This document shows positions 1 to 64,000 of a stretch of DNA of 64,000 nucleotides, one piece after another; the stretch's first letter is position 1; each line of letters opens with the position of its first letter. The position numbers and the translations under genes were made by a program. The DNA comes from Thermoplasmata archaeon (GTDB lineage Archaea; Thermoplasmatota; Thermoplasmata; Lutacidiplasmatales; UBA184), in the NCBI GenBank assembly GCA_022750195.1, contig JAKIWE010000001.1, positions 1,052,672 to 1,116,671 on the forward strand. Direction: 5' to 3'. The notes beneath the pieces are model-generated. The model ran no database searches, was not told the DNA's origin, and saw only the letters and a program-made list of their open reading frames with translations.

Positions 1-374
1 CCGGCCAGGAGGGCGCTGAACGCGTAGATCTTACCGCGGGTCGGCAGGTCGACCCACTCGAGCGACTCGGTGTGGCACTTCGGGCACGCGACCCGCGGCG
101 GCCAGTGGAGCTGTCGGTCGTTCCGACACCGCGTCGTTTGGAACTTTCCCTTCCGGAGCGCGTCGTAGAAGGCCGAGAGTCGGGTCTGGTCGGGTGTCTC
201 GAGCGGGAAAAAGTCGAGCAAGAACGGAGGCTTGGGCCCGGGAGGGACCTTCGGGCGGGGCGCTTCCACGGTCGCAGAGGCTTCCGGCTGGGGATCGGGC
301 GCCGACGGTCCGACGGAGGCGGCGGGCGGGAGGAGCTCGGTCGCGGGTCGTCGACGACTTCGGGCGGATGCCAA
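1..374 (-). CDS. DUF35 (zinc ribbon + OB-fold) protein, 3' end cut by window edge
   Basis: Reading the minus strand gives a protein with a low-complexity Pro/Ala-rich start, then LLDFFPLETPDQT, a helical stretch, and a zinc-ribbon-like part ending in PPRVACPKCHTESLEW and GKIYAF before the window edge. PPRxxCPxC followed by an acid-rich hinge is the DUF35 signature; such proteins scaffold thiolases in archaea. The normal first CxxC is CRND here, so one zinc ligand is missing. It follows the thiolase stop by a few bases in the same frame. The start is uncertain: TTG at 374 directly after the thiolase stop, or GTG at 269, which removes the low-complexity leader. Confidence 0.7.
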   Translation of the reverse strand, partial: MASARSRRRPATELLPPAASVGPSAPDPQPEASATVEAPRPKVPPGPKPPFLLDFFPLETPDQTRLSAFYDALRKGKFQTTRCRNDRQLHWPPRVACPKCHTESLEWVDLPTRGKIYAFSALLA

Positions 375-377
375 GGG

Positions 378-1559
378 CTAGCCCCCCCTCTGGTACACCA
401 TGACCGAGTGGACGTTCGCGCTTCCGCTCAGATTGTGAACGAGCGCCCAGGCGGGGTCTGGAACCTGTCGGGCCGGGGCGACCTCCTGAGCGAACTGCTG
501 GTACACCTCGACGGCTTGAGCGACGCCGGTCGCCCCGAGCGGGTGGCCGCAGCCGAGGAGACCTCCGCGAGGGTTGACGACGACCTGCCCGCCCAAGTCG
601 GAGCGACCTTCCTCGGCGAACCTGCCGCCCTCGCCCTTCGCGCAGAAGCCGAGCGCCTCGTACTCGACGATCTCCGAGATGGAAAAGCAGTCGTGGATCT
701 CGGCGAAATCGAGGTCGGCGGGCTTGATGCCCGCTCGCCGCATCGCCTCTCGGCCCGCCAAGCGGAGACCCCCCCAGTCGGTGAGCGACCCTGCGTTCGC
801 CAGATTGTGGAAGTCGGAGTACTGTCCCGTGCCGCGGACCCACGCCGGAGTGTCGGTGTACTTCCGGGTCTTCTCTTCCGCGACGAGGACCACCGCCGCC
901 GCTCCGTCGGTCATCGACGAACAGTCGCCGAGCCGCAACGGAGGAGCGATCATCGGCAGACGGGCGAGTTTTGCCCGGTCGAAGCTCTTCTCGTGGAACT
1001 GGGCGGTCGGGTTCGCGTTCGCGAACCGGTGGTTCTTCTCCGAGACGGCGGCCATCTGCGCCTCGGTGGTGCCGTACTCCAGCATGTGGCGCTGGGCGAC
1101 CATCGCGAAGAACGGCGGGGCCGTCGCCCCGTGGACGCCGTCCCAGGCCCGGTCGAGCACACAGGCCATCGCTGTGTTCGCTTCGGCCATGGACGGGAGG
1201 TTCATCTTCTCCACCCCGACGGCGACCGCCACGTCGCTGAGACCGGCGGCGATCGCGGCGTAGGCGCTGCGGATCGCGGACTGACCGGAGGCGCAGGCCA
1301 GCTCGGTGCGCTGGATGATCCGCGTCGGGCGGATCCCGAGAAGCTCGGCCGCCATCGGCGCGACGTGCGATTGGAAGGCGAAGCGCTCGGGCTCGGCGGC
1401 CCCCACGAACAACGAGTCGACCTCGCCGGCGTCCAGGTTCGGCACGGCCCGGAACAGCGACGCGCCGGCCTCCTGGCACAGCTCCGACCAGGTCGCGGGC
1501 CGCATCCCGAACTTGGTCGTTGCCCCGCCGACGATCGCGACGTTGCGCAGGGAGGTCAT
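378..1559 (-). CDS. Thiolase, SCP-x/archaeal acetyl-CoA acetyltransferase type
   Basis: A 393-residue thiolase that would condense or cleave acyl-CoA units. The active-site set of the archaeal/SCP-x branch is complete: nucleophile C89 in ELACASG, H289-D290-C291 (HDCF, replacing NEAF of AtoB-type enzymes) and H339 in CGHPLGATG. The ATG overlaps the stop of the upstream dehydrogenase gene by four bases (ATGA), and a DUF35 gene follows, so it is the fifth gene of a chain-elongation operon. The linkage is unusual; its natural acyl-CoA is unknown. Family assignment is firm, substrate is not. Confidence 0.9.
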   Translation of the reverse strand: MTSLRNVAIVGGATTKFGMRPATWSELCQEAGASLFRAVPNLDAGEVDSLFVGAAEPERFAFQSHVAPMAAELLGIRPTRIIQRTELACASGQSAIRSAYAAIAAGLSDVAVAVGVEKMNLPSMAEANTAMACVLDRAWDGVHGATAPPFFAMVAQRHMLEYGTTEAQMAAVSEKNHRFANANPTAQFHEKSFDRAKLARLPMIAPPLRLGDCSSMTDGAAAVVLVAEEKTRKYTDTPAWVRGTGQYSDFHNLANAGSLTDWGGLRLAGREAMRRAGIKPADLDFAEIHDCFSISEIVEYEALGFCAKGEGGRFAEEGRSDLGGQVVVNPRGGLLGCGHPLGATGVAQAVEVYQQFAQEVAPARQVPDPAWALVHNLSGSANVHSVMVYQRGG

Positions 1560-2689
1560 GCGGGCCTCGAACGGACGGCGTCGGCCACCGCGTCGCCCAC
1601 CGCGCTCGTCGTCGCGGTCCCTCCCTGGTCGTACGATCGAGCGCTCCCGCGCGCCAAGACTTCGGCGATCGCGCCGTCCAGACGGTCGGCCTGCGCTCCG
1701 AGCTTCGGATCGCTCCGCCGCTCCGCGAGCCAGCGGAGCATCATCGCGGTCGCGCTGAGCGCCGCGATCGGATTCACCTGATTCTTTCCGGCGTACTTCG
1801 GGGAGCTGCCGTGGACCGGTTCGAACATCGCGTGCTCGTGGCCGATGTTGCCTCCGGCCGCGAACCCCATCCCGCCCTGAAGGACCGAGGCGAGGTCGGT
1901 GATGATGTCCCCCATCATGTTCGTGGAGACGACGACGTTGAAGTGTTCGGGGTTACGCACGAGCCACTGGGTGAAGGCGTCGACGTACGCGTAGTCGCGC
2001 TCGATCTCCGGGTACTCGGTGCCCACTTCGTCGAACACCTCGCGGAAGAACCGGCACCCCTCGAGCACGTTCGACTTGTCGACGCACGTAAGGCGGCGGA
2101 CGCCGTCGCCGGGGGCGCCGCGCGATCGCTTTCGGGCCAGCTCGTACGCGTACCGAACGACCCTCTCCGCGCCCTTGCGCGTGATGACACGGGTGTCGAT
2201 GGCGACCTCGGTGGAACGGGCCCGGCTCAACCGTCCGTGCGTCGGGGTGTACAGGTCCTCGGTGTTCTCGCGCACGATGACCATATCGACGTTCTCGGGG
2301 GCCCAGACCGGACGATACCCCTCGCTGATCCGATGGACCACCCCGGGGTGGAGTTTGCACGGGCGTACGTTGGCGAACAGGTCGAGGTTCTGACGCAATC
2401 CGAGCACGAGCGCTGCCCCGGCGAGGTCGCCGTTGGGCAGCGAGATGCCCGGCCAGCCGACGGCGCCGAGAAGGATCGCGTCGGCGCTCTGCGTGGCCGC
2501 CTCCGCCTCCGGCTCCCATTGACGGCCGGTCTTCGCGTAGTACTGGGCGCCGCCGGGGTACTCTTCTAGTTTCCAGGGTGCGCCGTCGTTCTCCGCGAGC
2601 ACCCCGAGCAGTTTCGTCGCCTCGCGGAGCACTTCGGGCCCCGTACCGTCGCCCGGGAGCACGACGATACGGCTCGTCCCACCGGTCAT
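1556..2689 (-). CDS. leuB: 3-isopropylmalate / homoisocitrate dehydrogenase family
   Basis: A 377-residue NAD(P)-dependent beta-decarboxylating dehydrogenase. It opens with VVLPGDGTGPEV, carries VRENTEDLY in the substrate loop and TNMMGDIITDLAS near the metal site, and ends close to family length. It would oxidise and decarboxylate 3-isopropylmalate or a homologue such as homoisocitrate. The RENTEDLY loop differs from bacterial LeuB (RELTGG) and is nearer to the homoisocitrate/tartrate branch, so leucine versus lysine (alpha-aminoadipate) use cannot be decided. ATG overlaps the leuD stop by four bases. Confidence 0.88.
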   Translation of the reverse strand: MTGGTSRIVVLPGDGTGPEVLREATKLLGVLAENDGAPWKLEEYPGGAQYYAKTGRQWEPEAEAATQSADAILLGAVGWPGISLPNGDLAGAALVLGLRQNLDLFANVRPCKLHPGVVHRISEGYRPVWAPENVDMVIVRENTEDLYTPTHGRLSRARSTEVAIDTRVITRKGAERVVRYAYELARKRSRGAPGDGVRRLTCVDKSNVLEGCRFFREVFDEVGTEYPEIERDYAYVDAFTQWLVRNPEHFNVVVSTNMMGDIITDLASVLQGGMGFAAGGNIGHEHAMFEPVHGSSPKYAGKNQVNPIAALSATAMMLRWLAERRSDPKLGAQADRLDGAIAEVLARGSARSYDQGGTATTSAVGDAVADAVRSRPA

Positions 2690-3207
2690 GCCGGAGCGCC
2701 CGCCTCGCGGGCGGCCAGCTCCGCACGGACCTTCTCGACCAGCCCCCCGGCTTGGAGGAGGTCGAGGAGATGGTGCGGAAGAGGGGGGAAGTCGATGGAG
2801 CCGCCCGTGCGGAGGTTCGTGACACGTCCGCGCGTCATTTCGATGCGCGCGGTGTCCCCCGTTTCGAACAACGCCCGGACCCCGCGGGCCTCGATCGCCG
2901 GAAGGCCCAGGTTGATGGCGTTCCGGAAGAAGATCCGGGCGAAGGAGTCGGCGACGATCGCCGAGACGCCGATGGCCCGCAGGGCTTGCGGAGCGTGCTC
3001 GCGGCTCGAGCCGGAGCCGAAGTTCTCGTCGGCGACGAGGAGGTCGCCCGGACGTGCGCCCGCGGCGAACTCCGGGAGAGCGATCTCGAGAACGTGCTTC
3101 TTGAGCTCGTTGGGGTCGATGACCGTGAGGTACTTGCCGCTGATGATCCCGTCGGTGTCGACGTCGCGTCCCAGCGTCCAGACGCGGCCCTCGATGACGT
3201 CCTGCAC
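2686..3207 (-). CDS. leuD: 3-isopropylmalate dehydratase / homoaconitase small subunit
   Basis: A 173-residue swivelling-domain subunit with the family marks GRDVDTDGIISGKY at the start and NFGSGSSREHAPQAL in the middle, which contacts the substrate carboxylates. It pairs with the large subunit encoded just upstream to isomerise a 2-alkylmalate (isopropylmalate, homocitrate or citramalate). Its stop overlaps the next gene's ATG, indicating coupled translation. The substrate-choosing loop was not diagnosed, so leucine and lysine pathways both remain possible. Confidence 0.9.
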   Translation of the reverse strand: MQDVIEGRVWTLGRDVDTDGIISGKYLTVIDPNELKKHVLEIALPEFAAGARPGDLLVADENFGSGSSREHAPQALRAIGVSAIVADSFARIFFRNAINLGLPAIEARGVRALFETGDTARIEMTRGRVTNLRTGGSIDFPPLPHHLLDLLQAGGLVEKVRAELAAREAGAPA

Positions 3208-3216
3208 GCCGACCCC

Positions 3217-4500
3217 CTACTCGAGCTCGCGCGGGTCGGAGATCTCGCCGCGGATGGCGGTCGCGACGGTCGCGATCGGCGACATCAGGTAGATCCGCGC
3301 GTTCTTCGCGCCCATCCGCCCGGGGAAGTTCCGGTTCGACGACGACGCACAGACCTCGTCCGGAGCGAGGATCCCCATGTTGCCGCCGAAGCACGCCGAG
3401 CAGCTCGAGTTCGTGAACACCGCGCCGGCCTCGGTGAACACGTCGATCAACCCTTCGTGCAGGCACTGCTGGTAGATCGACGTCGACGCCGGCGAGACGA
3501 TGAACCGGACCCCGGGAGCGACCTTCTCGCCCTTCATCAACCGCGCCGCGTCGCGGATGTCCTCGATCCGGGCGTTCGTGCAGGAGCCGAGGAACACCTG
3601 GTCGACGCGGATGTGCTCCTTCACGACCTCCGGGAGCGGCCGGACGTTGTCCGGCGAGTACGGACAGGCGACCATCGGCGGCATGCCGTCGACGTCGATC
3701 TCGATCTCCCGTTCGTACCGCGCGTCGGAGTCTGGGCGCAGCGGGTGCATCGGATGCTTGGCGATCCCCCGAAGGTACTCCTCCGTCGCCGCGTCCGGTG
3801 CGACCATGCCGCACTTCGCGCCCATCTCGGTGGTCATGTTGCAGAGGGTGAATCGCTCGGGCATGCCGAATCCTTCGATCGTGGGCCCGCTGAACTCGAC
3901 GGACCTGTAGGCGGCCCCGGTGGTCTTGATCTCCTGAAGCACGCGAAGGACGAGGTCCTTCGCGCGGACCCCCTTCCCGAGATCGCCCTTCACGCGAACC
4001 CGGATCGTCGGGGGGACTTTCAGCCACAACCGCCCGAGCGCCAGGACGGCGGCCATCTCCGTCGGTCCGATGCCGGTGGCGACGGCGCCCATGGCGCCGA
4101 GCATGTTGGTGTGCGAGTCCGTTCCGACCGCGAGGTCGCCGGGAACCACCCACCCATGTTCGGCGAGGATCTGGTGGCAGATGCCGTGGTTGCCGACGTC
4201 GTAGAAGTGGGGGAGATGCTGCTCGGCCGCGAACTGGCGGAGGATCCGATGCAGCACCGCGGCCCCTTCGGTCGAGGCCGGGACCCAGTGGTCGATCGCG
4301 ATGACCACGCGGTCGGGGTCCCAGACCTTCTTCGCGCCCATGTCGTGGAACGGCCCCACGGTCTGGGCGCCTTGTTCGTGCATCATCGCGAGGTCGACGT
4401 GGCCGTCGACGATCTGCCCCGGTACGACGCTCGGCAGCCCCGACGCCCGCGCCAGCACCTTCTCGGCGAGGGTGAGCCCGTGTCCGTTCCCTTCGGTCAT
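3217..4500 (-). CDS. leuC: 3-isopropylmalate dehydratase / homoaconitase large subunit
   Basis: A 427-residue aconitase-family large subunit, typical length for the archaeal LeuC/HacA group. The cysteines for the [4Fe-4S] cluster are visible in FLGSCTNARIED and SSCSACFGGNMG, and the N-terminal GQIVDGHVDLAMMHE region is normal. It forms the catalytic half of the isomerase with the small subunit nine bases downstream. Its ATG overlaps the stop of the synthase gene by four bases, so it is the second gene of the operon. Confidence 0.92.
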   Translation of the reverse strand: MTEGNGHGLTLAEKVLARASGLPSVVPGQIVDGHVDLAMMHEQGAQTVGPFHDMGAKKVWDPDRVVIAIDHWVPASTEGAAVLHRILRQFAAEQHLPHFYDVGNHGICHQILAEHGWVVPGDLAVGTDSHTNMLGAMGAVATGIGPTEMAAVLALGRLWLKVPPTIRVRVKGDLGKGVRAKDLVLRVLQEIKTTGAAYRSVEFSGPTIEGFGMPERFTLCNMTTEMGAKCGMVAPDAATEEYLRGIAKHPMHPLRPDSDARYEREIEIDVDGMPPMVACPYSPDNVRPLPEVVKEHIRVDQVFLGSCTNARIEDIRDAARLMKGEKVAPGVRFIVSPASTSIYQQCLHEGLIDVFTEAGAVFTNSSCSACFGGNMGILAPDEVCASSSNRNFPGRMGAKNARIYLMSPIATVATAIRGEISDPRELE

Positions 4501-5744
4501 GCTGTCCTCGTTCCGATCCCGAGCTTCTGGGCGATCTCCCAGAACTCGGCGTCCGAAATCCCCGGTTGCTCGTAGAGTCTTCGGTACTCCTCGACGAACC
4601 GCCCGTACTCCGCTTTCGAGCGTCCTTCGCCCCGCAGCTTGACCTGTTGGACGAGCTCCTCGAGCTGCGTATCGGTCGGACGGGCCTCGCGCTCCTTCAG
4701 CTTCTCGATCACCGCGGCGCGCCCGGTGTGCTTGCCGAGGATCATCTGCCGCTTGCGCCCGACGGCCTCCGGCTGGAGCGGCTCGTAGGTGAGCGTGTTG
4801 GCCAGGATCCCGTGCGTGTGGATCCCGGCCTCGTGCGAGAAGGAGTTGTACCCGACGAGCGACTTGTTCACGGCCACCGGGACCCCGGCCACCTCCTCGA
4901 CGAGGCGCGAGAGCTCGTACAACTTTTCGGTCTTGAGACCGGTCCGGACCCCGTAGAGCGATTCGAGGGCGACCGCGACCTCCTCGAGCGAGGCGTTGCC
5001 GGCTCGCTCGCCGAGCCCGTTGACGCAGACATGCGGCGAGGTTGCCCCCAGCTCGAGGGCCGTGAGCGTGTTCGCGACCGCGAGGCCGAAGTCGTTGTGG
5101 CAGTGGACGGACCAGTCCCGAGGGTGGAGGCGCCGGACGAATTCCGTGAGGTACCAGCGAAACGTGAGCGGGGTCATGATCCCGACGGTGTCCGACACGA
5201 CGAGCCGGTCGGCGCCGCTCTCTAGGGCAGCCTGGTACAGCCGCTCGACGAAGTCGAACGGCGCCCGGACGGTGTCCTCCGTCACGAACGCCACATGCAG
5301 TCCCGCAGCTTTCGCTTGGGCGATCGAGGCGGTGGAAGCGGCCACCACTTCGTCCTGGGTCATCTTGAGCTTGTAGCGCAGGTGGACCTCGCTCGCGGCC
5401 ACGAAGATCGCAATGTGGCTCGCCCCGCTCCGGATGACGGCGTCGATGTCCCGCGGCACGGTCCGGCCGGCGGCGAGGATCTTGGAGGGGAGGCCCGCAT
5501 CCGCCAGCAGGCGCACGGCCCTTGCCTCTTCGTCCGAGACGACCGGGATCCCGGCGTTCAGGAGCGGGATACCGACCTCGCCGAGCTTCTCGGCGATCCG
5601 CAGCTTCTCCTCGGGGGTGAAATGCACCCCAGGCATCTGCTCGCCGTCGCGCAGCGTCTCGTCCCAGAAGACGATCCGTTCGGCGAAGTGTCGATCCCTC
5701 AGCGTCTCGTGATGGAAGTCCTCGACGAGTCGCGGAGTGGCCAT
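4497..5744 (-). CDS. leuA: 2-isopropylmalate / homocitrate / citramalate synthase family
   Basis: A DRE-TIM acyltransferase adding acetyl-CoA to a 2-oxoacid. WDETLRDGEQMPG, the metal-binding VHCHNDFGLAVANT and NGLGERAGN are intact. With about 415 residues it has no C-terminal leucine-sensing domain, unlike full-length bacterial LeuA. The frame can be opened at a GTG at 5786, but ATG at 5744 (residue 15) is chosen because a TTAA-type TATA box lies about 28 bases before it, matching the leaderless pattern seen throughout this window. First gene of the operon; the exact substrate is unresolved. Confidence 0.85.
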   Translation of the reverse strand: MATPRLVEDFHHETLRDRHFAERIVFWDETLRDGEQMPGVHFTPEEKLRIAEKLGEVGIPLLNAGIPVVSDEEARAVRLLADAGLPSKILAAGRTVPRDIDAVIRSGASHIAIFVAASEVHLRYKLKMTQDEVVAASTASIAQAKAAGLHVAFVTEDTVRAPFDFVERLYQAALESGADRLVVSDTVGIMTPLTFRWYLTEFVRRLHPRDWSVHCHNDFGLAVANTLTALELGATSPHVCVNGLGERAGNASLEEVAVALESLYGVRTGLKTEKLYELSRLVEEVAGVPVAVNKSLVGYNSFSHEAGIHTHGILANTLTYEPLQPEAVGRKRQMILGKHTGRAAVIEKLKEREARPTDTQLEELVQQVKLRGEGRSKAEYGRFVEEYRRLYEQPGISDAEFWEIAQKLGIGTRTA

Positions 5745-5769
5745 CGCCTCGCCCACTTGGGCGACGGCA

Positions 5770-5778
5770 TTAACCTTT
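5770..5778 (-). promoter_or_regulatory. TATA box of the chain-elongation operon
   Basis: On the minus strand the AT-rich AAGGTTAAT lies about 28 bases upstream of the ATG at 5744. It is isolated in GC-rich sequence and has the same form and spacing as other TATA boxes here. Confidence 0.55.
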
Positions 5779-5790
5779 GATGGCACCGGC

Positions 5791-5812
5791 GGTCGTACGT
5801 TAGCGTACGACC
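5791..5812. repeat. Perfect 9-bp inverted repeat (candidate operator)
   Basis: GGTCGTACG (5791-5799), TTAG, CGTACGACC (5804-5812) form a perfect palindrome. It sits just upstream of the TATA box of the leuA-type operon and in the divergent spacer shared with the oxidoreductase operon, a usual place for an archaeal activator or repressor site. The function is inferred. Confidence 0.6.
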
Positions 5813-5859
5813 TCCGGAACTACGCGGATTGACCGGATTCGGACGAGGACCGGGCGTGA

Positions 5860-5882
5860 CCTAGGCTCAGCCCGGGCCTAGG
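5860..5882. repeat. 7-bp inverted repeat in divergent spacer
   Basis: CCTAGGC at 5860-5866 and GCCTAGG at 5876-5882 are perfect inverted arms around nine bases. It could be a second protein site or a chance GC-rich hairpin. Nothing else was recognised in the 5787-5956 spacer. Confidence 0.35.
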
Positions 5883-5956
5883 CGGAGCGGCAGCAGCTCT
5901 CGCACGGGAGGCCGGGACCGCCGGACGCCTTCGTTCGCCCTACCCCGGGCCCACCG

Positions 5957-5963
5957 TTAAATA
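5957..5963 (+). promoter_or_regulatory. TATA box of the 2-oxoacid oxidoreductase operon
   Basis: TTAAATA in a GC-rich spacer. Transcription would begin about 25 bases on, giving a leader of roughly 30 bases before the ATG at 6017. Confidence 0.6.
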
Positions 5964-6016
5964 CCGTCGGCCCATGAAAATTCGTTGCGCGGCGCGTCCG
6001 CGCTTCGGACCACACC

Positions 6017-7813
6017 ATGACCACACCGGCCGCTCGTACTACGCCGTATGCCGCCGAGGCCGGACCGGCGAGCGAACTCCCGTCCAAGGAGCTCGCGGAC
6101 GTCGCGGTCATGATCGGGGGCCAAGGCGGCGACGGGACGCTCACCGTCTCCGACCAGCTCGGTCGGTACTTCCGCAAGCGAGGACTCCACGTTTACTCCT
6201 GCCGCAACGTCCTCTCCCGTATCCGGGGCGGCCACGCCGATGCGTCGGTGCGAGCCTGCCGGGCCCCGACCGCCGCGATGAAGCCCGAGGTCGACCTCCT
6301 GCTCGCGTTCGACGAAGAGGCGATCGAGATCGGCCAGTCGGAGCTCGCCTCCGACGGTCTCATCCTCTACGACTCCTCCTCCTTCCAGAGCCAGGTCCCG
6401 AACTCCTTCGGGTTCCCCTTCGCGATGACCGCCGGCAGCCAGCTCGGTCGTCCGATCTACAAGAACACGATCGCCTACGGAGCGATCTCGGTCCTGCTGG
6501 GCTTTGACCCGGTCGTGGCGAGGTCCGTCATCGAAGAGAAGTTCCAGAAGCGCGGCGGCGAGGCGCTCGAGAAGAACCTCAAGGCGTTCGAGCTCGGCCG
6601 CGCGGCAGCGCTGGAGCGGCCGGAGCTCGCGCGCCGGTGGACGGTGCTCGACGGGGACGCCCACGGGTTCGTGCTGACCACCGGCAACCAGGCCGCGGCG
6701 CTCGGGTTCGTCGTCGGCGGAGGGCGATTCTTCGCCGGCTACCCGATCACCCCCGCGACGGAGATCATGGAGTACCTGACCCGGTACCTTCCTCCGTTTC
6801 ACGGCGTCGTCCGCCAGGCGGAGGACGAGCTGGCCGCGGTCAACATGACGATCGGCGCGGCGTACGCGGGGGCCCGTGCGATGACCTCGACGAGCGGCCC
6901 CGGACTCTCGCTGATGACCGAGGGGATCGGTCACGCTGCGACGGCCGAGGTCCCGATCGTCGTCGCCGACTGCCAGAGGGTCGGCCCGTCAACGGGAGAG
7001 CCAACGCGCCACGAACAGTCCGACCTGTCCCACCTCGCGAACCTCGGCCACGGGGAGTATCCCCGGTTCATCATCGCGCCCGGCACCGTCGACGACTGCT
7101 ACCACCTCACGATCGACGCGCTCAATCTCGCCGAGCGATGGCGGGTCCCGGTGATCCTCCTCCTCGATCAAGCGCTCTGTCAGAACGCGGTGACGACGAA
7201 ACCGTTCGACCTTACCGGCGTAAAGGTCGACCGGAGCAACATGCTCTCCGCCGAGCAGGCGGCGAAGCTCGCGAAGTACGGCGCCTACCAGTTCTCCGAG
7301 GACGGCCGCACGCCGTACGTCCCGCCCGGGACCCCGGGGATCGTCGCTCAGATCACCGGTAACGAGCACAACGAGATGGGTCACGTCTCGGTGAACCCGG
7401 TGAACCGCGTGAAGATGATGCGTAAGCGGATGGAGAAGATGACCCACGCGCGCTCCGAGCTTCCCGGCCCGGAGTACTTCGGCCCGGCCTCCGCCCGGAT
7501 CGGTCTCATCGGCTACGGCAGCACGTTCGGCCCGATCCGGGAGGCGCAGGGCGACCTCACCGAACGGGGGATCGCCACACGGTTCTATCAGGCCCGCACG
7601 CTGTTCCCGGTCCCGGTCGACTCGCTCGGCGCGTTCCTCGACGGGGTGGACGTCGCGTACGTCGTCGAGCACAACTATACCGGCCAGTTCGCCCGGCTGA
7701 TCCGCGAGGCGCTCCCCGATCGCCACGCGAAGCTCCGCTCCCTGGTCAAGTACGACGGCTTCTCGTTCCGCTCGCCGGAGATCGTTCGCGTGGTCGCTGG
7801 AGCGAAAGCATGA
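6017..7813 (+). CDS. korA: 2-oxoacid:ferredoxin oxidoreductase, fused gamma-alpha subunit
   Basis: A 598-residue fusion. Residues about 30-210 are the gamma domain (MIGGQGGDGTL), the rest the alpha domain (YPITPATE, MTSTSGPGLSLMTEG). This gamma-alpha plus beta layout is that of the two-subunit archaeal enzymes that convert 2-oxoacids to acyl-CoA with reduction of ferredoxin. The stop overlaps the beta subunit ATG by four bases. It may use 2-oxoglutarate, pyruvate or a longer 2-oxoacid; the neighbouring chain-elongation operon makes the last option worth considering, but the sequence does not decide. Confidence 0.92.
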   Translation: MTTPAARTTPYAAEAGPASELPSKELADVAVMIGGQGGDGTLTVSDQLGRYFRKRGLHVYSCRNVLSRIRGGHADASVRACRAPTAAMKPEVDLLLAFDEEAIEIGQSELASDGLILYDSSSFQSQVPNSFGFPFAMTAGSQLGRPIYKNTIAYGAISVLLGFDPVVARSVIEEKFQKRGGEALEKNLKAFELGRAAALERPELARRWTVLDGDAHGFVLTTGNQAAALGFVVGGGRFFAGYPITPATEIMEYLTRYLPPFHGVVRQAEDELAAVNMTIGAAYAGARAMTSTSGPGLSLMTEGIGHAATAEVPIVVADCQRVGPSTGEPTRHEQSDLSHLANLGHGEYPRFIIAPGTVDDCYHLTIDALNLAERWRVPVILLLDQALCQNAVTTKPFDLTGVKVDRSNMLSAEQAAKLAKYGAYQFSEDGRTPYVPPGTPGIVAQITGNEHNEMGHVSVNPVNRVKMMRKRMEKMTHARSELPGPEYFGPASARIGLIGYGSTFGPIREAQGDLTERGIATRFYQARTLFPVPVDSLGAFLDGVDVAYVVEHNYTGQFARLIREALPDRHAKLRSLVKYDGFSFRSPEIVRVVAGAKA

Positions 7814-8682
7814 CGGAGACGGTCAAGCCGGTCACCTCGACCTGGTGCGCCGGCTGCGGCGACTTTGGCGTCCTGGCCGCCGTGAAGAAAGCCGCGGCCG
7901 AGCTCAAGATCCCCCCCCACGAGGAGGTTCTCGTCGGGGGCATCGGCTGTTCGGGCGGGATCCACAACTTCCTCGAATCGAACGGGATCCACGCGCTCCA
8001 CGGTCGTCTGCTCGCGCAAGCGGTCGGCGTCAAGCTCGCCAACCCGCAGCTCACCGTGATCGCCGCCGGCGGCGACGGCGACGGCTACGCCATCGGGATG
8101 GGCCACTTCATCCACGCGTTCAAGAAGAACGCCTCGATCCTCTACATCGTGATGAACAACGAGACCTACGGGCTGACGAAGGGGCAGGCCTCCCCCACGG
8201 CCCGGCTCGGCTACGAAGGGAACGTCGAGAATCCGTTCGACTCGATCCTGACCGCCCTCTCCATCCCGAGCCACAACTTCATCGCGCGGACCTTCTCCGG
8301 CGACCCGAAGACGATGACCGCCATCCTCGTCGAGGCGCTCCAGTTCAACCGGGCCGGCAAAGGGTTCGCCTTCGTCGAGGACCTTTCGCCGTGCGTGACC
8401 TACAACGACACGTTCAAGGAGTGGCGCGAGAAGGTCACGGACGTCGCGAAGCTCCCCGGGTACGACCCCACCGACCGGAAGGCGATGTTCCGCCTCTGCC
8501 TCGAGACGATGGAAGCCGGGCGGATCCCGATCGGGGTCATGCACCGGCCCTCGAACGGGGAAGGCGCGGCCGACTCGCTCGAGCTCAAGCTGCTTCCCGA
8601 CCGGCTCGGTCCGGCCCGTGCGGACGTCACGCTCGAAGGGAATCGTGCGGAGTACGACAAGCTCCTCCAGCGGATCAGCTGA
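7810..8682 (+). CDS. korB: 2-oxoacid:ferredoxin oxidoreductase beta subunit
   Basis: A 290-residue thiamine-diphosphate-binding subunit. The four cysteines known to hold the [4Fe-4S] cluster in two-subunit archaeal enzymes are present: two in WCAGCGDFG, one in GIGCSGG and one in EDLSPCVTYN. The ThDP/metal motif is AGGDGDGYAIGMGH followed by MNNETYGLTKGQ. It works with the fused gamma-alpha subunit encoded immediately upstream; no separate ferredoxin-like delta subunit is present. Confidence 0.93.
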   Translation: MTETVKPVTSTWCAGCGDFGVLAAVKKAAAELKIPPHEEVLVGGIGCSGGIHNFLESNGIHALHGRLLAQAVGVKLANPQLTVIAAGGDGDGYAIGMGHFIHAFKKNASILYIVMNNETYGLTKGQASPTARLGYEGNVENPFDSILTALSIPSHNFIARTFSGDPKTMTAILVEALQFNRAGKGFAFVEDLSPCVTYNDTFKEWREKVTDVAKLPGYDPTDRKAMFRLCLETMEAGRIPIGVMHRPSNGEGAADSLELKLLPDRLGPARADVTLEGNRAEYDKLLQRIS

Positions 8683-9631
8683 CCGGCGGCGCCCCGGGTG
8701 GGCGGCGATCGGAGTGGGTGCGCTGGTCGGGCTGCTGCTCGCTACCGCCGTGCCGTCCACCGCGCAAGCGCCGTGCGCGGCGAACTGCGAGCAGGCGTGG
8801 GTGTCGGTCACCTACGTGAGCTCGACCCAACTCGGGGTCAGCCTCTCGCTCTCCGACGGGAACGGTTCGGCGCTCCGGTACGCGATCGATGGGAACTTCA
8901 CCCCGTTCGTCGAAGGCTTGCCGGTGAACGCCTCGACCCGGAGCTCGATCCTCAACACCCTCAACCAGACCGAGAACAGCCCGTTCCTCGCCGGGTTCTT
9001 CGGCAATCGCGACGGTCACGTGGACGCCGGGGAGGTCACCCAGTTCTCGGCCCTTCTGAAGCAGGAGGCCCGCCTGCTCCCGTCGGCGAGCTTCCTCAAC
9101 CCGAGCTTTCTCCTCCTCCGGCTGGACGGCGCCCTTCCTTTGACGAGCTCGCTCGGCGGCTTCGGCTTTCCCGGGGCCGTTGGGGTCGACAGCTCGTCCG
9201 CGCCGGTCGACATCGACCTCAACCTCACCGACACGTTCCCCGGCAACGGCTCGAGCGCCAGCGACCACCCGCACACGATCGGGCTCGGGTGGACCACCCC
9301 GGTCGGCTTCGGCCTCGTTCTGGACCCGACCGTCGGCTTCACGGCAACGACCCCCGCGGGCACCGCGATCACCGGGACCACCGGGCTCACCGGCGGGAGC
9401 GTCACGAACGACCCGTGGGGGTGGGCCAGCTCCTCCGCGACCGGTACCTTCGCACCGGCCACCTCCGGTAACGTCACGGTCTCGTTCCACGACGCTTTCC
9501 CGCTCGGCGAGGTGCTGCTTGGGCTGAGCGCGGCGATCGCCGTCGCCGCGGTGGCGGCGCTGCTCCTCCTGCGACGGCGGCGCCGGCGCCGTCCCACGCC
9601 GGCCGCGCCGGCCTCGACTCCGACCGGATGA
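8645..9631 (+). CDS. Secreted, membrane-anchored protein with EF-hand-like loop
   Basis: Function not recognised. A basic n-region (RRR) and hydrophobic stretch (GVGALVGLLLATA) ending in AQA form a signal peptide; the C-terminus has about 20 hydrophobic residues followed by a run of arginines, a stop-transfer anchor. The exterior is rich in Ser/Thr/Gly with several NxS/T sequons. NRDGHVDAGEV (about residues 121-131) resembles a calcium-binding EF-hand loop or dockerin half. The start is uncertain: GTG 8645 keeps the basic n-region but overlaps korB by 38 bases; GTG 8714 is the alternative without overlap. Confidence 0.7.
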   Translation: MRSTTSSSSGSADRRRPGWAAIGVGALVGLLLATAVPSTAQAPCAANCEQAWVSVTYVSSTQLGVSLSLSDGNGSALRYAIDGNFTPFVEGLPVNASTRSSILNTLNQTENSPFLAGFFGNRDGHVDAGEVTQFSALLKQEARLLPSASFLNPSFLLLRLDGALPLTSSLGGFGFPGAVGVDSSSAPVDIDLNLTDTFPGNGSSASDHPHTIGLGWTTPVGFGLVLDPTVGFTATTPAGTAITGTTGLTGGSVTNDPWGWASSSATGTFAPATSGNVTVSFHDAFPLGEVLLGLSAAIAVAAVAALLLLRRRRRRRPTPAAPASTPTG

Positions 9632-9635
9632 AGTT

Positions 9636-10970
9636 GTGTACCTCGGGATCGACGACACCGACAGCCCCACCGGCGGTTGCACGACCCACACGCTGACGGA
9701 GGTGATCCGCAGCGTTCAGCGCGTAGGGGCCGACGTGATCGGCCTCCCTCGGTTGGTCAGGCTCAATCCGAACGTCCCGTGGAAAACGCGCGGGAACGCA
9801 GCCCTCGGGGTCCGGGTGGGGATCGGCGTCGGAAAGGCCCACACGATCGGCCGATTCCCCGAGGGACCAGTTCGCTCGTTCAACCGCGGGCGACCGTTGC
9901 CTCCGCCGCTCCGGTCGGCGGCCCTCGAGGCGGCGTGGCTGTCGATCCTCCACAACTCCGAGCCCGCACCACGAACCGACCCGGCGCTCGTCGCGACCGA
10001 TCGTCCTCTCCCCTCGTCGCTGTACTGGGCGGCCGCCCACCGCGTGGTGGGGATCGACGAGGCGAAGCACCAAGTGGCGCTCGCAGGAGCGGAGGCCCGG
10101 ACGCGCGGTTCCGAACAGGGCCTGGTCGGTGCCGCCGCCGCGGTCGCCTGGCCGGCCCGTCGCGCCACTTTCGAGCTCATCGCCTACCGTGATCCGGCCC
10201 GGATCGAGCGACCCCGCCAGGTCGAACGGGCCAGCGTGCGTCGGGCGGCCCGCCGGCATCCGGAGCTGTTCTTGTGCGATGACCCTCGCACGCGACGCGT
10301 GATGGTGACTCCGCACACGCGATGTCCGGTGTTGTACGGACTGCGCGCCTCCGGATTCTCCGTCCTGCCGGCCGCGATGCGCGAAGTGCGGAGCGAGCCC
10401 GTCGAACGGTGGCTCGTGTTCCGGACGAACCAGGCGACGGGGGACCACCTTCACCGGTCGTTCGCGGCGGACCTGACCCCGTACGCTGCGGCCTCCGTCG
10501 CGGGGCGCGTCGTCGTTCCGGGAGCCCTCGCCCGAGGCGGACACGCCACCTTCTCGATCCGCGACGCCCGTGGAGGCCAGCTCGATTGCATTGTCTTCGA
10601 GCCGACGAAAACGCTCCCCTCCATCGCAGGCCAGCTCGTTCCCGGCGACCGCGTCCGTGTCTGGGGCGGACGGTCGGCCGATCCTATGTTCCGCGTAGAG
10701 GGGATCGAGCTCACGGCCCTTGCCCCTCGGCAGGTTCGTCAGCCGTTGGGTCGTTGTCCGGCGTGCGGCGGCCGGCTCGGTTCGATCGGGCGAGATCACG
10801 GCTACCGATGCCGTACGTGTCGCTGGAAGGATCGCCTCCTCCGCGCCCCCACGCGGACCGTTCCCTCCTCGCTCCAGCTCGGCGTCTATCACCCTACGCC
10901 CTCCGCGCGCAGGCACTTGGCCCCGCTACCGGCGATGCGCCGCGTCTCGACGACGACGGTCCGAGCCTAG
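9636..10970 (+). CDS. tiaS: tRNA-Ile2 2-agmatinylcytidine synthetase TiaS
   Basis: A 444-residue enzyme that attaches agmatine to C34 of the CAU-anticodon isoleucine tRNA so that it reads AUA only. The start MYLGIDDTDSPTGGCTTH is diagnostic. An ATP-dependent kinase-like core is followed by an OB-fold (residues about 290-360) and a C-terminal zinc ribbon with CPACGG and CRTC. Length is normal for the family. It starts with GTG four bases after the preceding stop. Together with the archaeosine enzyme at 16-17 kb it marks archaeal tRNA modification. Confidence 0.95.
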   Translation: MYLGIDDTDSPTGGCTTHTLTEVIRSVQRVGADVIGLPRLVRLNPNVPWKTRGNAALGVRVGIGVGKAHTIGRFPEGPVRSFNRGRPLPPPLRSAALEAAWLSILHNSEPAPRTDPALVATDRPLPSSLYWAAAHRVVGIDEAKHQVALAGAEARTRGSEQGLVGAAAAVAWPARRATFELIAYRDPARIERPRQVERASVRRAARRHPELFLCDDPRTRRVMVTPHTRCPVLYGLRASGFSVLPAAMREVRSEPVERWLVFRTNQATGDHLHRSFAADLTPYAAASVAGRVVVPGALARGGHATFSIRDARGGQLDCIVFEPTKTLPSIAGQLVPGDRVRVWGGRSADPMFRVEGIELTALAPRQVRQPLGRCPACGGRLGSIGRDHGYRCRTCRWKDRLLRAPTRTVPSSLQLGVYHPTPSARRHLAPLPAMRRVSTTTVRA

Positions 10971-11311
10971 CGCGGACCTCCTGCTCGATCGCTCGACCCC
11001 ACCCCGCGCCGGTCCTCGCGCCTACCTTCCTTCCGTACGACGGTGCGACTCGACCCCACTGGCGAAGCGACCGGCTCACCCCCGTAGATGCGGTCCTACG
11101 GAGTAGCCGGTGAATGAAGCATTCACGAACTGGACGGGAGCCCAGATCTCGGTCGAGGCCGGAGAGAAACGATGCGCCCCGCGGGGCGATGAAGCTCCCC
11201 GCAAACTCTCGGGCGCGAGTTTCGTGCGGAGCGGCACCTGAGAAGGTTCGTGCCCCGCGATGGCGCAAGAAAGCGGTAAGGCGGTTACGCCCGACCAGCG
11301 GGCGCATCGGC
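10971..11311. other. Non-coding, hairpin-rich spacer (candidate structured RNA)
   Basis: No convincing gene lies in this 340-base gap; open frames here have arbitrary composition. Strong inverted repeats cluster from 11082 to 11304: CCGTAG/CTACGG (11082-11101), GTGAATG/CATTCAC (11110-11126), CGCCCC/GGGGCG (11175-11188), a long imperfect stem from 11194 to 11232 with inner arms AAACTC/GAGTTT, GGCAC/GTGCC (11233-11254) and CGCCCG/CGGGCG (11288-11304). It does not show RNase P RNA or SRP RNA hallmarks that I could recognise, and no clear TATA box precedes it. Either an unnamed RNA or part of tiaS 3' and htpX upstream structure. Confidence 0.4.
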
Positions 11312-11319
11312 GATAAATA
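11312..11319 (+). promoter_or_regulatory. TATA box of htpX
   Basis: GATAAATA lies about 35 bases before the GTG at 11351; the spacing suits a very short leader. Confidence 0.55.
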
Positions 11320-11350
11320 GGGTCCTCCGCCTCACCGTGCCCCGAGGCAG

Positions 11351-12295
11351 GTGGCGAAGCGGATGGTCGGAGCGGGTGTGCGGACCGCGGCCCTGTTCGG
11401 GGCGATCATTGCCCTCTTCGTCGTCGTCGGGGGCCTGCTCGGCGAGTTCGTCTTCGGGACGTTCGTCGGGGGTCTCCTCATCGCGCTGTTCCTCTCGCTC
11501 GCGTTCAACCTCATCTCCTACTTCTTCGCCGACCGGTTCGTCCTGTGGGCGAACAACGCTCGGATCGTCAGCCCGGAGGAGGCCCCGCGGCTCGCCCACA
11601 TTGTGAGCGAGCTGGCCCCGAAGTTCGGGCTCGTTGCGCCGCGCCTGGCGATCGTCCCGACGCAGACGCCGAACGCCTTTGCCACCGGGCGGGACGAGCG
11701 ACACGCGGTCGTCGCGGCCACGGAGGGGATCCTCCATCTCCTCAACGACCGGGAGCTCGCTGGGGTGCTCGCGCACGAGCTCGCCCACGTGAAGGACCGG
11801 GACGTGCTCCTCATGACGTTCGCCGCGACCGTCGCGGGGGCGATCTCCTACCTCGCCCAGTTCGTGATCTTCTCGGCGATGTTCGGTGGCAGCAACAACC
11901 GCAGCAACGTCAATCCCGTCGTCCTCCTCGTCGCCGCCGTGACCGCCCCGATCGCCGCGATGCTGCTCCAGCTCGCGATCTCGCGCTCCCGGGAGCTCCG
12001 CGCGGACGAGGTCGGGGCGCGGACGCTCGGAGACCCCGAGGCGCTGGCCCGTGCCCTCGAGAAGCTCGAGGTCGGCAACGCGCGCATCCCGCTCGCTTCC
12101 GGTTCGCCGGCCTCCAGCAGCCTGTACATCGTCAATCCGTACCGCGCCAGTTGGTTTGCGAACCTGTTCTCGACCCACCCGCCGATCGAGGAACGGATCG
12201 CGCGCCTCCGTTCGATGCCGGTCTCCTACCGGTACGCGCCGAGCGTGGGGAGCCCCCGCTTCGCTCCGACCCGCGGCTCCGGGACCCGGCCGTAG
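11351..12295 (+). CDS. htpX: HtpX-like M48 zinc metalloprotease
   Basis: A 314-residue membrane protease for quality control of membrane proteins. Two hydrophobic segments lie near residues 10-60, the zinc motif HELAH in VLAHELAHVKDRD follows, then two more membrane segments and SRSRELRADEVGA supplying the third ligand. All M48B marks are present and length is typical. GTG start chosen because the protein begins MAKRM there and the TATA box is upstream; ATG at 11363 is an alternative. Confidence 0.92.
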   Translation: MAKRMVGAGVRTAALFGAIIALFVVVGGLLGEFVFGTFVGGLLIALFLSLAFNLISYFFADRFVLWANNARIVSPEEAPRLAHIVSELAPKFGLVAPRLAIVPTQTPNAFATGRDERHAVVAATEGILHLLNDRELAGVLAHELAHVKDRDVLLMTFAATVAGAISYLAQFVIFSAMFGGSNNRSNVNPVVLLVAAVTAPIAAMLLQLAISRSRELRADEVGARTLGDPEALARALEKLEVGNARIPLASGSPASSSLYIVNPYRASWFANLFSTHPPIEERIARLRSMPVSYRYAPSVGSPRFAPTRGSGTRP

Positions 12296-12316
12296 GCCTC
12301 CACGGAGTGCTACAGA

Positions 12317-13414
12317 GTGGCGAGCTGCCCAGCGTGCGGAGAATCGACCGACCCCGGTGAGGTGGCCTGCCCGCGGTGCCACTTGGCGGTCGAGCTGTTC
12401 GAGGTCGTGCGCGAGGCGGCCGCGGGAGAAGGGTCGGACCGCCGATCCGCGGAAACCGTCCGCGAACTGCTGCTCGCCGCAGGGGTCGACGATCCTCCCC
12501 CCGCGACTTCCGGGGACTCCCCGGCCCCGGCCGCCCAGCTAGGTCAATCCGGCAGCTTTCCCGCGCCGACCTCCTGGCCGGACCGACCGCGGCCAACGCC
12601 CGGGGCCGCTCGTGTCCCGCTGCTCCCCGCCCTCCCGACGGCCGGAGAGATACCGGTGCTCAAGCGTCAGATCGACGAGTACCTCGGTCTGGGACGCCGT
12701 CAGGGACTTGATTTCACCGAGTTCCATCGTCGTGCGCGCGAGGCGCTCGTCACCGACGACCGCCGCGAGCTCGAGGCCCTGAGCCGGGACCTGTTCGTTC
12801 ACCTGGCCGCGGCCCTCGTGGAGGAGCTCCAGAGCGTGGGCGCGAGGCGCAACGAGCTGCAAGGGCTCGTCGCGACCTCGACGCCGGACGCCGAGCTCGA
12901 GGGATGCCGCGCGGCGCTCGGCGTCGGCGACCTCGCCGGCGCCCACCGCCGGCTCCGTCACCTCGAGGAGGAGCTGACGCGGCTCGAGGACGAGTGGGCG
13001 ACGGTGCAGATCCTCGTCGCGGAGTGTGACCTGATCGCCGGGGTGGTGCGCGAGCTCGGCGGCGATCCGGCGCCCGCCCTAGGGCCGCTCGAGGTCGGGC
13101 GGAGCCTGGCGCGCGAGGGGCGCCGCGAGGAGGCCGAACCGATCCTCGCTCGGGCCGCGGCGGCGCTCTGGTCGGTGGCGAGCCCGATGATCGTTACGGA
13201 TCTTCGTCGATTGGCAAGCGAAGTAGGTCGCCAGCGGGCGAGCGCCGTAGAGACCGGTCCCGCGGTGGAGGAGCTTCGAGAGTTCGCCGGTGCGCTGCGT
13301 CGACGCAACTACGGGGCCGCGGTCCAAGCGTACCGGCGCCTGCGCGACCGGGTGGGGCCGGTGCCGGCGTCGCCGGCGCCATCTAATAACGCCGGCCCTG
13401 TCGGGCCGGCGTGA
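12317..13414 (+). CDS. Zinc-ribbon protein with long helical, coiled-coil-like body
   Basis: Function not recognised. The N-terminus is a small zinc ribbon (CPACGESTDPGEVACPRC), then a Pro/Ser/Ala-rich linker to about residue 105, then a body of Glu/Arg/Leu-rich helices (about 110-345) likely to form a helical bundle or coiled coil. The same architecture, ribbon plus linker plus alpha-helical repeat, occurs in archaeal proteins of unknown role. It overlaps the hisS start by four bases, so the two are translationally coupled. GTG start. Confidence 0.7.
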   Translation: MASCPACGESTDPGEVACPRCHLAVELFEVVREAAAGEGSDRRSAETVRELLLAAGVDDPPPATSGDSPAPAAQLGQSGSFPAPTSWPDRPRPTPGAARVPLLPALPTAGEIPVLKRQIDEYLGLGRRQGLDFTEFHRRAREALVTDDRRELEALSRDLFVHLAAALVEELQSVGARRNELQGLVATSTPDAELEGCRAALGVGDLAGAHRRLRHLEEELTRLEDEWATVQILVAECDLIAGVVRELGGDPAPALGPLEVGRSLAREGRREEAEPILARAAAALWSVASPMIVTDLRRLASEVGRQRASAVETGPAVEELREFAGALRRRNYGAAVQAYRRLRDRVGPVPASPAPSNNAGPVGPA

Positions 13415-14712
13415 CGTTCTCCGGCCTCAAGGGATTCCGCGACTACCCCCCTCCGGACGCCGGGGCCCGCTCCGAGCTGGTGCGCCGTATGCGCGCGGCC
13501 GCGCGCCGGGCGGGCTACTGGGAGCTCGAGGCGCCGAGCGTCGAATCGCTCGAGCTGTTCAAGGTGAAGAGCGGCGAGGAGATCGCGAGCCAGGCGTGGG
13601 CGTTCCAGGACAAGGGGGGTCGGAGCGTCGCCCTCGTGCCGGAGACGACGCCGTCGCTCGCGCGCATCTTCGCCGCCCGCGCCAAGTCCGAACCGATGCC
13701 GGTGAAGTGGTTCACCTACCAGCGGCTCTGGCGGTACGAGGAGCCGCAGCAGGGACGGACCCGCGAGTTCGCCCAATTCAACCTCGACATTCTCGGCGTC
13801 CCGGGCGTGGAGGCCGAGGCGGACCTTCTCGCCACGGCGGCGCTCGCGATGGACGAGTCCGGTGCGGAAGGGCTCTACGCGTTCCGAGTGAACGACCGCG
13901 ACCTCGCCGAGGGCCTGGCGGAGCGGTTCGGGGTCCGCGAGATGGACCGGTACTTCCACGCGATCGACCGGTTCCGCAAGACGCCCCGCTCCGAGTTCGT
14001 CGCGGAACTGGGCGCCTCGGGCATGGCGCCGGCGTCGCTCGACGCTTGGGTCGAACGGCTCGACGCCTCGAGGGCCGGCCTGAGCGGCGCGGCGATCGAG
14101 GAGTTCTTCACCTACGCCCTCGGCCTCGAGCTCTCCGCGGCGGCGGCCGCGGCCGTGGCGAGACTGCGGCGCCTGTTCCTGCTCCTCGACCGGCTGGGGC
14201 TCTCCGACCGCGTCGTCTTCGACCCCATGGTCGTCCGGGGCCTCGCCTACTACACCTCGACCGTGTTCGAAGCCTTCGCGCGCAGCGAGGACCTCCGTTC
14301 TTTGTTCGGCGGGGGGCGCTACGACCACCTCATCGAACTGTTCGGCGGTCCTCCCACGCCGGCCTGCGGCCTCGCGATCGGCGACCAGACCCTCGAGATC
14401 CTGCTCCGGTCGCACGAGAAATGGCCGGAGGGTGAGCCGGCGCTCGACACCTACGTCGTCGCGATCACGCCGGACGAGGTCGGGGACGCGTTCGCGTGGG
14501 TCGAACGGCTGCGCCGCGCTGGGATCGCCGCCGAGTGTGACCTGCTCGGCCGCAACCTCTCCCGCCAGCTGAGGGAGGCGGCGCGCAAGCGGGCGCGCCG
14601 GGCGCTCCTCCTCGGTCCTCAGGAGAAAGCGAAGGGGATCATCGTCGAGCGGGACCTGGCGACGGGGGCGCAGCGTGAGCTGGCTCCGGAGGAGGTTGTA
14701 CGACCGGCGTGA
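13411..14712 (+). CDS. hisS: Histidyl-tRNA synthetase
   Basis: A 433-residue class II synthetase charging tRNA-His. GFRDYPP opens the protein, motif 2 is seen in FTYQRLWRYEEPQQGRTREF, the histidine-binding LAYYTSTVFEAF and the motif 3 region ACGLAIGDQTLE follow, and an anticodon-binding domain covers the last 95 residues. GTG start overlaps the preceding stop. The last 74 bases overlap, tail to tail, the 3' end of the nuclease gene on the other strand. Confidence 0.95.
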   Translation: MTFSGLKGFRDYPPPDAGARSELVRRMRAAARRAGYWELEAPSVESLELFKVKSGEEIASQAWAFQDKGGRSVALVPETTPSLARIFAARAKSEPMPVKWFTYQRLWRYEEPQQGRTREFAQFNLDILGVPGVEAEADLLATAALAMDESGAEGLYAFRVNDRDLAEGLAERFGVREMDRYFHAIDRFRKTPRSEFVAELGASGMAPASLDAWVERLDASRAGLSGAAIEEFFTYALGLELSAAAAAAVARLRRLFLLLDRLGLSDRVVFDPMVVRGLAYYTSTVFEAFARSEDLRSLFGGGRYDHLIELFGGPPTPACGLAIGDQTLEILLRSHEKWPEGEPALDTYVVAITPDEVGDAFAWVERLRRAGIAAECDLLGRNLSRQLREAARKRARRALLLGPQEKAKGIIVERDLATGAQRELAPEEVVRPA

Positions 14713-15454
14713 TCCCTTCGAGCGTGGGGCCGTCCCAGAGGAGGATCCCCGGCGGGGATTCGGCCCCGTCGACGAACCCGTACCAGTAGACGACGGCCCC
14801 TTCGCCGAAGATCTCGGTGTACGGTCCGAGCTGCCGTTTGAGGTTCTTGCGAAGCTCGACGTCGTCGCCGAAGTTCGCCTTCGACTCCAGCCACTTGAGC
14901 TTCTGCCCGTAGAAGATGATCGGATGGTCGAGGAGAGCGTCCGGCGTCTTCGTGTACTTGCCGCGGAGGTCCTTCTCCGTACGGTAGGTGATGCCGTGCT
15001 GTTCGAGCCACCGGTACATCCGCTCCTCCCCGCGCCGTCCCCGCTCGCGCTGGAGCTCCATGCCCCGGGGGGAGTAGATCCAGTCGTTCGTGAGCAGCTC
15101 CTCGACCTCCCGGCGGATGCGCTGGTCCGGCGCGGTCGCCGGATCGAGGAACGTCCCCCAGACCTTCTTGCGAGGGACCTTGAGCTCCCCGAGGAGGATC
15201 TGCCCCATGAGGACCGGGGGGAACTTCCACTCACGGGCGAGGTCGATCATCGTCCGGCCCCGCCGCCATTGCGCGACGAGCCGCGGCATCTGCCGCTTGA
15301 CGACGTAGAAGCGCCGGGTCGCGTCCCGGCTCACCCGGTGGGTGTAGATGACGAACAGCAGCTCTTCGTCGAACCCCTCCGCGTGCGCGATGCGGTGGAT
15401 ATCTTCGTAAGTGGCGAGGGAGTCGTAAAGGCGACGGTAGGTTTCTCGATCCAT
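14639..15454 (-). CDS. TPD-motif nuclease-like protein (CDIN1/C15orf41 homologue)
   Basis: A 271-residue protein. The N-terminal part (about 1-95) is helical with HTH character (TMIDLAREWKFPPVLMGQ); residues about 130-240 resemble a PD-(D/E)xK nuclease with the TPD signature YTKTPDALL, followed by WLESKANFGD as the acid-x-lysine element. This matches archaeal homologues of human CDAN1-interacting nuclease 1. A role in nucleic acid processing is inferred from the family; no substrate is known to me. The C-terminus is Pro/Ala-rich and overlaps the hisS 3' end by 74 bases. Confidence 0.8.
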   Translation of the reverse strand: MDRETYRRLYDSLATYEDIHRIAHAEGFDEELLFVIYTHRVSRDATRRFYVVKRQMPRLVAQWRRGRTMIDLAREWKFPPVLMGQILLGELKVPRKKVWGTFLDPATAPDQRIRREVEELLTNDWIYSPRGMELQRERGRRGEERMYRWLEQHGITYRTEKDLRGKYTKTPDALLDHPIIFYGQKLKWLESKANFGDDVELRKNLKRQLGPYTEIFGEGAVVYWYGFVDGAESPPGILLWDGPTLEGITPVVQPPPEPAHAAPPSPGPARR

Positions 15455-15534
15455 TCAGGGCCGTGGTCCGCGGTCGGGGCGGTGCAACGCTCCGGGACCG
15501 AGCCACTCTCAAAAGGCTTGTCCCGAGGCGGGTG

Positions 15535-16341
15535 TCAGTCGCGCCAGTCGAGGCCGACCGTCCGCAGGCCGAGCTTCGGGATCGGCGGAGACCGCCGCTT
15601 GTGACGGCCGTCGGCCACTCGCCGTGCGACCCGCTCGACCAGCTCGAGCGGCCAGCCGCCCCCGTCCGCGATCTCCGCGACCGTCCGAAGCTGTTCGAGG
15701 CCGAGCAGGATCCGGTCGAGGTCGTCGTACCGTATCCCGAGCTCTTCCTCGTCGGTCTGGCCGACCCAGAACCCGGCCGTCGGCGGTCGCTCGCGGATGG
15801 CCGCCGGTAGGCCGACCTGCTCGGCCAGCGCCCGAAGCTGGGTCTTGTACAGGTCGCCGAGCGGAAGAAGGTCCGCCGCTCCGTCGCCGAATTTCGTGTA
15901 GTAGCCGGCCAGAAGCTCCGACTTGTTGCTGGTGCCGACCACCAGCGCCCGCCGCTCGCGGGCTTCCGTGTAGAGGATCGTCATCCGGATCCGCGCCTTC
16001 AGGTTGCCGAGCGTGACCCGGTCCTCGACCTTCGGGAACAATCGGTGGTACGCGGTCTCGACCGCTCCGATCTCGTGCACCACCGCACGCGCTCCCTGCC
16101 CCCCCGCAAACTGGCGGGTCTCCTCCAGGAGCTCGGGGAGATAGCCGGGGTCTGGCGACAGGACCCCGGTCACCCGGTCCGGCCCGAGCGCATCGACCGA
16201 GAGTCGAAAGGCCAGCGCGGAGTCGATCCCGCCGCTCAGGCCGAGGACGACGCCGCTCGCACCGGCCTGCTCGACGTGCGCGCGGAGGAACCTCTCGATC
16301 GTGCGCTGGGCGTGGGAGGGGAGCTTCGGCGCTGCGATCAC
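15535..16341 (-). CDS. nadE: NAD synthetase
   Basis: A 268-residue N-type ATP pyrophosphatase that amidates nicotinic acid adenine dinucleotide using ammonia. GLSGGIDSALA is the pyrophosphate loop; GTSNKSELLAGYYTKFGDGAADLLPLG, cut here into its halves GTSNKSELLAGYYT and KFGDGAADLLPLG, is the family core. No glutaminase domain is present, so it is the ammonia-using form. GTG at 16341 overlaps the upstream radical-SAM gene stop (GTGA), and the frame upstream of it is a shadow. Confidence 0.94.
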   Translation of the reverse strand: MIAAPKLPSHAQRTIERFLRAHVEQAGASGVVLGLSGGIDSALAFRLSVDALGPDRVTGVLSPDPGYLPELLEETRQFAGGQGARAVVHEIGAVETAYHRLFPKVEDRVTLGNLKARIRMTILYTEARERRALVVGTSNKSELLAGYYTKFGDGAADLLPLGDLYKTQLRALAEQVGLPAAIRERPPTAGFWVGQTDEEELGIRYDDLDRILLGLEQLRTVAEIADGGGWPLELVERVARRVADGRHKRRSPPIPKLGLRTVGLDWRD

Positions 16342-17363
16342 GCCACCACGCCCGTGGGTTCCACGGCGGTCGTGGTCGCCCAGGTGGTCCGGCAGTCGCA
16401 GCCCAAGGCTGTCAGCGGCTCGAACGACTGGTCGAGGGAGGCGTTCTCGAGCGCCGCGAGGACCGTGGCGTCGCAGCGACCGCAGTTGTGAGGTCCCCTC
16501 GGAAGGCCGCCCGCGGTGGGGAACGTGACGAGTCGCGCGCTCCCACGGCGTGGCGCGCCCTGGACCATCGCTTCGGTCAGGCTCCAGAGCCACGGGGGCC
16601 GGTACCTGCCTCGTCGGTAGAGCCACTCCACGGTCGTCCCGTTCTGGATGTGGACCGGGTTCACCGAGAGCGTATCGAAGCGCGGCGCCGCGAGCTCCAC
16701 GGACCGGACGACATCGGCCACGGCCTCCGATTCGGTGAGATACGGGGGCTTGAGCAGCAGGTACCCCTTCGGGCTCGCTCCCGACGCGCGGATCCTCTCG
16801 GCGCCGGCGAAGTACTCGGCGGGCTCCGCCCCCTTGTTGATGAGCCGTTTGAGAACGTACGGCTGGGTCGACTCGAGCCCCTCGGCGACCTCGAGCGTCC
16901 CGGGGAACGCGGCGACGAGCGGATCGAGCGTCGCCGAGGTCGCGAACTCCGGCAGCGTCTCGAACAGCAGCCGTTCGGCCCGCCCCGCGAACGCTTCGAC
17001 GATCGCCCGGCGCGACGTAGCGTCGACCTCGCGGTCGTCGAGGAAGCTACCGGAGGTGTACAGCTTCACGTACGGCTCGTCCCGGTACCGACCCAAGGCG
17101 GCGGAGAGCTGGTGTGCGAGCTCGGCGGGCGTCGCGGAGCGGCCCAGGGTGTCCTTCGCGTACCCGCACATCGAGCAGCCTTTGACGTCGGCCCAGTAGC
17201 AGCCCCGCGTTCGGAGGATGAGGACGAAGGCCCGAACGCGCCGGGTCCCGATGGCTTCGGGCTCCGACCAGAGGTTCACGTACCGGCTCGCCCCGCCTTC
17301 GTCCGCCGGAAGCGGACGGCGGTCTCGGGCCACCTCGCGCGCGACCGACTCACCCACGTTCAC
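16338..17363 (-). CDS. raSEA: Archaeosine synthase radical-SAM subunit RaSEA
   Basis: A 341-residue radical-SAM protein of the archaeal family that acts with ArcS to turn the lysine adduct of preQ0 at tRNA position 15 into archaeosine. The cluster-binding cysteines are in GCYWADVKGCSMCGY, and a second cysteine group near the C-terminus (CGRCD and CDC) is typical. GTG at 17363 overlaps the ribK stop; the longer frame upstream is only the ribK region out of frame. ArcS is not in this window. Confidence 0.85.
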   Translation of the reverse strand: MNVGESVAREVARDRRPLPADEGGASRYVNLWSEPEAIGTRRVRAFVLILRTRGCYWADVKGCSMCGYAKDTLGRSATPAELAHQLSAALGRYRDEPYVKLYTSGSFLDDREVDATSRRAIVEAFAGRAERLLFETLPEFATSATLDPLVAAFPGTLEVAEGLESTQPYVLKRLINKGAEPAEYFAGAERIRASGASPKGYLLLKPPYLTESEAVADVVRSVELAAPRFDTLSVNPVHIQNGTTVEWLYRRGRYRPPWLWSLTEAMVQGAPRRGSARLVTFPTAGGLPRGPHNCGRCDATVLAALENASLDQSFEPLTALGCDCRTTWATTTAVEPTGVVA

Positions 17364-18046
17364 GCCTCGACGATCTCGACGTCGATCGGGTCGTTGTCCT
17401 TCAAGCCGAGCGCACCCCGAAGGAACTCCGGGGCGATGAACTCGACCACGTCCTGGTGGCTGGTCCGGTCCGGGACGATCGCGTGGCAGCTCCGGCCCCC
17501 GAGCCGGCCGCGGAAGCACGTCGCGCCCCCGAAGGTGCGACCGCTCGCCTTGAACCCGTCGATCCGGATCCCTTTCCATCGGCGGACGGTCCCGATGCGG
17601 GGAAGCTCCTCGGCCCCCACGCGGACGTTGAGCGTCCCAGGGAACGGCTCGTACCCCAGGCGCTCGGCGAATTGAACGACGTACCCCGGTTGGCTGAGGT
17701 AGTACCGACCTTCTCCGAGGCCGGAGACGACCGTACCGGCGAATCGGACCGCGGAGGGGCCCTGGAAGACCCGTTGCAACGTTTCGAACTCCCCGCGCAG
17801 CAGTTCGACGGCGGCGGGCGTGAGCGCGATCTGTTGACGGCGCCGTGCGAGGTTCCGGACGACGAGCCCCCGTTCGGCGAGACCGACGAGGTAGCGATCG
17901 GCGGCCTGCTGGCTCACCCCGAGCTGGGCTCCGAGCTCGCGCGAGGCGAGGGCGACCGGGGCGTGGTGGGCCCCGGCGGCGGCGAGCTTCGCGAGGACGC
18001 GAAGCTCCTCGGCCTTGACCCGGGATCGCCGCCGCGACGCGGGCAC
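17360..18046 (-). CDS. ribK: CTP-dependent riboflavin kinase with N-terminal HTH
   Basis: A 228-residue archaeal RibK making FMN from riboflavin with CTP. Residues about 10-90 are a winged helix-turn-helix (LGVSQQAADRYLVGLAERGLV), and about 95-228 the kinase barrel with GRYYLSQPGY, GTLNVRV and the GATCFRG region. The HTH fusion is common in archaea and may make it autoregulatory. GTG start. Its stop overlaps the RaSEA start. Confidence 0.92.
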   Translation of the reverse strand: MPASRRRSRVKAEELRVLAKLAAAGAHHAPVALASRELGAQLGVSQQAADRYLVGLAERGLVVRNLARRRQQIALTPAAVELLRGEFETLQRVFQGPSAVRFAGTVVSGLGEGRYYLSQPGYVVQFAERLGYEPFPGTLNVRVGAEELPRIGTVRRWKGIRIDGFKASGRTFGGATCFRGRLGGRSCHAIVPDRTSHQDVVEFIAPEFLRGALGLKDNDPIDVEIVEA

Positions 18047-18059
18047 CGGTCGGCTCCGA

Positions 18060-18329
18060 TCACGCCGGGCGGCTGGGCAGCCCGCTCGGGGCGTAGAGGG
18101 CGGTGACGTTCGACCCGCGGAGGACGACGCGAGGGAAGTGGCGGTTGATCGTCGTCGAACTCTCCGCCACGTCGTCGAGGACGACGTTCAAGTGCTCGTC
18201 GATCCCGGCGAGCCGGCCTTCGAGGACGCGGTTGTCCTTCAATCGGAGCGTCACCCGCTGGGCGAGGAGACGCTCGAGGAGGACGGTCGGCGGTGTTCCC
18301 ATCGAGCGCTCGACGAGGGGGGTCACCAT
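18060..18329 (-). CDS. Sm-like archaeal protein (LSm)
   Basis: An 89-residue Sm fold protein forming RNA-binding rings. Sm1 is VTLRLKDNRVLEGRLAGID with the N of DEHLNVVLDD, and Sm2 is VVLRGSNVTAL. A second ATG at residue 10 (MGTPPT) better matches usual Lsm starts. It heads the minus-strand group running into ribK, RaSEA and nadE, and is divergent from citrate synthase. Confidence 0.92.
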   Translation of the reverse strand: MVTPLVERSMGTPPTVLLERLLAQRVTLRLKDNRVLEGRLAGIDEHLNVVLDDVAESSTTINRHFPRVVLRGSNVTALYAPSGLPSRPA

Positions 18330-18362
18330 AAGCGTTGCCCGGGCGCCCGTTCGAGGAGGGAA

Positions 18363-18370
18363 GGTTAAGG
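18363..18370 (+). promoter_or_regulatory. TATA box of citrate synthase
   Basis: GGTTAAGG lies about 27 bases before the GTG at 18393, placing the transcript start at or next to the start codon (leaderless). Confidence 0.6.
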
Positions 18371-18392
18371 CGAGGGCCTAGGTCCGCGCGGC

Positions 18393-19526
18393 GTGGCCGG
18401 CCCGCTCTACACCGCGCGCCCCGGGCTTGACGACATTGTGATCGGCGACTCGGCGATCAGTCTCGTCGCGGGGGAGACCGGGGGGCTCACCTACCGGGGC
18501 TACGACATCCAGGACCTGGCCGTCGAGACGCCGTACGAGTCCGTCGTCCACCTGCTGCTCGCCGGGTCGCCTCCCGCCGAGCATCCGCCCGCCGAGCTCG
18601 TTCGTGCGCTCGCCGCGCGCAGGACCCTGCCCCCGGAGGCCCAACACGTTCGCGACGCCCTCGACCCGGTGACGCCTCCGATGGACGCTTTGCGGACGCT
18701 GATCTCGGCGCTCGGGAACGGCCAGTATCCCTACCCGCCGACGGTCGAGCAGGGGTACGAGCTGATCGCCCGCGCCCCTACGCTGCTCGCCGGGTTCGTG
18801 CGCCGGTCGCGGCGACAGCCGCTCGTCGAGCCGGACCCGTCGCTCGGCCACGTCGCGAACTACCTCTGGATGCTCTCCGGGGTCCGCCCGACGACGGAGC
18901 AGGTCCGCGCGCTCGAGGGGTACTTCATCCTCCTCGCCGACCACGGGATGAACGCCTCGACCTTCGCCCTGCGCGTCGTCCTTTCGACGAACTCCGACCT
19001 GTTCGCCGGGGCGACGGCCGCGATGGCGGCCCTGAAGGGACCGATCCACGGAGGGGCCCCCGCGAGGGTCGCGGAGATGCTCGATGCGATAGGTACGGCG
19101 GAGCGAGCGGGGAGCTGGATCGCCGAGCGTCTGGCGAAGAAGGAGCTCCTCTACGGCTTCGGCCACCGGGCGTACAAGACCGACGACCCGCGCGCCGTCC
19201 GGCTCCACGCCATCGCCCGCGAGGTCGCGGACCGGCGGCGTCTCGAGCTCGCCGAGCGGGTCGAGGAGGAGGCGCTGGCCGCGTTGCGCCGTGCGAGGCC
19301 GAACGCGCGGCTGTTCACCAACGTGGAGTACTACAGCGCGGTCGTCCTCGAAGCCGTCGGGCTCCCCCGAGAGCTGTTCACCCCGACCTTCGCTCTCGCC
19401 CGAACGACCGGCTGGGTCGCCCACGCGCTCGAGCAGTCGGTCGCCAACCGCCTGATCCGACCCGACGTCCGGTATACCGGACCGACCGGGCTTAGGTGGC
19501 CCCGACCGGGGAGCCCCCCGACTTAA
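18393..19526 (+). CDS. gltA: Citrate synthase
   Basis: A 377-residue archaeal-size citrate (or 2-methylcitrate) synthase joining oxaloacetate and acetyl-CoA. Catalytic-region marks are ADHGMNASTFALR, GPIHGGAPARV with its histidine, GFGHRAYKTDDPRA with the second histidine, and a later aspartate region VEYYSAVVLEAVG. The GTG start fits the TATA box 27 bases upstream. It runs convergently into dnaK; its last codons lie in a hairpin-rich 3' end. Confidence 0.94.
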   Translation: MAGPLYTARPGLDDIVIGDSAISLVAGETGGLTYRGYDIQDLAVETPYESVVHLLLAGSPPAEHPPAELVRALAARRTLPPEAQHVRDALDPVTPPMDALRTLISALGNGQYPYPPTVEQGYELIARAPTLLAGFVRRSRRQPLVEPDPSLGHVANYLWMLSGVRPTTEQVRALEGYFILLADHGMNASTFALRVVLSTNSDLFAGATAAMAALKGPIHGGAPARVAEMLDAIGTAERAGSWIAERLAKKELLYGFGHRAYKTDDPRAVRLHAIAREVADRRRLELAERVEEEALAALRRARPNARLFTNVEYYSAVVLEAVGLPRELFTPTFALARTTGWVAHALEQSVANRLIRPDVRYTGPTGLRWPRPGSPPT

Positions 19527-19554
19527 GGTCGGGGCGTCGGCGGCCTACGCCGAC
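19516..19554. terminator. Two adjacent hairpins between convergent gltA and dnaK
   Basis: CCCCGAC/GTCGGGG (19516-19534, five-base loop) and GTCGGCG/CGCCGAC (19536-19554, five-base loop) are perfect stems spanning both stop codons. They may stabilise or end both transcripts; archaeal terminators do not need hairpins, so this is tentative. Confidence 0.4.
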
Positions 19555-21467
19555 TTGCTGGGGTCGTCGGCCTTGTCCGAGTCGACGACCTTGAAGTCGG
19601 CGTCCACCGGCGCGCCCGGGCCGGTAGGGCTGTCCCCGGTGGCGGTGGCCCCCGGTTCCGTAGAGCCCGACCCTTCGGCCGTGCCCCCGCTGGGCGGGGC
19701 GTCGGGGCCGGAGCTCCGAGCGTTCTCGTAGAGCTTCTGCGCGACCTTGTGCAACGCCTGCGTGAGCTCCTCGGTGCGTGCCTTGATCGTCGCCGAGTCC
19801 TTGCTGTCGAGCACCGAGCGCACCGCGGCGACCTTCGCGCGCACGTCGGCGGCGTCTTCCTCCGCGATCTTCTCCTTGCTGTCGGTCAGGACCCTCTCGG
19901 CCTCGTAGGTGAGCGACTCGGCCCGGTTCCGGACCTCGACGGACTCCGCGCGCGCCCGGTCCGCGTCGGCGAACTCCTCGGCCTGCTTGAGCATCTTCTG
20001 GACCTCCTCCTTCGAGAGCTTGTTGGAGGCGGAGATCGTGATCCCCTGCTTCTTGCCGGTGGCGAGGTCCTTGGCGGAGACGCTTAGGATCCCGTTGGCG
20101 TCGATGTCGAAGGAGACCTCGACCTGCGGCGTGCCGCGCGGCGCCGGCGGGATGCCGGTGAGCATGAAGTTGCCGAGCGCGACGTTGTCGTTCGCGATCG
20201 GCCGCTCGCCCTGGTAGACCTTGATCTCGACGGCCCCCTGGTTGTCGGCGGCGGTGGTGAAGATCTGGCTTTTCCGGGTCGGGATCGTCGTGTTCCGTTC
20301 GATGAGCCGCGTGAACACCCCGCCCAACGTTTCGACCCCGAGCGACAGGGGCGTCACGTCGAGCAGGAGGACATCCTTGACCTCGCCGGCGAGCACGCCG
20401 CCCTGGATCGCCGCGCCGAGCGCGACGCACTCCATCGGGTCGACGCCGTGCTCGATCGGCCGGCCGATGAGCGACTCCAGCAGCTTCTGGACCATCGGCA
20501 TCCGCGTCGGCCCCCCGACGAGGACGATCCGGTCGATCTGCTCCTTGCCGAGCTTCGCGTCCTTGATCGACTGGTCGACCGGGCCGCGGCACCGGTCGAC
20601 GATCGGGCGGAGGAGCTCTTCGAGCTTGGCGCGCGAGAGGCCGAGCGCGAGGTGCTTCGGCCCGTCCTGGGTCGCGGTCAGGAACGGGAGGTTGATCTGC
20701 GTGTCGAGCGTCGAGGAGAGCTCGATCTTTGCCTTCTCCGCGGCGTCGCGCACCCGCTGCATCGCCATCTTGTCCTTGCGGAGGTCGATGCCGCTCTCCT
20801 TCTGGAACTCGCTGACGATCCACTCGGTGAGCGTCGCGTCCATGTCGGTGCCGCCGAGCTGCGTGTCCCCGCTCGTGCTGAGCACCTCAAAGACCCCGTC
20901 GCCGAACTCCATGATCGTGACATCGAGCGTGCCGCCCCCGAGGTCGAAGACGAGGATCTTCTGGGACTTCCCGCCCTTGTCGAGCCCGTAGGCGAGCGAC
21001 GCCGCCGTCGGCTCGTTGATGATCCGGACGACCTCGAGACCGGCGATCGAGCCGGCGTCCTTGGTCGCCTGGCGCTGGTTGTCGTTGAAGTACGCTGGGA
21101 CGGTGATGACCGCCTTGTCGACCTTCTCGCCGAGGAACGCCTCGGCGTCGCGCTTGATCTTCTGAAGGAGGAACGCGGAGAGCTGCTGCGGGGTGTACTC
21201 CTTGCCGTAGATCCGGTACTTGTAGTCGGTCCCCATCTTCCGCTTGAACGCGGTGACGGTCCCCTCGGGGTTCGAGACGGCCTGCCGGCGCGCCGGTTCT
21301 CCGACGAGGAGCTGTCCGTCCCGCGTGAACGCGACGTACGAGGGGAACGCCTTGCCGCCGCCTACCGTCGTGCCTTCGGCGCTCGGAATGATCGCCGGCC
21401 GGCCCCCCTCGAGTACCGCCGCCGCGGAGTTGCTCGTCCCGAGGTCGATTCCTATGATCTTCGCCAT
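19545..21467 (-). CDS. dnaK: Molecular chaperone DnaK (Hsp70)
   Basis: A 640-residue Hsp70 of bacterial type. The ATPase domain (about 1-370) opens with [14 protein letters not shown] and includes [17 protein letters not shown] and [12 protein letters not shown]; the substrate domain has [14 protein letters not shown]; the tail ends in the charged [12 protein letters not shown]. It refolds proteins with DnaJ and GrpE, whose genes are not adjacent here, unlike the usual archaeal grpE-dnaK-dnaJ grouping. Archaeal DnaK is held to derive from bacteria by transfer. An AT-rich region upstream carries its promoter. Confidence 0.97.
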
Positions 21468-21513
21468 ACTCGTTTCACCTGGTGAGCCCCGACTTCTCTG
21501 ACGGAAACCCGAG

Positions 21514-21554
21514 CTCTATTTTCAGTAGAGGAATGTAAGGTCTACTATAAAAAG
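21514..21554. promoter_or_regulatory. AT-rich, possibly bidirectional promoter between dnaK and a membrane protein gene
   Basis: This 41-base stretch is far richer in A+T than its surroundings. TATAAAAAG at 21546-21554 reads as a TATA box on the plus strand, and its complement CTTTTTATA serves the minus strand; a second minus-strand candidate is GAAAATAG at 21516-21523. Inverted repeats CTCTA-N7-TAGAG (21514-21530) and GTAGA-N11-TCTAC (21525-21545) overlap, suiting a heat-shock regulator site. The regulator is unknown. Confidence 0.5.
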
Positions 21555-21726
21555 ACATCCTACCCCCTCCCCCTTGAACTCGCGGCCCGCTCCGGTCCTC
21601 CACGATCGCGGAGGAACTTCGAGCTCGGTTCGAGGCGCGAATCCGAGCGTCCGCTATGAACCCTCCGTATCCAGCCTCCCCGTTTCACGATTCAACGAGG
21701 GAGCGCGCTGGGGACTCCGCGAGTTA

Positions 21727-22350
21727 ATGCGGGGGCGCCGCTCGCCCACGAGCGACGTGACGGCGAGCGAACCTCCCTCGAGCGATCGGGGTCCGTCGGG
21801 GGGGCCGGTGGTCGTTGGCTCGGAGGAACTCGAGTCGTTCTGGAAGCGTGAAGTCCGGCCGGCCTCTCGGGCTCTGGTCCTGGGTGGCGCGGGACTTCTC
21901 TGGGTCGGCTACTGGGGCATCGCGCTTCAGAATTACACCTACTCGCAGCCTCTCACGAGGGCCATCCTCAACGGAGAGTCGATCGCCCTGCTGCTCCTCG
22001 GGCCCGTGCTGCTAGTCGTGGGCCTTTGGCTGACCGTCATGCGCGCCCGTCGACTCGAGGTCTCGGAGGGGGGTATTCGCGTCTGGTCGCGTAGAGGCCG
22101 AGTCCGCTCAGTCGATTGGGCCGGGGCCCGGCTGCGGGTCGAGGTGGTCGACCGGCGTGAACAGGAACCAGCCGTACCGACCTCGTCGGCCGGCGTCCTT
22201 CGACTCCACTACCGTTGGTACGCCCTCTCCGGACCCGCGGTCGAGCTCGCCCTCGAGCAGGCGCGACGCCGCGGACTCACGATCCGTTCTCGGTGCCGGT
22301 CCCGCGGCGGGGGACAGCTCAAGATCCATCGCATCACCGCCGACGGATAG
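21727..22350 (+). CDS. Small membrane protein with PH-like cytoplasmic domain
   Basis: Function not recognised. Two hydrophobic segments (RALVLGGAGLLWVGYWGIA and SIALLLLGPVLLVVGLWLTV) form a hairpin, followed by a basic region and a beta-rich tail (LEVSEGGIRVWSRRGRV, VDWAGARLRVEV) resembling bacterial-PH-type membrane proteins. ATG at 21727 is chosen because the frame upstream to a TTG at 21574 encodes unremarkable low-complexity sequence; the TATA box at 21546 would, however, place a leaderless start near 21574. Confidence 0.6.
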   Translation: MRGRRSPTSDVTASEPPSSDRGPSGGPVVVGSEELESFWKREVRPASRALVLGGAGLLWVGYWGIALQNYTYSQPLTRAILNGESIALLLLGPVLLVVGLWLTVMRARRLEVSEGGIRVWSRRGRVRSVDWAGARLRVEVVDRREQEPAVPTSSAGVLRLHYRWYALSGPAVELALEQARRRGLTIRSRCRSRGGGQLKIHRITADG

Positions 22351-22393
22351 GGACCCTGAGGGTCGGGCACGCGCTCCGCGCGTCCGTCGCGTA

Positions 22394-22399
22394 TTATAC
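22394..22399 (+). promoter_or_regulatory. TATA box of M20 amidohydrolase gene
   Basis: TTATAC is centred about 24 bases before the GTG at 22420, consistent with a leaderless transcript. Confidence 0.55.
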
Positions 22400-22419
22400 G
22401 TCGGGATGAGTCGCCGCGC

Positions 22420-23610
22420 GTGACCTCCCGCCGCGGGCATTGGAGCAGGGAGGCCCGCCGTCTGCTACCCGCCATGCGGACGTGGCGGAAATCGCTCCAC
22501 GAGGAACCGGAGCTCTCCAACGAAGAAACGCGGACGCGGGCGAAGGTCGCGGAGGCGCTGAACGGGCTAGGGCTCCGGCCCACGACGTACGCCGGGTTCA
22601 ACGGCGTCAGCACGACCCTGACCGTGCCCCGGGCCGGCCCTACGGTCGCGCTGCGGGCCGACCTCGATGCCCTGCCCGTCACGGAAGCGACCGGACTTCC
22701 GTTCTCTTCGAAGATCCCCGGGAAGATGCATGCGTGCGGCCACGACATTCACATGGCCTCGCTGCTCGGGGCCGCCGCGGTCCTCAAGAAGAACGCGTCG
22801 AAGCTCCGAGGTCCGGTGAAGTTCCTGTTTCAACCCGCTGAGGAGGAGGGAACCGAGGGCGGCGCGGCCCGGTTCATCGACCGGGGGGCGTTGGAATCGC
22901 CCCACGTGGAATTCGTCGTGGGGCAGCACGTGGCGGCCGGCGTTCCCCTCGGCTCGGTCGCCTGGAAAAAGGGCCCGATGATGGCCGCCGCCGACCATTT
23001 CGTGATCCGCGTCCACGGCCGAGGGGGGCACGCGGGCTACCCGCACCGGAGCACGGACGTGATCGTCGCCGCGGCGGAGGTCGTGAACGGCCTCCAGGCC
23101 CTGGTGAGCCGGATGCGGGAGCCGACCGATCCGGTCGTGGTCAGCGTCGGGATGATCCACGGAGGCTCGAGGCACAACATCCTTCCCGACATGGTCGAAC
23201 TCGAGGGAACGGTCCGCACGGTGCGAGCGGCGACCCGAGGGCAGGTGGAGCAGGCGTTGCGACGACGCGTCAAGCACATCGCGGCCAGCCTCGGGACGCG
23301 CGCCACCGTAACGTACCGCGAAGGGTATCCCGTGCTCGTGAACCACCCGGCCACTACGGAGCTCGTCGTCCGCGCCCTCACCGAGGAGTTCGGCGACGAC
23401 CGGCTCGTCGAGATGGAGTCGCCGACCATGGGGGCCGAGGATTTCTCGCGGTACCTCAACGAACGGCCGGGGACCTTCCTGTTCCTGGGGGTCGGGACTC
23501 CCCAGCACACGGCGCCGCTGCACTCCGCTCGGTTCGCCCCCGACGAGTCCGCTCTCGTGAACGGGGCCGCCGTACTGTGCGCCGCCGTCGAAGGCCTGCA
23601 GCGGGCGTAG
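22420..23610 (+). CDS. M20 family amidohydrolase / carboxypeptidase
   Basis: A 396-residue metal-dependent amidohydrolase of the M20D group (hippurate, N-acyl amino acid, IAA-amino acid hydrolases and archaeal carboxypeptidase). Metal ligands are seen in HACGHDIHMASLLG, the catalytic glutamates in PAEEEGTEGG, and a late histidine in PLHSARFAPDE. The dimerisation insert GGHAGYPHRSTD is present. The exact substrate is not predictable. GTG start is supported by the TATA spacing. Two bases separate it from the cysteine desulfurase gene. Confidence 0.9.
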   Translation: MTSRRGHWSREARRLLPAMRTWRKSLHEEPELSNEETRTRAKVAEALNGLGLRPTTYAGFNGVSTTLTVPRAGPTVALRADLDALPVTEATGLPFSSKIPGKMHACGHDIHMASLLGAAAVLKKNASKLRGPVKFLFQPAEEEGTEGGAARFIDRGALESPHVEFVVGQHVAAGVPLGSVAWKKGPMMAAADHFVIRVHGRGGHAGYPHRSTDVIVAAAEVVNGLQALVSRMREPTDPVVVSVGMIHGGSRHNILPDMVELEGTVRTVRAATRGQVEQALRRRVKHIAASLGTRATVTYREGYPVLVNHPATTELVVRALTEEFGDDRLVEMESPTMGAEDFSRYLNERPGTFLFLGVGTPQHTAPLHSARFAPDESALVNGAAVLCAAVEGLQRA

Positions 23611-23611
23611 C

Positions 23612-24997
23612 ATGACGAACCTCGATCGGGCGCGCGAGGACTTCCCGGCCCTCCAGGGCTCCCCGGGGCATCCTCCGCCCGCGTACCTCGACTCGGCGTG
23701 CATGTCGCTCGTCCCGGACTCCGTGCTCGCGGCGATGGCGGAGTACTACCGGGAGTTCCCCGGTTGCGCCGGCCGCAGCCTTCACCGGTTCGCCGAGGAG
23801 GTCGGCCACCGGTACGAGGGGGCCCGCGACGCGTTCGCTCGGTTCCTGGGCGCCCCGGACCGGGACGGGGTGGTGTTCGTACGGAACGCGACCGAAGCGA
23901 TCAACGTCGTCGGCAACGGACTCGATTGGCAGGCCGGTGATCGGATCATCGTCACCGACCAGGAGCACAACTCCAACCTCGTCCTCTGGCAACGACTGGC
24001 CAAGGAGCGAGGCGTCCACGTCGAGGCACTCGAGCTGCCGGACGGAGGGCGGTGGGACGGCGACCGTCTCGAGCGGATGCTCCGTCCGCGGCCCCGGCTC
24101 GTAAGCGTCTTCCACACCTCCAACCTCGACGGCCGCTCGCTGCCGATCCGCGAAATCGCCGACCGCGTGCACGATGCCGGGGGACAGCTGCTCGTCGACG
24201 GCTGCCAGGCCGCTCCTCACCAGCCCGTCGACCTGGCCCGGCTCGGGGTCGACTTCTACGCGCTCTCGCTCCACAAGATGCTCGGCCCCACGGGCACCGG
24301 ACTTCTCGTCGCGCCGTCGGCCACGCTCGCCGAGCTCCGGCCGTTGATCGTGGGGGGAGAGACCGTCGAGTGGACGACGCTCACCGACCATCGACTTCGC
24401 CCGCCCCCCCACCGGTTCGAGGCCGGGCTGCAGAACTACGCGGGGGTGCTCGGCGCCCGCGCGGGGATCGAGTACCTCGAGCGGGTCGGTCGGGAGGAGG
24501 TCCGGGCCCACGACGCGGCGCTCAACGCCCGCGTCACCTCCGCCCTCGAGGACGAGCCGCGAGTCCACGTTCTCGGACCGGCCGCCCCGTCCGAGCGACC
24601 GAGCATCTTCGGCTTCACGGTCGATGGGGTCGACCCGAATGACGCGGCGCTGTTCCTCGACGCCGGCCACCGCGTGTTGGTCCGTTCCGGGATGCACTGC
24701 GTCCACTCCTGGTACGCGGCGCGCGGATTGTCCGGCAACGTCCGCGCCTCGTTCTACCTCTACAACTCCACGGAGGACGCGGACGCGCTGGTCCGCGGAG
24801 TGCGGGAACTGATCGAGCGGATCCCGGCGCCCGCGGTACCCACGCCTACCGGTACATCGGCTGCGAAGCGACCGTCGGCCGCTCGCCCGCGCCCTTCTCG
24901 GCGTGGCGCTGGATCGTCAGCAGCTGCTGCTCGATCCGCTCGGCCTCGTGGTAGAGCGGGACGGGGTCGAGCGGGTTCCGGAGCAGGATCCGGTTGA
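23612..24997 (+). CDS. sufS: Cysteine desulfurase (SufS/CsdA type)
   Basis: A PLP enzyme releasing sulfur from cysteine for Fe-S clusters or tRNA thiolation. H119 (DQEHN), D196 (VDGCQ), the PLP lysine K222 (SLHKMLGP) and the catalytic cysteine C363 (RSGMHCVHSW) are all present, in the short-loop arrangement of group II enzymes. Residues after about 410 are a Ser/Arg/Ala/Gly-rich tail encoded on the antisense of the PAC2 gene; the frame stays open for 152 bases of overlap. No other suf genes are adjacent. Confidence 0.92.
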   Translation: MTNLDRAREDFPALQGSPGHPPPAYLDSACMSLVPDSVLAAMAEYYREFPGCAGRSLHRFAEEVGHRYEGARDAFARFLGAPDRDGVVFVRNATEAINVVGNGLDWQAGDRIIVTDQEHNSNLVLWQRLAKERGVHVEALELPDGGRWDGDRLERMLRPRPRLVSVFHTSNLDGRSLPIREIADRVHDAGGQLLVDGCQAAPHQPVDLARLGVDFYALSLHKMLGPTGTGLLVAPSATLAELRPLIVGGETVEWTTLTDHRLRPPPHRFEAGLQNYAGVLGARAGIEYLERVGREEVRAHDAALNARVTSALEDEPRVHVLGPAAPSERPSIFGFTVDGVDPNDAALFLDAGHRVLVRSGMHCVHSWYAARGLSGNVRASFYLYNSTEDADALVRGVRELIERIPAPAVPTPTGTSAAKRPSAARPRPSRRGAGSSAAAARSARPRGRAGRGRAGSGAGSG

Positions 24998-25658
24998 TCG
25001 TCTCGATCACCTTCGCCGCAGCGCGCGCGTCCGGGTAGTCGGACTGCGCCTCGGCGAGGAACGTCAGGACGTCGAAGCCCCGGCGGCGGCCCTCGTTCAG
25101 CAGCACCCCGGCGATGCCGGTGATGACGCCCTCGTTGAACGGGCTCATGTTCGGTTCGATGTACAGGTCGCGCGCTTTCCGCGTGCTCGCCACGCCGTAG
25201 ACCTTGACGTCCGCGAGCGCGGGGGAACGGCCCTTGCCCGTTGCGGTGGCCGGCCGCTCGACGACCAGACCCTCCGGGGAGACGAGCAGGCCGCACCGCT
25301 GTTCCTGGACCCAGTCCATGATCGCCGTCGCGAGCGGATGGATGACACTCGGCGCTGGGTGGAACTCGGAAACGAACGCGACGATCTTGTCCGCGACCCG
25401 GCCGGTCCGGTCGGCGGCGGGGTGCCCGGCGTAGATCCGGACGGGGTGTTGCGGGTTGCCGTTGCGGATCAGCGACACGGTGGGGAACGCCGGGGATTCG
25501 ACGATGCCGATCTGCTCCATCTCGAGCGTGTCGATCAGATAGTTCGCGACGATCGAGCTCACGAGTCCGACCGACGGGAAGCCGTCGATCACGATCGCGC
25601 CCTCGACATCGACGCGTTTGATCTCGTAGATCCGGACCTGGTCCGGGCCGAGCGTCAC
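24846..25658 (-). CDS. PAC2-family protein (archaeal proteasome assembly chaperone type)
   Basis: A 270-residue PAC2-family protein. The start VRIYEIKRVDVEGAIVIDGFPSVGLVSS, split as VRIYEIKRVDVEGA and IVIDGFPSVGLVSS, is the family hallmark, followed by NYLIDTLEMEQIG and FPTVSLI. Family members help assemble 20S proteasome alpha rings or act as related ATP-independent chaperones. Helical C-terminal residues (about 210-260) are normal. GTG start, three bases after the stop of the upstream small protein gene, suggests an operon. Its 3' end overlaps the cysteine desulfurase gene convergently. Confidence 0.85.
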   Translation of the reverse strand: MTLGPDQVRIYEIKRVDVEGAIVIDGFPSVGLVSSIVANYLIDTLEMEQIGIVESPAFPTVSLIRNGNPQHPVRIYAGHPAADRTGRVADKIVAFVSEFHPAPSVIHPLATAIMDWVQEQRCGLLVSPEGLVVERPATATGKGRSPALADVKVYGVASTRKARDLYIEPNMSPFNEGVITGIAGVLLNEGRRRGFDVLTFLAEAQSDYPDARAAAKVIETINRILLRNPLDPVPLYHEAERIEQQLLTIQRHAEKGAGERPTVASQPMYR

Positions 25659-25661
25659 GGG

Positions 25662-26021
25662 CTACAGCGACCTCTCGACGATCTGGCCCAGCTCCCGGCT
25701 GATGAGCTCGACGACGTCTTTCGTCAACGCCGCGCGGATCGCCGGCGGCACGGCCGCCATCCCGAGACGCGCAGTGCAAGTCCCTACCCGCACGAGGGCG
25801 GCGTACTCCATCGCACGAGCTTCGAGGAGAGCGCGAACGGCGTCCTTGAGGTCCTGCGCGAGCTTCGGGTCGGCCGAGAGCGTCTTTTCGAGGTGGTGCC
25901 GGATCTCCTCTTTGACGATGTCGCGCGTCGCTTCGCGAACGAGCTCCTCCGGGCGCAGGAGGTCGCGCGTACTCTTGAGCAGGATATCGATGGGTTCGCC
26001 GCTGCCGCTCTCCTCGCCCAT
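25662..26021 (-). CDS. Conserved small helical protein upstream of PAC2 gene
   Basis: Not recognised. The 119-residue product is almost entirely alpha-helical in composition with alternating charges (LVREATRDIVKEEIRHHLEK, ALLEARAMEYAALVR) and no cysteine cluster, signal or membrane segment. It starts at an ATG 28 bases after a TATA box, as a leaderless gene, and is followed after three bases by the PAC2 gene, so the two likely share a transcript and perhaps a proteasome-related role (inference from neighbourhood only). Confidence 0.7.
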   Translation of the reverse strand: MGEESGSGEPIDILLKSTRDLLRPEELVREATRDIVKEEIRHHLEKTLSADPKLAQDLKDAVRALLEARAMEYAALVRVGTCTARLGMAAVPPAIRAALTKDVVELISRELGQIVERSL

Positions 26022-26047
26022 CCGGCGCGGGGAGCAGGGTGCGGGGC

Positions 26048-26051
26048 TTAA
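26048..26051 (-). promoter_or_regulatory. TATA core of the small protein-PAC2 operon
   Basis: Minus-strand GTTAAG centred 28 bases before the ATG at 26021. Confidence 0.5.
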
Positions 26052-26107
26052 CAGTTTGGACGCCGCGGCAACGCCGGCCCTCGGAAAACCGCGCTCTAGC
26101 CCACGCC

Positions 26108-26114
26108 TTTATTT
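26108..26114 (+). promoter_or_regulatory. TATA box of tRNA-Ala
   Basis: TTTATTT lies about 31 bases before the first base of the tRNA at 26142. Confidence 0.6.
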
Positions 26115-26141
26115 GTCCGGCACCGCTGGTTGCGCCGGCGT

Positions 26142-26249
26142 GGGCCGGTAGATCAGCGGAAGATCGCTACCTTGGCAAGGTAGAGGCCGCGAGTTCAAAG
26201 GGGGAGCGGGTCCGGCCGTCCCGCTCGCCGGAAGCTCTCGCCCGGTCCA
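26142..26249 (+). tRNA. tRNA-Ala (anticodon GGC) with T-loop intron
   Basis: Acceptor GGGCCGG (26142-26148) pairs with CCGGTCC (26242-26248) including the G3:U70 pair that identifies alanine tRNAs; discriminator A at 26249. D-stem GATC/GATC, anticodon stem CTACC/GGTAG with loop TTGGCAA (anticodon GGC at 26174-26176), five-base variable loop, T-stem GCGAG (26189-26193)/CTCGC (26237-26241). The T-loop TTCAAA is interrupted by 36 bases before T60. The mature tRNA is 72 bases; CCA is not encoded. A TATA box precedes it. Confidence 0.92.
26200..26235 (+). other. 36-base intron in T-loop of tRNA-Ala (position 59/60)
   Basis: The precursor folds as a bulge-helix-bulge. After the T-stem, exon TTCA (26194-26197) pairs with intron GGAA (26230-26233) with an A.G mismatch at one end; three-base bulges are AA^G (26198-26200) and GC^T (26234-26236), cut marks shown. 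The intron body is a ten-position stem (26201-26210 with 26220-26229, one G.G mismatch) and a nine-base loop. Removing it leaves a normal seven-base T-loop, TTCAAAT. Confidence 0.88.
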
Positions 26250-26311
26250 CTCCCCCTCGTTCGCAATGTCGATGGCTGTCGAACCCCCCGGACGACATGC
26301 AGACTCAACGC

Positions 26312-26318
26312 TTTATAG
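26312..26318 (+). promoter_or_regulatory. TATA box of HTH regulator gene
   Basis: TTTATAG is centred 26 bases before GTG 26341 and lies inside the longer open frame that starts at 26266, so it argues for the shorter start. Confidence 0.6.
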
Positions 26319-26340
26319 CGCGCAAATCTCGGAGCTCTCG

Positions 26341-27018
26341 GTGGAGGCCGACCTTAAGGAGAAGATCGCGGGGGAGGTCGTCCTCTCCTCCCATCCCGGT
26401 CGCACGCTCCGCAAGTGGCGCGAGGACTTCGGGATCTCCCAACGCGATCTCGCGAAGCACCTCACGACGGTCCCGAGCGTCGTCTCCGACTACGAGTCGG
26501 AGCGTCGGGTGAGCCCCGGCGCCGCGTTCATCCGGCGGTACGTCGACGCGCTCGTCGAGGTCGACGCCGAGCACGGGGGCCGGATCGGTCAGCGCCTCGG
26601 CGTGAAGACCCACTCCGACGGGATCTTGGGCCTGCGGGAGTTCTCGATCGCGATCCCGCTCAAGACGCTCGCCGACGCGCTCGAAGCGCGGGCGGTGAGC
26701 CGCGTCGACCTGCACCGGGACATCCACGGCTACACGATCCTCGACGCCCCCCGCGCCATCCTCTCGATCGACGCGTCCCGCTTCGTCGAGGTCTACGGCT
26801 GGTCGACGCAGCGCGTGCTCATCTTCACGAACGTCAAGTACGGCCGCTCCCCGATGGTCGCGATCCGCGCGCATCCGCTCAAGCCGGCGGCCGTGGTCTT
26901 CGCCAACCCCGGTCGCATCGACCCGCTCGCGATCCGCCTGAGCGAGGTCGAGAATCTCCCGCTCCTCACCACGTCGCTGAGGGCCCCGGCGGTCCTCGAA
27001 CGTTTGGAGGAGATGTAG
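26341..27018 (+). CDS. XRE-type HTH transcriptional regulator upstream of HMG-CoA synthase
   Basis: A 225-residue DNA-binding protein. Residues about 20-75 form an XRE-like HTH (RKWREDFGISQRDLAKHL, PSVVSDYESERR); the rest is a conserved archaeal domain of unknown fold (GWSTQRVLIFTNVKYGRSP) that may sense a ligand. It sits 15 bases before HMG-CoA synthase, so it is a candidate regulator of the mevalonate-entry genes. GTG 26341 is preferred over ATG 26266 because the TATA box lies between them. Confidence 0.85.
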   Translation: MEADLKEKIAGEVVLSSHPGRTLRKWREDFGISQRDLAKHLTTVPSVVSDYESERRVSPGAAFIRRYVDALVEVDAEHGGRIGQRLGVKTHSDGILGLREFSIAIPLKTLADALEARAVSRVDLHRDIHGYTILDAPRAILSIDASRFVEVYGWSTQRVLIFTNVKYGRSPMVAIRAHPLKPAAVVFANPGRIDPLAIRLSEVENLPLLTTSLRAPAVLERLEEM

Positions 27019-27033
27019 GAGGGAGACGACCGG

Positions 27034-28086
27034 ATGGAGGCGGGGATCGTCAGCTACGGGGCGTACGTCCCACGGTACCGGATCACGCCGGAGGAGATCG
27101 GACGGGTCTGGGGGGTCGACGGCCAGGCCATGGGCCAGGGTCTGAACGTCCAGCGCAAGAGCGTCCCGGCCCCGGACGAGGACACGATCACCATCAGCAC
27201 GGAGGCGCTCCGTATCGCGCTCGTGCGCGGGAACATCCCGCCGCAGGAGATCGGCGCGCTGTACGTCGGCAGCGAGTCGCATCCGTACGCGGTCAAACCG
27301 ACGGCGACCGTCGTCGCGCAAGCGATCGGCGCGACGCCGAACCTGACCGCCGCCGATTTCGAGTTCGCGTGCAAGGCTGGGACCGCCGCGATCCAGAGCT
27401 GCCTCGGCCTGGTCGCCTCCGGGATGATCAAGTACGGCGTCGCGATCGGCTCGGACACCTCGCAGGGGGCGCCCGGCGACGCGCTGGAGTACTCGGCGAG
27501 CGCCGGCGGGGCCGCGTTCGTCATCGGACGCGACAAAGTGATCGCCCGGATCCAGCACACGCTCTCCTACACGACCGACACGCCGGACTTCTGGCGGCGC
27601 GAGGGGCAGAGGTACCCGAGCCACGGGGGTAGGTTCACGGGGGAACCCGCCTACTTCCGGCACGTCACCGAGTGCGCGCACGCGATGTTCGAGCGGGCCG
27701 GCACCGAGCCCAAAGACTACGCCCACGTCGTCTTCCACCAGCCGAACGGCAAGTTTCCGCAAAGGGTCGGCCGCCAGCTCGGCTTCACGGACGCGCAGAT
27801 GCGCTACGGGCTCGTGACGCCGTACATCGGCAACACCTACTCCGGCGCCGCGCTCATCGGTCTCGCGAACGTGCTCGACGTCGCCGAGCCCGGCCAGCGG
27901 ATCCTCGTGGTCGGCTACGGGAGCGGGGCCGGTTCCGACGCCTTCGACCTCGAGACGACCGAGGAGCTCGCGCAGTTCGACCACTCCTACGGGCTCCCCG
28001 TGCAGGAGTTCCTCGACCACGGCGTCGAGCTGCCGTACGCGGTCTACGCGAAGTTCCGGGGCAAGATCAACATGGCAGAGGAGTGA
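27034..28086 (+). CDS. Hydroxymethylglutaryl-CoA synthase
   Basis: A 350-residue archaeal HMG-CoA synthase, adding acetyl-CoA to acetoacetyl-CoA for isoprenoid lipid synthesis. The nucleophilic cysteine is in [11 protein letters not shown], the general-acid glutamate region in the N-terminal third, and the histidine in [20 protein letters not shown] and [11 protein letters not shown] complete the fold. Preceded by GGAGG. In archaea it works in a complex with a thiolase and a DUF35 scaffold; both follow directly here, but the thiolase is degenerate. Confidence 0.95.
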
Positions 28087-28089
28087 GCC

Positions 28090-29262
28090 GTGCGCGAGGT
28101 CGCGATCCTCGGCGTCGGCATGACGAAATTCGGCGAACTGTGGGACCGGTCGTTCCGGGAGATCGGCATCGAGGCCGGGCTCCAAGCGCTCGTCGACGCG
28201 AAGCTCTCCAGCGCGGACCTGGGCGCCCTCTATCTAGGGAACATGGCGAGCGGGAGCCTGATCAGCCAGGAGCATATCGCGCCGCTGATCCTCGACTACG
28301 CCGGACTCGGCGGTCAGCACCTCGCCGCGGTCCGGGTGGAGGCCGGCGGGGCCTCCGGGGCGGTCGCCCTCCATCAAGGGTACCTCGCCGTCGCGAGCGG
28401 CGCCCACGATTTCGTCGTCGTCGGCGGTGCCGAGAAGCTCACCGACGTTCCCGAGACCGAGGCGAACCGGGTCACCGGCGGGACCGCGGACCACGAGTGG
28501 GAGGCGGTCTTCGGCGCGACGCTCCCCGGTCTCTGGGCGATGATCGCCCGCCGGCACATGCACGACTTCGGCACGACCCGCGAGCAGCTCGCCAGCGTGC
28601 CGGTCCACGACCATGCGATGGGGGCGAGGAACCCGAACGCCCACTACCGTAACCTGCTCACGATCGAGGGCGTCATGAAGGCGACCCCGGTCGCCGAGCC
28701 CCTCGGGATGCTCGACTGCGCCCCGTTCTCGGACGGCGCGGCGGCCGTCGTGCTAGGGCCGCTCGACCGGGCGAGGAAGTTCACCGACACGCCGGTCCGC
28801 ATCGCGGCGAGCCAGCTCGCGTGCGACGTGATGGCCGTCCACCATCGCCGCGAGATGACGACGCTCGACGCCACGGTGGTCGCCGCGAAGCGCGCGTTCG
28901 CCCAGGCCCACCGCACGCCCACCGACGTGCACGTCGCCGAGATCCACGACGCCTACTCGATCAGCGGCCTGGTCTCCCTGGAAGACCTGGGGTTCGTCGC
29001 CAAAGGCGACTCGGGCCCGACCTTCGCGGAGGGACGCCTCGCCCCCGGCGCGGGCAAGCTCGCGGTGAACACCTCCGGCGGTCTCAAGGCCCAAGGGCGC
29101 CCGTTCGGGGCGGTCGGGGTCGCGCAGGTCGTCGAGATCGTCCGCCAGCTCCGCGGCGAGGCGAAGGAGCGTCAACAGCCCGGAGCGACCGTGGGCCTCG
29201 CCCACGACGTCGGCGGGACCGGGGCGACGAGCGTCGTGCACCTGTTGGAGCGGGTGAACTAG
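28090..29262 (+). CDS. Thiolase homologue lacking catalytic cysteine
   Basis: A 390-residue member of the archaeal/SCP-x thiolase family, in the position where the acetoacetyl-CoA thiolase of the HMG-CoA synthase complex is normally encoded. The fold is intact, but the nucleophile of VEAACASG is glycine here (VEAGGASG, G87, codon GGG at 28348-28350), HDCF is HDAY (A288) and GHP is GRP (R337). The other thiolase at the left of the window keeps all three. It is thus unlikely to catalyse Claisen condensation by the known route; a structural or acyl-handling role is possible. GTG start, three bases after HMG-CoA synthase. Confidence 0.85.
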   Translation: MREVAILGVGMTKFGELWDRSFREIGIEAGLQALVDAKLSSADLGALYLGNMASGSLISQEHIAPLILDYAGLGGQHLAAVRVEAGGASGAVALHQGYLAVASGAHDFVVVGGAEKLTDVPETEANRVTGGTADHEWEAVFGATLPGLWAMIARRHMHDFGTTREQLASVPVHDHAMGARNPNAHYRNLLTIEGVMKATPVAEPLGMLDCAPFSDGAAAVVLGPLDRARKFTDTPVRIAASQLACDVMAVHHRREMTTLDATVVAAKRAFAQAHRTPTDVHVAEIHDAYSISGLVSLEDLGFVAKGDSGPTFAEGRLAPGAGKLAVNTSGGLKAQGRPFGAVGVAQVVEIVRQLRGEAKERQQPGATVGLAHDVGGTGATSVVHLLERVN

Positions 29263-29271
29263 GAGTCGGAG

Positions 29272-29751
29272 ATGTCGATCGCACGGTTCTGGAGAGAATC
29301 TCCCCGACGGTACAACCTCGGCGGCAGCCAGTGCGCGGTCTGCTCGACCGTGTACTTTCCGCCGCGCTCGGTCTGCCCCTCGTGCGCCCACCACCGCCAC
29401 TCGATCGGCAAGATGGAGCCGTTCCAGCTGTCGGGGGACGGGGAGGTCGTGACCTTCTCGGTGATCCACGACGCGGCGGAGGGGTTCGAGATGCAGGTCC
29501 CCTACGTCCTGGCCATCGTCCGGACGACGGAGGGACCGATGCTCACCGGCCAGGTCGTCGATGTGGCCCCGGGCGAGGTGGACATCGGCCTGAAGGTCCG
29601 GGCAACGTTCCGCAAGCTCCGCGAGGAAGGCCGGGCCGGCGTCATCCACTACGGCTACAAGTTCGCCCCGATGGACGAATGGCACGTCGGACCGCGACGG
29701 TCGAAGGACCCCGAGCCGGCCCCCGTCCCCCGGGAACCGGCGCGCGCGTGA
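29272..29751 (+). CDS. DUF35 scaffold protein (zinc ribbon + OB-fold)
   Basis: A 159-residue protein beginning ARFWRESPRRYNL, then a complete zinc ribbon (CAVC at 21-24, PPRSVCPSC with cysteines at 37 and 40), then an OB-fold (about 45-125). This family bridges thiolase and HMG-CoA synthase in archaea and channels acetoacetyl-CoA. Ten bases follow the thiolase homologue. The C-terminal 25 residues are charged and Pro-rich. The next gene's GTG overlaps its stop. Confidence 0.9.
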   Translation: MSIARFWRESPRRYNLGGSQCAVCSTVYFPPRSVCPSCAHHRHSIGKMEPFQLSGDGEVVTFSVIHDAAEGFEMQVPYVLAIVRTTEGPMLTGQVVDVAPGEVDIGLKVRATFRKLREEGRAGVIHYGYKFAPMDEWHVGPRRSKDPEPAPVPREPARA

Positions 29752-30503
29752 ACGGCGACAGCCTCTCCCGCGACGGGCCGCTCCGTCGTCCGCCGGCCCC
29801 GGACGAGTCGTTCGCGGAGGCCTACGCGCAAGGGTTCGGCGACGGGCTGCGCGACGGTCTCAAGGAGCTGCTCCAGCACGCCTCGCGCGGCCATACGGCC
29901 TCCGAGCTCCGGCTGTTCATCGAGAGCCGGCTGGCTCGGGTTGCCGAGGAGGTCGAGTTCAAACGCCGAAGCGCCCTCGCCCCGCCGCCGAAGACCTCGT
30001 GGGGTACCCTGGGCCGTACCCCGGCCCCCCCGGTCCCGACCCCGCCCTCGTCGGTCGTCTTCGGAAGCTCCTACCTGATCCTGGAGGAGCGGCCGGCCCG
30101 CGCGCTCGAGATGCTCCGGCGGAGCGCGGGGAAGTACCCCCGGCTGCTCGTGATCTCGCTCCACCCGCCGGACCTCGAGGCCGCGGCTCCCGGCCGCGTC
30201 GAACTGATCCGACTCGGGCCGAACGGACCGGGCGGGCGGACGGACGACCACGGACCGACGCCGGGGGAGATCGGCGGTCGCGTGCGCGAGGCGACGGAGC
30301 GGGAAGGAGGGGCGATCGTGTACATCGACGGCCTCGAGTTCCTGATCACCGAGTTCGGCGTCGAGACGACGCTCCGGTTCGTCAACTGGCTCACCACGCA
30401 GGCGAGCCACACCGCCTCGGTGCTCGTCGCGAGCGCCGACCCGCAGACGCTGACCTCCGGCGACCTCCACCGGTTGCAACGGGCGTTCACCTCGGTGGCC
30501 TGA
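29748..30503 (+). CDS. DUF835-domain protein
   Basis: A 251-residue cytoplasmic protein. The N-terminal third is helical (FAEAYAQGFGDGLRDGLKELL), followed by a Pro-rich linker and a DUF835 domain (about 105-250) with SSYLILEERPARALEML and the Walker-B-like AIVYIDGLEFLITEFG. DUF835 domains are abundant in Thermoplasmata-related and methanogenic archaea, often in signalling proteins; biochemical role unknown. GTG overlaps the DUF35 stop, so it is co-transcribed with the mevalonate-entry genes. Confidence 0.8.
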   Translation: MNGDSLSRDGPLRRPPAPDESFAEAYAQGFGDGLRDGLKELLQHASRGHTASELRLFIESRLARVAEEVEFKRRSALAPPPKTSWGTLGRTPAPPVPTPPSSVVFGSSYLILEERPARALEMLRRSAGKYPRLLVISLHPPDLEAAAPGRVELIRLGPNGPGGRTDDHGPTPGEIGGRVREATEREGGAIVYIDGLEFLITEFGVETTLRFVNWLTTQASHTASVLVASADPQTLTSGDLHRLQRAFTSVA

Positions 30504-30519
30504 CGGACGAGGTCGGCGT

Positions 30520-31725
30520 ATGAGGATCGCGTTCTTCACCGAAAGCTACCTTCCGACGCGCGACGGGGTCACGGCGGTCGTGAGCGGCCTCGCCCGCACC
30601 CTCCAGCGGCTCGGCCACTCGGTCACCGTCTTCGCACCGCATCCGGTGGCCGGAGCCTCGCCCGAGACCGTCACGATCGAAGGCGTACCGGTCGTCCGGG
30701 TCCGGTCGATCCCCGTACCGGTGTACCGAGAGTACCGGTGGGGACTGTTCCCGATCGCCCAGCTGAGGGGCCACCAGCTCGCCGACGTGGACGTAATCCA
30801 CCTCCACACCCCCGGGATCGTCGGCAGCACCGGATTCCTCGCCTCGCGCTACTGGCATAAGCCGGTCGTCGGCACGTTCCACACGAACGTCTGGGAGATG
30901 CGACGGAGCTTCGGCGGCGGTCCGCTGGCGTGGCTGTTCTTCCAGTCCGCCTGGCGGTGGACCCTCGGCACCTACTGGCGGTGCGACGTGACGACGGCGC
31001 CGACGCTCGCCGCGCGGGACGCTCTGCTCGAGCATGCGAGCAAGCCGTTCCATCGGCCGATCGAGGTGGTGCCGAACGGCATCGACGTCGAGCAGTTCCG
31101 GCCCGGGGAGGCGGTGCCGGATTGGCGGGAACGGTGCGGCCTGAGGGACGGACCTCTCGCGACGTACCTCGGTCGGTTGACCGTCGACAAGGGGATCCAC
31201 CGCTTCCTCGACGTGGTGGCCGACGTGGGAACCCACCGCCCGTTGACCGCGATCATCGGCGGGAGCGGCCCGGAGGAGGCGGCGGTCCGCCAGCGCCTGC
31301 GCAACGAGCCGACGCTCGCGCGTTCCGTCCGGTACGTCGGGCCGGTGGCCGAGCAGGAGAAGGCGGCGTTGCTGGGGCAGAGCGACCTGTTCGTGCTCCC
31401 GTCGACCTCCGATACGTCGTCCATCGCCCTGCTGGAGGCGATGGCCTGCGGCACACCGTGCCTCGCGTCGTCGCTCGGCGGCCCGGCGGAGATCGTGCAG
31501 GAGGCCCGCTCCGGACTTCGGGCCGACCCCCGCGACCGAAGGGCGATGGCGGACGCGCTCATCGCGCTGCTCGACGACGTCCCGCGCCGGCGGGAGTTCG
31601 GGCAGAACGGGCTCGCGTTCGTGCGCGCTCACGCCTCCATCGACGCGACCGCCCGCCGGTTTATCTCTCTCTACGACCAGTTACTCTCGGGGGACGACCG
31701 TCGTGCCGCTGGCCACGCTCGCTGA
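30520..31725 (+). CDS. Glycosyltransferase family 4
   Basis: A 401-residue GT-B glycosyltransferase. The N-terminal domain opens with FFTESYLPTRDGVTAVV (glycan-acceptor side, GGV-type loop) and the C-terminal domain has TYLGRLTVDKG, GGSGPEE and SDTSSIALLEAMACGTP for nucleotide-sugar binding. Such enzymes build glycolipids or N-glycans on the cytoplasmic membrane face; the closest functional relatives are diacylglycerol or phosphatidyl-inositol glycosyltransferases, but the substrate is not certain. Last 23 bases overlap the next gene. Confidence 0.88.
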   Translation: MRIAFFTESYLPTRDGVTAVVSGLARTLQRLGHSVTVFAPHPVAGASPETVTIEGVPVVRVRSIPVPVYREYRWGLFPIAQLRGHQLADVDVIHLHTPGIVGSTGFLASRYWHKPVVGTFHTNVWEMRRSFGGGPLAWLFFQSAWRWTLGTYWRCDVTTAPTLAARDALLEHASKPFHRPIEVVPNGIDVEQFRPGEAVPDWRERCGLRDGPLATYLGRLTVDKGIHRFLDVVADVGTHRPLTAIIGGSGPEEAAVRQRLRNEPTLARSVRYVGPVAEQEKAALLGQSDLFVLPSTSDTSSIALLEAMACGTPCLASSLGGPAEIVQEARSGLRADPRDRRAMADALIALLDDVPRRREFGQNGLAFVRAHASIDATARRFISLYDQLLSGDDRRAAGHAR

Positions 31726-32782
31726 GCTCAACCAGATCGCTCGCCGCGAGCCCCGGGGCTCGCACGACAGCTACTCCGAGTCCGCGCTCGAGCGCGCCGT
31801 CGACGAGTACCTCGACGGTCGGCGGGCCCGAATCGCCCCGATCATGGTCGAGGTCGATGGCAAACCGTTCCCCACGATCCTGCACGCCCTCCTCGACGGG
31901 ACCACGACCTTCGAACGGGTACGCCTGACCGTCGACCACCCGCCCACGGCCGGGACGGTCTGGGAGTTCGTCCCCCCGTTGCAAGCTCTCGAGGTCGCGG
32001 CCGACGGCTCCGCGACCGTCCAACGTCCGGGGGCTGCGTCGCCAGAGCCCGACCGGTCCATCGCGCGGCTGATCCTGCGCGACCACTATCACCCCCGCTC
32101 GGCCCACGACGACAACGCCACCGGCCCGGTCGCGGCCGCGGTCCGCCCGGGGCTCATCACCTGGCCCGAGTTCGCCGAGTTCGTCCGGTCGACGGGCATC
32201 GTGCCGTTCTCGGCGGCGCAGCTCACCTACGGCGAAGAGGGGCGCGCGCGCTTCGAGCTCGACCTCGTCGACAGCCAGCTTCTCCCCGATATCCGTGCCG
32301 GCCGCCTTCCGCTCGCGCGCCGCGTCCGACGCTCCTCCCGGCTCGCCCACGGGGTCGACCAGTACGTCGCGCGCGAGGAGCCCGGCGTGCTCGCCTCCCA
32401 CGCGCTCGAGGTCCTGTTCGAGACGAACGGCCTACCGGCGATCGACCTCGCGCATGTGCTGGGCGGGGTGCGCGAGCTCGTCACCTCGACGCTCGAGGGG
32501 CTCCGCGCCCGCGGCCTGGTCGCGTTCGACCGGCGGACCGGGATCTACCGGTGCCGTCCCGACGCCTTCCTGACCGCCGACGAGCGGGCCCGGATGCTCG
32601 ACGAGCCTCTCGCACCCCTGCCGAACCCCGCGCTCCGCACGAGCGTCATGGAGCTGCTCGCGGCCGCCGACTCCCGCGCGACCTGCCCGCTCTGCGGCGA
32701 CCCGCTCCTGCCGTCGCACCGGGGGATCCTCTGCGAACGGTGCGCGCGCGAGGTCGATGCCACGCCGGACGCCAGCACCTGA
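31703..32782 (+). CDS. Protein of unknown function with winged-helix-like part and C-terminal zinc ribbon
   Basis: Not recognised. The 359-residue protein has an N-terminal region (about 1-130) with FPTILHALLDGTTTFERVRLT, a middle part with helical character including GVRELVTSTLEGLRARGLV and FDRRTGIYRCRP, typical of a winged helix, and a C-terminal zinc ribbon CPLCGDPLLPSHRGILCERC (exactly two CxxC pairs). It may be a DNA- or RNA-binding factor. Translation is coupled to the glycosyltransferase by 23 bases of overlap. GTG start. Confidence 0.65.
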   Translation: MPLATLAELNQIARREPRGSHDSYSESALERAVDEYLDGRRARIAPIMVEVDGKPFPTILHALLDGTTTFERVRLTVDHPPTAGTVWEFVPPLQALEVAADGSATVQRPGAASPEPDRSIARLILRDHYHPRSAHDDNATGPVAAAVRPGLITWPEFAEFVRSTGIVPFSAAQLTYGEEGRARFELDLVDSQLLPDIRAGRLPLARRVRRSSRLAHGVDQYVAREEPGVLASHALEVLFETNGLPAIDLAHVLGGVRELVTSTLEGLRARGLVAFDRRTGIYRCRPDAFLTADERARMLDEPLAPLPNPALRTSVMELLAAADSRATCPLCGDPLLPSHRGILCERCAREVDATPDAST

Positions 32783-32794
32783 CCGGTAGCCGAG

Positions 32795-32904
32795 TGGGCC
32801 TGTCGGGAGTCTCCGTCGCCCGCCCGCGTCGGGCGGGTCGACTTTTGAACCCGAGACACCTGGCTTAGAAGGCCAGTACTTTGTCCAGGCTAAGCTACAG
32901 GCCC
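32795..32904 (-). tRNA. tRNA-Arg (anticodon TCT) with T-loop intron
   Basis: Read on the minus strand: acceptor GGGCCTG (32904-32898) pairs perfectly with CAGGCCC (32802-32796), discriminator A at 32795. D-stem GCTT/AAGT, anticodon stem CTGGC/GCCAG with loop CTTCTAA (anticodon TCT), variable loop GTGTC, T-stem TCGGG/CCCGA. The T-loop TTCAAA is interrupted by 35 bases before T60. Mature length is 75 bases without CCA. A TATA box sits about 29 bases upstream, over the stop codon of the DUF99 gene. Confidence 0.92.
32809..32843 (-). other. 35-base intron in T-loop of tRNA-Arg (position 59/60)
   Basis: Same plan as the tRNA-Ala intron. Exon TTCA (32849-32846) pairs with intron GGAG (32814-32811) with an A.G mismatch and one G.U pair; bulges are AA^A (32845-32843) and AC^T (32810-32808). 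The intron body is GTCG plus, after one bulged A, CCCGCCCG paired with CGGGCGGG and CGAC, closed by a three-base loop. Removal gives the normal T-loop TTCAAAT. Confidence 0.88.
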
Positions 32905-32929
32905 GGCGGAACGGTAGCGGCCGGGCGCG

Positions 32930-32936
32930 CTTAAAC
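32930..32936 (-). promoter_or_regulatory. TATA box of tRNA-Arg
   Basis: Minus-strand GTTTAAG about 29 bases before the tRNA 5' end; it overlaps the TAA stop of the DUF99 gene. Confidence 0.6.
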
Positions 32937-33536
32937 GTTCGTGGCCGCCGGCCTCTTGCCGATGGCCCGCGCGACGAGATGCGCGAGGCGCAGCGGCTCC
33001 GGCCAGTACCCTTGGAGCGCGGCGCGACGTACCACCGTCGCCGCCTCGTTCGCGCTCAACCCGACCCCCGCGGCCCAGATCGGAACCCCCCCGGTGGTCA
33101 CCCGTCGGAGCGGGAAGGCCCGGATGAGCGCGTACCGCCGTCGCGCATCGCGCGGGAAGTAGGCGCGTAGGGCGGCCTGGATCGCGGAGAAGTCCGGGGC
33201 TCGTCGGGTCACTGAGATGACAGGGATCCCGAGCTCCCGGTGCAGCCTTGCTAGGTCCAGGACGTTGAACCCTCCCACCGCGATCCCGTCGACGAGCAGC
33301 GTCCGGATCCCGGGCAACTGCGGCAGCGCCTGGAGGAGGGTCAGGATACGTTCGGTCGCGTCGGTCCCGTCGATGCGCACGCGGTCGACGGCGATCGCCT
33401 CGACCGAGGACGGAAGGGAGACGACGACGGCGACGAGCGGGGCGTACTTCTGGCGCCGCGTGAACGGCCCGTCGTCGACCGCGGCCAGCCGAAGGTGCGG
33501 CTTGTGGAGCGCGGGGCGCAACGCTATCTGCCGCAC
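32931..33536 (-). CDS. DUF99 / UPF0215 family protein
   Basis: A 201-residue archaeal protein of the DUF99 (endonuclease V-like) family. Near the start LRLAAVDDGPFTRRQ is the family mark; VDRVRIDGTDAT, TLLVDGIAVGGFNVLDL and GIPVISVTRR follow. The structural similarity of DUF99 to endonuclease V is known, but its function is not. GTG at 33536 is chosen because the frame further upstream is antisense to the divergent membrane protein gene and low in similarity to anything. The two genes are divergent with 18 bases between starts. Confidence 0.85.
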   Translation of the reverse strand: MRQIALRPALHKPHLRLAAVDDGPFTRRQKYAPLVAVVVSLPSSVEAIAVDRVRIDGTDATERILTLLQALPQLPGIRTLLVDGIAVGGFNVLDLARLHRELGIPVISVTRRAPDFSAIQAALRAYFPRDARRRYALIRAFPLRRVTTGGVPIWAAGVGLSANEAATVVRRAALQGYWPEPLRLAHLVARAIGKRPAATNV

Positions 33537-33554
33537 CGACGCTCGCGACCGTCC

Positions 33555-34481
33555 ATGGCCGCGCCGTCGACCGTCACCGCCCGGTGCCCGGCGTGCGGCG
33601 GGCTGTTGGCGGCGATCGGAACGCCGTACGCGGCGACGTACGTTCGATGCCCGCACTGCGGTGGGACCGTGCCCATCGTCGCGCCGCGCGACCCGCCCCC
33701 GCTGTTCGCCTGGGAGGTCAGCCCCCAGCTCTATCCCCCCATCCCGTCGATCTCCGAAGGCGGCCGCCGGTCGGTTCGCCCGTTCGTGCTGGGCGCGCTC
33801 GTGCTCGCGACCGTGATCACCGCGGCGCTCGCCGGCTTCACGGCCGCGGAGGCGTCGAACGCCCTCGCGCCGGGCCACCTCGACCTCGCCGGTGTGCTCG
33901 TCGGGGAAAGCGCGGGGCTCCCCCCGCATCCGTTCGCCCACTTGATCGTCTCGGGCGAGAACGGATACCGCGCCGCCGGGACGGACGCGCCCGACGGGAG
34001 CTTCGACTTTCCCGGCGTGCCGCTCGGCGCGGTCACGCTCCTCGTCAACGCCACCGGCTACCCGAACACCTCCTTCGAGATGTTCTTCTCCTCGATCCTC
34101 TCCCAGCCGTCGCGCTCCACCGGCTTACAGCTCGACCTGAGCTCCGGCGGCACGAGCAACGCCCTCACGGTCCTGTACACGCCGTGGGGCAGCCTCGAGG
34201 AGTTCGTCGCCACGCTGCTCACCGCGACCGTGATCTTCGCCGTCGGCGTGCTGGTCGCCTGCGTCGGGGTTTGGGCGGTCGTTCGCCACCGGCGGCCGAG
34301 CTTCGCGGTCGCCGGGGCGGCGGCGATGATCGTTGCGCCGGCCACGCTTCCGTTGCTCACCCTGGACACGGTGCTGCCGGACGCGCTGCTCGTGAGCTCC
34401 GTCGCCGGCGCGCTCGGGGCCGCAGCGTTCGTCCTGCTGGTCGTCCCGATCGCCCTCACGGCGTCGGCGCCGGAAGAGTAG
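33555..34481 (+). CDS. Zinc-ribbon membrane protein with extracytoplasmic beta domain
   Basis: A 308-residue protein of unknown role. The N-terminal zinc ribbon has CPACGG and CPHCGG (about residues 11-40), then one membrane segment (VLGALVLATVITAALAG), an extracytoplasmic domain with DGSFDFPGVPLGAVTLLVNATGYP, a carboxypeptidase-regulatory-like (CNA-B) beta sandwich, then three hydrophobic segments at the C-terminus. The ATG at 33555 is the first start after the divergent DUF99 start. The ribbon faces the cytoplasm in the simplest topology. Confidence 0.7.
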   Translation: MAAPSTVTARCPACGGLLAAIGTPYAATYVRCPHCGGTVPIVAPRDPPPLFAWEVSPQLYPPIPSISEGGRRSVRPFVLGALVLATVITAALAGFTAAEASNALAPGHLDLAGVLVGESAGLPPHPFAHLIVSGENGYRAAGTDAPDGSFDFPGVPLGAVTLLVNATGYPNTSFEMFFSSILSQPSRSTGLQLDLSSGGTSNALTVLYTPWGSLEEFVATLLTATVIFAVGVLVACVGVWAVVRHRRPSFAVAGAAAMIVAPATLPLLTLDTVLPDALLVSSVAGALGAAAFVLLVVPIALTASAPEE

Positions 34482-34495
34482 GCCGGGGCGACCCG

Positions 34496-34981
34496 CTACG
34501 GCGACGCCGGCCCGCTTCGGGGCCGGGGGAGCGCGCGGGGTCGGCTGTCGTTGAGCGGCCGCCGACCCTGGAAGCCGCTGGTGAGCGTGTGGTAGAACGC
34601 GACCTCGGATTCGTCCTGGCGCCAGCAGAGATAGACGAGCTCGCCGTTGACCCGCGCGAAGAAGTCCACGAGCCCGTCGTCGAGGCCCTTGAGCTCGATG
34701 CCGTCCCGGTGGAGCCGGGCGACCTCGGCCTCGAGCCGCTGGGTGAGGGTCTTGAACTCCCCCTCGAGCCGGTGCGTCAGCTCCCGGTCGGGGTGGTCGG
34801 CCGCGTGGATCTCCTTGCCCCAAAAGGCGCCGAGACGCTTGAGCTCCTCATGGATCGCACGGAGACGGTGCACCCATCCTCCCATCTGCGGAAGGAGCTC
34901 CTTGAGCGCCGGGAGCTTGGCGTTCGCCTCCTCCACGGTCCACAGGCGACCAGGCAGCTCGGTCGATGGCTCGTCGGGCAT
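34496..34981 (-). CDS. DUF2203 family protein
   Basis: A 161-residue helical protein. LWTVEEANAKLPALKELLPQM is split here as LWTVEEANAKLP and ALKELLPQM and is the DUF2203 start; GIELKGLDDGLVDFF and NGELVYLCWRQDESEVAFYH complete the family core. Function is unknown; members often lie near housekeeping genes in bacteria and archaea. The last 20 residues are Arg/Pro-rich. ATG with a TATA box about 31 bases upstream. Confidence 0.85.
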   Translation of the reverse strand: MPDEPSTELPGRLWTVEEANAKLPALKELLPQMGGWVHRLRAIHEELKRLGAFWGKEIHAADHPDRELTHRLEGEFKTLTQRLEAEVARLHRDGIELKGLDDGLVDFFARVNGELVYLCWRQDESEVAFYHTLTSGFQGRRPLNDSRPRALPRPRSGPASP

Positions 34982-35008
34982 GCGGATACGTATGGGATGG
35001 AGCCCCCG

Positions 35009-35016
35009 CTATTTAC
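35009..35016 (-). promoter_or_regulatory. TATA box of DUF2203 gene
   Basis: Minus-strand GTAAATAG about 31 bases before the ATG at 34981. Confidence 0.55.
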
Positions 35017-35041
35017 CTCTGCGCGCTCCTCAAGGCTACCG

Positions 35042-36286
35042 TCAGCCGGCGTGGGCCGTCAGTCGCTCGACGACCCATCCCCGCTCGCGGTACGCCCGCA
35101 CGACCTGGTCGGCGTGCTCGGGGTCGCGGACCTCGAGTTCGAGCTCCACGGTCACCTCGCCCGGGCTCCGGTCGGGCGAGTCGCGGTCATGGTTGATGTG
35201 CCGGACGTTGGCGCTCGCCGAGGCCGCCACCTCAAGGAACTCCGTGAGCCGCCCGGGAGTGTCCCGCAATCCGGCCCGGATCCGGAGCAGCCGGCCCTCG
35301 GCCGCGAGGCCGATGAACAGGATCCGGTCGAGCAGGAACGGGTCGAGGTTCCCTCCGCTCACCACGAGCACGGTCCCCCCACCCTCGGCGAGCTCTGGGT
35401 GCGCGAGCAGCGCCGCCAGCGGAGCGGCCCCCGCTCCTTCGACGATCAGCTTCGCCTGCTCGAGGAGCAGGAACGTGGCGCGAGCGATCTCGCGGTCATC
35501 GACGACGAGGGCCTTCGCCCCGTGGCTCTGCAGCAGCCGGAACGGGAGGTCGCCGACGTGCCTCGTCGCGAGTCCGTCGGCGAAGGTGGTGGGGGCCTTC
35601 CCGACGACGACCCGTCCTTGGGCGAGTGAACCCTTGAGCGTGTCCGCGCCCGCGGGCTGCACGCAGACGATCTCGACCCCGGGCCGGCGTCCGCGTGCCG
35701 CGACGGCGATCCCCGCCGCGAGCCCGCCCCCGCCGACGCCGACAATGATCCGCTTCACCCCCGGAAGGTCCTCGACGATCTCGAGCCCCACGGTGCCTTG
35801 TCCGGCGATGACGAATTTGTCGTCGAACGGGTGGACCTCGGTCAACCCCTCCGCGGCGGCGAGACGCGTCGCCTCTTCGTGGGCCTCCTCGTAATCGAGA
35901 CCGTGCAAGACGACCTTCGCGCCAAGCGCTTCGGTCGCACGGACCTTGAGCGGCGACGCCGAGCGGGCCATCACGATCGTCGCCGGGATCCCTCGGGCGC
36001 GGGCCGCGTAGGCGACGCCCTGCGCGTGGTTGCCCGCCGATGCGGCGATCACTCCGCGCCGGGCCTGCTCCGGCGTCAGCTGGGCGATCTTGTTCGTCGC
36101 CCCCCGCAGCTTGAACGCCCCGGTCCTCTGCAGGCTCTCCAGCTTCAGGTAGAACGGAGGCGCGTCCGGACCCAGCAGCTTCGGGGCCTCGAGGAGCGGC
36201 GTGCGCACCACGGCCGGGCGGACGACGGCGGCCGCCCGCTCGACATCCGCCAGCTCGACCGTGGCGTCCTGGGCCGTCGCGCTCAC
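35042..36286 (-). CDS. ilvA: Threonine dehydratase with C-terminal ACT domain
   Basis: A 414-residue PLP enzyme deaminating threonine to 2-oxobutyrate. The PLP lysine is in RTGAFKLRGATNK, the phosphate cup is VGGGGLAAG, and ASAGNHAQGVAYAA is typical. Residues about 330-405 form one ACT-like domain (LLRIRAGLRDTPGRLTEF), the short regulatory form of TdcB/IlvA-like archaeal enzymes. 2-Oxobutyrate could feed isoleucine synthesis or the chain-elongation operon at the window start. GTG start fits a TATA box 30 bases upstream. Confidence 0.93.
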   Translation of the reverse strand: MSATAQDATVELADVERAAAVVRPAVVRTPLLEAPKLLGPDAPPFYLKLESLQRTGAFKLRGATNKIAQLTPEQARRGVIAASAGNHAQGVAYAARARGIPATIVMARSASPLKVRATEALGAKVVLHGLDYEEAHEEATRLAAAEGLTEVHPFDDKFVIAGQGTVGLEIVEDLPGVKRIIVGVGGGGLAAGIAVAARGRRPGVEIVCVQPAGADTLKGSLAQGRVVVGKAPTTFADGLATRHVGDLPFRLLQSHGAKALVVDDREIARATFLLLEQAKLIVEGAGAAPLAALLAHPELAEGGGTVLVVSGGNLDPFLLDRILFIGLAAEGRLLRIRAGLRDTPGRLTEFLEVAASASANVRHINHDRDSPDRSPGEVTVELELEVRDPEHADQVVRAYRERGWVVERLTAHAG

Positions 36287-36313
36287 GCTGCCGGTCCCTC
36301 TTCCACGAGACGC

Positions 36314-36319
36314 ATTAAT
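36314..36319 (-). promoter_or_regulatory. TATA box of threonine dehydratase gene
   Basis: ATTAAT about 30 bases before the GTG at 36286 on the minus strand. Confidence 0.5.
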
Positions 36320-36419
36320 CGTTGGGGTCGGAGGCCGCTCCGAAGCGCGCCGAGCTCCCGGATCGCGTCGGCGCTCTCTACGCGCGCGTTCGTGAACGCG
36401 ACCTTCTCGCGCGAATTCT

Positions 36420-36445
36420 CGAGGTAAAACGACGATTCTACCTCG
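36420..36445. repeat. 7-bp inverted repeat upstream of the ribosomal operon promoter
   Basis: CGAGGTA (36420-36426), twelve bases, TACCTCG (36439-36445). It lies about 30 bases before the strong TATA box of the L3 operon, where an activator or repressor could bind. No regulator is known. Confidence 0.5.
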
Positions 36446-36472
36446 GTGCTCGGACGCGCGCGACCGTGCTCT

Positions 36473-36479
36473 TATATAC
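36473..36479 (+). promoter_or_regulatory. TATA box of ribosomal protein operon
   Basis: TATATAC within an otherwise GC-rich spacer. The transcript would start near 36502, giving a leader of about 27 bases containing GGAGGA (36505-36510) before the L3 ATG. Confidence 0.7.
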
Positions 36480-36528
36480 GGTACCTAACTCCCCGCCCCC
36501 CACCGGAGGAAGGACCCCCTATCGACCG

Positions 36529-37530
36529 ATGGCTCGACGTCACCGCCCTCGCCGAGGTTCGCTCGGCTACTCCCCCCGTTCCCGTTCGATCCGGCCCGTT
36601 CCTAGGATCCGTTCCTGGGCGGAAGGTCCGAAGAGCCCCGCCGTCGACGGTTTTGCCGGCTTCAAGGTGGGCATGAGCCACGCGTTCATCGTCGACTACC
36701 GCAAGCGCTCCACGACCGCCGGCCAGGAGGTCTCGGTACCGGTGACCGTGGTCGAGGTGCCGCCGCTCAAGGTCGCTGCGGCGCGCATCTATCGGGACGC
36801 GCCGTACGGGAGCCGCGTGGTCGCCGAGGTCTGGGGCGGGTCGCGCTCCGACGACCTCGACCGACGGCTGCCGGCCCATCCCGAGAGCGGCACGGACGCG
36901 ACCGGCCATTTCAACAGGGTGGAAGGCGACGAAGTGCGCCTCGTGGTCCACACGCAGCCGGCGCTCGTCACCGGAGTGCCTACGAAGGTTCCCCAACTGT
37001 TCGAGGTGCGCGTCGGCGGAGAGAAGTTCGACGACCGGCGTGCCTTCGCGCTCAAGCAGCTCGGCCAGGAGCTCAGCGTCGACCAGCTCGCCCGCGAGGG
37101 GGAGTTCCTCGACGTGCTCGGGGTGACGAAGGGCAAAGGGTTCCAGGGCCACACCAAGCGCTGGGGCGTCAAGCTCCAGCCCCGCAAGAACTCGAAACAC
37201 CGCCGGATGATCGGGACGCTCGGTCCGCACAACCCGAGCTTCGTGACGTACCGGATCCCCCAGGCCGGCCAGATGGGCTACCACCGGCGCACGTTCTACA
37301 ACATGCGCATCCTCAAGATCGTCAAGGATCCCCGCCAGGAGCCGATCACCCCGGTCGGTGGGTTCCCCCATTACGGCGAGGTCCGAAGCGCCTGCTTGGT
37401 GCTCCACGGCTCCCTCCCCGGACCGGCCCGGCGCCTCCTGCGCTTCCGGCTGCCGATCCGCAGCCGGGTGAGCTCCGTCGAGAAGGTCGACATCCGTTAC
37501 CTGAGCACGCGCTCGAAGCAGGGAGGATGA
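36529..37530 (+). CDS. rpl3: 50S ribosomal protein L3
   Basis: A 333-residue archaeal uL3. MARRHRPRRGSLGYSPR opens the protein; VGMSHAFIVDYR, GVTKGKGFQGHTKRW and MGYHRRTFYNMRILKI are family marks. It is placed first in the cluster behind the TATA box at 36473. The open frame extends upstream to 36322, but the ATG at 36529 matches known archaeal L3 starts. The stop overlaps the L4 ATG by four bases. Confidence 0.97.
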   Translation: MARRHRPRRGSLGYSPRSRSIRPVPRIRSWAEGPKSPAVDGFAGFKVGMSHAFIVDYRKRSTTAGQEVSVPVTVVEVPPLKVAAARIYRDAPYGSRVVAEVWGGSRSDDLDRRLPAHPESGTDATGHFNRVEGDEVRLVVHTQPALVTGVPTKVPQLFEVRVGGEKFDDRRAFALKQLGQELSVDQLAREGEFLDVLGVTKGKGFQGHTKRWGVKLQPRKNSKHRRMIGTLGPHNPSFVTYRIPQAGQMGYHRRTFYNMRILKIVKDPRQEPITPVGGFPHYGEVRSACLVLHGSLPGPARRLLRFRLPIRSRVSSVEKVDIRYLSTRSKQGG

Positions 37531-38360
37531 GCGACCCCGCCCCGGCCGAGACGCACTCCGAGACGCCCGGCGAGCCGCACACCGTCCACCACCGGGTCCA
37601 CGTCGTCGGCGCGGACGGCAAGCCGGGAAAGACCGTCAACCTCCCCGCCGCCTTCTCCGAGGCGATCCGCCCGGACCTCATCCGGCGCGCCGTGGTCGCG
37701 GCGCAATCTCGCCGCCGCCAACCCCACGGCACCTCGCCGACCGCGGGCCTCCGGCACTCGGTCGAATGGTCCGGGAAGGGCAAGGGCGTGGCCCGAACGC
37801 CGAGACTGATGGGTTCGATGCGGGGCGCCCAGTCGCCGAACACCGTGAGCGGCCGGCCGGCCCATCCGCCGCGCATCGAGACGATCTGGGCGAAGAAGAT
37901 CAATGTCAAGGAACGGCGTCGGGCCTTCCGCTCGGCGCTCGCCGCCACGCGCGAGGCGACGCTCGCCCGCGCCCGGGGCCACCTCGTGCCGGAGGAGCTG
38001 CACCTTCCGATCGTCCTCGACGACCCGGTCGAGACGCTCGGAACGACCGCCGAGGCGCGGGCGCTCCTCGTCAAGCTCCAACTGTGGGCCGATGTCGACC
38101 GGGCGGACGATTCGACCCACCAGCGCGCCGGGCGCGGCAAGCGCCGGGGACGTCCCCGCCGTCAAGCTCGGAGCCTTCTCGTGGTCACGAGCGACGCCGG
38201 GAAGGGCCGCGCGTTCTCCAATCTGCCGGGCGTGGACGTGGTCCCGGTCGGACGGCTCGGCACGGAGGACCTCGCGCCGGGCGGCGACCCCGGACGGCTC
38301 ACGCTGTTCGCCCACGCGGCGCTCGAGCGGCTCGCCGCGCGCGACGGAGCGAGCGCATGA
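37527..38360 (+). CDS. rpl4: 50S ribosomal protein L4
   Basis: A 277-residue uL4 in the archaeal/eukaryotic form. VFSEAIRPDLIRR-like sequence (AAFSEAIRPDLIRRAV), the exit-tunnel loop GKGVARTPRLMGSMRGAQSP and a C-terminal part ending with GRLTLFAHAALERL are visible. The first 35 residues are an acidic, His-rich leader before the conserved core. ATG overlaps the L3 stop; its own stop overlaps the L23 ATG. Confidence 0.96.
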   Translation: MSDPAPAETHSETPGEPHTVHHRVHVVGADGKPGKTVNLPAAFSEAIRPDLIRRAVVAAQSRRRQPHGTSPTAGLRHSVEWSGKGKGVARTPRLMGSMRGAQSPNTVSGRPAHPPRIETIWAKKINVKERRRAFRSALAATREATLARARGHLVPEELHLPIVLDDPVETLGTTAEARALLVKLQLWADVDRADDSTHQRAGRGKRRGRPRRQARSLLVVTSDAGKGRAFSNLPGVDVVPVGRLGTEDLAPGGDPGRLTLFAHAALERLAARDGASA

Positions 38361-38620
38361 CCGACCTGAGGCACCGGATCCTGCTCCACGCCTACGTGAC
38401 GGAGAAGTCGATGGACGAGATGGAGCGGCAGAACAAGCTCGAGTTCGTCGTCGACACCCGAGCGACCCGGGCCGAGATCCTGCGCGCCGTCGAACAGCTC
38501 TACAACTGCAAGGTCGCCAAGGTGAACACCAAACGCGTACGCGTCGGAAAGATCGCGACCGTCCGGTTCAAACCGGAATATTCCGCGGAGGACATCGGCA
38601 GCCGCGCCGGGGTGTTCTGA
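38357..38620 (+). CDS. rpl23: 50S ribosomal protein L23
   Basis: An 87-residue uL23 near the tunnel exit, where SRP and SecY dock. AYVTEKSMDEMERQNKLEF, split as AYVTEKSMDE and MERQNKLEF, NCKVAKVNTKRVRVG and KIATVRFKPEYSA are typical. Start ATG overlaps the L4 stop by four bases; its stop overlaps the L2 ATG by one base (TGATG). Confidence 0.96.
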   Translation: MTDLRHRILLHAYVTEKSMDEMERQNKLEFVVDTRATRAEILRAVEQLYNCKVAKVNTKRVRVGKIATVRFKPEYSAEDIGSRAGVF

Positions 38621-39342
38621 TGGGTAAGCGGATCATCTCACGGCGCCGGGGGACCGGCACCGGCCCGTACAGTTCTCCGAGCCACCTTCACCACGGCGCG
38701 GTCTATCTGCCCCCGGCCTCCCTCGTCGGACCGGGGACCGTCACGGCCCTGCTGCCGGCGCCGGGACGGACGGCCCCCGTGGTCGAGGTGCGCGGCCCGG
38801 ACGGCGCCACCGTTCGCCTCATCGCCCCGGCGGGGATCGCCACGGGCGACACGATCTCGTTCAACGCCGGCGCGGTCGACCGCGGCAGCGTGCTGCCGCT
38901 CGGCTCGATCCCGGACGGCACGCTGATCTCCAATATCGAAGTGAATCCGTTCGACGGCGGCCGGCTCGTCCGGGCCGCCGGCGCGAGCGCGCTCGTCGTC
39001 GCCCACGCCGGGCGCGAGGTCACCATCCAGCTCCCGAGCGGCGCGTTCAAGAGCCTGCTCGGCACCTGCCGCGCCCAGGTCGGCGGCGTCGCCGGGGCCG
39101 GGCGCGGCGAGCGGCCGTTCATCAAGGCGGGGAAGAAGGTCCTCGCCTACCGCTCGCTCGCCAAGGCCGCCTTCAAGGTCCGCGGCGTGGCGATGAACCC
39201 TGTCAACCACCCCCACGGCGGCGGTGCCCACCAGCACGTCGGCCGCCCGAGCACCGTCTCGGCGGGAACGTGGCCGGGGGCGAAGGTCGGGCGGTTCTCG
39301 CCGAAGCGCGGGAAGCGTAAGGGCCAGCGGGGAGGCAAGTAG
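38620..39342 (+). CDS. rpl2: 50S ribosomal protein L2
   Basis: A 240-residue archaeal uL2, a peptidyl-transferase-centre protein. GKRIISRRRGTGTGPY opens it, VEVRGPDGATVRLIAP is in the OB domain, and the universally conserved MNPVNHPHGGGAHQHVG carries the histidine close to the active site. It ends in a basic GKRKGQRGGK tail. Confidence 0.97.
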   Translation: MGKRIISRRRGTGTGPYSSPSHLHHGAVYLPPASLVGPGTVTALLPAPGRTAPVVEVRGPDGATVRLIAPAGIATGDTISFNAGAVDRGSVLPLGSIPDGTLISNIEVNPFDGGRLVRAAGASALVVAHAGREVTIQLPSGAFKSLLGTCRAQVGGVAGAGRGERPFIKAGKKVLAYRSLAKAAFKVRGVAMNPVNHPHGGGAHQHVGRPSTVSAGTWPGAKVGRFSPKRGKRKGQRGGK

Positions 39343-39344
39343 CC

Positions 39345-39770
39345 GTGCCGAAAGGTCGACGGACGAAGAAGGCGGAGGTCCGCCGCAAGCGGGAGTTCAC
39401 GCTCCGGGGGCGGACGCTCGAGGAGCTCCTGGCGTTGCCGTTGCCGGAGCTGGGCAAGCTGCTCCCCGCGCGCGCCCGACGGTCGATCAAGCGGGGCTTC
39501 ACCGACGAGCAGCGCTCCTTTCTCGAGAAGATCCTCGTTCAGCCGAAGGATCAGGCGTTGAAGACCCACGTTCGCGACGCGCTCGTGCTCCCCCAGCACG
39601 TCGGCCACCGGGTCGCCGTGCACACGGGCAAGGAGTTCAAGGAGGTCGAGATCCGGCCGGAGATGATCGGCCACTACTACGGCGAGTTCGCCCTGACCCG
39701 CCGTTTCGAAAAGCACTCCGGCCCGGGCGTCGGCGCCACGCGGTCGTCGAAGTTCATGCCGCTCAAGTGA
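39345..39770 (+). CDS. rps19: 30S ribosomal protein S19
   Basis: A 141-residue uS19 with the archaeal N-terminal extension (about 55 residues, basic). Core marks are VRDALVLPQHVGHRVAVHTG, split as VRDALVLPQHVG and HRVAVHTG, then EFKEVEIRPEMIGHYYGEF. It binds the 16S rRNA 3' domain head. GTG start two bases after the L2 stop. Confidence 0.96.
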   Translation: MPKGRRTKKAEVRRKREFTLRGRTLEELLALPLPELGKLLPARARRSIKRGFTDEQRSFLEKILVQPKDQALKTHVRDALVLPQHVGHRVAVHTGKEFKEVEIRPEMIGHYYGEFALTRRFEKHSGPGVGATRSSKFMPLK

Positions 39771-39780
39771 GGGGAGGGCG

Positions 39781-40239
39781 ATGCGGGGGTACACCTACAC
39801 GGCGGAACCGGACGCGACGGTCGCCCGGGCCCGCGGGGTGGAGATCCCGATCTCCCCGAAGAAGACCTACGAGGTGCTGAACGCCATCCGCGGGTTGCCG
39901 CTCACGAAGGCGCGGACGCTCCTCGAGGACGTCATCGAGCTCAAGCGCGCCATCCCGTTCCGCCGGTACAACCAGGAGACCGCCCACAAGCGCTCGGTCG
40001 GTCCGGGGCGGTACCCGAAGAAGGTGGCGAAGTCGGTCCTCTCGATCCTCCAGAACGCGGAAGCGAACGCCGAGTTCGAGGGGATGGACACCGAGACGCT
40101 GTACGTGAAGGTCGCCGCCTCCTCGCGCGGACGCATCCGCCGCGGCAACATGCCGCGGGCGCACGGTCACGCGACCGCGTGGAACGAGCAGACCACCAGC
40201 ATCGAGATCGTGCTGAGCGAGCGCGGGGAGAAGGCGTAA
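39781..40239 (+). CDS. rpl22: 50S ribosomal protein L22
   Basis: A 152-residue uL22 lining the exit tunnel. ISPKKTYEVLNAIRGLPLTKA and the hairpin RGRIRRGNMPRAHGHAT are recognisable (quoted in part). A GGGAGG ribosome-binding sequence precedes the ATG by a few bases, one of the clearer Shine-Dalgarno sites in the cluster. Confidence 0.96.
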   Translation: MRGYTYTAEPDATVARARGVEIPISPKKTYEVLNAIRGLPLTKARTLLEDVIELKRAIPFRRYNQETAHKRSVGPGRYPKKVAKSVLSILQNAEANAEFEGMDTETLYVKVAASSRGRIRRGNMPRAHGHATAWNEQTTSIEIVLSERGEKA

Positions 40240-40241
40240 GG

Positions 40242-40937
40242 ATGGCGAGCGAGCGGAAGGTCATCCAGGAGGCGACGCGTCGTGTCCTGCTCAAGGACTA
40301 CCTGATCCAGGAGAGCGCCCGCGCCGGCTTCGGGGGTCTCGACATCCAGCGCACCCCGATGGGCACGCGCGTGACGCTCATCTGCGAGCGCCCGGGGATC
40401 CTCATCGGCCGACGCGGCGAGCTCATCAAGCAGTTGACCCAGGACATCGCTGCCAGGTTCCAGCTCGACAACCCTCAGATCGAGGTCCAGGAGGAGCGGC
40501 AGCCGGCGCTCAACGCCCAGCTGATGGCGGAGAAGCTCGCCTCCACGCTCGAGCGGGGCTGGCACTTCCGCCGTGCCGGCCACTCGACCGTCCGGCGGAT
40601 CATGGAGTCCGGCGCCCGCGGCTGCCAGGTGATCCTCTCCGGCAAGCTCACCGGCGAGCGCCACCGGACCGAGCGGTTCAAGGCCGGGATGATCAAGTAC
40701 TGCGGCGAGGCCGCGCACCTCCACATCGCGAAGGGGTTCTACCAGGCGCGCCTCAAACCCGGGGTCATCGGCGTCAACGTCTGGATCATGCGGCCTACCG
40801 CGAAGCTCCCGGACGAGATCCACGTCAAGGGCGTCGAGGAGCGGCCGAAGCCGGTCGTCGAGGTGCTGCCGCCGCTCCCGCCGGCCGAAGCGGCCGTCGT
40901 CGCCCCCGTCGAGCCGGTCGGGGAGCCGCCCGTATGA
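40242..40937 (+). CDS. rps3: 30S ribosomal protein S3
   Basis: A 231-residue uS3. The type II KH domain has RPGILIGRRGELIKQL; the second domain has ARGCQVILSGKLTGERHR. It forms the mRNA entry channel. The C-terminal 30 residues are Pro/Val/Ala-rich and not conserved. ATG 40242 is taken two bases after the L22 stop; the longer frame is a shadow of L22. The stop overlaps the L29 ATG. Confidence 0.96.
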   Translation: MASERKVIQEATRRVLLKDYLIQESARAGFGGLDIQRTPMGTRVTLICERPGILIGRRGELIKQLTQDIAARFQLDNPQIEVQEERQPALNAQLMAEKLASTLERGWHFRRAGHSTVRRIMESGARGCQVILSGKLTGERHRTERFKAGMIKYCGEAAHLHIAKGFYQARLKPGVIGVNVWIMRPTAKLPDEIHVKGVEERPKPVVEVLPPLPPAEAAVVAPVEPVGEPPV

Positions 40938-41170
40938 GCCTCCTGAGGATGAAGGAGCTCCGCGCGCTCTCCGACGAGGAGCTGCGGAGCAAGATCGCCG
41001 CGATCGAGAACGACCTGCTCCGCGAACGCGGCGTGGCCGCGATGGGCGGAGCTCCTCCCAGCCCCGGGCGCATGCGCGCCCTCCGAACGAACGTCGCCCG
41101 CGCCCTGACCGTGCTCACCGAGCGCTCGCGCACCCGCCCGACCGCGGCGGCCGCAGCGGCTCGCCGCTAA
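40934..41170 (+). CDS. rpl29: 50S ribosomal protein L29
   Basis: A 78-residue uL29, two helices at the tunnel exit: LLRMKELRALSDEELRSKIA and NVARALTVLTERSR. The C-terminus is an Ala/Arg run. ATG overlaps the S3 stop by four bases. The SUI1-like gene that follows L29 in many archaea is absent. Confidence 0.94.
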   Translation: MSLLRMKELRALSDEELRSKIAAIENDLLRERGVAAMGGAPPSPGRMRALRTNVARALTVLTERSRTRPTAAAAAARR

Positions 41171-41200
41171 GGGGGAGGGGGACCGACATTCCGACGGGCC

Positions 41201-41530
41201 ATGACCGGAACCGACGAACCCCCAGCCACCGTTCCCCGCCCCGCGCCGCCGGTTGAGCTCGCCGGCGAGATCATCGGGGCCCCGGTCCAGATCGACCGGG
41301 CGCGCGGCGTCGCGCAGCTCCCCCTCGTGGGCACCGTCGTCGACGAGACGCTGAGGACCCTCCGCGTCCGCCCCCGGGGGGGCACCCGCGCCCGGATCCT
41401 GACGAAGACCGGCCTCGAAGGGACGATCCTCCTCGGAGGACGAGAGTTACCGTTAAGAGGCGAGCAACTTCGCGTCCGTCCCGAAGACCGCACGAAACGC
41501 CTTCAGTTGCGCGGTCGGAGAAACCTCTGA
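41201..41530 (+). CDS. rnp1: RNase P protein component 1 (Rpp29/POP4)
   Basis: A 109-residue Sm-like protein that binds the specificity domain of RNase P RNA for tRNA 5' processing. [26 protein letters not shown] and [17 protein letters not shown] match the archaeal Rpp29 barrel. The position between L29 and S17 is the standard archaeal one. Its stop overlaps the S17 ATG by one base. The first 18 residues are Pro-rich. Confidence 0.92.
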
Positions 41531-41958
41531 TGAGTCCCGCACGCTCTTCGCCGACGCCCGCGCGCCGGGGCCGGGACATCGGCCTCGACGTACGACCCCC
41601 GAAGGAGGCGTGCGACGACCATCACTGTCCGTTCCACGGGCGTCTCTCCATCCGGGGCCAGGTCCTGGAAGGGACCGTCGTCTCGACCGCCATGCAGCGG
41701 ACCGCGGTCGTCGAGCGAACGCTGCTCCACTACGTACCGAAGTACGAGCGGTACGAGAAGCGGCGCCGCCGGTACCTCGTCCACAGCCCGCCGTGCCTCC
41801 ATATCCCGGTCGGCCACCGGGTCAAGATCGCGGAGACCCGCTCCATCGCCAAGGCCGTCTCCTTCTGCATCGTACAGGACCTGGGCGACGCGCGGAGGAA
41901 GGTCCGGGGCGAGGAGCCGCTCCATCCGAAGCCGCCGGCGGAGGCCCCGGCCGAATGA
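41530..41958 (+). CDS. rps17: 30S ribosomal protein S17
   Basis: A 142-residue uS17 of archaeal form. [20 protein letters not shown] is the archaeal N-terminal signature (CDDxxCPFHG); [38 protein letters not shown] and [18 protein letters not shown] are the OB-fold. The last 20 residues are acidic and Pro-rich. ATG shares a base with the Rpp29 stop. Confidence 0.96.
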
Positions 41959-42353
41959 AGGGCCTGCCCGGCCGCCGCGGACGGGGGCTGCCGAAGGGCG
42001 CCCGGCTCGATTGCGTCGACAACACCGGTGCGAAGATCGTCGAGATCATCGCCGTGCGCAACTGGCACGGCACCCACCGTCGCTACCCGCGCGCCGGGAT
42101 CGCCGACCTCATCATCGTCTCGGTGAAGAAGGGCACGCCGGAGATGCGCCGGCAGGTGCTCCACGCGGTGATCGTCCGCTCCCGCTCGCCGATCCACCGC
42201 GCCGACGGCACGCGGCTCCAGTTCGAGGACAACGCCGCCGTCATCACCACGGAGACCGGCGAGATCAAGGGCTCGCAGATCAAGGGCCCGGTCGCCAAGG
42301 AAGCCGCCGAGCGTTGGCCGAGGATCGCCGCCGCCAGTTCGATCATCGTCTAA
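41955..42353 (+). CDS. rpl14: 50S ribosomal protein L14
   Basis: A 132-residue uL14. [19 protein letters not shown], split from [35 protein letters not shown] and [19 protein letters not shown] are all typical. It contacts 16S rRNA across the subunit interface. ATG overlaps the S17 stop by four bases. Confidence 0.96.
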
Positions 42354-42376
42354 GCGGGAGGGAGGAGTCGGAGCGG

Positions 42377-42877
42377 ATGTCGGCACCGTCGCGCCTCCCT
42401 AGGAAGCAGCGCCTCGCGGTGTTCACGGCCCACACGACCAAGCGGCGTCGCCTGATGTCGGTCCCCCTCTCCCGCGACCTCCGCGCCCGGTACGGTCGCC
42501 GCCAGATGCCCATCCGCAAAGGCGACACCGTCCGCGTCCTCGCCGGGAGCTACATCGGCCGCGAAGAGCGGGTGGCGAAGGTCGACCGCCGCTCCTACTC
42601 CGTCACGCTCGACAACATCACCGTGAAGACCGGGGAGGCGAAGCTCAAGCCGCTCCCGATCCGCACCAACCACCTCCTGCTCACCCGCCTCAACTTGGCC
42701 GACCCCTGGCGCCGCCGTGTCCTTCGCGTGCCGGAAGGCGAGACGGTCGAGGAAGAGGAGGCTGGCGAGGCCCCGACCTCCACGCCCGCCCTAGCTCCGG
42801 CCACCGAACCGGCCAAGCCGCCTGCCGCCAAGGCGAAGAAGCCGGCGAAGGCCGCCGAGAAGGAGGAGGCGGAATGA
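42377..42877 (+). CDS. rpl24: 50S ribosomal protein L24
   Basis: A 166-residue uL24. The N-terminal KRRRLMSVPLSRDLRARYG and the KOW motif KGDTVRVLAGSYIGRE identify it; archaeal proteins are about 120 residues, so the last 45, an Ala/Pro/Lys/Glu repeat tail (PAAKAKKPAKAAEKEE), are an extension. Preceded by a purine-rich GGGAGGGAGGAG stretch. Stop overlaps the S4e ATG. Confidence 0.95.
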   Translation: MSAPSRLPRKQRLAVFTAHTTKRRRLMSVPLSRDLRARYGRRQMPIRKGDTVRVLAGSYIGREERVAKVDRRSYSVTLDNITVKTGEAKLKPLPIRTNHLLLTRLNLADPWRRRVLRVPEGETVEEEEAGEAPTSTPALAPATEPAKPPAAKAKKPAKAAEKEEAE

Positions 42878-43590
42878 CGTTCCGGCTGAAGCGGCGGGCC
42901 GCCCCGCGGAGCTGGACGGTGCCCCGGAAGGGGACGAAGTGGATCAAGCGCCCGGCGCCCGGGCCCCATGCGACCGAAGAATCGATCCCCCTTTTGCTCG
43001 TTCTCCGCGACCTGCGCAAACTCGCCACCACGGCGCGGGAGGCCCGCGTTCTCCTTCGCACGGGGGCGGTCCTCGTCGACGGGAAGGTCGTCCACGACCT
43101 CGCCCGCGGCGTGGGTCTGATGGACACCGTCTCCTTCGGTAAGCCGCTCAACGAGCACTTCCGCGTGCTCAAGGACCGCCGCGGCAAGCTCACGCTCGTC
43201 CCGATCCCCGAGAAGGAGGCCGGCTTCAAGCTCGGCCGCGTCCGGTTCAAGCACGCGCTGCGCGGCGGCAAGGTCCAGGTGACGCTCCACGACGGTCGCA
43301 ATCTCGAGGCGGCGCCGAGCACCCCCTGGCGGGTCGGCGACTCGCTGCGGATCGAGCTCCCGACGCAGAAGGTTCTCGCCCATCTTCCGCTCAGCACCGG
43401 CCACCTCGCCTACGTCGCCGGCGGCTCGCACGTCGGCGAGCTCGCCCGCGTCGAGCGGATCGAGGTCCGGAACTCCCCGATGCCCAACCGGGTCCATTTC
43501 AAGGAGGGGTTCTCGACGATCAAGGAGTACGTCTTCGTCGTCGGGGACACCGCGCCCCAGATCACCTTGCCCGAAGGGGTCGCGCGATGA
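42874..43590 (+). CDS. rps4e: 30S ribosomal protein S4e
   Basis: A 238-residue eS4, archaeal/eukaryotic only. KRRAAPRSWTVPRKGTKWI at the start, an S4-type RNA-binding part (LLVLRDLRKLATTAREARV) and a C-terminal KOW (VAGGSHVGELARVERIE) are in the usual order. It coordinates the 16S 5' domain. Translation overlaps both neighbours by four bases. Confidence 0.96.
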   Translation: MTFRLKRRAAPRSWTVPRKGTKWIKRPAPGPHATEESIPLLLVLRDLRKLATTAREARVLLRTGAVLVDGKVVHDLARGVGLMDTVSFGKPLNEHFRVLKDRRGKLTLVPIPEKEAGFKLGRVRFKHALRGGKVQVTLHDGRNLEAAPSTPWRVGDSLRIELPTQKVLAHLPLSTGHLAYVAGGSHVGELARVERIEVRNSPMPNRVHFKEGFSTIKEYVFVVGDTAPQITLPEGVAR

Positions 43591-44153
43591 GCACCCCCGC
43601 GTCCGCCGCCCCGCCCCCCGCCGCTTTGCCGCCCGCCACCCCCGTCAATCCGTACGGGGCGCTCAAGGTCGTGAAGGTCGTCGTCAACGCCGGCGTCGGC
43701 GAGTCCGGCGAACCCCGCAGCAAGGCCGAGAAGGTCTTGCAGATGATCACGCACCAGAAGCCGGTGGCCACGCGCTCGCGCTCGACGAACCGTGACTTCG
43801 GCATCCGCCAAGGGCAGGAGATCGGCGCGAAGGTCACGCTCCGCGGGCCGGCCGCCGTCGAGTTCCTCGGCCGCGCCTTCGAAGCGCGGGACCGACAGCT
43901 CGACCCGGACTCGGTCGACCGGGCCGGCAACTTCGCCTTCGGGATCGCGGACTACACCGACTTTCCGGGGATGAAGTACGACCCGGCGATCGGCATCCAC
44001 GGCATGGACATCTGCGTCGAGGTCGGCCGCTCCGGCTGGCGCGTCCGTGAGCGGCTCGTCCGCGCTCGGCCCCTCCCCCGGTACGTCCGCCCGACCCCCG
44101 ACGAGACCCGGGCCTTCCTCGCCTCCAGCTTCCGCGTCACGTTCCTGGAGTAG
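43587..44153 (+). CDS. rpl5: 50S ribosomal protein L5
   Basis: A 188-residue uL5 that binds 5S r[41 protein letters not shown] and [20 protein letters not shown] are the conserved stretches. An Ala/Pro-rich leader of about 20 residues precedes the core. ATG overlaps the S4e stop. Confidence 0.96.
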
Positions 44154-44160
44154 ACGACCG

Positions 44161-44307
44161 ATGAAGCCCCGCAAGCAGTTCGGACGGAAGATCGGCTGCT
44201 TCCGGTGCGACCGGAAGCGCGGCATCGTCCGGCGGTACGGCCTGCACCTCTGCCGCCAGTGCTTCCGCGAGGTCGCGGTCGACTTGGGCTTCCGGAAGTA
44301 CCAGTAG
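44161..44307 (+). CDS. rps14: 30S ribosomal protein S14 (zinc-binding)
   Basis: A 48-residue uS14 with two zinc pairs, CFRC and CRQC, and the archaeal ending ELGFRKYQ-like (DLGFRKYQ). Small as in all archaea. The ATG at 44161 is seven bases after the L5 stop; the longer frame upstream is L5 out of frame. Confidence 0.96.
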
Positions 44308-44326
44308 GGGAGGGAAGAGAGGTTCC

Positions 44327-44716
44327 ATGCGTCACGACCCGCTCAACGACGCCCTCGTCACGATCCGCCACGCCGACCGCCAGGGGCGCGGTCGCGTCGA
44401 CGTCGCGCCGAGCTCGCACCTGATCGGCGAGGTCCTTCGAATCTTCCGCGAGGCCCACTACATCGACGAGTTCACCTACGTCGCCACCGGCCAAGGCGGC
44501 AAGTACGACATCAAGCTCGCCCGACGGATCAACTCCTGCGGCGTGATCAAGCCCCGGCTCGCCGTCCACGGTCGCGACCTCGAGCGGTTCGAGGCCCGGT
44601 TCCTCCCCGCCCAGGACTTTGGGCTGCTCGTCCTGACGACCAACCAAGGCGTGATGAGCCACCAGTCGGCCCGCGAACGGAAGATCGGGGGGAAGCTGCT
44701 CGCCTATGTCTACTGA
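44327..44716 (+). CDS. rps8: 30S ribosomal protein S8
   Basis: A 129-residue uS8. MRHDPLNDALVTIRHADRQG, GRVDVAPSSHLIGEVLRIF and the C-terminal LVLTTNQGVMSHQSARE are conserved. Preceded by GGGGAGGGAAGAGAGG, a strong purine ribosome-binding sequence. The last 11 bases overlap L6. Confidence 0.96.
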   Translation: MRHDPLNDALVTIRHADRQGRGRVDVAPSSHLIGEVLRIFREAHYIDEFTYVATGQGGKYDIKLARRINSCGVIKPRLAVHGRDLERFEARFLPAQDFGLLVLTTNQGVMSHQSARERKIGGKLLAYVY

Positions 44717-45272
44717 CACCGAGCTGCGCTCGATCGCCCGCGTGCCGCTCCCGGCGGGCGCGAAGCTCGCCCCGGGCGCCCAGCGGCTGACCGCCGAGGG
44801 ACCGAAAGGGAAGGTCGTTCGCTCGTTCCCGTCCGACGTCCTCGAGGTCACGTTCGATGCCGGTGAGGTCGTCCTGCGGCTCAAGGTCGCGTCGACGCGC
44901 AAGCAGTCGAAGGCGCTGCTCCACGCCTGGGAGGCGCACGTGCGCAATCTCGTCGGCGGGGTCACCCGCGGTGTCGAGGCACGGATGAAGATCGTGGCGG
45001 CGCACTTCCCGATGAAGGTCCAGGTGAAGGACTCGACCGTCCTCATCGAGAACTTCCTCGGGGAGAAATATCCCCGGAGCGCCTCGCTCGTTCCCGGGGT
45101 GAGCGCCGTCGTGGACGGCGACATCGTCACGCTCCGAGGCGCGGACGTCGAGCTCGTCGGCCAGAGCGCCGCGAACATCGAGCGGGCGACGAAGATCCGC
45201 GACTACGACCCGCGCGTCTTCCAGGACGGCATCTACCTGATCGAACGCGCGCACCTCCTCGAGGCGAGCTGA
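44706..45272 (+). CDS. rpl6: 50S ribosomal protein L6
   Basis: A 188-residue uL6 of archaeal form. VTFDAGEVVLRLKVASTRKQ, HVRNLVGGVTRGVEARMKIV and FLGEKYPRSASLVPGV are recognisable. It helps form the GTPase-factor binding region. ATG lies 11 bases inside the S8 gene; its stop shares a base with the L32e start. Confidence 0.96.
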   Translation: MSTDTELRSIARVPLPAGAKLAPGAQRLTAEGPKGKVVRSFPSDVLEVTFDAGEVVLRLKVASTRKQSKALLHAWEAHVRNLVGGVTRGVEARMKIVAAHFPMKVQVKDSTVLIENFLGEKYPRSASLVPGVSAVVDGDIVTLRGADVELVGQSAANIERATKIRDYDPRVFQDGIYLIERAHLLEAS

Positions 45273-45859
45273 TGGCGGAGGAGAGCCCGCCCGCGGCCCC
45301 CGCGCCGGAGTCCCCACCGGAGCCCAAGCCGGCGGCGACCCCGAAGAAGAGCGGGGCGCGGAAGGACTCCGCCGCGGCGAAGCCGTCGACGGACGCAGCG
45401 CCCGCGAAGAAGGCCGAGAAGAAGGGTCCGAAGGCGCCCCGACGGCCCACGCTCGACGCCGCCTCCACGAAGCTCCTCCGCTTGCGCGACGCCCAGGACG
45501 ACCGTCGGCCGCGGTTCACGCGCCAGGCCTCCTACCGGTACTGGCGGATCGGCCGCGACGGCGCGTGGCGCCGGCCGCGCGGACTGCAGTCGAAGCAGCG
45601 ACGCCACTACGGCTACCGCTCCGTCGTAGTTCGGATCGGCTACCGTGGGCCTCGCCTCGTTCGCGGCCTGACCCCCTCCGGCTTCGCGCCGGTCCTGATT
45701 CACACGCCCCGTGACCTCGAGAAGCTCGACCCGGCCCGCGAGGCCGCTCTCATCGCCCACGGCGTCGGCACGAAGAAGCGCCTGGTGCTCGAGGAAGCGG
45801 CGCGCAAGCGCGGCGTCCACCTCTTGAACCCCCTCGTCTCCGAGCGGGGGGAGGCGTAG
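45272..45859 (+). CDS. rpl32e: 50S ribosomal protein L32e with long N-terminal extension
   Basis: A 195-residue eL32. The conserved core starts near residue 75 (RFTRQASYRYWRIGRDG, GYRSVVVRIGYRGPRLVRGL). The first 70 residues are Ala/Pro/Lys/Glu-rich (EKKGPKAPRR). Halophilic and some other archaea also extend this protein; the extension is probably disordered on the ribosome surface. Confidence 0.95.
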   Translation: MAEESPPAAPAPESPPEPKPAATPKKSGARKDSAAAKPSTDAAPAKKAEKKGPKAPRRPTLDAASTKLLRLRDAQDDRRPRFTRQASYRYWRIGRDGAWRRPRGLQSKQRRHYGYRSVVVRIGYRGPRLVRGLTPSGFAPVLIHTPRDLEKLDPAREAALIAHGVGTKKRLVLEEAARKRGVHLLNPLVSERGEA

Positions 45860-46324
45860 ATGCCCGATCTCGCGAACCAGCGCCGGATGGCGGCGATCCT
45901 GCTCCGCTGCGGGGAGGGCCGCGTCTGGCTCGACCCGGCGAGCCAGGAGGAGCTGGCCGACGCGGTCACGCGCTCGGACATCCGCAGCGCGATCAAGGCG
46001 AAGGTGATCCAGCGGATCCCGGTCCGCGGCACGAGCCGCGTCCGTGCCCGGCGGCATGCCGCCGAGGTCGCCAAGGGCCGTCACGCCGGACCTGGCTCGC
46101 GTCGCGGCACTCCGTTCGCCCGCGTTCCCCGCAAGGAGCGGTGGATGCGACGGATCCGTGCCCAGCGCGACCTGCTCAAGGAACTCCGTGGTTCGAAGAA
46201 GATCCCGGCGAAGGTGTACCGGGAGTACTACCGGCGCGCGAAGGGCGGCATGTTCCGCAGCCGCGCCCACCTGTTGCTCAACTTGCGGCTCGCCGGCGCC
46301 CTGCCCGCGGAGGCGAAACCGTGA
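45860..46324 (+). CDS. rpl19e: 50S ribosomal protein L19e
   Basis: A 154-residue eL19. DLANQRRMAAILLRCGEGRV, DIRSAIKAKVIQRIPVRGTS and the very basic RARRHAAEVAKGRHAGPGSR are typical of the archaeal protein, which bridges to the small subunit. It starts directly after the L32e stop; its stop overlaps the L18 GTG. Confidence 0.96.
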   Translation: MPDLANQRRMAAILLRCGEGRVWLDPASQEELADAVTRSDIRSAIKAKVIQRIPVRGTSRVRARRHAAEVAKGRHAGPGSRRGTPFARVPRKERWMRRIRAQRDLLKELRGSKKIPAKVYREYYRRAKGGMFRSRAHLLLNLRLAGALPAEAKP

Positions 46325-46851
46325 GCCGCGGTCCGAGGTACCGGGTCCCGTTCCGACGGCGCCGTGAAGGGAGGACCGACTACCGTCACCGCCTCGCCTT
46401 GCTCAAGTCCGGCGAGCCGAGAGCCGTCGTTCGCTTGACGCACCACCGTGTCGTGGTGGCGCTGACGGCGTACGACCCGACCGGCGACCGGGTCATCGCG
46501 GCGGCGGAGAGCCCTGAGCTCGTCAAGATCGGGTTCCCCACCTCCGGGCTCGCGTCGACGCCCGCGTCGTACCTGACCGGCTACCTGGCAGGCCTCCGAG
46601 CGAAGAGCTCCGGGACCGCGAGCGCCGTGCTCGACCTGGGCCTGCGCCGGCCCTCCGCCGGCGGCCGGCTCTGGGGCGCGGTCAAGGGCCTGGTCGACGC
46701 CGGCATCGAGATCCCGCACGGGGAAGGGGCGTTCCCGAGCTCCGACCGGCTCGCGGGGACCCATCTCGCCCACCGCCCTCCGGACCCTCTCGAAAGCTAC
46801 CGGGGCAAGCTGGCTAGCGTGGCACCTCGCGTCAAAGGAGGTGCGGCGTGA
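46321..46851 (+). CDS. rpl18: 50S ribosomal protein L18
   Basis: A 176-residue uL18 binding 5S rRNA. RGPRYRVPFRRRREGRTDYR is the archaeal start; YLTGYLAGLRAKSSG, AVLDLGLRRPSAGGRLWGAV and GLVDAGIEIPHGEGAFPSSD are conserved. GTG start overlaps the L19e stop by four bases; the stop overlaps the S5 GTG. Confidence 0.96.
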   Translation: MSRGPRYRVPFRRRREGRTDYRHRLALLKSGEPRAVVRLTHHRVVVALTAYDPTGDRVIAAAESPELVKIGFPTSGLASTPASYLTGYLAGLRAKSSGTASAVLDLGLRRPSAGGRLWGAVKGLVDAGIEIPHGEGAFPSSDRLAGTHLAHRPPDPLESYRGKLASVAPRVKGGAA

Positions 46852-47768
46852 CGGCGATGGCGGCTCCCTCGCGTTCCGGTCCCTCCGGGCCTCCGCCCCG
46901 CACCGGAGGTTTCGGCCCCGCGGCGCCCCCGCCACCGTGGGTCCCGAAGACCGAGCTCGGCCGCAAGGTGCACGGCGGAGAGATCACCACGATGTCGCAG
47001 GCGCTCCGCAGCGGCCTTCCCTTGCGCGAGGCCCAGATCGTCGACGCACTCCTCCCCGGACTCCACGACGAGGTCCTCGACGTGAACATGGTGCAGCGGA
47101 TGACCGACTCCGGCCGCCGGTTCAAGTTCGCCGTCACGGTCGTCGTCGGCAACGGCGACGGCTTCGTTGGCCTGGGCCGGGCGAAGGGGCGCGAGGTCGG
47201 TCCGACCATCCGTCGCGCGATCGACCGCGCCAAGCTCACCATCGTCGAAGTGCTCCGGGGCTGCGGCAGCTGGGAGTGCGGCTGCGGGCGCTCGCACACC
47301 GTTCCGTTCCAGGTCCACGGGCGTTCCGGCTCGGTGGTGGTCACCTTCAAGCCAGCGCCGCAAGGCGTCGGGCTCGCCGTCGGGGACGTCGCGAAGCCGA
47401 TCCTCCGGTTTGCCGGCATCACCGACACCTGGGGGTACACCGACGGTCACACGAAGACGACGGTCAACTACGCCCAGGCGGCGTTCCAGACGCTGCAGGC
47501 GCTGAGCGAGCTCAAGCTCACGCCCGAGGACGCCCAACGGCTCAAGGTCGTTCGTGGCCCGATCGGCACGTCGATCCTCCCGCCCAAAGAGGAGGGCGCG
47601 ATGCCGATGCGCGGCGGTCGCCGAGGCGGTCCTGGACGGCGCGGCCCCGGTGGTCGTGGAGGTCCGGGGCGCGGTGGGCCGGGTCGGGGTCCCCCCGGTC
47701 GCGGTGGCCCGCCGGGCCGGGGCCCGCCGCCCCGGGCCCCTCCCCCACGGCCGGCGGGAGGGACGTAG
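46848..47768 (+). CDS. rps5: 30S ribosomal protein S5 with Arg/Gly/Pro-rich C-terminal tail
   Basis: A 306-residue uS5, against about 210-220 in most archaea. The core has EVLDVNMVQRMTDSGRRFKF, VVGNGDGFVGLGRAKGREVG and KTTVNYAQAAFQTLQAL. From residue 252 (nt 47601) a 55-residue tail consists almost only of Gly, Arg and Pro (GGRGGPGRGGPGRG), RG/GRG-repeat-like. The first 30 residues are also Pro-rich. Such tails bind RNA in other proteins; here the role is unknown. GTG start. Confidence 0.95.
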   Translation: MTAMAAPSRSGPSGPPPRTGGFGPAAPPPPWVPKTELGRKVHGGEITTMSQALRSGLPLREAQIVDALLPGLHDEVLDVNMVQRMTDSGRRFKFAVTVVVGNGDGFVGLGRAKGREVGPTIRRAIDRAKLTIVEVLRGCGSWECGCGRSHTVPFQVHGRSGSVVVTFKPAPQGVGLAVGDVAKPILRFAGITDTWGYTDGHTKTTVNYAQAAFQTLQALSELKLTPEDAQRLKVVRGPIGTSILPPKEEGAMPMRGGRRGGPGRRGPGGRGGPGRGGPGRGPPGRGGPPGRGPPPRAPPPRPAGGT

Positions 47769-47769
47769 C

Positions 47770-48195
47770 ATGACGTGGATGATCATCCGCGTGCGCGGCG
47801 GCGTGCACGCGAACCGGGAGATCGTGGCGACGCTCGCCGACCTCCACCTCTCGCGACCGAACCACGCGACCGTGGTCCCGGAAGAGCCTTCGTTCCGCGG
47901 CATGATCACCAAGGTCGAAGGGTACGTCACCTGGGGCGAGGCCGACCCCACGACGGTCGAGCTGCTGCTCAAGGAGCGGGGTCGCGCCCGGAAGGACCTG
48001 GCGAGCCCCGGTCCCTCCCCCACGGCCGCGCAGGTCGCTTCGACCGGTTTGGCGCGCGCGGGAGGCTGGAAGCCGATGTTCCGGCTCCACCCACCGAAGG
48101 GCGGCTGGCGGTCGACGAAGAAGACGTTCGCCCGCGGCGGGGCGCTCGGCTACCGCGGAGCGGCGATCAACGAGCTCGCGCGCCGGATGGTCTGA
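47770..48195 (+). CDS. rpl30: 50S ribosomal protein L30
   Basis: A 141-residue uL30 of archaeal length. WMIIRVRGGVHANREIVATL, LSRPNHATVVPEEPSFRGMI and KVEGYVTWGEADPTTVELLL, then a C-terminal KGGWRSTKKTFARGGALGYRG part. ATG one base after the S5 stop. Confidence 0.95.
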   Translation: MTWMIIRVRGGVHANREIVATLADLHLSRPNHATVVPEEPSFRGMITKVEGYVTWGEADPTTVELLLKERGRARKDLASPGPSPTAAQVASTGLARAGGWKPMFRLHPPKGGWRSTKKTFARGGALGYRGAAINELARRMV

Positions 48196-48207
48196 GGAGC
48201 GAGGACG

Positions 48208-48654
48208 ATGCCGAGCCGGACACGGAAGTTCCGAGGCCTGCGAACGCACGGCCGAGGGATCAAGGCGGGACGGGGCGCGGGGAAGCAAGGCGGTCGCGGC
48301 AACGCCGGGCTTCACAAGTACAAGTTCAAGTCGATGCTGATCTACGCGCCGGACCACTTCGGCCGGCACGGGTTCAAACGGCCTCCGGAGATCGTCGCGC
48401 GACCGACGGCCCTGAACGTCGGGGAGCTCGCGAGCGTCGTTCCGATGCTGCAGGCTGCCAAGGCGCTCACCCAGAACGGCACCGCCTACGTCGCCGACCT
48501 CTCGGCGATCGGCGTCGACCGACTGCTGGGCGGAGGAGCGGTCGATGGGACGTGGAAGGTCTTTGTCGCGCACGCGAGCAAGCACGCGCGCGAAAAGGTC
48601 GAGATCCTCACCGAGGCTCCCGCGCGCCCTAGCGCCGACGCCCCGGCCGCGTGA
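48208..48654 (+). CDS. rpl15: 50S ribosomal protein L15
   Basis: A 148-residue uL15. SRTRKFRGLRTHGRGIKAGR, GKQGGRGNAGLHKYKFKS and HFGRHGFKRPPE are the archaeal marks. It ends the ribosomal series before SecY; normally secY follows directly, but here a HIT gene on the opposite strand lies between. Confidence 0.96.
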   Translation: MPSRTRKFRGLRTHGRGIKAGRGAGKQGGRGNAGLHKYKFKSMLIYAPDHFGRHGFKRPPEIVARPTALNVGELASVVPMLQAAKALTQNGTAYVADLSAIGVDRLLGGGAVDGTWKVFVAHASKHAREKVEILTEAPARPSADAPAA

Positions 48655-48689
48655 GACGCTCCGGCGCGGCTGCCCCGTTGCCGCGACCT

Positions 48690-49142
48690 TCAGCCGCTGG
48701 CGGGCCGATTCAAGCTCGCGCGCAGTCGGTTCCCTAGCACGTCGAGCTGCGCCCGATCACCGTGCGGCGCGCCCGACCACTCGGTCACCTTGAGCCTCAG
48801 GAACTCGGGGGGTGTCCCGGGGTAGCGGGCGGTAAGGAACAGATGGAGATGGCGGACCACCTCCATGTAGCAGTCGAGGTACACCAGCTCCGGATGGACC
48901 GTCTCCCCGAGGGCGGCGGAGAGACGTTGCACGAGGGTGCCGAGCGCCACCCCCTCCTGCGGGGTGAGTTCGCTGAGCGACGTGAGGTGACGCTTCGACT
49001 GAACGATCACGTGACCGAGGTACGATCTCGTTTCGCCCTCCGTCCAGAAGGTCGCGTGGAAGAACGGGTCCTCGTAGAGGACCCCACCGGGGAACGACGG
49101 GCTATGCCGTAGCCGGGCACAGAACCGGCACGGCTCGGTCAC
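48690..49142 (-). CDS. HIT-family protein inserted between L15 and SecY genes
   Basis: A 150-residue histidine-triad-like protein (nucleotide hydrolase or transferase family). CRFCARLRH is the usual N-terminal zinc-type pair, FFHATFWTEGETRSYLGHVI-like region (GHVIVQSKRHLTSLSEL) is the HIT core, and the triad reads VRHLHLF: the second and catalytic histidines are kept but the first position is valine. GTG 49142 is preferred; TTG 49163 is an alternative. The gene opposes the ribosomal operon, an uncommon interruption of the L15-secY pair. Confidence 0.8.
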   Translation of the reverse strand: MTEPCRFCARLRHSPSFPGGVLYEDPFFHATFWTEGETRSYLGHVIVQSKRHLTSLSELTPQEGVALGTLVQRLSAALGETVHPELVYLDCYMEVVRHLHLFLTARYPGTPPEFLRLKVTEWSGAPHGDRAQLDVLGNRLRASLNRPASG

Positions 49143-49199
49143 GAACGGGCCCCGGGAGACCAAGCGAGAGAGGGACCGCCCTTACTTCAGCCTCGTGTC

Positions 49200-49282
49200 G
49201 GCCCACGTAGGGTGGGCCCGGCCCCGCGTCGCTCGTTTCGGACGGCCCCAGGCCGAACGACGGTCGCCCCGAGGAGCGACCG
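49200..49282. repeat. Hairpin cluster upstream of secY
   Basis: GGCCCAC/GTGGGCC (49200-49218, five-base loop) and CGGTCGC/GCGACCG (49261-49282, eight-base loop) are perfect 7-bp stems; between them CGTTTCGG and CCGAACG can also pair. They lie between the divergent HIT and secY starts, upstream of the secY TATA box. Possible operators or a small RNA; nothing decisive. Confidence 0.4.
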
Positions 49283-49328
49283 CCGGACGGCCCCCACCGA
49301 TGGGAATCACAATCCTGCGACCCGAAGA

Positions 49329-49336
49329 GTATATAG
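49329..49336 (+). promoter_or_regulatory. TATA box of secY operon
   Basis: GTATATAG about 31 bases before the secY ATG, showing that secY and its followers have their own promoter here instead of reading from L15. GAGGAG directly precedes the ATG. Confidence 0.65.
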
Positions 49337-49362
49337 GATGACCTCGGGCTCGACCGAGGAGA

Positions 49363-51123
49363 ATGGCCGAGGAGGAGGTCCCCCGGGACTACCGGTGGGG
49401 CGTTCCGATCCTGGTGATCGGGGCGCTGATCCTGTCCATCGAGTGGTTCTGGTCCCACCCGACGCTCCTCGCCTTCGGCCTCACCTCGATCGGACTCGCG
49501 GCGATTCTCGGGCTCGTCTTTCTCGGCCTCTCCTACGACGGGACGAAGTCGAAGCTGTACGGGCTGAAACCGGTCACGACGCGGATGCCGGCGATCGCCC
49601 AGCCGAAGGGCCACGTGCACTTCCGGACGAAGCTGTTCTGGGTCGTCGCGGTCCTGTTGATGTACTTCTTCCTGACGAACGTCTTCCTCTACGGCGTCGA
49701 CCAGGCGACCGTCATCGACCTGTTCCAAAGCTACCGCGCGATCCTCGCCGGGCAGCAGGGGACGCTGATGCACCTCGGTATCGGGCCGATCGTCACCGGG
49801 TCGATCATCATGCAACTGTTCACCGGGGCGAAGATCATCAACCTGGACCTCACCGACGACGAGGACAAGGGGGTGTACCAGGGGACCCAGAAGGTGATCG
49901 TCATCGCGATGATCTTCGTCGAGGCGATCCCCCAGGTCTTCGGCTACCTGACGCCCAGCAGCTCGCTCGTGAGCTCGCTCAACGGCAGCTCGCCGGGGAA
50001 CGGCGGCCTCCTGGCGGCCTCGATCATCATCGCCCAGCTCGTCTTCGGCAGCTACCTCGTCTTCCTGATGGACGAGGTGGTGAGCAAGTGGGGGATCGGG
50101 AGCGGGATCTCCCTGTTCATCGCCGCGGGGGTCTCCCAACAGATCGTCCAGGGGACGCTCAACTGGTTACCGGCCCAACCCGGCGCCATCTCGGCGACGA
50201 ACCCCCCTTCGGGCACGATCCCGAAGGCGATCTGGTTCTTCCAGAACTACAACGCCGGCCAGATGGCCAGCGGCGGTTGGGAACAAGTACTGCTGCATGC
50301 CCCCAATCCCGTCGTCGCTTTGGCAGGCACTGCCGCGATCTTCTTCCTCGTGGCCTGGACCGAGTCGACGCGCATCGAACTCCCGTTGAGCCACGCCGAG
50401 GCGCGCGGCGCCCGGGGCCGGTATCCGCTGCGTCTGATCTATGCGAGCAACATCCCGGTCATCCTCATGGCCGCTCTCCTCGCCAACGTCTCGATGTTCT
50501 CGATCCTGCTGTGGAACAACCCGACGCTCTCGCACTTCCCGTTCATCGGGGGCAAATGGTGGATCGGCTCGTACCCGACCGCCGCCCAAGCGACGGCTTT
50601 AGGGGTGAGCCAGACGACCCCTCTTACCGGAGGTGCCTACTATCTCTCGACGGTCAACGGGCTGGAATCGTGGCTGTTGCCGTTGCTCAACTTCCAGACG
50701 TACGGCAACTTCCTGGTCGGCCACCAGTGGTGGCAGGACCTCCTGCACGTGGGCATCTACTTCTCCGTCATGGTCGTCGGCTCGATCATGTTCGCCAAGT
50801 TCTGGATCCAGACGACGAACATGGGGCCCGAGGCGGTCGCCCGCCAGATCGAGGCGAGCGGGATGCAGATCCCCGGGTTCCGTAGGGAGCCGCGGGTGTT
50901 ACGTCGCGTCCTCGCTCGATACATCCCGGTGATCACCGTCATCTCCGGGGCGGCCGTCGGGGCCCTGGCCGCCGGCGCCGACCTGATCGGGACCGTCGGC
51001 AACGCCAGCGGCACCGGCGTGCTGCTCACGGTCGGGATCGTGATCAACCTCTACGAGGCGATGGGCCGCGAGCAACTGATGGAGATGAACCCGCTGCTCC
51101 GTCGGTTCCTCGGGGGCGAGTAG
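49363..51123 (+). CDS. secY: Preprotein translocase subunit SecY
   Basis: A 586-residue SecY (Sec61 alpha), ten membrane segments forming the protein channel. GLKPVTTRMPAIAQPKGHVHF, QIVQGTLNW region (GSGISLFIAAGVSQQIVQGT), RIELPLSHAEARGARGRYPL and the C-terminal EAMGREQLMEMNPLLRRFLG are characteristic. It is longer than common archaeal SecY (about 430-490) because of larger extracytoplasmic loops around residues 210-310 and 400-450. ATG is preceded by GAGGAG. Confidence 0.96.
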   Translation: MAEEEVPRDYRWGVPILVIGALILSIEWFWSHPTLLAFGLTSIGLAAILGLVFLGLSYDGTKSKLYGLKPVTTRMPAIAQPKGHVHFRTKLFWVVAVLLMYFFLTNVFLYGVDQATVIDLFQSYRAILAGQQGTLMHLGIGPIVTGSIIMQLFTGAKIINLDLTDDEDKGVYQGTQKVIVIAMIFVEAIPQVFGYLTPSSSLVSSLNGSSPGNGGLLAASIIIAQLVFGSYLVFLMDEVVSKWGIGSGISLFIAAGVSQQIVQGTLNWLPAQPGAISATNPPSGTIPKAIWFFQNYNAGQMASGGWEQVLLHAPNPVVALAGTAAIFFLVAWTESTRIELPLSHAEARGARGRYPLRLIYASNIPVILMAALLANVSMFSILLWNNPTLSHFPFIGGKWWIGSYPTAAQATALGVSQTTPLTGGAYYLSTVNGLESWLLPLLNFQTYGNFLVGHQWWQDLLHVGIYFSVMVVGSIMFAKFWIQTTNMGPEAVARQIEASGMQIPGFRREPRVLRRVLARYIPVITVISGAAVGALAAGADLIGTVGNASGTGVLLTVGIVINLYEAMGREQLMEMNPLLRRFLGGE

Positions 51124-51126
51124 GCG

Positions 51127-51918
51127 ATGAGCCCGGCCCCCGACGCCGCGCCGTTACCGAGCGGGGACGCTGAGACGACGTCCACCGAGAGCGTTCCCGC
51201 AACGACCGCCCCGGTCCGGCCCCCTCCGGCCCCGTTCAAGCCGTCGACGTTCATCCTGACGTTCATGTTCATCCTCGGGTTCGGGATGATCATCGATGGG
51301 CAGCTCCGCTACCAGGTGGCGGCGACCTTGGGGCTCGGGCTCGGTCCGCTCATCGGATTCGGCGGCCACTATCCGCTCCTGACGATGTTCGTCGCGGCCC
51401 TCATCGAGATGTTGGCGGCCGCGCTCGCCTACAACTGGACGACCGACTGGGTCAAGACCGCGAAGACCCAGAAGTGGAGCGCGGCGTTCCGCAAGCACCA
51501 GGTGGCCGCGATGCGCTCGGGCAAGAAGGACCGCGTCGACGCGCTCAAGCCCCACCAGCTCACGATCACCAAGCTCTCCGGCGAGTTGCAGATCGCGCAG
51601 CTCAAGGGGCTCGCCGTCACGTGGTTCCTTCTGATCGCGATCTACAGCTGGGTCTACCTGTTCCTCGGCGGCTCCGCCGGCGGCATCACCACCCATCCGG
51701 TGGCGACGAGCACCTTCGTCAACCTGGGCGGCCTTCAGGTGAACCTGCTCGGCTCGCTGATCGGCCCGATCCAGGTCTGGTTCGTCCTGTTCAGCCTGTA
51801 CTCCTTCCCCTTCTCGCTGATCTTCCGGCGCATCCTCAAGCACTACACCCTCCGCCGTCACCCGGCCTTCCGCGGCCCATCGGTCGCCGGCCCGGAGGCG
51901 ACGGGGGGCGCGGCGTGA
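51127..51918 (+). CDS. DUF106 / Oxa1-YidC-EMC3-like membrane insertase
   Basis: A 263-residue protein. After a Pro/Thr-rich leader (about 40 residues) come a first membrane segment (FILTFMFILGFGMII), a cytoplasmic helical hairpin with TDWVKTAKTQKWSAAFRKHQ and further membrane segments (WFLLIAIYSWVYLFLGG and WFVLFSLYSFPFSLIF). This is the archaeal Ylp1/DUF106 member of the Oxa1 superfamily, which inserts membrane proteins with SecY. It begins three bases after secY; the adk gene usually present here is missing. Confidence 0.9.
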   Translation: MSPAPDAAPLPSGDAETTSTESVPATTAPVRPPPAPFKPSTFILTFMFILGFGMIIDGQLRYQVAATLGLGLGPLIGFGGHYPLLTMFVAALIEMLAAALAYNWTTDWVKTAKTQKWSAAFRKHQVAAMRSGKKDRVDALKPHQLTITKLSGELQIAQLKGLAVTWFLLIAIYSWVYLFLGGSAGGITTHPVATSTFVNLGGLQVNLLGSLIGPIQVWFVLFSLYSFPFSLIFRRILKHYTLRRHPAFRGPSVAGPEATGGAA

Positions 51919-52463
51919 CCGACGCCCCGCTGTTGGCCCTCGGCGGACCGCCGGGGAGCGGCAAATCCACGGCGGCGAAGGGCGTCGCCGAGGCGCTCCA
52001 CCTTACGGTGCACAGCGCCGGGGACCTGTTCCGCGGGATGGCGGCGGAGCGCCACATGAGCCTGGTCGAGTTCTCGTGGTACGCGCAGGAACACCCGGAG
52101 GTCGACCTCGAGATCGACGAGAAGATGGCCGGACTCGCCGAGCCCGGGCGGGTGCTCGAAGGACGGTTGGTGGGCGAATTCCTACGTCGTCGGGGAACCG
52201 CGGCGCTGTGGGTCGACGTGACGGCCTCCGAACCGGTGCGCGCGGAGAGGATCGCCCATCGCGATCACCTCACAGTCGCCGAGGCGCTCGAGCGGACGCG
52301 CGCCCGTGAAAAGAGCGAGCGCGTGCGGTACGCGAAGCTGTACGGCATCGACCTGGACTCGGTCCACCCGGACCTGCTGATCGATTCCTCCGAGCTCGGC
52401 CCCGGGGAGGTCGTCGACCGGATCCTCGCCTTCGCCCGCCGTCCCCGGGCCGGCTCCTCATGA
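51915..52463 (+). CDS. cmk: Cytidylate kinase
   Basis: A 182-residue archaeal CMP kinase. GGPPGSGKSTAAKGVAEAL is the P-loop; HSAGDLFRGMAAERHMSLVE, LVGEFLRRRGTAALWVDVTA and AREKSERVRYAKLYGIDLDS are the nucleotide-monophosphate and lid parts. In archaea it is usually found in this SecY-Cbf5 interval. GTG overlaps the DUF106 stop by four bases; the stop overlaps Cbf5. Confidence 0.93.
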   Translation: MTDAPLLALGGPPGSGKSTAAKGVAEALHLTVHSAGDLFRGMAAERHMSLVEFSWYAQEHPEVDLEIDEKMAGLAEPGRVLEGRLVGEFLRRRGTAALWVDVTASEPVRAERIAHRDHLTVAEALERTRAREKSERVRYAKLYGIDLDSVHPDLLIDSSELGPGEVVDRILAFARRPRAGSS

Positions 52464-53431
52464 CCGCCGCCGCGGCACCGGTCGCTCCGTTCCCCGAGGC
52501 GGTCCTCGCTCGACTCGCCGCGGGGGCGTTCGTCCTCGTCGACAAGCCTCGCGGACCCTCGTCCCACCAGGTCGCGGCCTGGGCCCGGGACATCCTCGGG
52601 GTCAGGCACACCGGCCACGCCGGAACGCTGGACCCGAACGTCTCCGGGCTGCTGTGGGTCGGTACCGGGCCGGCGCTCAAGCTGATCCCGCTCCTCCTCG
52701 AATTCCCGAAGCGGTACGTGGCGCTCGCGGTGTTGCACGGCAAGGTCCCGCCGAAGGAGCTCGAGCGGGTGCTCGCGGAGTTCACAGGCCCGGTCTACCA
52801 GACCCCCCCCGTCCGCTCGGCGGTCAAACGCGAACGCCGGGTTCGGACCATCCACCGTCTGCAGCTCGTAGAGGCCGCGCCCCCGCGGCTGCTCCTCGAC
52901 CTCGTGGGCGATTCCGGGACGTACGTGCGGACGCTCGCGGTCGACCTGGGCGAGGCACTGGGGGTCGGGGCGCACCTCGAGGAGCTCCGGCGCATCGGTA
53001 CGGGACCGTTCCGCGAGGAGGACGGCGTGCCCTTGACGGCGTTGCAGGACGCGGCCGAACGGGCCCGCGCCGGTCAACCGGAGGAGCTGCTGAAGCTCCT
53101 TCGACCGATCGAGGAGGTCTGGCGCGAGTTCCCGCTGCTGACGGTGAAGGATGCGGCGGCTTCCGCGCTGGCGCACGGAGCCTCCCTCGCCCGCGGCGGC
53201 ATCGTGAGCACGACGCGGAGCTTTTCGGCGGGCGCGACCGTCGCGCTCGTCACCCGCAGCGGCGAGTTCGTCGCCTACGGCACCGCCGAGGTCGATGCCG
53301 ACGCCATGAAAGGCAGCCGACCGGGATGGGTCGTGACCCGGACCCGCGTCTTCGCCGACCCCCTCCGTTTCCCGCCGCGCTGGGGGGCGCGGGCCGCTCC
53401 CCGAGCGGCCGGACCCGCTCCGGGGGCGTAG
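52460..53431 (+). CDS. truB: tRNA/rRNA pseudouridine synthase Cbf5 (TruB family)
   Basis: A 323-residue archaeal Cbf5, the catalytic subunit of H/ACA guide RNPs and of tRNA Psi55 formation. VDKPRGPSSHQVAAW, RHTGHAGTLDPNVSGLL with the catalytic aspartate, and GDSGTYVRTLAVDLGEALG are typical; residues about 225-300 form a PUA domain (LTVKDAAASALAHGASL). The L14e gene that often precedes it in archaea is absent. ATG overlaps the cmk stop. Confidence 0.95.
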   Translation: MTAAAAPVAPFPEAVLARLAAGAFVLVDKPRGPSSHQVAAWARDILGVRHTGHAGTLDPNVSGLLWVGTGPALKLIPLLLEFPKRYVALAVLHGKVPPKELERVLAEFTGPVYQTPPVRSAVKRERRVRTIHRLQLVEAAPPRLLLDLVGDSGTYVRTLAVDLGEALGVGAHLEELRRIGTGPFREEDGVPLTALQDAAERARAGQPEELLKLLRPIEEVWREFPLLTVKDAAASALAHGASLARGGIVSTTRSFSAGATVALVTRSGEFVAYGTAEVDADAMKGSRPGWVVTRTRVFADPLRFPPRWGARAAPRAAGPAPGA

Positions 53432-53438
53432 GTTAAAC
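53432..53438 (+). promoter_or_regulatory. TATA box of MMPL transporter gene
   Basis: GTTAAAC about 26 bases before the ATG at 53461, fitting a leaderless transcript. It lies immediately after the Cbf5 stop. Confidence 0.6.
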
Positions 53439-53460
53439 GCGACCGCCAATCGGCGGGCCG

Positions 53461-56400
53461 ATGGCCTCCGTGGGCCCGAAGAGCTCCGCGCCGTTCGGCG
53501 TCGGCTTCTTCTCCGCGCTGGGCCGGGGCGTCGTACGGCACCCCTGGTACCCCGTCCTCGGGTGGATCGTCGTGCTCGTGGCCGCCCTCCCCACCCTCTC
53601 CCACCTGGGCATGGTCACCACGAACTCGGCGACCAACCTCGCGCCGAACGCCCCGAGCGCCGTCGCCCAGACCGAGATCGATCGGCTGTTTCCGAATCAG
53701 ACCTACCCCACGGCGAGTGAGGTGGTCCTGACCGGCTCCGACGTCACCGGCCCCGTCGGCTACGCGACGACGATCAACCTCACCGACCGGCTGGCTCACG
53801 ATCCCGCCCTCACGAAGGTCGGCGGGATCTCCTCGCTGTACACAGCGTATGGGAGCTACCTGACCGGCATGGTAGGCGTGACCTCACGGGTGATCGCAAC
53901 GGCGGAGAACGGGACAGCGCCCCTGCTCCCCGGGGTGAACGGGAGCGCCTCGCTCCTCTGGGGCCCGCCGGGCATGTTCCTCACCACCTGGCGGAACGAA
54001 GTGGCGGGTCATCCGTCGACGCCTCCCGCCATGTGGAACGCCCCGTCGTACAACGTGACTGAAGCGACATTCGCTGGACAGCCAGGAGCCGAGGCGGTGC
54101 TCGCCGCGTTCTACGCCGGCGCCGGTGGGTCGAACGGCGGGTTCAACGGCACGCTCGACTGCGCGGGGGTCCCGGGAACGCAGGTCACCGGGTGTGCAGA
54201 GACGGCGGTTCGTACCAACGTAGCCACCCTTCTCCCTTCGATCGTTCCTGACCCAGCCCAGCGGGCCGTCGCCGCGACGGTGCTCGTCGAACTCGGGATC
54301 GGCAACTTCAGCAACTATTCCGCACGGGTGGGCGTGGCCGCGTCGGCGTTGGCTCCCTCCGCCGGCTTTCCCGACGGGTGGATCCGGTCGGTCTGGCTGA
54401 CCCTCGGCCCCAGCGAGGCGCCCGCACCCTCCGTGGCCCGGTTCGTCGCCGCGTCGATCGCCGCCGGGATCTCTTCGTCGTTCGCCCTTCCGATCCCCTT
54501 GGCGATCGAGGACTCGTTCGTCAGCCCCAACGGGGCCACCGAGCTGATCGTGATCGCCTTCACCGTCGACTCTGGCTACACCGATGCTCAGGGGCACAAT
54601 CCCGTGTTCGACGACGTCGTCGAGATCAACCGGGTAGTGCCCCAAGTGCTCGCCGCGACCGACCCAGGCCACACGCTGAACTTCGTCCAGACGGGGGGTG
54701 CGGCCCTCGACCAAGCGGAGAGCGTGGACCTCAGCGCCAGCCTCGCCATCGTCCTGCCCCTCACCTTGGTCACACTCCTGGGGATCACCATCCTGTACTT
54801 CCGGGCCCCGCTCGCTCCTCTGCTCACGTTCGGCGCCCTCGGGATCGCGATCGCCCTCGGCCTCGCGGGCGTGGTGGTCGTCGGGACGCTCGTCACGCAC
54901 GTCGACGTCACCGCCCTGACGCTCGTCAACACGTTCATCCTCGGCATCGGGACGGATTATTCGGTGTTCCTGGTCGCGCGGTATCGCGAGGAGTTGATCC
55001 GCGGCGCCGATTCCAGCGAGGCGGTGGTCACGGCCGTCACGTGGGCGGGCCAGAGCATCGCCACCAGCGGCGCGGCCGCCCTCCTGGCCACGCTCGCGCT
55101 CTCGTTCTCGGGCGTCGCGCTCCTCAGCCAGTGGGGCATGACGCTCTCGGTGGCGATCGTCGGGACCGTGCTCATCGCTCTGACCCTGATCCCGGCGATG
55201 CTCGCCCTCGTCGGGCCGAAGGTCTTCTGGCCCTACGTCGGCCCCCGCTTCCGTCGACAGGCTATCCAGCTCGCCGATCGACAGGCCCACGAGCGGACGT
55301 ACTTCTGGCGCGCGGGCCGGTTCAGTCAACGCCGACCTGCGGTCGTGGTCGGGCTCGTCCTCGCGGCGTCCGTGCCCCTCCTGGCGGTCGCGCTGACGGT
55401 GCCCGTCTCCTTCGATTTCTATCAGCAACTTCCGGGCGGGCAGCCCGCCACGAACGGCCTCTCGATCCTCGCGTCGAACTTCGGCCCGGGCTTCGTCTTT
55501 CCGACGACGGTCCTGGTGACGTTCGCCGCGCCCCTGCTGGGCGGGAGTTCGACCAACGCCGATGAATTTTCGGACCTCAGCGCGCTGACGAGCCTCGCCG
55601 CGGGTACGAGCGGGGTAGCGACCGTCGCCTCGCCGGTCGGGCCCGGCGGCGCGCCGCTCGGGACCTGGCTCAACTATTCCTCCGAGCCCCCCGGGGTCCA
55701 GGCGCAGCTTCAGACGATCCTGGACGGCTCCGTGGGGACCGACGGCCGCACGGTGGCGCTGTCGGTCGACTACTCCTCGAACGGGCTCTCCGCCTCGGCC
55801 GTCGCCTCGTTGCACGAGCTAGGGGACCGGCTCTCCGGCTATGCGTCGAACCATCCCGAGGTCGCGGGGCTGGCCTTCGGGGGGGGCGCTCCGACCACGC
55901 GGGACATTCAGCAGCAGACGGACCTCGCCACGCAGCGGCTGGTCCTGGCCGTCTCGATCGGCCTGATCGTGGTGCTGCTCGCCGTACTCCGCTCGGCGCT
56001 CATCCCTCTGCTGGCCGTAGCGACCATCGGCCTCTCGATCGGATGGGCGTGGGCGATCACGTACCTCGTCTTCGGGGGGCTCTTCCACCTGCCGCTGTTC
56101 TTCTTTGTGCCTACCGTGATGATCATCCTGATCCTCGGCCTCGGGATCGACTACAACATCTTCGTGCTCACCCGGGTGAGGGAAGAGCGCGAGCGACCCG
56201 GGGAGCCCCGCGACGCCGTGGTTCGCGCCGTGGCGGCGACCGGAGGGATCATCACCGCCGCCGCGGTCATTCTGGCGAGCGCCTTCGCGATCCTCACTAC
56301 CGGCAATTTCCTCTTGCTGCGCGCGATCGGGTTCTCGGTCGCCGTCGCCGTGGTGCTCGATGCGATGGTGGTCCGTACCTACCTAGTTCCCGCCTCGCTC

Positions 56401-56490
56401 CAGCTTCTGGGGGACCGTGTCTGGCGCCTGGTACCACGGCGAAGGCGCCCTGCCGCCGGCAGGGTCGCCGACCCCGAGACCGGGTCCTAA
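53461..56490 (+). CDS. MMPL-family RND transporter
   Basis: A 1009-residue membrane transporter with the MMPL/SSD plan: one N-terminal membrane helix (WYPVLGWIVVLVAALPTL), a large extracytoplasmic domain, five helices, then the same unit repeated. TDYSVFLVARYREELIRG and its counterpart IDYNIFVLTRVREERERPG are the conserved cytoplasmic GTDYxxFL...RxREE motifs of the two halves. Such proteins export lipids, polyketides or drugs. The first extracytoplasmic domain holds a CAGVPGTQVTGC segment, a possible disulphide. It ends four bases into the next, convergent regulator gene. Confidence 0.92.
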   Translation: MASVGPKSSAPFGVGFFSALGRGVVRHPWYPVLGWIVVLVAALPTLSHLGMVTTNSATNLAPNAPSAVAQTEIDRLFPNQTYPTASEVVLTGSDVTGPVGYATTINLTDRLAHDPALTKVGGISSLYTAYGSYLTGMVGVTSRVIATAENGTAPLLPGVNGSASLLWGPPGMFLTTWRNEVAGHPSTPPAMWNAPSYNVTEATFAGQPGAEAVLAAFYAGAGGSNGGFNGTLDCAGVPGTQVTGCAETAVRTNVATLLPSIVPDPAQRAVAATVLVELGIGNFSNYSARVGVAASALAPSAGFPDGWIRSVWLTLGPSEAPAPSVARFVAASIAAGISSSFALPIPLAIEDSFVSPNGATELIVIAFTVDSGYTDAQGHNPVFDDVVEINRVVPQVLAATDPGHTLNFVQTGGAALDQAESVDLSASLAIVLPLTLVTLLGITILYFRAPLAPLLTFGALGIAIALGLAGVVVVGTLVTHVDVTALTLVNTFILGIGTDYSVFLVARYREELIRGADSSEAVVTAVTWAGQSIATSGAAALLATLALSFSGVALLSQWGMTLSVAIVGTVLIALTLIPAMLALVGPKVFWPYVGPRFRRQAIQLADRQAHERTYFWRAGRFSQRRPAVVVGLVLAASVPLLAVALTVPVSFDFYQQLPGGQPATNGLSILASNFGPGFVFPTTVLVTFAAPLLGGSSTNADEFSDLSALTSLAAGTSGVATVASPVGPGGAPLGTWLNYSSEPPGVQAQLQTILDGSVGTDGRTVALSVDYSSNGLSASAVASLHELGDRLSGYASNHPEVAGLAFGGGAPTTRDIQQQTDLATQRLVLAVSIGLIVVLLAVLRSALIPLLAVATIGLSIGWAWAITYLVFGGLFHLPLFFFVPTVMIILILGLGIDYNIFVLTRVREERERPGEPRDAVVRAVAATGGIITAAAVILASAFAILTTGNFLLLRAIGFSVAVAVVLDAMVVRTYLVPASLQLLGDRVWRLVPRRRRPAAGRVADPETGS

Positions 56491-57410
56491 GCCGCCGGCG
56501 CTCGGCGCCGCGGCCGCGGGACCGGGGCGCACCGGGCCGGCGATCGCCGGGCGTCTTCGAGTCGGCGGATCGCCTCCTGTACGAGGCCGCGAGCGAACGA
56601 GGTCCGCACGAACAGTTCTCGATTCAGCGAGACGAACGAGCGCGTAACTTGAGGGTGATGGGCCAACCGTTCGGTTCTCGTGGCGACGTCGCCCAAGGAG
56701 TGAGCGAGGCAGAGGACGTACTGGGCCTTCGGCGTCGAGGTCCTCCGGAGCAAGGCCGCGTCGCCTAGGACCTCGCGAACCTCACCGAAGTCGATGGGAC
56801 CGAACACGGAGAGCGTGTACACGAGCTCGCCGGAGTCGTTCAGAGCCCCGAGCCTCGGGGCGATGGAGAGGGCTCCTTCGTCGACCAGGTGCCGGAGGTG
56901 CTGCCGTACGGTCTTGGGAGTGAGGTGGGTCCGCTCGCAGAGCGTGCGCAGCTCGACCCGTGGATCGTCGAGGAGAGCGTCCGTGATCTTCCAATCGATC
57001 AAGGACAACGGTGCCAACCGGAGCCGGGGCGCGAGGACCTCGGCGGTCGGCGCCGCTCCCAGCAGTTGCGACAGGTCGCGCGTTGCGTCGGCCCGTTGAT
57101 CCGTCCAAAGGCCCGCGGTGAGGCCCCCATCGATCTTCCAAGCGATCCACGCAACGTCCCGCGACTGCAAGGCCCGTTCGACCTCGCCGCGGCCCCAGTC
57201 CCCCTGGTAGAGCAGGAGCAAGTCCTCGCGGCCAAAGATCGTCGCGTCGGGGCGCACCCAGTATCCCTGGAGGACCCCGAGGCCGCCGAGCCGGTCGAGC
57301 CGCTCCCGAACCGCGGGGGCGGAAAGGCCAACCTCGCGTCCCAGGGACCGGAAGCTTTGGCGAGCGTCCTGGTGAAGGCTGACGAGCAGGCGGAAGTCGG
57401 TCGCGTCCAT
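56487..57410 (-). CDS. Lrp/AsnC-like regulator with two HTH domains
   Basis: A 307-residue regulator. The first HTH spans residues about 1-55 (FRSLGREVGLSAPAVRERLDRL) and is followed by an effector-like region; a second winged HTH lies near 135-185 (DPRVELRTLCERTHLTPKTV, RQHLRHLVDEGALSI). The C-terminal part resembles a RAM-type domain but is divergent. It is flanked by two exporters, MMPL (convergent) and MFS (divergent), so it is the likely regulator of both. The C-terminus is Arg/Pro-rich. Confidence 0.82.
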   Translation of the reverse strand: MDATDFRLLVSLHQDARQSFRSLGREVGLSAPAVRERLDRLGGLGVLQGYWVRPDATIFGREDLLLLYQGDWGRGEVERALQSRDVAWIAWKIDGGLTAGLWTDQRADATRDLSQLLGAAPTAEVLAPRLRLAPLSLIDWKITDALLDDPRVELRTLCERTHLTPKTVRQHLRHLVDEGALSIAPRLGALNDSGELVYTLSVFGPIDFGEVREVLGDAALLRRTSTPKAQYVLCLAHSLGDVATRTERLAHHPQVTRSFVSLNRELFVRTSFARGLVQEAIRRLEDARRSPARCAPVPRPRRRAPAA

Positions 57411-57441
57411 GCCCCCCGGCCATCCGAACCTCCGAGTTCAC

Positions 57442-57461
57442 ACTTTCCCCTTTTCGAAAGT
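57442..57461. repeat. Inverted repeat in regulator-MFS divergent spacer (candidate operator)
   Basis: ACTTTC (57442-57447), eight T/C-rich bases, GAAAGT (57456-57461). It lies between the divergent starts of the Lrp-like regulator and the MFS exporter and is the only AT-rich stretch there, so it may combine TATA elements and the operator. Confidence 0.55.
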
Positions 57462-57506
57462 CTCGGCTAACGCCGGACGAAATGCCGGGAGGCCGTGGGA
57501 CGGTCC

Positions 57507-59120
57507 ATGACCAGCCCCACGGACGCCGAACTGCCGGGTCGAACGAGCGTGCTGAGCCGAGGGACGACGATCGCGATCGTCGTCGGCATCTTCGTGGCGA
57601 TCCTTCTCGGGGCCCTGGACCAGTTCGTCGTCCTCACCGCATTGCCCAAGATCGCCGAACAGCTCGGCCAACCGACCGGCGTGACCTTCGTCGTCAGCGC
57701 CTACCTCATCTCGGCAACGATCGGCATCCCCGTCTTCGGCCGCCTGGCGGACATCCGGGGCCGCCGCACCGTGATCTTGATCGGGCTCGCCACCTTCCTC
57801 ACCGGCTCCGCGCTCGCCGGTTTCAGCCGTACGTTGGACGAGCTCATCGCGTTCCGCGCGCTCCAGGGATTCTCGAGCGGCGCGTTCATCATCGTCGGGT
57901 TCGCCATTGTGGGGGCCCTCTTCCCACCGAACGCTCGTGCCCGCATCGCCGGGCTGTTCAGCGGCTCGTTCGTGATCGCGACGATCCTCGGTCCGCTGGT
58001 GGGGAGCTACATCATCGACCACGCTAGCTGGCCGTGGGTGTTCTTCCTCAACCTACCGATCGCCGGGACGACCGCGGTTCTCCTCGCCTTCCGCCTTCCG
58101 CCCCTCGTCCCCGAGCGCCCCGGCCGGTTCGACGTCCCCGGGGCGGCCCTCCTCGCCGGCTGGGTGGGCAGCCTGACGCTACCGCTCGTGGAGACGAGCG
58201 ATGGGTCGTGGAGCTGGACCAGCCTCTGGGTCGTCGGCCTCGTCGTGACGGCCGGCGTGCTGTTCGTAGGGTTCGTCCTCTGGGAGCTCCGCACCGACTC
58301 GCCGATCCTCCCGCTCCGCCACTTCGCGCGACGGACCTTCGCGGCCAGCGGGGCCGCCGCCCTGTTCCGGGGGGCGGTGCTCTCGGCCGAACTCGCGTTC
58401 CTGGCGGTCTTCGTCGGGCTGGTCCTGCTCCGCGGGGGAGCGGGTTCGGCCGATTCTGTGCGCAGCGTTCTCTACTGGCTTCTCGTCCCGGGGGTCCTGG
58501 GGGCGGGTATCGGGAGCCAGCTGGTCACGCGCCTCGGCTATCGGTCGGTCACGGCTCCCGGATTGGCGATCGCGCTCGCCGGCACGGTCCTGCTCACCGC
58601 GCTCGCGGGGAGCTCGACCGTCGCGCAGTACCAGTGGGGGTTCCTACCGACCGGGGGCCTCGTCCTGGCCCTGCCGCTCATCGGCTTCGGCGTAGGGCTA
58701 TCGATCCCGGTGACCCTGCTCGCGGCGCAGTTCGCACTTCCGGAGCGCGAGGTAGGCTCCGCCACGGCGATGATCCAGTTTCTGGGAACGCTGGGGGGCG
58801 CGCTCGCCGTGTCGCTCCTCGCCGCTTTCCAGCAGGGGCGACTCAGCAGCCGACTGGCGGCGCTCACGCCAGCGTCCTGCGCGGGTAGCTCGTTGGGTGG
58901 AGGGAACTGCGCGTCGTCCGTCGCAGCCGTGCACGGGGCGCTGGTCGGCTCGTTCCAAGACACGTTCGGCGTAATCGCGGGGTTGATGGCGGTCGCCTTC
59001 GCCGCGTCGCTGATGCTCAAAGGTCGTCTCCCGACGCCGGCGCGTGCCGATATCTCAAGCGGCCAGCGTGCTCTCGGCCACCCGAACTCTCCGAGCGCCA
59101 CAACGGACCTCGTCCCGTGA
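57507..59120 (+). CDS. MFS exporter, DHA2 (14-helix) drug:H+ antiporter type
   Basis: A 537-residue permease. The first helix holds LGALDQFVVLTALPKIAEQL, the D1 motif of drug exporters; GRLADIRGRRTVILIG is the MFS loop 2-3 motif and GPLVGSYIIDHASWPWVFFLN the motif C/helix 5 region, quoted in halves GPLVGSYIIDHA and SWPWVFFLN. Thirteen to fourteen hydrophobic segments fit DHA2. ATG 57507 is preferred to GTG 57495. It is divergent from the Lrp-like regulator. Confidence 0.88.
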   Translation: MTSPTDAELPGRTSVLSRGTTIAIVVGIFVAILLGALDQFVVLTALPKIAEQLGQPTGVTFVVSAYLISATIGIPVFGRLADIRGRRTVILIGLATFLTGSALAGFSRTLDELIAFRALQGFSSGAFIIVGFAIVGALFPPNARARIAGLFSGSFVIATILGPLVGSYIIDHASWPWVFFLNLPIAGTTAVLLAFRLPPLVPERPGRFDVPGAALLAGWVGSLTLPLVETSDGSWSWTSLWVVGLVVTAGVLFVGFVLWELRTDSPILPLRHFARRTFAASGAAALFRGAVLSAELAFLAVFVGLVLLRGGAGSADSVRSVLYWLLVPGVLGAGIGSQLVTRLGYRSVTAPGLAIALAGTVLLTALAGSSTVAQYQWGFLPTGGLVLALPLIGFGVGLSIPVTLLAAQFALPEREVGSATAMIQFLGTLGGALAVSLLAAFQQGRLSSRLAALTPASCAGSSLGGGNCASSVAAVHGALVGSFQDTFGVIAGLMAVAFAASLMLKGRLPTPARADISSGQRALGHPNSPSATTDLVP

Positions 59121-59240
59121 CGCGGGCGGTCGAGGGGAGCCGACGTCGGGCTCCCCTGAGTCCCCGAGGAGGTCGTCAGGTGCGGGCAACAACGCACCGA
59201 CAGGGTGCCGCGCCCGGCGGCCGCCGACCCGATCGGCCGG

Positions 59241-59681
59241 TCAGTGGCCCAGGTAGAGCTTCTGGGCCTTGGCGATATGCGGCTCGGGGGCGCCGGAATC
59301 GACCACGTCGCTGACCTTGCCCTTCGGGTCGAGGAAGAAGGTGACGCGCCGGGCCGTGCCGCTGTCACGGAGGACACCGTACATCGTTGCGATCGCGCGG
59401 CTGTGGTCGGCGACGAGCGGGAACGGCAGGGAGTACTTCTCCGCGAACTTGCACTGAGCGTCCACGGTATCGGTGCTGACGCCGACGACGTGGACCTTCT
59501 TCGACTGGAGCTCGGCGTAGTGGTCCCGGAACGCCTTCGATTCGATGGTGCATCCGGGCGTGTCGGCCTTCGGGTAGAAGTACAGCACGACGGGAGCGCC
59601 CCGCAGCGAGGAGAGCTTCAGCTCGGAACCGTCCTGGGTGGGTGCTTCGAAATCGGGAGCGACGTCTCCAACTCCGACCAT
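59241..59681 (-). CDS. bcp: Peroxiredoxin, BCP/PrxQ type
   Basis: A 146-residue thiol peroxidase. The peroxidatic cysteine is in YPKADTPGCT; the resolving cysteine usually five residues later in BCP (TPGCTxxxC) is absent (TPGCTIESKAF), so it works as a one-cysteine enzyme or uses the later cysteine in DAQCKFAEKY. VGDVAPDFEAPTQDG opens the protein. ATG 59681 is supported by a TATA box 27 bases upstream. Confidence 0.92.
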   Translation of the reverse strand: MVGVGDVAPDFEAPTQDGSELKLSSLRGAPVVLYFYPKADTPGCTIESKAFRDHYAELQSKKVHVVGVSTDTVDAQCKFAEKYSLPFPLVADHSRAIATMYGVLRDSGTARRVTFFLDPKGKVSDVVDSGAPEPHIAKAQKLYLGH

Positions 59682-59703
59682 ACGGTTCTCGAGGCGAGGG
59701 GAG

Positions 59704-59711
59704 TATTTATC
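59704..59711 (-). promoter_or_regulatory. TATA box of peroxiredoxin gene
   Basis: Minus-strand GATAAATA, 27 bases before the ATG at 59681, giving a leaderless transcript. Confidence 0.6.
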
Positions 59712-59743
59712 GCGGGCCGGGGGGGCGGCCGGGTCGGCGACGG

Positions 59744-59980
59744 TTACGGGCCGCTCACCGTGACCAGCGTCTCGGTCCCCTTGATGCCCGGGACCCGACG
59801 GATACGGTTCACGACGGTGTCCAGCGCTTCGTTGATCCGCTCCGCCTGGAGCTTGACGATGAGGTCGAAGGGACCGGTAACGGCCTCGACCTCGGCGACC
59901 ATCGGGATCGTCCGGAGCCGCCGCATCACCTCGTCGAGGTGGCCGACCTCGCACTCGATGAGCAGGTAGAGCGTCTCCAT
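59744..59980 (-). CDS. Stand-alone Lrp/AsnC RAM domain protein
   Basis: A 78-residue protein consisting only of the Lrp/AsnC effector-binding (RAM) domain: LYLLIECEVGHLDEVMRRLR, VAEVEAVTGPFDLIVKLQAE and a terminal beta strand TETLVTVSG. No HTH is present. Such proteins assemble into ring oligomers that may bind amino acids and can act with full-length Lrp members. It lies between the peroxiredoxin and cysS genes on the minus strand. Confidence 0.85.
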   Translation of the reverse strand: METLYLLIECEVGHLDEVMRRLRTIPMVAEVEAVTGPFDLIVKLQAERINEALDTVVNRIRRVPGIKGTETLVTVSGP

Positions 59981-60063
59981 CCGACGGTTCCGGCGAGAGG
60001 CGCCCCAGCCCGGCGCGGGCTCTTGAAGGTAGCGCCGGCGGAGAGTTTCGGTGGCCGGGAAGC

Positions 60064-60070
60064 CTTAAGG
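60064..60070 (+). promoter_or_regulatory. TATA box of cysS
   Basis: CTTAAGG about 31 bases before the ATG at 60098. Confidence 0.55.
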
Positions 60071-60097
60071 TCCGTCATCGACCCGCGGGCCCGGTCC

Positions 60098-61315
60098 ATG
60101 CCTCTCCGGCTTCGCGACTCGCTCACCGGTCGGGACCGGTCGATCCACCGGAACCCCCGGCGACCGCTCCGTATGTACATCTGCGGCCCGACGGTGTACG
60201 CTCCCGCCCACGTCGGACACGCTCGCACCTACCTGTTCTTCGATGTCCTTCGCCGGGCGATCGAGGCGGCCGAGATCCCCCTCCACCACGCGATGAACAT
60301 CACGGACGTCGAGGACAAGATCTTCGCGCGCGCGGCCGACCTCCGGGTCGACTGGCGGACGTTGGCGCGTCGCGAGGAGCGGAACTTTTGGGCGGACATG
60401 CGACGGTTGGACGTCCTTGCCCCGGACGTCGCACCCCGCTCGAGCGAACACATCGCGGAGATCCGAGAGGTCGTGCGGGCCCTCGAGCGTCGGGGCCGTG
60501 CGGTCCAGCGCGAGGACGCCTTCTACTACAAACCCCCTCGAACGCCCGACGCTCGGAACTTCCCGGTGGGGGAGGCGTTCGCCCGGCACGTCGTCCCCGA
60601 GCCGGGGATCGATTCCTCGGCCGACTCGGACGAGGCCCGGGAGTTCGTCGTCTGGAAGCGGCAGGAACCCCCCGCGCCGTCCTGGCCCAGTCCTTGGGGC
60701 GCCGGCGTGCCGGGATGGCACCTCGAATGCTACGCGATGGCCGAGCGGCACCTCGGGCTCCCGGTCGACCTGCACGGAGGCGGGGTCGACCTGATCTTCC
60801 CGCACCACTACGCGGAGAACGAGCTGGCGCTGACCCTTCGGGGCCAGCGGTTCGCGGGGTGCTACCTGCACACCGGTTTCGTGACGGAGGGCGGCTCGAA
60901 GATGTCGAAGTCCCGCGGCTCCCTCGTCACGATCCGCTCCAGTGTCGAAGAGTATGGAAAGGAGGCGCTTCGGTGGTACCTCCTCGCGTTGCCGTACAAC
61001 CTCTCGGTCGAGTGGAACCCGGTCGAGGCGGAGCGGGCGCGCAACGAGTGGGTGCGCCTCCGCGAGGTCTGTCGGGCCTCCCTGCCCCTCGGGGCCGGCG
61101 GCGGCGTACCGATGCGGGAACTGAAGCGTCTCGTCCACGACGTGCACGCGGACATTCTGAACCACCTGGCCACGAACCGTGCGTACGACCGGCTCCGGGG
61201 CTGGCTCTACCGGCTGGACCTGGCCCCGGACGGTCGGTTGCCGCGGGGTTCGCTCCGCGAGGCGCGCGCGCTGTACGCGCGCCTCGACCGTCTCCTCGCC
61301 CTCGGACTGAGCTGA
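60098..61315 (+). CDS. cysS: Cysteinyl-tRNA synthetase, short form
   Basis: A 405-residue class I synthetase. The zinc ligands of CysRS are present (C in YICGPTVY, C in GWHLECYAM, H in FPHHYAENELA), with the HIGH motif as PAHVGHARTY, NITDVEDKI, and KMSKS in GSKMSKSRGSL. Bacterial and archaeal CysRS are usually near 460-480 residues; the C-terminal anticodon-binding part is shortened here. ATG 60098 is fixed by the TATA box; the longer frame upstream is antisense to the peroxiredoxin gene. A CysRS-like ligase is the less likely alternative. Confidence 0.9.
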   Translation: MPLRLRDSLTGRDRSIHRNPRRPLRMYICGPTVYAPAHVGHARTYLFFDVLRRAIEAAEIPLHHAMNITDVEDKIFARAADLRVDWRTLARREERNFWADMRRLDVLAPDVAPRSSEHIAEIREVVRALERRGRAVQREDAFYYKPPRTPDARNFPVGEAFARHVVPEPGIDSSADSDEAREFVVWKRQEPPAPSWPSPWGAGVPGWHLECYAMAERHLGLPVDLHGGGVDLIFPHHYAENELALTLRGQRFAGCYLHTGFVTEGGSKMSKSRGSLVTIRSSVEEYGKEALRWYLLALPYNLSVEWNPVEAERARNEWVRLREVCRASLPLGAGGGVPMRELKRLVHDVHADILNHLATNRAYDRLRGWLYRLDLAPDGRLPRGSLREARALYARLDRLLALGLS

Positions 61316-61341
61316 ACGTCGGTCGGTCTCCGGCCCCGCGT

Positions 61342-62547
61342 CTACGGTTCGCGGCGGTCGACGATCAGACTGAGGCCGTTCCCGCCGCCCATGCAGAGGG
61401 TGGCGAGACCGAGCCGTCCGTGGGTCCGGTGGAGCTCGTGGACCAGGGTGACCACGATCCGCGCCCCGCTGCAGCCGATGGGGTGACCGAGCGCGACGGC
61501 GCCCCCGTGGACGTTGAACTGCTTGTCGGTGAATCCGAACGCCCGCTGGACGGCGATCGAGGCGGAGGCGAACGCTTCGTTGTGCTCGACGCGGTCGAAG
61601 TCGGTCGGGGCGAGACCGACCCTCTCGAGGTGCCGGCGGACCGTCGGGATCGGCGCCTCCATCACCCGGGAGGGGTGGGTGCCACCGACCGCACCGCTAT
61701 GGAACCAGGCGAGGGGGGTCCAGGATCGGCGGGCGACCTCCGCCTCGCTCGCGAGCAGGAGCGCGGCCGCCCCGTCGGAGAGCTGGGAGGAGTTGCCGGC
61801 GGTAAGGACGCCGTCCCGCTTGAACGACGGACGCAAGGCGGCGAGCGTCTCCAGCGACGTGTTGCCCCGAGGTCCCTCGTCGGCGCTGAGACCTTTGGCC
61901 CCCGGCGTGAGCCCGGCCGGGACGGGCGTGAGCTCGTCGTTGAACGTGCCGTTCGCGATCGCCTGCGCCGCGGCCCGATGGCTTCGGACGGCGAACGCGT
62001 CGACCTCCTCGCGCGTGAGGTGAAGCTCCTCGGCGATCCGTTCCCCGGTGAGCCCCATGTGCTCGTGCTCGCCGTAGGCGTCGGTCAGCGCGTCTCGGAG
62101 CATCGAGTCCTCCAGGGTCTGGCTGCCGTACCGAACGCCCCAACGCGCGCGACCGGTGACGAGGTAGGGAGCGCTCGACATGCTCTCCATCCCTCCGGCG
62201 ACCACCAGGTCGAACTCGCCGGAGCGGATCTCAGCGGCGGCGAGGTGGATCGCTTTCATGCCCGAGCCACAGACCATGTTCACCGTGACCGCCCCGGAGG
62301 TGTCCGGGATGCTGGCGCCTCGGAGCACCTGCCGGGCCGGGTTCTGGCCGGTGCCGGCCTGAATGCAGTGCCCGAACACGACCTCGGGGATCTCGGTCGG
62401 GGTGACCTTCGCGCGCTCGAGCAGCTCGCGCGTGACGAGAGCGCCCAGGTCGACGGCCGGAGTGAGCTTGAGGGCGCCGCCGTACTTGCCGATCGGGGTG
62501 CGGACCGCCGCGACGATCGCGACGCGCGGGCCCGGCGGTGTGGTCAC
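61342..62547 (-). CDS. Acetyl-CoA acetyltransferase (AtoB/FadA-type thiolase)
   Basis: A 401-residue thiolase of the bacterial biosynthetic/degradative class, distinct from the SCP-x type elsewhere in the window. All catalytic motifs are intact: C93 in NMVCGSGMKAI, HNEAFAS, ALGHPIGCSGAR and LCMGGGNG. It condenses two acetyl-CoA or cleaves 3-oxoacyl-CoA. It could supply acetoacetyl-CoA if the thiolase in the mevalonate operon is inactive (inference). It lies directly downstream of PCNA on the same strand; GTG start. Confidence 0.94.
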   Translation of the reverse strand: MTTPPGPRVAIVAAVRTPIGKYGGALKLTPAVDLGALVTRELLERAKVTPTEIPEVVFGHCIQAGTGQNPARQVLRGASIPDTSGAVTVNMVCGSGMKAIHLAAAEIRSGEFDLVVAGGMESMSSAPYLVTGRARWGVRYGSQTLEDSMLRDALTDAYGEHEHMGLTGERIAEELHLTREEVDAFAVRSHRAAAQAIANGTFNDELTPVPAGLTPGAKGLSADEGPRGNTSLETLAALRPSFKRDGVLTAGNSSQLSDGAAALLLASEAEVARRSWTPLAWFHSGAVGGTHPSRVMEAPIPTVRRHLERVGLAPTDFDRVEHNEAFASASIAVQRAFGFTDKQFNVHGGAVALGHPIGCSGARIVVTLVHELHRTHGRLGLATLCMGGGNGLSLIVDRREP

Positions 62548-62600
62548 GCCGGAGAAGAGCGGGGCGGCGTTCTTCAGCGTATCGCCCCGAACCGACGGGG

Positions 62601-63338
62601 CTAGTCTTCCTCGACGCGCGGCGCGAGCAGGAACCGGCCCTCGCCCTTCCCGCCGGCGACGCTGAACTCGATCTTCAGGGGGTACTCGTTCCCGACGTGA
62701 AGGGTCACCGCGTCGCTCGAAGTGATCGATTTGACCATGCTCGAGAAGAAATCGAGCGGGTACATGCTCTTGACCGTCTCCTTGACCTCGAGCTTCGTGA
62801 GGTTCTCCTTCTGCAGTCGCATGTCGACGCGGTCCGTCTCGCCTTCACTGTGGAGGACGAAGGAGTCCGGTTCGAGCGTGATGGTGACGTGGTCGCTGAT
62901 GCTCTCGCTCCCGCGGATCCCCTGGCGGAGCTCGTCCATCTTCACGACGACCATCGCTGGGGGCGTGACGTTCGGGACCTTCGGGTCGGTGATCCCGGCG
63001 GGATCGACGACGGCCATGTGCCGGGTGACCTTGCCGACCTTGATCACCAGGCGGTTCTTGCCACCGTCGTACTGGAGGTCGATCTCGTCCCCCGGCTTTG
63101 AGAGCCTAAGGACCTCCTTGAACTTCTCCACGTCGACGCCGATCTCCGTCGGCTCGCCGGTGAACTCCTCGAAGGCGCCCTTGTTGAGGTGGAGGACCAG
63201 CATCGCGACGTGGGACGGGTCCACCGCCTTCACTTCGACGCCGTCCTTCGAGACGCTCAGCTTGACCTCGGAAACGAGCGTGGAGATGACCTCCACGAGC
63301 TCGCGGAGGACCTCCATTTTCATCCGTGCTTTGAACAT
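62601..63338 (-). CDS. pcn: DNA polymerase sliding clamp PCNA
   Basis: A 245-residue PCNA forming the trimeric clamp for replicative polymerases. FKARMKMEVLRELVEVISTL, VKAVDPSHVAMLVLHLNKGA and the interdomain GITDPKVPNVTPPAMVVVKM are typical, and the C-terminus ends GRFLLAPRVEED. Length is normal. ATG is about 38 bases after a TATA box (63374-63380 region), so a short leader is likely. Its codon use is less GC-extreme than the neighbours. Confidence 0.96.
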   Translation of the reverse strand: MFKARMKMEVLRELVEVISTLVSEVKLSVSKDGVEVKAVDPSHVAMLVLHLNKGAFEEFTGEPTEIGVDVEKFKEVLRLSKPGDEIDLQYDGGKNRLVIKVGKVTRHMAVVDPAGITDPKVPNVTPPAMVVVKMDELRQGIRGSESISDHVTITLEPDSFVLHSEGETDRVDMRLQKENLTKLEVKETVKSMYPLDFFSSMVKSITSSDAVTLHVGNEYPLKIEFSVAGGKGEGRFLLAPRVEED

Positions 63339-63372
63339 CGAACGACCTTGGGGCGCGGCTACACTCGACCCC

Positions 63373-63380
63373 CTTAAAGG
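63373..63380 (-). promoter_or_regulatory. TATA box of PCNA gene
   Basis: Minus-strand CCTTTAAG about 38 bases before the ATG at 63338. The rest of the 63381-63622 spacer shows no gene, and no clear TATA box for the rightward gene was found. Confidence 0.5.
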
Positions 63381-63622
63381 CTTGGCGAGAACTCGAACGG
63401 TGTCCCGAAGACGTATTGCCGCCCGCGTGGCCCCAGCTCCCGAGTTCCCTCATGCTCCCCGGTCGAGCGAGCTACGTTCTCGTCGTTCCCACGCGAGTTC
63501 GAGGGGTTTGACGATGGGTCGCGATCCGTTCCTCGAGGGGTCCGCTTCAGGAGGGCCGGGCCGGCGTACCGGCCGCCCTCCTCCTCTCCCCGGGACGCGA
63601 CGCCGAGCCCCAAGGTGAGACC

Positions 63623-64000
63623 GTGACGGTCCTCGCGTACTTGGCCGACTCGAACGCGGGCTACGTGCTTTCGTTCCGGGCCCTCGTGACAGGTCTACCT
63701 CCGGGGGGCGTCGTCCTCGACCGGACCTACTTCTACCCGACCGGGGGCGGCCAACCTTGCGACCGGGGTACCATCGAGCTCGACGGCGTGCGGTACCCGG
63801 TCGTGGAGGTCTCCAAGACCGGACCGTCCGTGATCCACCGTCTGGGACGACCTTCCGGCCGCTCCTCGACCGCGCCCGGCCTCCGTATCGGCGCCGAGGT
63901 GACGGGCGAGATCGATGGGGCGCGCCGAGCGGCGCACCGCCAAGCGCATACGGCCCAACACCTCCTGAGCGCTCGCATCTTCGCCCTCACTCGTCTGCGG
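63623..64000 (+). CDS. AlaX-like alanyl-tRNA editing protein, 3' end cut by window edge
   Basis: The first 126 codons of a protein with the AlaX/AlaRS editing-domain marks: FYPTGGGQPCDRG near residue 38 and the metal-binding HRQAHTAQHLLSA near 110 (HxxxH). These enzymes hydrolyse mischarged Ser- or Gly-tRNA-Ala, or form part of larger editing proteins. GTG start. The missing 3' part would show whether it is AlaX-M/L size or another family member. Confidence 0.88.
   Translation, partial: MTVLAYLADSNAGYVLSFRALVTGLPPGGVVLDRTYFYPTGGGQPCDRGTIELDGVRYPVVEVSKTGPSVIHRLGRPSGRSSTAPGLRIGAEVTGEIDGARRAAHRQAHTAQHLLSARIFALTRLR

Follow-up and report, generated by a model that had tools for sequence, protein, structure and literature searches.

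Introns outside the canonical position of tRNA genes have been described in several archaeal lineages, and what we say of them holds for the portions of the cited sources that are covered here. BHB introns in the T-loop or T-arm have already been reported (PMC6379350, PMC12397907, PMC3293823), as have noncanonical tRNA introns of Thaumarchaeota (PMC8450103). Non-canonical BHB introns occur in the Crenarchaeota, notably the Thermoproteales, and in Thaumarchaeota, ARMAN and Caldiarchaeum, whose endonucleases are described as heterotetrameric or built of three units, often with a specificity loop (PMC4090602, PMC4033280, PMC12397907, PMC6379350); in the Thermoproteales the introns of different tRNAs are reported to resemble one another (PMC4090602, PMC4033280). 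The Asgard groups Atabeyarchaeia and Freyarchaeia also have many tRNA introns, often at non-canonical positions, with 92–95% of tRNA genes interrupted and often several introns in each (PMC11291895); the portion covered describes no T-loop design. Euryarchaeota with alpha4 or alpha'2 enzymes are described as having fewer than 10% of their tRNA genes interrupted, at the canonical site (PMC4090602). Reviews link the alpha'2 enzymes to few, canonical-site introns (PMC4090602, PMC4033280), hold that alpha4 and alpha'2 enzymes cleave only canonical BHB motifs (PMC4033280) and reserve the efficient removal of relaxed-motif introns for the (alpha beta)2 and epsilon2 enzymes (PMC6379350); a research paper ties enzyme strictness to the missing loop (PMC12397907). 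Variety of intron sites is said to accompany specificity loops in the endonuclease (PMC4090602, PMC4033280, PMC12397907, PMC6379350). Against so strict an enzyme rule speak three thermophilic methanogens, which are among the archaea with both canonical and noncanonical intron positions (PMC3218864), and the cleavage of BHL motifs by homodimers: Archaeoglobus EndA acts on full pre-tRNA to excise BHL introns at 37/38 (PMC6379350), Ferroplasma EndA cuts minimal BHB substrates, and cleavage of BHL motifs is attributed to homodimers as well (PMC8707768).

The intron described here comes from a genome (G000) of 2.45 Mb in 52 contigs, estimated as 95.65% complete and 5.57% contaminated, and lies in a window that is the whole 64,000-nucleotide stretch of DNA analysed. 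Its BHB geometry is shared with the non-canonical introns of Crenarchaeota, Thaumarchaeota, ARMAN and Caldiarchaeum, but the genome has a loop-less two-repeat EndA. The introns of its different tRNAs are unlike one another, in contrast to those of the Thermoproteales, with which the motifs are compared by description only, and 19 of 44 tRNA genes are interrupted, far from the Asgard figure. The enzyme resembles the alpha'2 EndA of Archaeoglobus, Thermoplasma and Ferroplasma in its two fused repeats, C-terminal catalytic residues and lack of a specificity loop, yet there are many introns, and they sit in the T-loop. A paper on the Lutacidiplasmatales (PMC9287336) mentions tRNAs, and a term search of its main text returned neither 'intron' nor 'splicing'; in the part of the literature covered we found no report of T-loop introns in this lineage, which is weak evidence of novelty.

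tRNA-Arg(TCT) and the tRNA genes of the genome

The window holds two tRNA genes by Rfam, tRNA-Arg(TCT) and tRNA-Ala(GGC), with the following features.

32795..32904, minus strand: tRNA-Arg(TCT), exons plus T-loop intron (from the sequence and the parser; matched by covariance model R1, locus L030)
32844..32904, minus strand: 5′ exon of tRNA-Arg(TCT), positions 1–59, ending in ..CTCGGG TTCAAA
32850..32854, minus strand: T-stem 5′ strand TCGGG (49–53), the outer helix of the BHB; partner strand at 32803-32807
32846..32849, minus strand: T-loop TTCA (54–57), the exon half of the central helix
32843..32845, minus strand: 5′ bulge, A58 A59 ^ intron nucleotide 1, with a cut predicted after A59 from the sequence and the BHB rule
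32809..32843, minus strand: 35-nt intron between T-loop positions 59 and 60
32815..32842, minus strand: intron hairpin of 12 bp with one bulged base
32811..32814, minus strand: GGAG, the intron half of the central helix (U54-G wobble, U55-A, C56-G, A57•G)
32808..32810, minus strand: 3′ bulge, AC ^ T60, with a cut predicted before T60 from the sequence and the BHB rule
32795..32808, minus strand: 3′ exon, comprising T60, T-stem CCCGA, acceptor strand CAGGCCC and A73
26142..26249, plus strand: tRNA-Ala(GGC) with T-loop intron and G3:U70 acceptor (R1 and R2 matches)
26200..26235, plus strand: 36-nt intron of tRNA-Ala(GGC), positions 59/60, the same site as in tRNA-Arg(TCT)

A preliminary description had placed a 35-base insertion at 59/60 in the T-loop of tRNA-Arg(TCT), and the parsed gene (32904..32795, intron 32843..32809) confirms it; that description called this gene the second and only other tRNA of the window and placed its insertion at the same site as in the first, and tRNA-Ala(GGC) indeed carries an intron, of 36 nt, at 59/60. 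The design given there stands as regards the strands (TTCA and GGAG), the 12-bp stem (which has one bulged base) and both bulges (AA^A and AC^T), but the central helix consists of three pairs and an A57•G mismatch rather than four full base pairs. The minimum-energy fold predicted for tRNA-Arg(TCT) does not contain the central helix. Near this gene, at 36322-40937 of the window, lie open reading frames that by eye resemble ribosomal proteins L3, L4, L23, L2, S19, L22 and S3, in archaeal operon order.

Across the genome we count 44 tRNA genes, 43 from RF00005 plus tRNA-Leu(TAG), which was recovered with R1 and the parser; two of the 45 RF00005 matches are duplicate tRNA-Ile 3′ fragments (L050, L051) and were left out, and two Leu-GAG copies on different contigs were counted separately. 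The T-loop is interrupted in 13 of the 44 (~30%): Arg-TCT, Arg-TCG, Ala-GGC, Asn, Asp, His, Gln-CTG, Glu-CTC, Gly-TCC, Leu-TAG, Ser-GCT, Ser-CGA and Ser-GGA. T-loop introns are therefore widespread in the genome, as had been surmised from two interrupted tRNAs out of two, a sample that overstated the rate. The sole His, Asp and Asn genes found are all among the 13, 'sole' being provisional in an assembly that is 95.65% complete. By eye, anticodon-loop introns are present in four further genes (Met, Tyr, Trp and Leu-TAA), and D-loop introns in three (Arg-GCG, a Met, and Leu-TAG besides its T-loop intron), which brings the interrupted genes to the 19 of 44 given above; the D-loop introns appear more relaxed in motif than the T-loop ones. 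Gly-TCC was counted from model matches and the sequence, the parser having missed it because it demands T33 and the gene has C33. The anticodon loop of this tRNA reads CCTCCAA in G000 (L042), G052 (L136), G014 (L142) and G042 (L156), so that C33 replaces the near-universal U33 in these four genomes; T33 is present in G006, G017 and G023.

Geometry and covariation of the splice motif

We propose that in the pre-tRNA the T-stem would act as the outer helix of the BHB, and that T54-T55-C56-R57 would pair with a GGAR or CGGA strand at the 3′ end of the intron to make the central helix. Of the two 3-nt bulges, one would consist of A58-A59 and the intron's first base, the other of its last two bases and Y60, and the remainder of the intron would be a hairpin. 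EndA would cleave at two predicted sites, behind A59 and ahead of Y60, and RtcB would ligate the exons. The T-arm would thus offer a ready exon half of a BHB, in that a standard T-arm contains the outer helix, one strand of the central helix and the A58-A59 bulge; an intron would have to bring only two bases, a stem to close the motif and a strand of the form CGGA or GGAR.

The motif was examined in 82 distinct T-loop-intron tRNAs from ten genomes, with introns of 26–47 nt, parsed from loci of the source genome and 81 loci of its relatives. The parser keeps T-loop introns of at least 15 nt, requires T33 and builds in a 5-bp T-stem; at that setting genome G001 gave none. The 15 of the 81 relatives' loci (L105–L185) without a parsed T-loop intron of at least 15 nt include intron-free genes, the 13–14-nt introns of G001, a gene with its intron elsewhere (L181) and the Gly-TCC genes of G052, G042 and G014, with C33.

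Y60 is T in 80 of the 82 tRNAs and C in two. Position 54 pairs as U-A in 56 and U-G in 24 (other in 2), position 55 as U-A in 55 and U-G in 27, and position 56 as C-G in 81 (other in 1), while the fourth position, 57 against intron −6, shows G57-C in 34, A57•G in 36, A57-U in 8 and other combinations in 4. With the 3-nt bulges imposed by the register, four standard central-helix pairs are present in 41 of the 82 motifs and at least three in 80; 38 of the 41 incomplete helices fail at the fourth pair alone (mostly A•G), and two motifs have just two pairs. The strict BHB form, two 3-nt bulges with a 4-bp helix between them, is thus found, in full in only half of the cases.

The base at intron −6 changes with exon base 57: among the 36 tRNAs with G57, 34 have C there, as against one of the 46 that have A57 (Fisher p = 1.6e-19, overstated as the sequences are related). 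Asp, Asn, Arg-TCT and Arg-CCG show both states of position 57 across genera, and −6 switches along in 27 of 27 entries. Where 57 is A, G stands at −6 in 36 of 46 tRNAs, compared with 38% G in the introns (binomial p = 4e-8, likewise overstated by relatedness); because G exceeds compositional expectation, A57•G appears to be preferred over A57-U.

Helices flank the motif on both sides, with the intron closing pair present in 76 of the 82 and a T-stem of 5 bp by construction of the parser. In register, 85% of intron-stem positions pair, versus 39% after shuffling (maximum 44% in 200 rounds) and 42–53% when the register is slid by 1–3 nt. In 22 T-arms of equal length the structure is paired in 91.9% of cells and covariation scores 0.674, whereas shuffled alignments score 0.206 and none of 500 reaches the observed value; both sides have changed in 14 of 18 pairs, namely 9 of 9 in the intron stem, 4 of 5 in the T-stem and 1 of 4 in the central helix, which taken alone has 81.8% of cells paired, the shortfall being mostly A•G. 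The T-loop intron motif is far above chance, and the central-helix pairing together with the covariation of 57 and −6 bears out the earlier suggestion that the conserved T-loop itself provides half of the splice motif.

Removal of the intron also restores recognizable tRNAs. With the intron taken out and artificial flanks added, ARAGORN assigned the correct anticodon, with each end placed to within 3 nt, to 75 of the 82; one more had the correct anticodon with a wrong end, and for six no gene was reported. With the intron in place it found both ends for none, the right anticodon with a wrong end for 30 and no gene for 52. The six that were unread after removal, four Leu-TAG and two Lys-TTT, all have a second intron.

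The splicing enzymes

EndA is encoded by a single gene in the source genome. The 353-aa protein consists of two fused repeats, and PF01974 and PF02778 each match two stretches of it; the best NCBIfam profile is NF006795, below its cut-off, and TIGR00324 scores above its own. Relatives at 90% and 65% identity come from MAG SubAcS15-120 and from Candidatus Lutacidiplasma silvani, Lutacidiplasma being a genus of the order Candidatus Lutacidiplasmatales in the phylum Thermoplasmatota. On the strength of these names the source genome is taken for a MAG of that order, a group of soil archaea. The catalytic residues Y291, H299 and K330, all in the C-terminal repeat, are invariant in 21 of 21 orthologues and were mapped on the M. 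jannaschii chain 1a79 through FRxY, HxxYL and VRK, where we take the corresponding residue numbers to be 115, 125 and 156. A CSL or ASL insertion (the crenarchaeal or ARMAN specificity loop) between YG and LSLLE is present in none of the 21 orthologues, the site having been located from the insertion in the chimeric 3p1y chain. Over its own length, an AlphaFold model (mean pLDDT 91.9) matches two two-repeat EndA structures, 5x89, a fusion from Methanopyrus, and the RNA-bound 2gjw. Two fused repeats, Tyr/His/Lys in the C-terminal repeat and the lack of CSL or ASL would place the protein with the alpha'2-type enzymes, the best structural match by score being the Methanopyrus subunit fusion 5x89, which is not an alpha'2 enzyme. 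A gene for the RtcB ligase is also present.

Since tRNA T-arms share the TTCR sequence, an intron at 59/60 could reach strict 3-4-3 geometry without an enzyme of relaxed specificity. The ready-made T-arm half is therefore compatible with an EndA that is strict and has no loop, at any rate in those cases, half of the total, in which all four pairs are present.

Distribution, history and meaning of the introns

Relatives were surveyed with two models. R1 is a covariance model built from nine class I genes, with which ten of 105 relatives were searched, the loci parsed being among the matches listed; in the MAFFT alignment behind it the variable loop is off by one column in some rows, as are the intron ends of G57 and A57 tRNAs, and because it also matches intron-free tRNAs, intron calls were decided by length and parsing. 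R2 models the T-arm/intron module from 22 gap-free T-arms (three rows from the source genome, where all 13 T-loop introns score at least 23.9 bits and intron-free tRNAs at most 14.3). Four weak R2 matches in that genome show no tRNA by eye, and a pattern search gave seven matches, three of them T-loop introns and four tied to no tRNA found, with one match for the reversed-pattern control. R2 survey counts, obtained under strict filters with at most 15 candidates scored per genome, are lower bounds: real cases are missed, including both introns of G002, and the Asn gene of the source genome (23.9 bits) is unlisted in the genome search.

R2 matches at E <= 1e-3 in 160 of 400 genomes of the class. 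Each of the 95 genomes drawn from family f1, that of the source genome, has 3–13 matches, and no f1 genome is among the unmatched ones listed; of the three genomes that represent the order outside f1, two match, and so do 63 of 302 beyond the order, mostly with one match each and with up to five in family f25. Thirty loci from 20 matched non-f1 genomes yielded 23 that parse as T-intron tRNAs and seven that do not, three of the 23 (L296, L297, L316) being doubtful for their improbable variable-region lengths. A T-loop intron combined with a second intron is found again in tRNA-Lys(TTT) of several other families of the class (L300, L309, L310, L311, L312).

Across the f1 genera g1–g7, all nine genomes examined have a T-loop intron in Ala-GGC and Asp, at least eight have one in each of Arg-TCT, Arg-TCG, His, Asn and Gln-CTG, and at least five in Glu-CTC and Leu-TAG; Gly-TCC is parsed with one in 5 of 9 and visible by eye in the remaining four, and an isoacceptor missing from this tally may be an undetected or unlisted gene. 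The comparison with intron-free relatives that had been suggested gives precise empty sites: Glu-CTC of G009 and G010 is intron-free, its exons continuous through TTCAAATCCCGC, and Asp, Arg-TCT and Ser-CGA lack the intron cleanly in the outgroup family f3 (G002, G003), which has T-loop introns in Arg-CCG and Ala-CGC. G001, of family f2, has two introns in each of Asp, Glu-CTC and Arg-TCG, a T-loop one of 13–14 nt and another near the anticodon, and Gly-TCC and Gln-CTG have the same two-intron look by eye. These are the shortest T-loop introns in the analysis (L124, L133, L380), and those of 13 nt show how short the motif may become. As f2 shares interrupted isoacceptors with f1, some members of the set are probably older than the separation of f1 and f2. 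A D-loop-side intron of tRNA-Arg(GCG) is found in both f1 (L044, source genome) and f2 (L185/L393, G001); the D-loop introns may be old as well.

Motif, covariation, empty sites, conservation and the genes for both enzymes lead us to read the insertion as a protein-spliced archaeal BHB tRNA intron at 59/60, which would be cut out and its exons joined in the cell; we put the probability of this at about 92%. That the insertion stays in place, the tRNA working with an enlarged T-loop or the gene being a pseudogene, would suit an EndA without a broad-specificity loop, but is highly improbable given that intron −6 covaries with exon base 57, that for His, Asp and Asn the interrupted gene is the only one found, that all 95 family genomes drawn have motif matches and that 75 of 82 tRNAs are sound once it is removed. 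How the introns came to be in so many tRNAs is a separate matter. Insertion into the T-loop by transposition, the mechanism put forward for Thermoproteales, would suit the single, near-universal target sequence, and other isoacceptors are interrupted in f3 (Arg-CCG, Ala-CGC) and occasionally elsewhere (Arg-CCG in G006); we nevertheless consider it unlikely, because the set of interrupted isoacceptors holds steady from genus to genus and the introns of any one tRNA follow descent. With the motif removed, intron identity between the source genome and its nearest relative, G052, is 0.70–1.00 for nine tRNAs, and the mean over all same-tRNA pairs is 0.579 (245 pairs). Introns of different tRNAs are about equally unlike within one genome (mean 0.540, best 0.76, 338 pairs) and between genomes (mean 0.522, 2738 pairs, in which one pair, a point in favour of transposition, reaches 0.88), so the likeness among different tRNAs of one genome that marks the Thermoproteales is not seen here. 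These identities fit descent and show no recent copying between tRNAs, and the spread that the preliminary description envisaged finds no support in them. The T-loop introns seem to be mostly old and vertically inherited; an older spread among tRNAs may have preceded the origin of family f1. The survey of this genome and its relatives that had been called for gives 13 of 44 genes interrupted here and matches in all 95 f1 genomes drawn.

Another question is why the introns are kept. An anti-integration role of tRNA introns has been put forward as a general idea in the portion of PMC3293823 covered, and interruption of the T-arm attachment site of integrases could preserve them here. The clear tRNA-borne integration in the source genome does sit at an intron-free gene, tRNA-Ile(GAT), and in a survey of 30 integrase loci, out of related-integrase matches in 66 of 106 genomes, the six with a tRNA within 1.5 kb all involve intron-free tRNAs (Ile-GAT 2, Thr-TGT 4); an ARAGORN call with a 647-base intron (L366) was set aside. 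But six non-independent cases at a 30% intron rate are not significant (0.7^6 ~0.12), and 24 of the 30 loci have no credible tRNA nearby, so the idea is doubtful at present. Outside the window, at G000:C11:447714-475848 (L342, L343), the intron-free tRNA-Ile(GAT) lies beside a tyrosine integrase, with two 3′ tRNA fragments ~22 and 28 kb off, one adjoining a 92%-identical integrase remnant; the arrangement looks like tandem integrations.

Returning to the BHB intron, a wider reading would join these points: TTCRAA would let a strict, loop-less EndA accept 59/60 introns in almost any tRNA, intron position would be limited by the formation of a strict BHB and not by enzyme type, A57•G would be a positively selected and recognised form of the fourth pair instead of a mismatch that is put up with, and the introns would be kept as they destroy integrase attachment sites. 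As a whole we offer it only tentatively and think it more probably wrong than right.

For annotation the consequences are practical. RF00005 scores 12 of the 13 T-loop-intron genes at 18–37 bits, eight of them under the gathering score of 29, and misses Leu-TAG; ARAGORN gives the Arg gene of the window a false 3′ end and misses the Ala gene, its second call lying elsewhere. Because of this low sensitivity, such genomes can seem to lack a tRNA for His, Asp or Asn. As regards the biology, this genome has about 30% of its tRNA genes interrupted in the T-loop alongside a loop-less EndA, in a part of the tree held to have few, canonical introns; either the rule on enzymes has to be restated with reference to motif geometry, or this EndA has an unrecognised way to relax.
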